DNA of 11,051 bases, from positions 1 through 11,051 of the forward strand of contig JANLFV010000022.1 of NCBI GenBank assembly GCA_024653345.1, given 5' to 3'. Shown piece by piece: positions 1-11,051 of the stretch. A model generated the notes under the pieces. The model saw nothing but the letters and a program-made list of their open reading frames with translations. It did not search any database and was not told the origin of the DNA. Numbering within the stretch: the first letter of the stretch is position 1; each line of letters starts with the position of its first letter. The stretch is from Candidatus Acetothermia bacterium (GTDB taxonomy: Bacteria > Bipolaricaulota > Bipolaricaulia > RBG-16-55-9 > JANLFV01). The position numbers and the translations under genes were made by a program.

Positions 1-384
1 CTTGGACCTTACCCCTCCCTAACAGAGGTGTCCAATCCGAGGGGTCCACTACAGCAAGTCCTCCAGCCGGGGCAGCGCGAGGTAGCCTGGGAGAAGGCAG
101 CGATGAAAGACCATTGGAATGGGATCTCCTGGGATTCCCAAGTGAAGAGCTGCGAGTTTAGGGTCAGAGATTTGGGAAATGGGAGAGTCTTTGGCCCATA
201 TCGTGGCCCGAAGCTGGCCTCCATCGATCTCCTCATCAACCAATACCTGGAGATCCAGCGACAAGCCCTCGCCCCCTCGTGCTTACCTTGTCCTAAGGGG
301 TCAGAACAGGGACGTAGCTTTCTACGGCTTCCGGAATGCCACCCAAGAGGAGATTCGAAAGCTGTTCGATTGGGCTCAGAGTGA
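1..384 (+). CDS. N-terminal part of a frame-disrupted unknown protein (5' cut by window)
   Basis: This frame is open from the first base of the window, so the gene may begin upstream. Internal start candidates are GTG 28 and ATG 103; the latter has a GGGAG at 89-93 as a possible ribosome site. From ATG 103 the product reads naturally (MKDHWNGISWDSQVKSCEF..., then VFGPYRGPK and LINQYLEIQRQALAP) up to about base 276. After that the frame becomes unconvincing (SCLPCPKGSEQ) and stops at 384. The natural continuation (RAYLVLRGQNRDVAFYGF) lies in the +1 frame, so this and the 179-1207 frame probably belong to one gene of at least 367 codons. I recognise no family. The true 3' limit of coding in this frame is about 276. 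Confidence 0.5.
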   Translation, partial: LGPYPSLTEVSNPRGPLQQVLQPGQREVAWEKAAMKDHWNGISWDSQVKSCEFRVRDLGNGRVFGPYRGPKLASIDLLINQYLEIQRQALAPSCLPCPKGSEQGRSFLRLPECHPRGDSKAVRLGSE

Positions 385-1207
385 TGTAGTGACCTCAAGT
401 GGCGTGCTGCCTGGACCCGTCGTAACCCAGACTGTTCAAGCACAACAAATCAACAAGTTTGATATACCCGCGCTCCTTGAGATCTTAAGCTTATTAGTGG
501 GGCAGGGTTATTCCATCGAGGACATCCTTGAAGGCAATCTGCCTCAAGAGTATGAAGATTTACGCCCACAACTGCTCGACTTTCTGAGCTTAATAGCTAG
601 ATACCTCGAGACAGGAAAGACTACCATAACTATCGGCTTTAGCTTTAGTTACTTTCTTGGTATCTCATTTGCTATATCCTTCGATCTTTCCGGGCTAGCA
701 TCAGATCCGCTTGTAAAGCAACTCCCTCCTTTAGAGGCAGCCAAATTCTATTTCTCCTTAGTTATGAACTTCTTCCGCGCTAATCGCGGCGCTTATGAGA
801 AGTGGCGAGGACTGTTGGAACAACTAGAGGCAGCGATACCAGATGCTGGGGATAGAAGGGAATTTCTGGTCGCCCTTACCCTTGTCTTGGGGCGGCTGGT
901 AGCATACGGACCTTTTGGGGAAGGGACACGTCTGCTGGGGGAACATCTTACCGAGTTTGTAGAGAGACTGCAGTGGATCTTTGCAAATGCTGGGGAATTC
1001 GGCGCGCAACAGTGGCAGGACATCCTGGCCAACATTGGGTATTTCCTAGGTCAGCTTGCGTCAGTTCCATATAGCGATACAGATAAATACATCGAACATC
1101 TGGCAAACTGGGCTGCGGGACTCATCGTTTATGGAGGGATGCTGGAACAATTGGCCAACGGAGTGCTTACCCGGGTATACGGCCCTGTCTCTGATGCCTT
1201 TAACTAA
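179..1207 (+). CDS. Unknown alpha-helical protein, main body (frameshifted relative to its N-terminus)
   Basis: This is a long open frame of 342 codons ending at TAA 1205-1207. Its first 33 residues (Ser/Pro-rich) look like out-of-frame translation. Convincing coding begins around base 278 with RAYLVLRGQNRDVAFYGF, which joins the upstream frame if one base is skipped in the C run at 272-276. The body is rich in amphipathic helices. One hydrophobic stretch (about residues 149-168, TITIGFSFSYFLGISFAISF) has alternating polarity and could be a beta hairpin or a membrane-associated segment. No catalytic motif is visible and I do not recognise the family. The next gene starts 3 bases after the stop, so the two are probably co-translated. 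Confidence 0.6.
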   Translation: MGESLAHIVARSWPPSISSSTNTWRSSDKPSPPRAYLVLRGQNRDVAFYGFRNATQEEIRKLFDWAQSDVVTSSGVLPGPVVTQTVQAQQINKFDIPALLEILSLLVGQGYSIEDILEGNLPQEYEDLRPQLLDFLSLIARYLETGKTTITIGFSFSYFLGISFAISFDLSGLASDPLVKQLPPLEAAKFYFSLVMNFFRANRGAYEKWRGLLEQLEAAIPDAGDRREFLVALTLVLGRLVAYGPFGEGTRLLGEHLTEFVERLQWIFANAGEFGAQQWQDILANIGYFLGQLASVPYSDTDKYIEHLANWAAGLIVYGGMLEQLANGVLTRVYGPVSDAFN

Positions 1208-1210
1208 ACT

Positions 1211-1777
1211 ATGAGTTCAGCCAATGTAGCATATTGTGGGCACCATCCAGGACCCTTATTAGGAATGATGGCCGAGATGGGTGGCCGGGAGATGTTTGGC
1301 TTTGTGGGCGTGGAAGGCTATTTGAGTCTCGACGAGGTGGACGAAATCGTTAGTGGTTTTATTGATGCCCTCAATGAAATTCGCACGTATTCTCATGCCA
1401 TTCTTGAGTCTATGCGGACACGGGAGCCGGACTTCCTCGGATTTATCGCCTTGCGGGCTGAGCCTGGAGCGGCAGAAGAGCTGGCCAAGGAATTAGCCGA
1501 TGCCGATCTTGGAGTCCCAATTTGGGTATTCGTGTATGAGGACGGTGAATACAAGCTTTACTATGCCAATATGTCCGAGACAGAGGCTGAACAACTCGCT
1601 TGCAGTGCCCGCCCGGCATGGTGCAATGATGGAGAACCTGATGAATCAATCTGTGTTGCAAACTGTGGGGAAGGAGCGGATAGCAGTGCTGGTAATGGCG
1701 CCGACGGCAACAAGAGCGATCCGCCACCAGCATCGATCGGCGGAAGTGGTGGATGCAATGGATGCTATCCCATATAA
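1211..1777 (+). CDS. Unknown protein with Cys/Gly-rich C-terminal tail
   Basis: This 188-residue protein starts at ATG 1211, three bases after the preceding stop; no good Shine-Dalgarno is visible, so translational coupling is likely. An alternative start is ATG 1265. Residues about 1-135 look like a small alpha/beta domain (VPIWVFVYEDGEYKLYYANM followed by a helix). The last ~55 residues are low-complexity, rich in Gly, Ser, Asp and Asn, and carry six cysteines in the patterns CX6C, CX3C and CX2C, ending GGCNGCYPI. No signal peptide or lipobox is apparent. The tail could bind metal, form disulfides or be a modified-peptide core, but no modifying enzyme is visible nearby. The family is not recognised. 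The secreted beta-helix gene follows 16 bases later. Confidence 0.65.
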   Translation: MSSANVAYCGHHPGPLLGMMAEMGGREMFGFVGVEGYLSLDEVDEIVSGFIDALNEIRTYSHAILESMRTREPDFLGFIALRAEPGAAEELAKELADADLGVPIWVFVYEDGEYKLYYANMSETEAEQLACSARPAWCNDGEPDESICVANCGEGADSSAGNGADGNKSDPPPASIGGSGGCNGCYPI

Positions 1778-1793
1778 TAATTGAGGGATTAAG

Positions 1794-2681
1794 ATGAACA
1801 GACAAAGAATAGAATTAAGCTGGCTCGCATATAGTGTGCTGCTGTTGGGAGTTCTAGGGCTTGTGGGGCTAGGGGGTGGAGGTGGAGTGGCAACCTCCAC
1901 CCCCGGCCAACTGTGGGTTGATGATGACCCAGGCTGCGGGGACCACAGCCCCTGCTTCTCCTCAATCCAGCAGGCGGTAGATGCCGCAGCTACAGCCGCG
2001 ACCATCTGGGTCCGCCCAGGCCTCTATGAGGAGACAATCACCATTACCAAATGGGTCAATCTAGTAGGTGAAGTAGGTAGCGGACAGGTGGTCATCCGTT
2101 CCCCGGATCCCGAGCAGCCGGTGATCCAGGTCCTGCAGGTGCCACAGGCAACAGAGGTAGGCGAGTCAAGAGGCGTGATAACCGTTGGGCTCCTACCAGG
2201 AGGGCTCTTGAGGAACCTCACCATCATGGGCGGCCGAGTTGGAGTGCTTCTCCGGAGGACCGACTATCGAGTGCAGTTCAACCAGATCACCGGGAATCGA
2301 GACGCGGGCATCCTGATTGAGGGTGGGAGCCCCCTCGTTTGGGGGAATGAGATTTCATGGACGTCGGGGGTATGCGAGGCGCGGGAATACAGGGGCGTCG
2401 TCTGTGAAGGCGGGGATGGCATCCGCGTGACCGCGGTCGAAGATGATCTGGAAATCAGCGGAAATACAATCTCCCACGGCAATGGCTGGGGGATTAGAGT
2501 CCTGGGTTGGAAGGGAGTGCTAGACCCGCAGAGTGGGGCAGTCAAGGTCGAGCGAAATTCGATAACAGAACATGGGACTCTCCTTGAAGGAGGAGGGATT
2601 TCGGTCGAGGGGATAGCGGAAGCAGAGATAGATCATAATCATATTGAAGGAAATGGATGGGCATTGATGTTGTGGCAGTGA
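1794..2681 (+). CDS. Secreted parallel beta-helix protein 1, N-terminal part (frameshifted)
   Basis: The start at ATG 1794 is supported by GAGGGA at 1783-1788. Residues ~1-35 form a signal peptide (basic MNRQR, then a Leu/Val/Gly-rich core). The mature part begins with a short segment holding two Cys (DDDPGCGDHSPC), then FSSIQQAVDAAATAATIWVRPGLYEETITI, the usual entry strand of NosD/DUF1565-type right-handed beta-helices. Rungs with IxxNxI...GIxI spacing follow. Such proteins act outside the cytoplasm as surface carbohydrate-binding or carbohydrate-cleaving proteins or as structural proteins; no catalytic residues can be assigned here. This frame ends at 2681 with the unnatural residues ALMLWQ. 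The beta-helix continues in the -1 frame from about 2660, so 1794-3343 is one gene of about 516 residues broken by a missing base. Confidence 0.8.
   Translation: MNRQRIELSWLAYSVLLLGVLGLVGLGGGGGVATSTPGQLWVDDDPGCGDHSPCFSSIQQAVDAAATAATIWVRPGLYEETITITKWVNLVGEVGSGQVVIRSPDPEQPVIQVLQVPQATEVGESRGVITVGLLPGGLLRNLTIMGGRVGVLLRRTDYRVQFNQITGNRDAGILIEGGSPLVWGNEISWTSGVCEAREYRGVVCEGGDGIRVTAVEDDLEISGNTISHGNGWGIRVLGWKGVLDPQSGAVKVERNSITEHGTLLEGGGISVEGIAEAEIDHNHIEGNGWALMLWQ
1847..1876 (+). other. Potential G-quadruplex on the coding strand
   Basis: Four runs of at least three G (1847-1849, 1857-1859, 1865-1868, 1872-1876) are separated by loops of 7, 5 and 3 bases, which satisfies the usual G3-N1-7 rule. The last run is also the left arm of the 12-bp hairpin, so the two structures would compete. 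Confidence 0.45.
1872..1904 (+). repeat. Perfect 12-bp inverted repeat inside beta-helix gene 1
   Basis: The arms GGGGGTGGAGGT (1872-1883) and ACCTCCACCCCC (1893-1904) are exact reverse complements with a 9-base loop. They would form a very stable hairpin in the mRNA at the end of the signal-peptide coding region. No T-run follows, so it does not look like an intrinsic terminator. Confidence 0.75.
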
Positions 2682-3343
2682 CAGATATAGTGATCAAGCA
2701 CAATTATGTCTCCGAGGACGGGGGTCTTGGCATAGGTGTGCACAATAGCTTAAAATCTGAGGTGAGCTATAATCAACTATGGAACAATGGTTCAGGTATC
2801 GTCCTCGATTTCGTGGCGCAATCGAACGTCGCCCATAATGAGATCAAGGGGAACAATGGTGGTATTTCTATTCGAGGCTTGCGACTCGATAGAGGTGAAA
2901 AGCAGATCTCTCTTCAATACAATAAACTACAGAATAATGTGCAGTGGGGGATACGAATATTGGATATCCCAGCTGGAGGGAAGGCCGAGATCTATCGGAA
3001 TGAGATCCTCACCAGCGGTTGGGGAGTCTGGCTGCTCAATGCGGAAGCGATGACCACGATGGAACAGAACACCTTGGAAGGGAATGAGCACGGCGTCGTC
3101 GTGGACAGAAGCCGAGTGATGCTGAAGGAGAACCGTATCGTGAAGAACGAGGGCTGGGGCGTGGTGTTGAGCAAAGATACTCTTAGAATCCCAGGAGGAG
3201 GCACCCTGTGGTGTCTCAGCGGAGAGGTCGATTGGACCAAGTGGGCTGTGCGTGGGGCTGATAATGAGATCCACGGCAACGGCCAGGGCGATCTCTGCCC
3301 CGAGGATTACCCCTGGCCTCCGGGGTTTGTGAAGGGGCCTTGA
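2657..3343 (+). CDS. Secreted parallel beta-helix protein 1, C-terminal part (frameshifted)
   Basis: This is the continuation of the 1794 gene. Adding one G to the GGG at 2659-2661 restores the rung NGWGIDVVAVTDIVIKHNYV, which matches an earlier rung, NGWGIRV. The ATG at 2657 has no ribosome site and is unlikely to be used as an independent start. About eight further beta-helix rungs of roughly 22-25 residues follow, with Asn at the turns (HNEIKGNNGGISI, ENRIVKNEGWGVVL). The protein ends with GDLCPEDYPWPPGFVKGP directly before TGA, the tag also found on the next two paralogs. If the frameshift is real, the N-terminal product is a secreted fragment lacking the tag, and this half is untranslated or made without a signal peptide. 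It could also be a sequencing or assembly error. Confidence 0.75.
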   Translation: MGIDVVAVTDIVIKHNYVSEDGGLGIGVHNSLKSEVSYNQLWNNGSGIVLDFVAQSNVAHNEIKGNNGGISIRGLRLDRGEKQISLQYNKLQNNVQWGIRILDIPAGGKAEIYRNEILTSGWGVWLLNAEAMTTMEQNTLEGNEHGVVVDRSRVMLKENRIVKNEGWGVVLSKDTLRIPGGGTLWCLSGEVDWTKWAVRGADNEIHGNGQGDLCPEDYPWPPGFVKGP

Positions 3344-3387
3344 GCCTATTTCTTCTGGCACTCCATTGGCTCATGACAGAGGATAGA

Positions 3388-3416
3388 GGGGCCGAGGGCT
3401 TGAAATTACCGGCCCC
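3388..3416 (+). repeat. Intergenic hairpin before beta-helix gene 2
   Basis: GGGGCCG (3388-3394) and CGGCCCC (3410-3416) are exact inverted repeats with a 15-base loop. They lie between the beta-helix 1 stop and the strong Shine-Dalgarno of beta-helix 2. No T-run follows. It may stabilise or separate message segments. Nothing else is seen in the 96-base gap. Confidence 0.45.
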
Positions 3417-3439
3417 AAAGGCTAAGGAGGTGGCGAGAG

Positions 3440-4654
3440 ATGTTCATCTTCAGAAGGCGTTCCGAGTCTATTAGGCTAGGGTTGCTACTGCCTTTGGCAG
3501 TTGCAACCGGGGTAATGACCTCAGCAGTGTCCCGGGTGGCCTCGCTGCTCGTCTGCCCTCAGGGCTGCCCATTCTCCAGTATCCAAGCGGCGATAGATGC
3601 CGCCGCGCCCGGGGATACCATCCTCGTAGCCCCAGGGAGATACGATGAGGTGTTGATGATAAACAAGAGGTTGACACTCCAGGGAGCTGCACCGGACTTC
3701 GTGGAACGCATAAAGGAGCTCTGGAGCACGAACAATCCGCAGGAGATTATAGCACTTCGAGAGAGGGAGGAAGTAGCTATCTACGGGCCTGGATCCATCC
3801 CTGGGCCGGTAATCAGCGTCCAAGAGACTACTGTGACTATCAGTGGCTTCACTATTGGCAAGGTCTATGCCCATGCGGAAGAACTCTCCGATGACGACTA
3901 TGGAGTTCTTGTCCAGCCCGGAGCTCAAGCAATCATCGAGAACAGCATTCTTGTTGGGGGCATGGGGAGTATTTTAGTCAATTCGGCTATGATATCACTC
4001 TCTAATGCAATCGTCGCTAGTAATTCTTTAGGCATTGAGGTCCATGGGGCCTCTCAAGCTACCATTACAGACAGCTGGATAGAGAATATAGGTGCTGCTG
4101 CCCTCACCTTTGACGGGTTCAGTCAAGTCCTGCTCCTGAGGAGCAGGATCGCCAACAACTGGGTTTGGTGCATCATCGTGGGAGATTCGGCTCAGGTGCA
4201 GATTCAGGATAATGAGATCCTAGGGAATGGCATAGGTATAGAGATATATGGAGAGAAGGCCCAAGTTCAGATCCTGAATAATCAATTCTCTGGCAATATA
4301 GAGGGCGTCCGCGTGGAATATGGCCAGGCGATTATCCAGAGCAACCGATTTGAAGGGCAGAAGGAGAGAGGCATTTGGGTATCCTCTCAAGCCCGCTTGA
4401 TCGAAAATATTGTCTCTAAGAACGAGGGCGATGGGATCCGAATATCTTGCGATGCCCAAGTGGAGGTGGTCAGAAATGAGATCGTCGATAATGGGGGTTG
4501 CGGGATAGTTATATCTGGGCCCTCATGCAGTGGCCACCCCTTCCCCTTCGCAGGGAGTATAGTTGGGAGAGAGAACGAGGTTCATAACAACGCCAAGGGG
4601 GACCTCTGCCCCCCGGACTATCCCTGGCCTCCGGGGTTTGTGAAGGGGCCTTAA
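3440..4654 (+). CDS. Secreted parallel beta-helix protein 2 (intact)
   Basis: This is the one unbroken member of the three paralogs, 404 residues long. ATG 3440 follows a strong Shine-Dalgarno, AAGGAGGTG, at 3424-3432. A basic N-terminus (FRRRSESIR) and a hydrophobic core to about residue 34 make a signal peptide. The mature start is LLVCPQGCPFSSIQAAIDAAAPGDTILVAPGRY, a close parallel to paralog 1, with a CPQGC pair. Residues ~120-375 are right-handed beta-helix rungs (IQDNEILGNGIGIEI, ILNNQFSGNIEGVRV, VVRNEIVDNGGCGIVI). The C-terminus is NAKGDLCPPDYPWPPGFVKGP. No catalytic carboxylate cluster can be named, so enzymatic activity is unproven; polysaccharide binding or cleavage and a structural surface role both remain possible. 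Confidence 0.85.
   Translation: MFIFRRRSESIRLGLLLPLAVATGVMTSAVSRVASLLVCPQGCPFSSIQAAIDAAAPGDTILVAPGRYDEVLMINKRLTLQGAAPDFVERIKELWSTNNPQEIIALREREEVAIYGPGSIPGPVISVQETTVTISGFTIGKVYAHAEELSDDDYGVLVQPGAQAIIENSILVGGMGSILVNSAMISLSNAIVASNSLGIEVHGASQATITDSWIENIGAAALTFDGFSQVLLLRSRIANNWVWCIIVGDSAQVQIQDNEILGNGIGIEIYGEKAQVQILNNQFSGNIEGVRVEYGQAIIQSNRFEGQKERGIWVSSQARLIENIVSKNEGDGIRISCDAQVEVVRNEIVDNGGCGIVISGPSCSGHPFPFAGSIVGRENEVHNNAKGDLCPPDYPWPPGFVKGP
4128..4148 (+). repeat. 9-bp inverted repeat with 3-base loop inside beta-helix gene 2
   Basis: TCCTGCTCC (4128-4136) and GGAGCAGGA (4140-4148) pair perfectly around TGA. The repeat is within the coding sequence (VLLLRSR), with no T-run after it. It may simply reflect the Leu/Arg codons here. 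Confidence 0.5.
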
Positions 4655-4873
4655 GATGGTGAGCCTACGCGGCCTGGCGCAAGGGAGTGGGATCAGACAT
4701 CGTGCCAACACCAATGATCCGCCTGTCTTTAGGAATCCCCCGCCACTATCCTGCAACGAGAGCGGGGAGATTTGTGCTGTGGGTGTTGAGCCCTGAGCTT
4801 TGAACATACCAAGATTGGAGGAGCTATCCTAGAGGGCTGATCGTGGCGTTAGAGGGGCTTGAGGAGGTGTGCT

Positions 4874-5206
4874 ATGAGATGGCTCTTGCTAATAGGCCTC
4901 ATTGCGGGGATAGTCTGGGGTAGCGAGGCCGGGAGGCAGGTGCCAGTGATCGAGGTTAATTGCCCCGATCCTTCCGGCTGTTTAGGTCTATTGGGGGAAG
5001 CTATCGCTGCAGCCCCGGAAGGGGCGGTAATTCGGCTCAGTGAGCTAAGCAAGGGCATATACTATGAACATCCCCTGGTTATCGATAAGAGCTTAACGAT
5101 CCAGGGCACCACCTATCCCTGGAACCTTATTAATTATAGCCGTCGATCACGGATATTTCCTGACCGTCCGCTCCCCTGGTCACCCGATAACCGTCACCCT
5201 AGATAG
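4874..5206 (+). CDS. Secreted parallel beta-helix protein 3, N-terminal part (frameshifted)
   Basis: A TTG at 4859 is also in frame, but ATG 4874 is the better start: GAGGAGGTG at 4861-4869 gives good Shine-Dalgarno spacing, and the product then begins with a compact signal peptide, MRWLLLIGLIAGIVWGSEA. Next comes IEVNCPDPSGCLGLLGEAIAAAPEGAVIRL, equivalent to the Cys pair and beta-helix entry segment of the other two paralogs, then VIDKSLTIQGTTYP. From about base 5120 the frame loses beta-helix character (NYSRRSRIFPDRPL) and stops at 5206. Skipping one base at CCC-T 5117-5120 continues into GTLLIIAVDHGYFLTVRSPGH and the rest of the gene. Confidence 0.7.
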   Translation: MRWLLLIGLIAGIVWGSEAGRQVPVIEVNCPDPSGCLGLLGEAIAAAPEGAVIRLSELSKGIYYEHPLVIDKSLTIQGTTYPWNLINYSRRSRIFPDRPLPWSPDNRHPR

Positions 5207-5885
5207 TCTTGTCATTCGAAACAGTCTCGTAGACGTCGGGACGTGGTCCAAGGAGGGGACTGGGACGGCCATATTCCTGGAAGGGCCAGCGGAAGGGGTT
5301 CCGGAAGACCTGAGGCTAATTATCAGGGATAGCGGCATTGATGCTACCGGTTTCATCGTTAAGATGCGGGGGAAGACCCAGCTCATCATAGAAGGGAGCG
5401 AGCTTGTGTCAAAGAACTGGGGGTTCTGGGCAGAAGGAGGCGGTAAGCTGGTGCTGGATGGCAATGAAATCGTCATCGAACCGGACTACTTCCCATGTGA
5501 TAAGGTTGGATTGTACCTCAAAGATGTTGAGGCACACCTTCAGGGGAATATGATCATGCCATCGACAGTTGGGACCCCGAGGAAGCTGGGAATTGGCATA
5601 ATGGCACTTGGAGGGGAGTATCACCTTATAAAGAACAGGATCGAGGGCTTTTCGAGAGCAGTGGGACTAGCAATGAAGACAAACGCGGACTTTCAAGAGA
5701 ACTCTATAAGTGAGAACAGTATAGGCATACTGCTTTTTCTGCCTTCTTGTCTGGGGGCAGGCATGACCCCAGAGTTCAAATTCGAAGGGACGATCACCGG
5801 CGCTGGCAACCTGTTCCTATACAACGAGCAAGACCTCTGCCCTCCAGACTACCCCTGGCCGGAGGGGTTTGTGAAAGGGCCTTGA
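5119..5885 (+). CDS. Secreted parallel beta-helix protein 3, C-terminal part (frameshifted)
   Basis: This frame is open from about 5097 and coding-like from about 5119 (GTLLIIAVDHGYFLTVRSPGH, then LDSLVIRNSLVDVGTW). Its first conventional start is not reached until ATG 5364. Good coding character upstream of any start codon is the main evidence that it is the rest of the 4874 gene. The restored protein would be about 336 residues, shorter than its paralogs, with fewer rungs (LVLDGNEIVI, LIKNRIEGFSRAVGLAM, FQENSISENSIGILL). It ends in EQDLCPPDYPWPEGFVKGP, the shared C-terminal tag. A gene predictor would probably call only 5364-5885. It is either a pseudogene, a frameshift-regulated gene or a sequencing error. 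Confidence 0.7.
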
Positions 5886-5926
5886 GACCCTTTGTTCCGG
5901 CTTCGCTCAGACTCCATGATGCCAAC

Positions 5927-5952
5927 GGGGCAAGTTGTCCCTGCTTTGCCCC
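5927..5952 (+). repeat. Hairpin downstream of beta-helix gene 3
   Basis: GGGGCAA (5927-5933) and TTGCCCC (5946-5952) form a 7-bp stem with a 12-base loop, 41 bases after the beta-helix 3 stop. It sits where a terminator would be expected but lacks a T-run. It could be a Rho-assisted or degenerate terminator. Confidence 0.4.
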
Positions 5953-5991
5953 ATCAGGGGATTGTGTTGATTTGCTTGGGTAACACACCAT

Positions 5992-6024
5992 CCTAAGCCT
6001 TAGGGGCTATTGAAATTGATAGCC
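5992..6024 (+). promoter_or_regulatory. Adjacent inverted repeats in the pyrF leader
   Basis: A 13-base palindrome, CCTAAG-C-CTTAGG (5992-6004), is directly followed by GGCTAT/ATAGCC (6005-6010 and 6019-6024, 8-base loop). The second repeat overlaps the possible -35 box of pyrF, so it could be an operator or a leader hairpin. No known pyrimidine-attenuator sequence is recognised. Confidence 0.35.
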
Positions 6025-6038
6025 AGACATGCCAGAAT
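6010..6038 (+). promoter_or_regulatory. pyrF: Possible sigma-70-type promoter of pyrF
   Basis: TTGAAA (6010-6015) and CAGAAT (6033-6038) are separated by 17 bases. The predicted transcript would start near 6045, giving a leader of about 15 bases before ATG 6060. The -10 match is moderate, so this is tentative. Confidence 0.35.
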
Positions 6039-6059
6039 CGGTCTGAGCGGGGTTATCCT

Positions 6060-6890
6060 ATGGGCTTCAATGAGGGGTTGCTTGTGGCAACGCGAGCCAG
6101 ACAGAGCCTCCTCTGCGTCGGGCTCGATAGCGACCTCGAGCGGCTCCCGCCGCACCTCCTCCGAGAATTCGGCGAGCGGGCGGTCTTAGAGTTCAACCGC
6201 TGGATCATCGAGGCCACAAAGGACCTGGTCTGCGCCTACAAGCTGAACCTCGCCTTCTATGAGCAGCTCGGGCCAACGGGGCTGGGGATGCTCGAGGAGA
6301 CCCTCGCCTCCATCCCCGAGGGGGTCCTCAAGATCGCTGACGCTAAGCGGGGGGACATTAGTAGCACCGCTAAAGCTTACGCCAAGGCCATCTTCGACTA
6401 CTACGGCTTCGACGCGGCCACGGTCAACCCCTACTTGGGGCTCGAGGCCCTCGAGCCCTTCTTGAGCTACAGCGATCGCGGGGCCTTCGTCTTATGCCGG
6501 ACTTCCAACCCCGGGGCGAGGGAGTTCCAAGACCTCGAGTGCGACGGGAGGCCGCTTTATCTTTGGGTCGCCGAGGCCGTGGCCCGGGCGAGCGAGCGCT
6601 TCGGGAACCTCGGCTTAGTCGTGGGGGCCACCTGGCCTGAGGAGCTAAGGAGGGTTCGCGAGCTCGTGGGGGATGGGCTCCCGATCCTGATCCCCGGGGT
6701 CGGAGCCCAGGCGGGCGACCTGGAGAGGGCCGTGAGATATGGGACGAACAGCCGAGGCGAACTCGCGATCATCAATGTCTCCCGCGCGGTGATCTTCGCC
6801 TCTGCCCGAGAGGACTTCGCTCAGGCCGCCCGGGCCGCAGCCCAGAGGTTGAGGGACGAGATCGAGCGCTCTCGCCCGCGGCGGAGTTGA
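6060..6890 (+). CDS. pyrF: Orotidine 5'-phosphate decarboxylase, type 2
   Basis: PyrF catalyses the last step of UMP synthesis, OMP to UMP plus CO2, in the cytoplasm. At 276 residues it fits the longer type-2 (PyrF family 2) branch. Visible family motifs are LLCVGLDSD near residues 17-25, the active-site D94-x-K96-x-x-D99 in DAKRGDISSTAKAYAKAIF, NPYLGLEALEPFL, CRTSNPGAREFQDL, GATWPEEL, the phosphate-binding IPGVGAQAGDLERAVRYG, and INVSRAVIF. ATG 6060 has only a weak purine stretch (GCGGGG) upstream, but it precedes the family's usual N-terminal helix. Base composition is much more GC-rich than in the beta-helix genes. It is followed after 37 bases by a gene with its own promoter-like sequence, so it may be transcribed separately. 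Confidence 0.95.
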   Translation: MGFNEGLLVATRARQSLLCVGLDSDLERLPPHLLREFGERAVLEFNRWIIEATKDLVCAYKLNLAFYEQLGPTGLGMLEETLASIPEGVLKIADAKRGDISSTAKAYAKAIFDYYGFDAATVNPYLGLEALEPFLSYSDRGAFVLCRTSNPGAREFQDLECDGRPLYLWVAEAVARASERFGNLGLVVGATWPEELRRVRELVGDGLPILIPGVGAQAGDLERAVRYGTNSRGELAIINVSRAVIFASAREDFAQAARAAAQRLRDEIERSRPRRS

Positions 6891-6892
6891 GG

Positions 6893-6921
6893 TTGACAAG
6901 GCCAGAGGGATCTGCTATCAA
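6893..6921 (+). promoter_or_regulatory. Likely promoter of the kinase-qng1-tgt operon
   Basis: A consensus -35 TTGACA (6893-6898) is followed after exactly 17 bases by TATCAA (6916-6921), preceded by an extended -10 TG (6913-6914). It begins just after the pyrF stop. The predicted start of transcription (about 6927-6929) coincides with ATG 6928, which has no properly spaced Shine-Dalgarno, so a leaderless mRNA is suggested. Confidence 0.5.
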
Positions 6922-6927
6922 ATATCT

Positions 6928-8241
6928 ATGTTGGCCGAGCAGATCCTCGCCTATCTCCCCATGCAAAGACCTGTGGCCATCCTCTGTTGCGGCCTCCCCG
7001 GCTCGGGGAAGACCTGGCTCGCGGGCCTGCTCCGGCTCCAGCTCGCCCGTGAGCCCAGCTCAGGCGGCGTCGAGCACCTCCAGACCGACCGGGTCCGGCG
7101 GGAGCTCTTCCCCGTGCGACGCTACACCCCCGAGGAGACTGAGGCCGTCTACCGCGAGCTCCTCCGGCAGGCCGAGGCGGCCCTAAAGGAAGGGAAGAGC
7201 ACGATCTTGGATGGGACCTTCTTGATGAGCCGCTGGCGGGCCGAGGCCTACTCCCTCTTCCGGGAGCTGCGAGCTCCCTTTATCACCGTTTTGGCCGTGG
7301 CCGATGAGCGGGTGGTCCGGGCCAGGTTCGCCCGGAAGCCGCTCTTCCCCGACCCCAGCGACTTCTCCGAGGCCAGCTTCCGGGTCTACCTCGAGATGCG
7401 GGAGAAGCTCTCGGCTGATCCTGACTACTCTCTCCCGAACGCCGACAGGGATGTGCGCGTCCTGGTGGTGGATACCGAGCGCGGGGAGGTCTATGAGCCT
7501 TACCCCCAGCCGCGGCTTGAGGGGTTCTACGAGACTCTCGAGGGCCTGGAGGCCGTGATCTTCGACATGGACGGGGTGATCGTGCGGAGCGAGGAGGCCT
7601 GGCTCCGGAGCGAGCGAGAGTTCCTCGAGAGCCAGGGGATCTTCATCATCTTCGAGGAGTTCCAGCGCCGGCATGCCCCCTACCTTGCGGGCCGGAACCA
7701 GACCGAGGCCGCCCGGTTTTACAAGGAGACCTTCGGGCTGAGCCTCCCGGTCGAGGAGATCCGCCGCCAGCGGATGGCGATCGTCCGGCGCTACTTCCGC
7801 GAGGTCGAGCCGGTCCTCGGGGCCAAGGAGTTGATCGCCACGCTCTTCGAGAACGGCCTGAAGCTCGGGCTGGCCTCGGCCGCACCGCTCGAGCTGATCG
7901 AGCTCGTGCTGCGGGACCACGGCCTCGAGCGCTACTTCCAAGCGGTGGTCTCCGGGGACCAGCTCCACGAGGGGAAGCCGAACCCGATGATCTACCTCCT
8001 CGCGGCCCGCGAGCTGGGGGTCGAGCCCGAAAGGTGCCTGGTCTTCGAGGACGCCCCGAACGGGGTGAGGGCGGCCAAGGCCGCGGGGATGAGCTGCGCT
8101 TATCTCATCAACCCCGCCGTCCGCTGGGCCGGTGAGCTGATCCCCGACTTCGTCCTGGAGGGGTTCGATCAGCTCGACCTCGCCCGGCTGGGGCAGGCCC
8201 GGGCCTCAAGGAGGCGGAGCCTCACCAAAGCCAACGAGTGA
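6928..8241 (+). CDS. Fused P-loop kinase (AAA_33 type) and HAD phosphatase
   Basis: This is a two-domain cytoplasmic protein of 437 residues. Residues ~14-190 form a P-loop kinase of the AAA_33/polynucleotide-kinase-like group, with Walker A GLPGSGKT (22-29), an acceptor-side segment TDRVRRELF, and DGTFLMSRWRAEAY with a lid region rich in Arg. Residues ~205-425 form a HAD hydrolase of the beta-phosphoglucomutase-like subfamily: motif I FDMDGVIVRSE with D213 and D215, motif II LGLASAAP, motif III K350 in EGKPNP, motif IV FEDAPNG (E374, D375). A helical cap lies between motifs I and II. All key residues of both domains are present. There is no Shine-Dalgarno before ATG 6928, and a promoter-like sequence suggests a leaderless transcript; ATG 6961 is an alternative start. 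Qng1 and tgt follow directly, so a role in queuosine salvage is inferred. A sugar or general nucleotide metabolite role is the alternative. Confidence 0.85.
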   Translation: MLAEQILAYLPMQRPVAILCCGLPGSGKTWLAGLLRLQLAREPSSGGVEHLQTDRVRRELFPVRRYTPEETEAVYRELLRQAEAALKEGKSTILDGTFLMSRWRAEAYSLFRELRAPFITVLAVADERVVRARFARKPLFPDPSDFSEASFRVYLEMREKLSADPDYSLPNADRDVRVLVVDTERGEVYEPYPQPRLEGFYETLEGLEAVIFDMDGVIVRSEEAWLRSEREFLESQGIFIIFEEFQRRHAPYLAGRNQTEAARFYKETFGLSLPVEEIRRQRMAIVRRYFREVEPVLGAKELIATLFENGLKLGLASAAPLELIELVLRDHGLERYFQAVVSGDQLHEGKPNPMIYLLAARELGVEPERCLVFEDAPNGVRAAKAAGMSCAYLINPAVRWAGELIPDFVLEGFDQLDLARLGQARASRRRSLTKANE

Positions 8242-8245
8242 AGGC

Positions 8246-9220
8246 ATGGAAGAGGTCCGGGAGTCGGCCCGCTGGGTCGCGGAGCATAGTGAGCTAGTCC
8301 GGCTCGATCACGCTGCACTCGCAGGGTTCGCCCGGGAGCTTGCGGCCCGCCTGGCCGCGGGCGAGTTGAAGATTCCTCGATGGAACTACCGTTATCACTT
8401 CCATGACGGGGGTGAGCGGACGGTCGCCTACCTCTTGGTCCTGGACAGCCTCAACTTCTGCTTCTGGGCCCCCGAAGGGAAGAGGAAGTGGAAGGTCGAC
8501 TACGCCGGGGAGGCCCTCTCCGGCTACTTTGCTCTGGCCGGGGCCCTCAAGCGGGCCTTCGAGGCCGGGCTCCCGCTCGACGATGCCCGCTATCTTGCCC
8601 GGCTCTCGACGCACGAGCTGAAGAAACTCCTCGCTGGCCGGGGCGAGCTCCAGCTCCTCGACCGCCGCGCTGGGATCCTCAACGAGCTCGGACGGGCCTT
8701 GCTCGAGCGGCATGAAGGGCGCGCCTCGCGGCTGGTCGAGGCGGCCGGCGGGAAGGCAGTCGAGCTCGTCCGGCTGGTGGTGAGGGAGCTCCCCTCCTTC
8801 CGCGATGAGGCGGAATACAAGAAGCGAACGATTCGCTTCTACAAGCGGGCCCAGATCCTGGCCGCCGACCTCTGGCTGGCCTTCGCCGGGAAGAGCTGGG
8901 GCCGCTTCGAGGATATCGGCCAGCTCACGGCCTTCGCGGACTACAAGCTCCCGCAGGTCCTCCGCCAGCTCGGTGTCCTGCGGTATAGTCCAGAATTGGC
9001 GGAGAGGATCGACCGGCTCGAGCCGCTCGAGGCCGGCTCACCCGAGGAGGTCGAGATCAGGGCCAACACCATCTGGGCGGTCGAGCTCCTCCGGGAGGAG
9101 CTGGCCCGCCAGGGGCGCGACCTGATGGCGATCGAGCTCGACTGGCTCCTCTGGGGGATGGGCCAGCGAGAAAAGTTCAAGCAGCGGCCGCATCACCGGA
9201 CGGTCACGATCTTCTACTGA
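8246..9220 (+). CDS. qng1: Queuosine 5'-phosphate N-glycosidase (DUF2419/Qng1 family)
   Basis: This 324-residue protein is of the DUF2419 (queuosine salvage, C9orf64/Qng1) family, which is related in fold to DNA glycosylases. Characterised members hydrolyse queuosine 5'-monophosphate to free queuine. Recognisable family segments are IPRWNYRYHFHDGG, LDSLNFCFW (66-74), YKKRTIRFYKRAQILAADLW, and FADYKLPQVLRQLGVL, where D232 is a probable active-site residue; VEIRANTIWAVELL and IELDWLLWGMG near the C-terminus also fit. ATG 8246 lies 4 bases after the kinase-phosphatase stop, and its TGA overlaps the tgt ATG by one base (TGATG). This implies one operon and translational coupling to tgt. The product, queuine, would be inserted into tRNA by the adjacent Tgt. 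Confidence 0.9.
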   Translation: MEEVRESARWVAEHSELVRLDHAALAGFARELAARLAAGELKIPRWNYRYHFHDGGERTVAYLLVLDSLNFCFWAPEGKRKWKVDYAGEALSGYFALAGALKRAFEAGLPLDDARYLARLSTHELKKLLAGRGELQLLDRRAGILNELGRALLERHEGRASRLVEAAGGKAVELVRLVVRELPSFRDEAEYKKRTIRFYKRAQILAADLWLAFAGKSWGRFEDIGQLTAFADYKLPQVLRQLGVLRYSPELAERIDRLEPLEAGSPEEVEIRANTIWAVELLREELARQGRDLMAIELDWLLWGMGQREKFKQRPHHRTVTIFY

Positions 9221-10428
9221 TGTTCGAGTTCGAGATTGCGGCCAGGGATGGCGGGGCGAGGGCGGGGCGGCTCATCACGCCCCACGGGGCGATCGAGACG
9301 CCCTCGTTCGTGGCCGTAGGGACCCAGGGGACGGTCAAGGCCGTCTCGCCTGAGGAGCTCCGCGCGATCGGGGTCCAGGTGATCATCGCTAACACCTATC
9401 ACCTCCACCTCCAGCCGGGAGAAGACCTCATAGAGAAGCTTGGGGGCCTCCACCGGTTCATGAACTGGAACGGGCCGCTGATGACCGACTCCGGGGGGTT
9501 CCAGGTCTTCTCCCTCGGGGCGGGGAGGGAGCATGGGGTGGGGAAGATCGCCCCGATCTTCCCCGAAGAGGAGGCGCGCCTCCGGGATCGGGGCGGCCAC
9601 TTCAGGGCCGCCGACGGCGGGAAGCCCTTGGTCAAGGTCGATGAGGACGGCGTGGAGTTCATCTCCCACCTCGACGGCTCGCGCCACCGCTTCACCCCCG
9701 AGAAGGTCATCCAAATCGAGCGGAAGCTCGGGGCCGACATCATCCTCGTCCTGGACGAGTGCACCTCCCCGCTCCACGACTACGCCTACACCAAGGAGGC
9801 GCTGGAGCGGACCCACCGCTGGGCTCTCCGGGCCCTCCGGGAGTTCGAGCGGGCGGACGACGGGAGGCAGGCACTGTTCGGGATCGTCCAAGGCGGGGCC
9901 TACCGCGACTTAAGGGAGGCGAGCGCGCGGTTCATCTCCTCGCTGGACTTCCACGGCTTCGCCATCGGCGGCTCGTTGGGGAAGTCGAAGCAGGAGATGC
10001 TCCAGGTCCTGGAGTGGACGGTCCCCCTCCTCCCGGAGGGGAGGCCCCGCCATCTCTTGGGGATCGGCGAGATCGCGGACATCTTCGCCGCGGTCCAGCG
10101 AGGGATAGACATGTTCGACTGCGTCGCCCCCACGCGGATGGCCCGGAACGGGGCGCTCTTCTCGAGGGAAGCTGAAGCCTTCCGGCTCCACATCCGGAAT
10201 GCCCGCTACCGCGACGATCCCCGCCCGGTCGAGGCGGGCTGCGGGTGCTACACCTGCCGGAACTACTCTCGGGCCTATCTCAGGCACCTCTTTGAGGCCA
10301 AGGAACTCCTGGCGATGCGGCTGGCCACGATCCACAACCTCTATTTCCTGGAGGAGCTGATGCGCCAGGTCCGGGCGGCGATCCGGGAGGGCCACCTGGC
10401 CGAGCTCAAGAGGGAGTGGCTTCCCTAG
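9220..10428 (+). CDS. tgt: tRNA-guanine transglycosylase (probably queuine-using)
   Basis: Tgt exchanges G34 of GUN-anticodon tRNAs for a 7-deazaguanine base. This 402-residue protein shows the general-acid motif DSGGFQVFSL (D90), DECTSP (D179, C181), GIVQGG (Q224), FAIGGSLG (250-254), the nucleophile region DMFDCVAPTR (D300) and a zinc site CxCxxC (C341, C343, C346) with H372. Classical preQ1-type bacterial enzymes have LAVG after the GG pair; here the residue matching Val233 of the Zymomonas enzyme is Gly254, as in queuine-using eukaryotic enzymes. About 35 extra residues lie between D90 and D179, around 100-140. The start codon overlaps the Qng1 stop. Queuine salvage context and the widened pocket agree, but preQ1 use cannot be excluded. 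Confidence 0.95.
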   Translation: MFEFEIAARDGGARAGRLITPHGAIETPSFVAVGTQGTVKAVSPEELRAIGVQVIIANTYHLHLQPGEDLIEKLGGLHRFMNWNGPLMTDSGGFQVFSLGAGREHGVGKIAPIFPEEEARLRDRGGHFRAADGGKPLVKVDEDGVEFISHLDGSRHRFTPEKVIQIERKLGADIILVLDECTSPLHDYAYTKEALERTHRWALRALREFERADDGRQALFGIVQGGAYRDLREASARFISSLDFHGFAIGGSLGKSKQEMLQVLEWTVPLLPEGRPRHLLGIGEIADIFAAVQRGIDMFDCVAPTRMARNGALFSREAEAFRLHIRNARYRDDPRPVEAGCGCYTCRNYSRAYLRHLFEAKELLAMRLATIHNLYFLEELMRQVRAAIREGHLAELKREWLP

Positions 10429-10486
10429 CCATTCCTCGGTTTATATTTGCCTGATCCCACTCCCTCAGGGGGCGGCTGATCTCTGC

Positions 10487-10513
10487 TTGACTTTGGGGCT
10501 TGGATAGTATAGT
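10487..10513 (+). promoter_or_regulatory. Possible promoter of the Tat-exported gene
   Basis: TTGACT (10487-10492) and TATAGT (10508-10513) each match consensus at five of six positions, though the 15-base spacer is short. It lies in the gap after tgt and 19 bases before ATG 10532. It suggests a new transcription unit rather than continuation of the tgt operon. Confidence 0.4.
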
Positions 10514-10531
10514 AGCAAAGGCGAAAGGGCC

Positions 10532-11051
10532 ATGCCTCCGGCTTGGGAGGCGAGGAAGCTGGCGAAGCAGGGGGAGCTGACGCGGAGGGAGTTCCTCAAG
10601 GGTGCGGGCGCCGCCGCATTAGGCCTAGCTCTGTCAGACATACTGCCAAGAAAGGCTTTAAGCCAGGCTGCGGGGTGCCCGCCGTATCGAGGCATTGCAC
10701 CGGTGGATTTTGATTACACATACGACACTTATGCCCAGATGAGACCCCATCATGAAAGGTGGCTCGAGGAGATAAAGGCAGTGGGTGCGGATAGCGTGGA
10801 GATCATGATTCCCATTAAGAGAGGTCCTGACTATCAAGTAGGATATAATCATTATGGCACACCGCAATGGCTACCGATGGACCGCGACCAAGGAACTGCT
10901 CTGAATATGAATATAAAGGATTTTGTAAGGCGAGCCCAGAGCAAGGGTTTCAAGGTGATACTTGATATTCCGAGCATGTGCCCATCTGAAGAGCCTCGTC
11001 CCCAGCCCTTCGACCTCGACCTGTTCTATTCCAACCTCGAAACGATGGCGT
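10532..11051 (+). CDS. Tat-exported protein, possible TIM-barrel hydrolase (3' cut by window)
   Basis: The frame is open from ATG 10532 to the window edge, 173 codons. The N-terminus has a twin-arginine signal, LTRREFLKGAGAAALGLAL, with R18-R19, followed by a region ending ALSQAAGC. Cleavage after SQA, or lipidation at C49 (a weak AAGC lipobox), is possible. The mature part contains HHERWLEEIKAVGADSVEIMIP and FVRRAQSKGFKVILDIPSMCP, which resemble the helix-strand pairs of a TIM barrel as in glycoside hydrolases. The catalytic residues would lie beyond the window, so the family is not named. A purine stretch (GAAAGGG 10523-10529) lies just before the start. The signal region is GC-rich while the mature region has clearly lower GC. 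Confidence 0.7.
   Translation, partial: MPPAWEARKLAKQGELTRREFLKGAGAAALGLALSDILPRKALSQAAGCPPYRGIAPVDFDYTYDTYAQMRPHHERWLEEIKAVGADSVEIMIPIKRGPDYQVGYNHYGTPQWLPMDRDQGTALNMNIKDFVRRAQSKGFKVILDIPSMCPSEEPRPQPFDLDLFYSNLETMA

Follow-up and report, generated by a model that had tools for sequence, protein, structure and literature searches.

Upstream of queuosine (Q) salvage genes

In the 11-kb contig that constitutes the window (here taken as a whole; source genome of 1.71 Mb, 92% complete), a gene encoding a P-loop kinase fused to a HAD phosphatase lies immediately ahead of qng1 and tgt. This raises the question of whether the fusion protein is the first enzyme of a self-contained route of Q salvage, as proposed in the initial annotation, or a neighbour with another metabolic role.

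Organization of the locus

The kinase-HAD fusion gene (6928-8241, + strand; an open reading frame of 437 residues) is followed by qng1 (8246-9220, +; 324 residues), which encodes a queuosine-5′-phosphate glycosidase (DUF2419/Q_salvage), and by tgt (9220-10428, +; 402 residues), which encodes a tRNA-guanine transglycosylase. The fusion gene is separated from qng1 by 4 bp, and qng1 and tgt overlap by one base (TGATG); coordinates and domain searches thus confirmed the three closely packed genes originally described. In the fusion protein, Pfam families AAA_33 (residues 18-159; 79 bits, cut-off 27) and HAD/Hydrolase (residues 208-387; 103 bits) were detected. Qng1 matched Q_salvage (PF10343) at 315 bits, above the curated cut-off of 25, and PDB entries 7uk3 and 7u07 at E 3e-97, and Tgt matched TGT (PF01702) at 484 bits and NCBIfam TIGR00430 at 505 bits, against an equivalog cut-off of 307. 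The domain scores of all three proteins are far above chance, and the family names are beyond doubt.

Directly 5′ of the fusion gene, on the same strand and ending 37 bp upstream of it, is pyrF (6060-6890, +; orotidine-5′-phosphate decarboxylase; TIGR02127, 248 bits). The order pyrF-fusion-qng1-tgt is repeated in the genome of a sister species (G001), in which the fusion protein is 89% identical to that of the window and a contig break falls within qng1, tgt being found on the other piece.

A promoter-like element, TTGACA-N17-TATCAA (6893-6921, +), was located between pyrF and the fusion gene: TTGACA starts at 6893, the spacer is 17 nt, and TATCAA (6916-6921) ends 6 bp before the ATG of the fusion gene at 6928. 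A consensus scanner did not report the element, owing to the terminal A of its second hexamer; both hexamers and the following bases as far as the ATG are identical in the sister genome. The single promoter proposed ahead of the three genes has a sequence counterpart that is kept in the sister species. Judged by its sequence, the element probably acts as a promoter, and mRNA starting from it would be nearly leaderless; in addition, transcription of pyrF might read through into the fusion gene. No Rfam match that would represent an upstream riboswitch was found within the window.

qng1 and tgt form a widespread pair

Among loci of relatives, tgt comes after qng1, either adjacent or within about 900 bp, in 24 of 30; in a set of 80 loci drawn from Bipolaricaulota, Desulfobacterota and Chloroflexota, 48 have tgt downstream of qng1. 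Of 100 relatives, 79 have a Qng1 match and 76 a Tgt match, with 70 genomes harbouring both, 15 neither, 9 Qng1 alone and 6 Tgt alone (odds ratio 19, P value=1.5e-7, a statistic that ignores shared ancestry); in several of the genomes with a single gene, the locus runs off a contig edge. At four loci (L140, L153, L156 and L160), apparent N-terminal extensions of Tgt were read as antisense of the upstream region and were discarded as domains.

The window Qng1 belongs over its full length to the same family as that of Sphaerobacter thermophilus (7u07, 7uk3; DUF2419) and shares its invariant core columns, including K200 and D232, yet its gene stands in an operon-like array that includes a kinase-HAD fusion gene. 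Release of queuine from queuosine-5′-phosphate is known for the Sphaerobacter enzyme (cited in PMC11592518).

The remainder of the Q pathway was then sought in the source genome (92% complete), in which neither QueA nor QueH was found and QueC yielded weak partial matches only; QueA was found in 1 of 21 near genomes. On the strength of these searches, synthesis of Q de novo was rejected for the source genome, and its absence, as far as QueA, QueH and QueC were searched, favours the salvage initially proposed. The description of the route as ‘complete' and self-contained, however, is not supported, because neither QPTR (PF02592) nor QrtT (PF12822), the two classical families of Q-precursor transporters searched, had a match in the source genome. 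With its adjacency and co-occurrence, the missing QueA and QueH, the weak partial QueC matches and the pocket loop of Tgt (see below), qng1-tgt looks like a salvage module of a known kind, and its assignment as a queuine-salvage pair is well supported. The QueK-QueL salvage route likewise frees or reuses queuine for Tgt, by enzymes unrelated to those encoded here.

Kinase and HAD halves of the fusion protein

The P-loop kinase domain (AAA_33; 6979-7404, +) carries a Walker A motif (GLPGSGKT), a DxxR motif (D54, R57) and an LDGTF motif. C21-K28, D54, R57 and D95 are invariant in the alignment with phage polynucleotide-kinase-like proteins, while the arginine of DxxR is missing from other AAA_33 relatives; as far as sequence can tell, the motif is compatible with a phosphorylated nucleoside as the acceptor but cannot point to queuosine. 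The two halves were modelled separately. The kinase model, built on an alignment rich in phage kinases, has a pLDDT of 73 and is weak past residue 120. With this phage-rich input, its closest folds are tied among T4 polynucleotide kinase (Z 12.7), a gluconate-kinase-like protein (12.4), adenosine 5′-phosphosulfate (APS) kinase (12.2) and seryl-tRNA(Sec) kinase (11.9), and because the model is middling and biased by the phage rows, the nearest fold was not taken as a clue to the substrate. A single-sequence search with the kinase half retrieved APS kinase at no better than E 0.004. Thus the kinase half is too unspecific in sequence and fold to name a substrate.

The HAD half (7546-8100, +) is a subfamily IA phosphatase domain of the C1-cap class, in which the DxD, Lys and acidic motifs are intact and the D, D, K and E/D columns are invariant in the HAD alignment. 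Its model (pLDDT 86) is closest in fold to YniC, CbbY and beta-phosphoglucomutase types, phosphatases or mutases whose substrates are small phosphometabolites, with Z of about 24-25 over ~215 residues for YniC and CbbY; pseudouridine-5′-phosphatase and AlnB, both acting on ribosyl 5′-phosphates, are also among the matches. Compared with YniC/HxpB, CbbY and TM_1254 of the same subfamily, the HAD half is similar in fold to YniC and CbbY and ~30% identical to the closest of the three, but it is fused to a kinase and, at 117 bits, falls below the HxpB equivalog cut-off (NF008087; 191). We know of no 3′-nucleotidase among the relatives of the HAD half in the match list, an absence that is not decisive against a polynucleotide 3′-phosphatase type. 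T4-type polynucleotide kinase-phosphatase (Pnkp) likewise has an N-terminal P-loop kinase with a HAD domain behind it, and its kinase fold is among the best matches, whereas the HAD half of the fusion protein is C1-capped, of subfamily IA and nearest to YniC/CbbY.

Distribution of the fusion gene

Full-length relatives of the fusion protein were found in its own genus only among 100 genomes of the phylum. None was present in 7 Qng1-bearing genomes of other groups, in 400 Chloroflexota-type genomes (the phylum of a Sphaerobacter MAG) or in collections of plasmids and phages, where HAD-half or weak matches alone appeared. One plasmid match with 77% coverage (H1) was rejected as a relative, as it is a lone HAD gene.

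The halves were also traced individually. A tblastn search of the sequence flanking 80 Qng1 loci (up to 6 kb) detected relatives of neither the kinase half nor the HAD half, and no HAD or AAA_33 family was among the 25 commonest Pfam families in the 80 same-strand neighbours of Qng1; a lone HAD gene beside qng1 at one locus (L119; PF12710) is unrelated and was set aside as a recurrent neighbour. The best relatives of the HAD half, with 38-43% identity and the same cap stretch (ARFYKE..L), are stand-alone genes in the genomes of one family (f8), where they have a sigma factor gene and an mnmA-like gene as neighbours, and neither Qng1 nor Tgt was found in any of the six genomes examined from that family (70-86% complete). 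The nearest relatives of the kinase half (~30-34% identity over the domain) are located beside recA or ABC-transporter genes. Since the relatives of both halves lie away from qng1, neither half has a queuosine history outside the genus.

Conservation of gene order, proposed earlier as a check on the operon, therefore divides: qng1-tgt is kept widely, whereas fusion-qng1 is restricted to two species of one genus, and the fusion gene does not recur with qng1 or tgt in independent lineages. A usual location of the fusion gene far from qng1, which was to count against the proposal, was not observed for the fusion gene itself, as it occurs only here and next to qng1; its halves, on the other hand, either are distant from qng1 or occur where no qng1 match was obtained.

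Role of the fusion protein

The explanation that we consider the probable one is that qng1-tgt salvages queuine and that the fusion protein is a genus-specific kinase-HAD enzyme acting on a phosphometabolite with no specific tie to Q. As predicted from their families, Qng1 would cleave queuosine-5′-phosphate into queuine and ribose 5-phosphate, and Tgt, with its altered pocket, would insert queuine directly into tRNA, as the cell apparently cannot turn preQ1 into Q in view of the missing QueA. The fusion gene would be a recent one that came to lie upstream of qng1-tgt in the ancestor of the genus and, given the spacing and the promoter-like element, is probably cotranscribed with them; its kinase half would derive from general-purpose metabolite kinases and its HAD half from YniC/CbbY-like phosphatases, and its substrate would most likely be a small phosphometabolite. 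Several points argue against this explanation. In both species the fusion gene lies close against qng1 behind its own conserved promoter-like element, which gives it the look of a pathway gene, and a kinase yielding queuosine-5′-phosphate fits the known preference of Qng1. The f8 genomes, although all six lack Qng1 and Tgt matches, are incomplete. Moreover, if old domains had been recruited in this lineage alone, the comparative pattern would be the same as with no role at all.

The foremost alternative, which we regard as possible but rather unlikely, is that the fusion protein supplies Qng1 with queuosine-5′-phosphate: the HAD half would strip a 3′-phosphate before the kinase phosphorylates the 5′-hydroxyl, or the kinase would act first, on the 3′-phosphate form, and the HAD half would trim the resulting bisphosphate. 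The kinase-first order is known for T4 polynucleotide kinase. Beyond the packing and the common promoter-like element in two species, this alternative draws on the intact HAD motifs, on the DxxR motif held invariant with the phage polynucleotide-kinase-like proteins and on the presence of T4 polynucleotide kinase among the tied folds. It also agrees with the substrates at hand, as queuosine-5′-phosphate is the main substrate of Qng1, and Q and Q-3′-phosphate are among the products of tRNA breakdown (PMC11130926, PMC11592518). Yet no such kinase or HAD gene stands near Qng1 elsewhere in the loci searched, many bacteria with Qng1 and Tgt do without the fusion protein, the nearest HAD relatives reside in genomes with no detectable Q pathway, and the kinase fold, from a phage-biased model, is equally close to APS, gluconate-like and seryl-tRNA(Sec) kinases. 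In addition, C1-capped HAD-IA enzymes are mainly phosphatases of sugar-phosphates or 5′-phosphates. The original view of the fusion protein as the first enzyme of the pathway thus finds no support past its adjacency within a single genus, with no relatives near Qng1 elsewhere and a YniC/CbbY-like HAD half whose nearest relatives occur in genomes without Qng1 or Tgt matches; the role keeps some likelihood because the packing, the conserved promoter-like element and the need for a 5′-phosphate all fit it.

Should this doubtful role hold, the fusion protein would be the first queuosine kinase to be recognized, equipped with a nucleotide phosphatase of its own and converting scavenged queuosine or queuosine 3′-phosphate to queuosine-5′-phosphate, and three consecutive genes would take RNA debris to Q-modified tRNA. 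No description of a queuosine kinase, or of a step from Q to the 5′-phosphate for Qng1, was found in the literature searched. Salvage by Qng1 and Tgt is already known, and it is the added kinase-HAD gene that was found undescribed in that literature, which may miss an earlier mention. By adjoining qng1, the fusion gene offers a concrete and cheaply testable queuosine kinase candidate, and the interest of the locus would rise sharply if it proves to be one.

Less probable still is that the fusion protein works with PyrF or in the general metabolism of nucleotides and ribose, such as recycling of ribose 5-phosphate or clean-up of damaged nucleotides, with qng1-tgt merely sharing its transcript. 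The pyrF-fusion order is likewise kept in both species, and the matches of the HAD half to pseudouridine-5′-phosphatase and AlnB are in line with such substrates; however, the promoter-like element intervenes between pyrF and the fusion gene, and the link to pyrF is seen in two species only.

Pocket loop of Tgt

The assignment of qng1-tgt to queuine salvage also bears on the substrate pocket of Tgt, whose loop, IGGSLGKSK (9964-9990, +), is one residue shorter than the preQ1-type GGLAVGE. Qng1-linked Tgts carry loops of the GG[SAT][LV]G type, and GGLAVG was found in none of those read. The published consensus of queuine-type bTGT is GG[LS][AS]G (PMC11570991); the GGSLG of the window Tgt is equally short and has no valine, but has L in the fourth place. 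Being close to the queuine-type consensus yet unlike it, the loop is suggestive, but not proof, of queuine use. The queuine-salvage bTGT of tgt-only bacteria (for example, the Chlamydia type; PMC11570991) similarly combines a short loop lacking the preQ1-type valine with a QueA-less genome, whereas the window Tgt is distinguished by its GGSLG loop and by an insert of ~35 residues before the catalytic half. That Tgt has kept a preference for preQ1 or acts on a different base, in which case the module would not be one of queuine salvage, is very improbable: the L at the fourth place departs from the consensus in its favour, but the valine that is said to keep queuine out is missing from the loop, QueA was not found in the genome, and Tgt is in close partnership with Qng1, a source of queuine. 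The phylum-wide pairing of qng1 with tgt, together with the common GGSLG-type loop, would provide a marker for queuine-type Tgt even if the proposed role of the fusion protein fails.

Distribution of Qng1, Tgt and QueA in the phylum

Neither Qng1 (queuosine-5′-phosphate glycosidase) nor Tgt (tRNA-guanine transglycosylase) was matched in any of the 11 genomes of families f3 (G003, G006, G008, G010 and G012) and f8 (G023, G026, G029, G032, G035 and G038), suggesting that the pathway was lost jointly, as Qng1 plus Tgt, in these families. Within the order, QueA was detected solely in genome G013 (G013:C24:25207-26193; L062), which also carries two Qng1 copies, with tgt beside one of them; this co-occurrence hints that synthesis and salvage are mixed there.

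Genomic context of qng1 and tgt

Among the neighbours of qng1 in other genomes, the only HAD seen adjoining it is of another kind (PF12710), directly upstream in a deltaproteobacterial genome (L119:5303-5953). In most f4 genomes read (loci L069, L071, L073, L076 and L077), a divergently transcribed protein of ~180 aa (M(T/S)DKIEP...), for which no Pfam match was found, adjoins qng1.

Within the Tgt of the window, an insert of ~35 residues (GREHGVGKI...) is encoded at 9520-9630; the Zymomonas Tgt, in contrast, lacks it. HGVGKI-like inserts also occur in some other Qng1-linked Tgts. Downstream of tgt, the start of a predicted TAT-signal secreted protein (10532-11051) is truncated by the contig end.

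Upstream, at least three NosD/right-handed beta-helix proteins are encoded at 1794-5885, and two genes there have a third-position GC of 0.52-0.59, lower than the 0.84-0.94 on the qng1 side. This block is possibly locally duplicated or foreign. Several of its NosD/beta-helix proteins share a common C-terminal stretch, LCPPDYPWPPGFVKGP or close to it.
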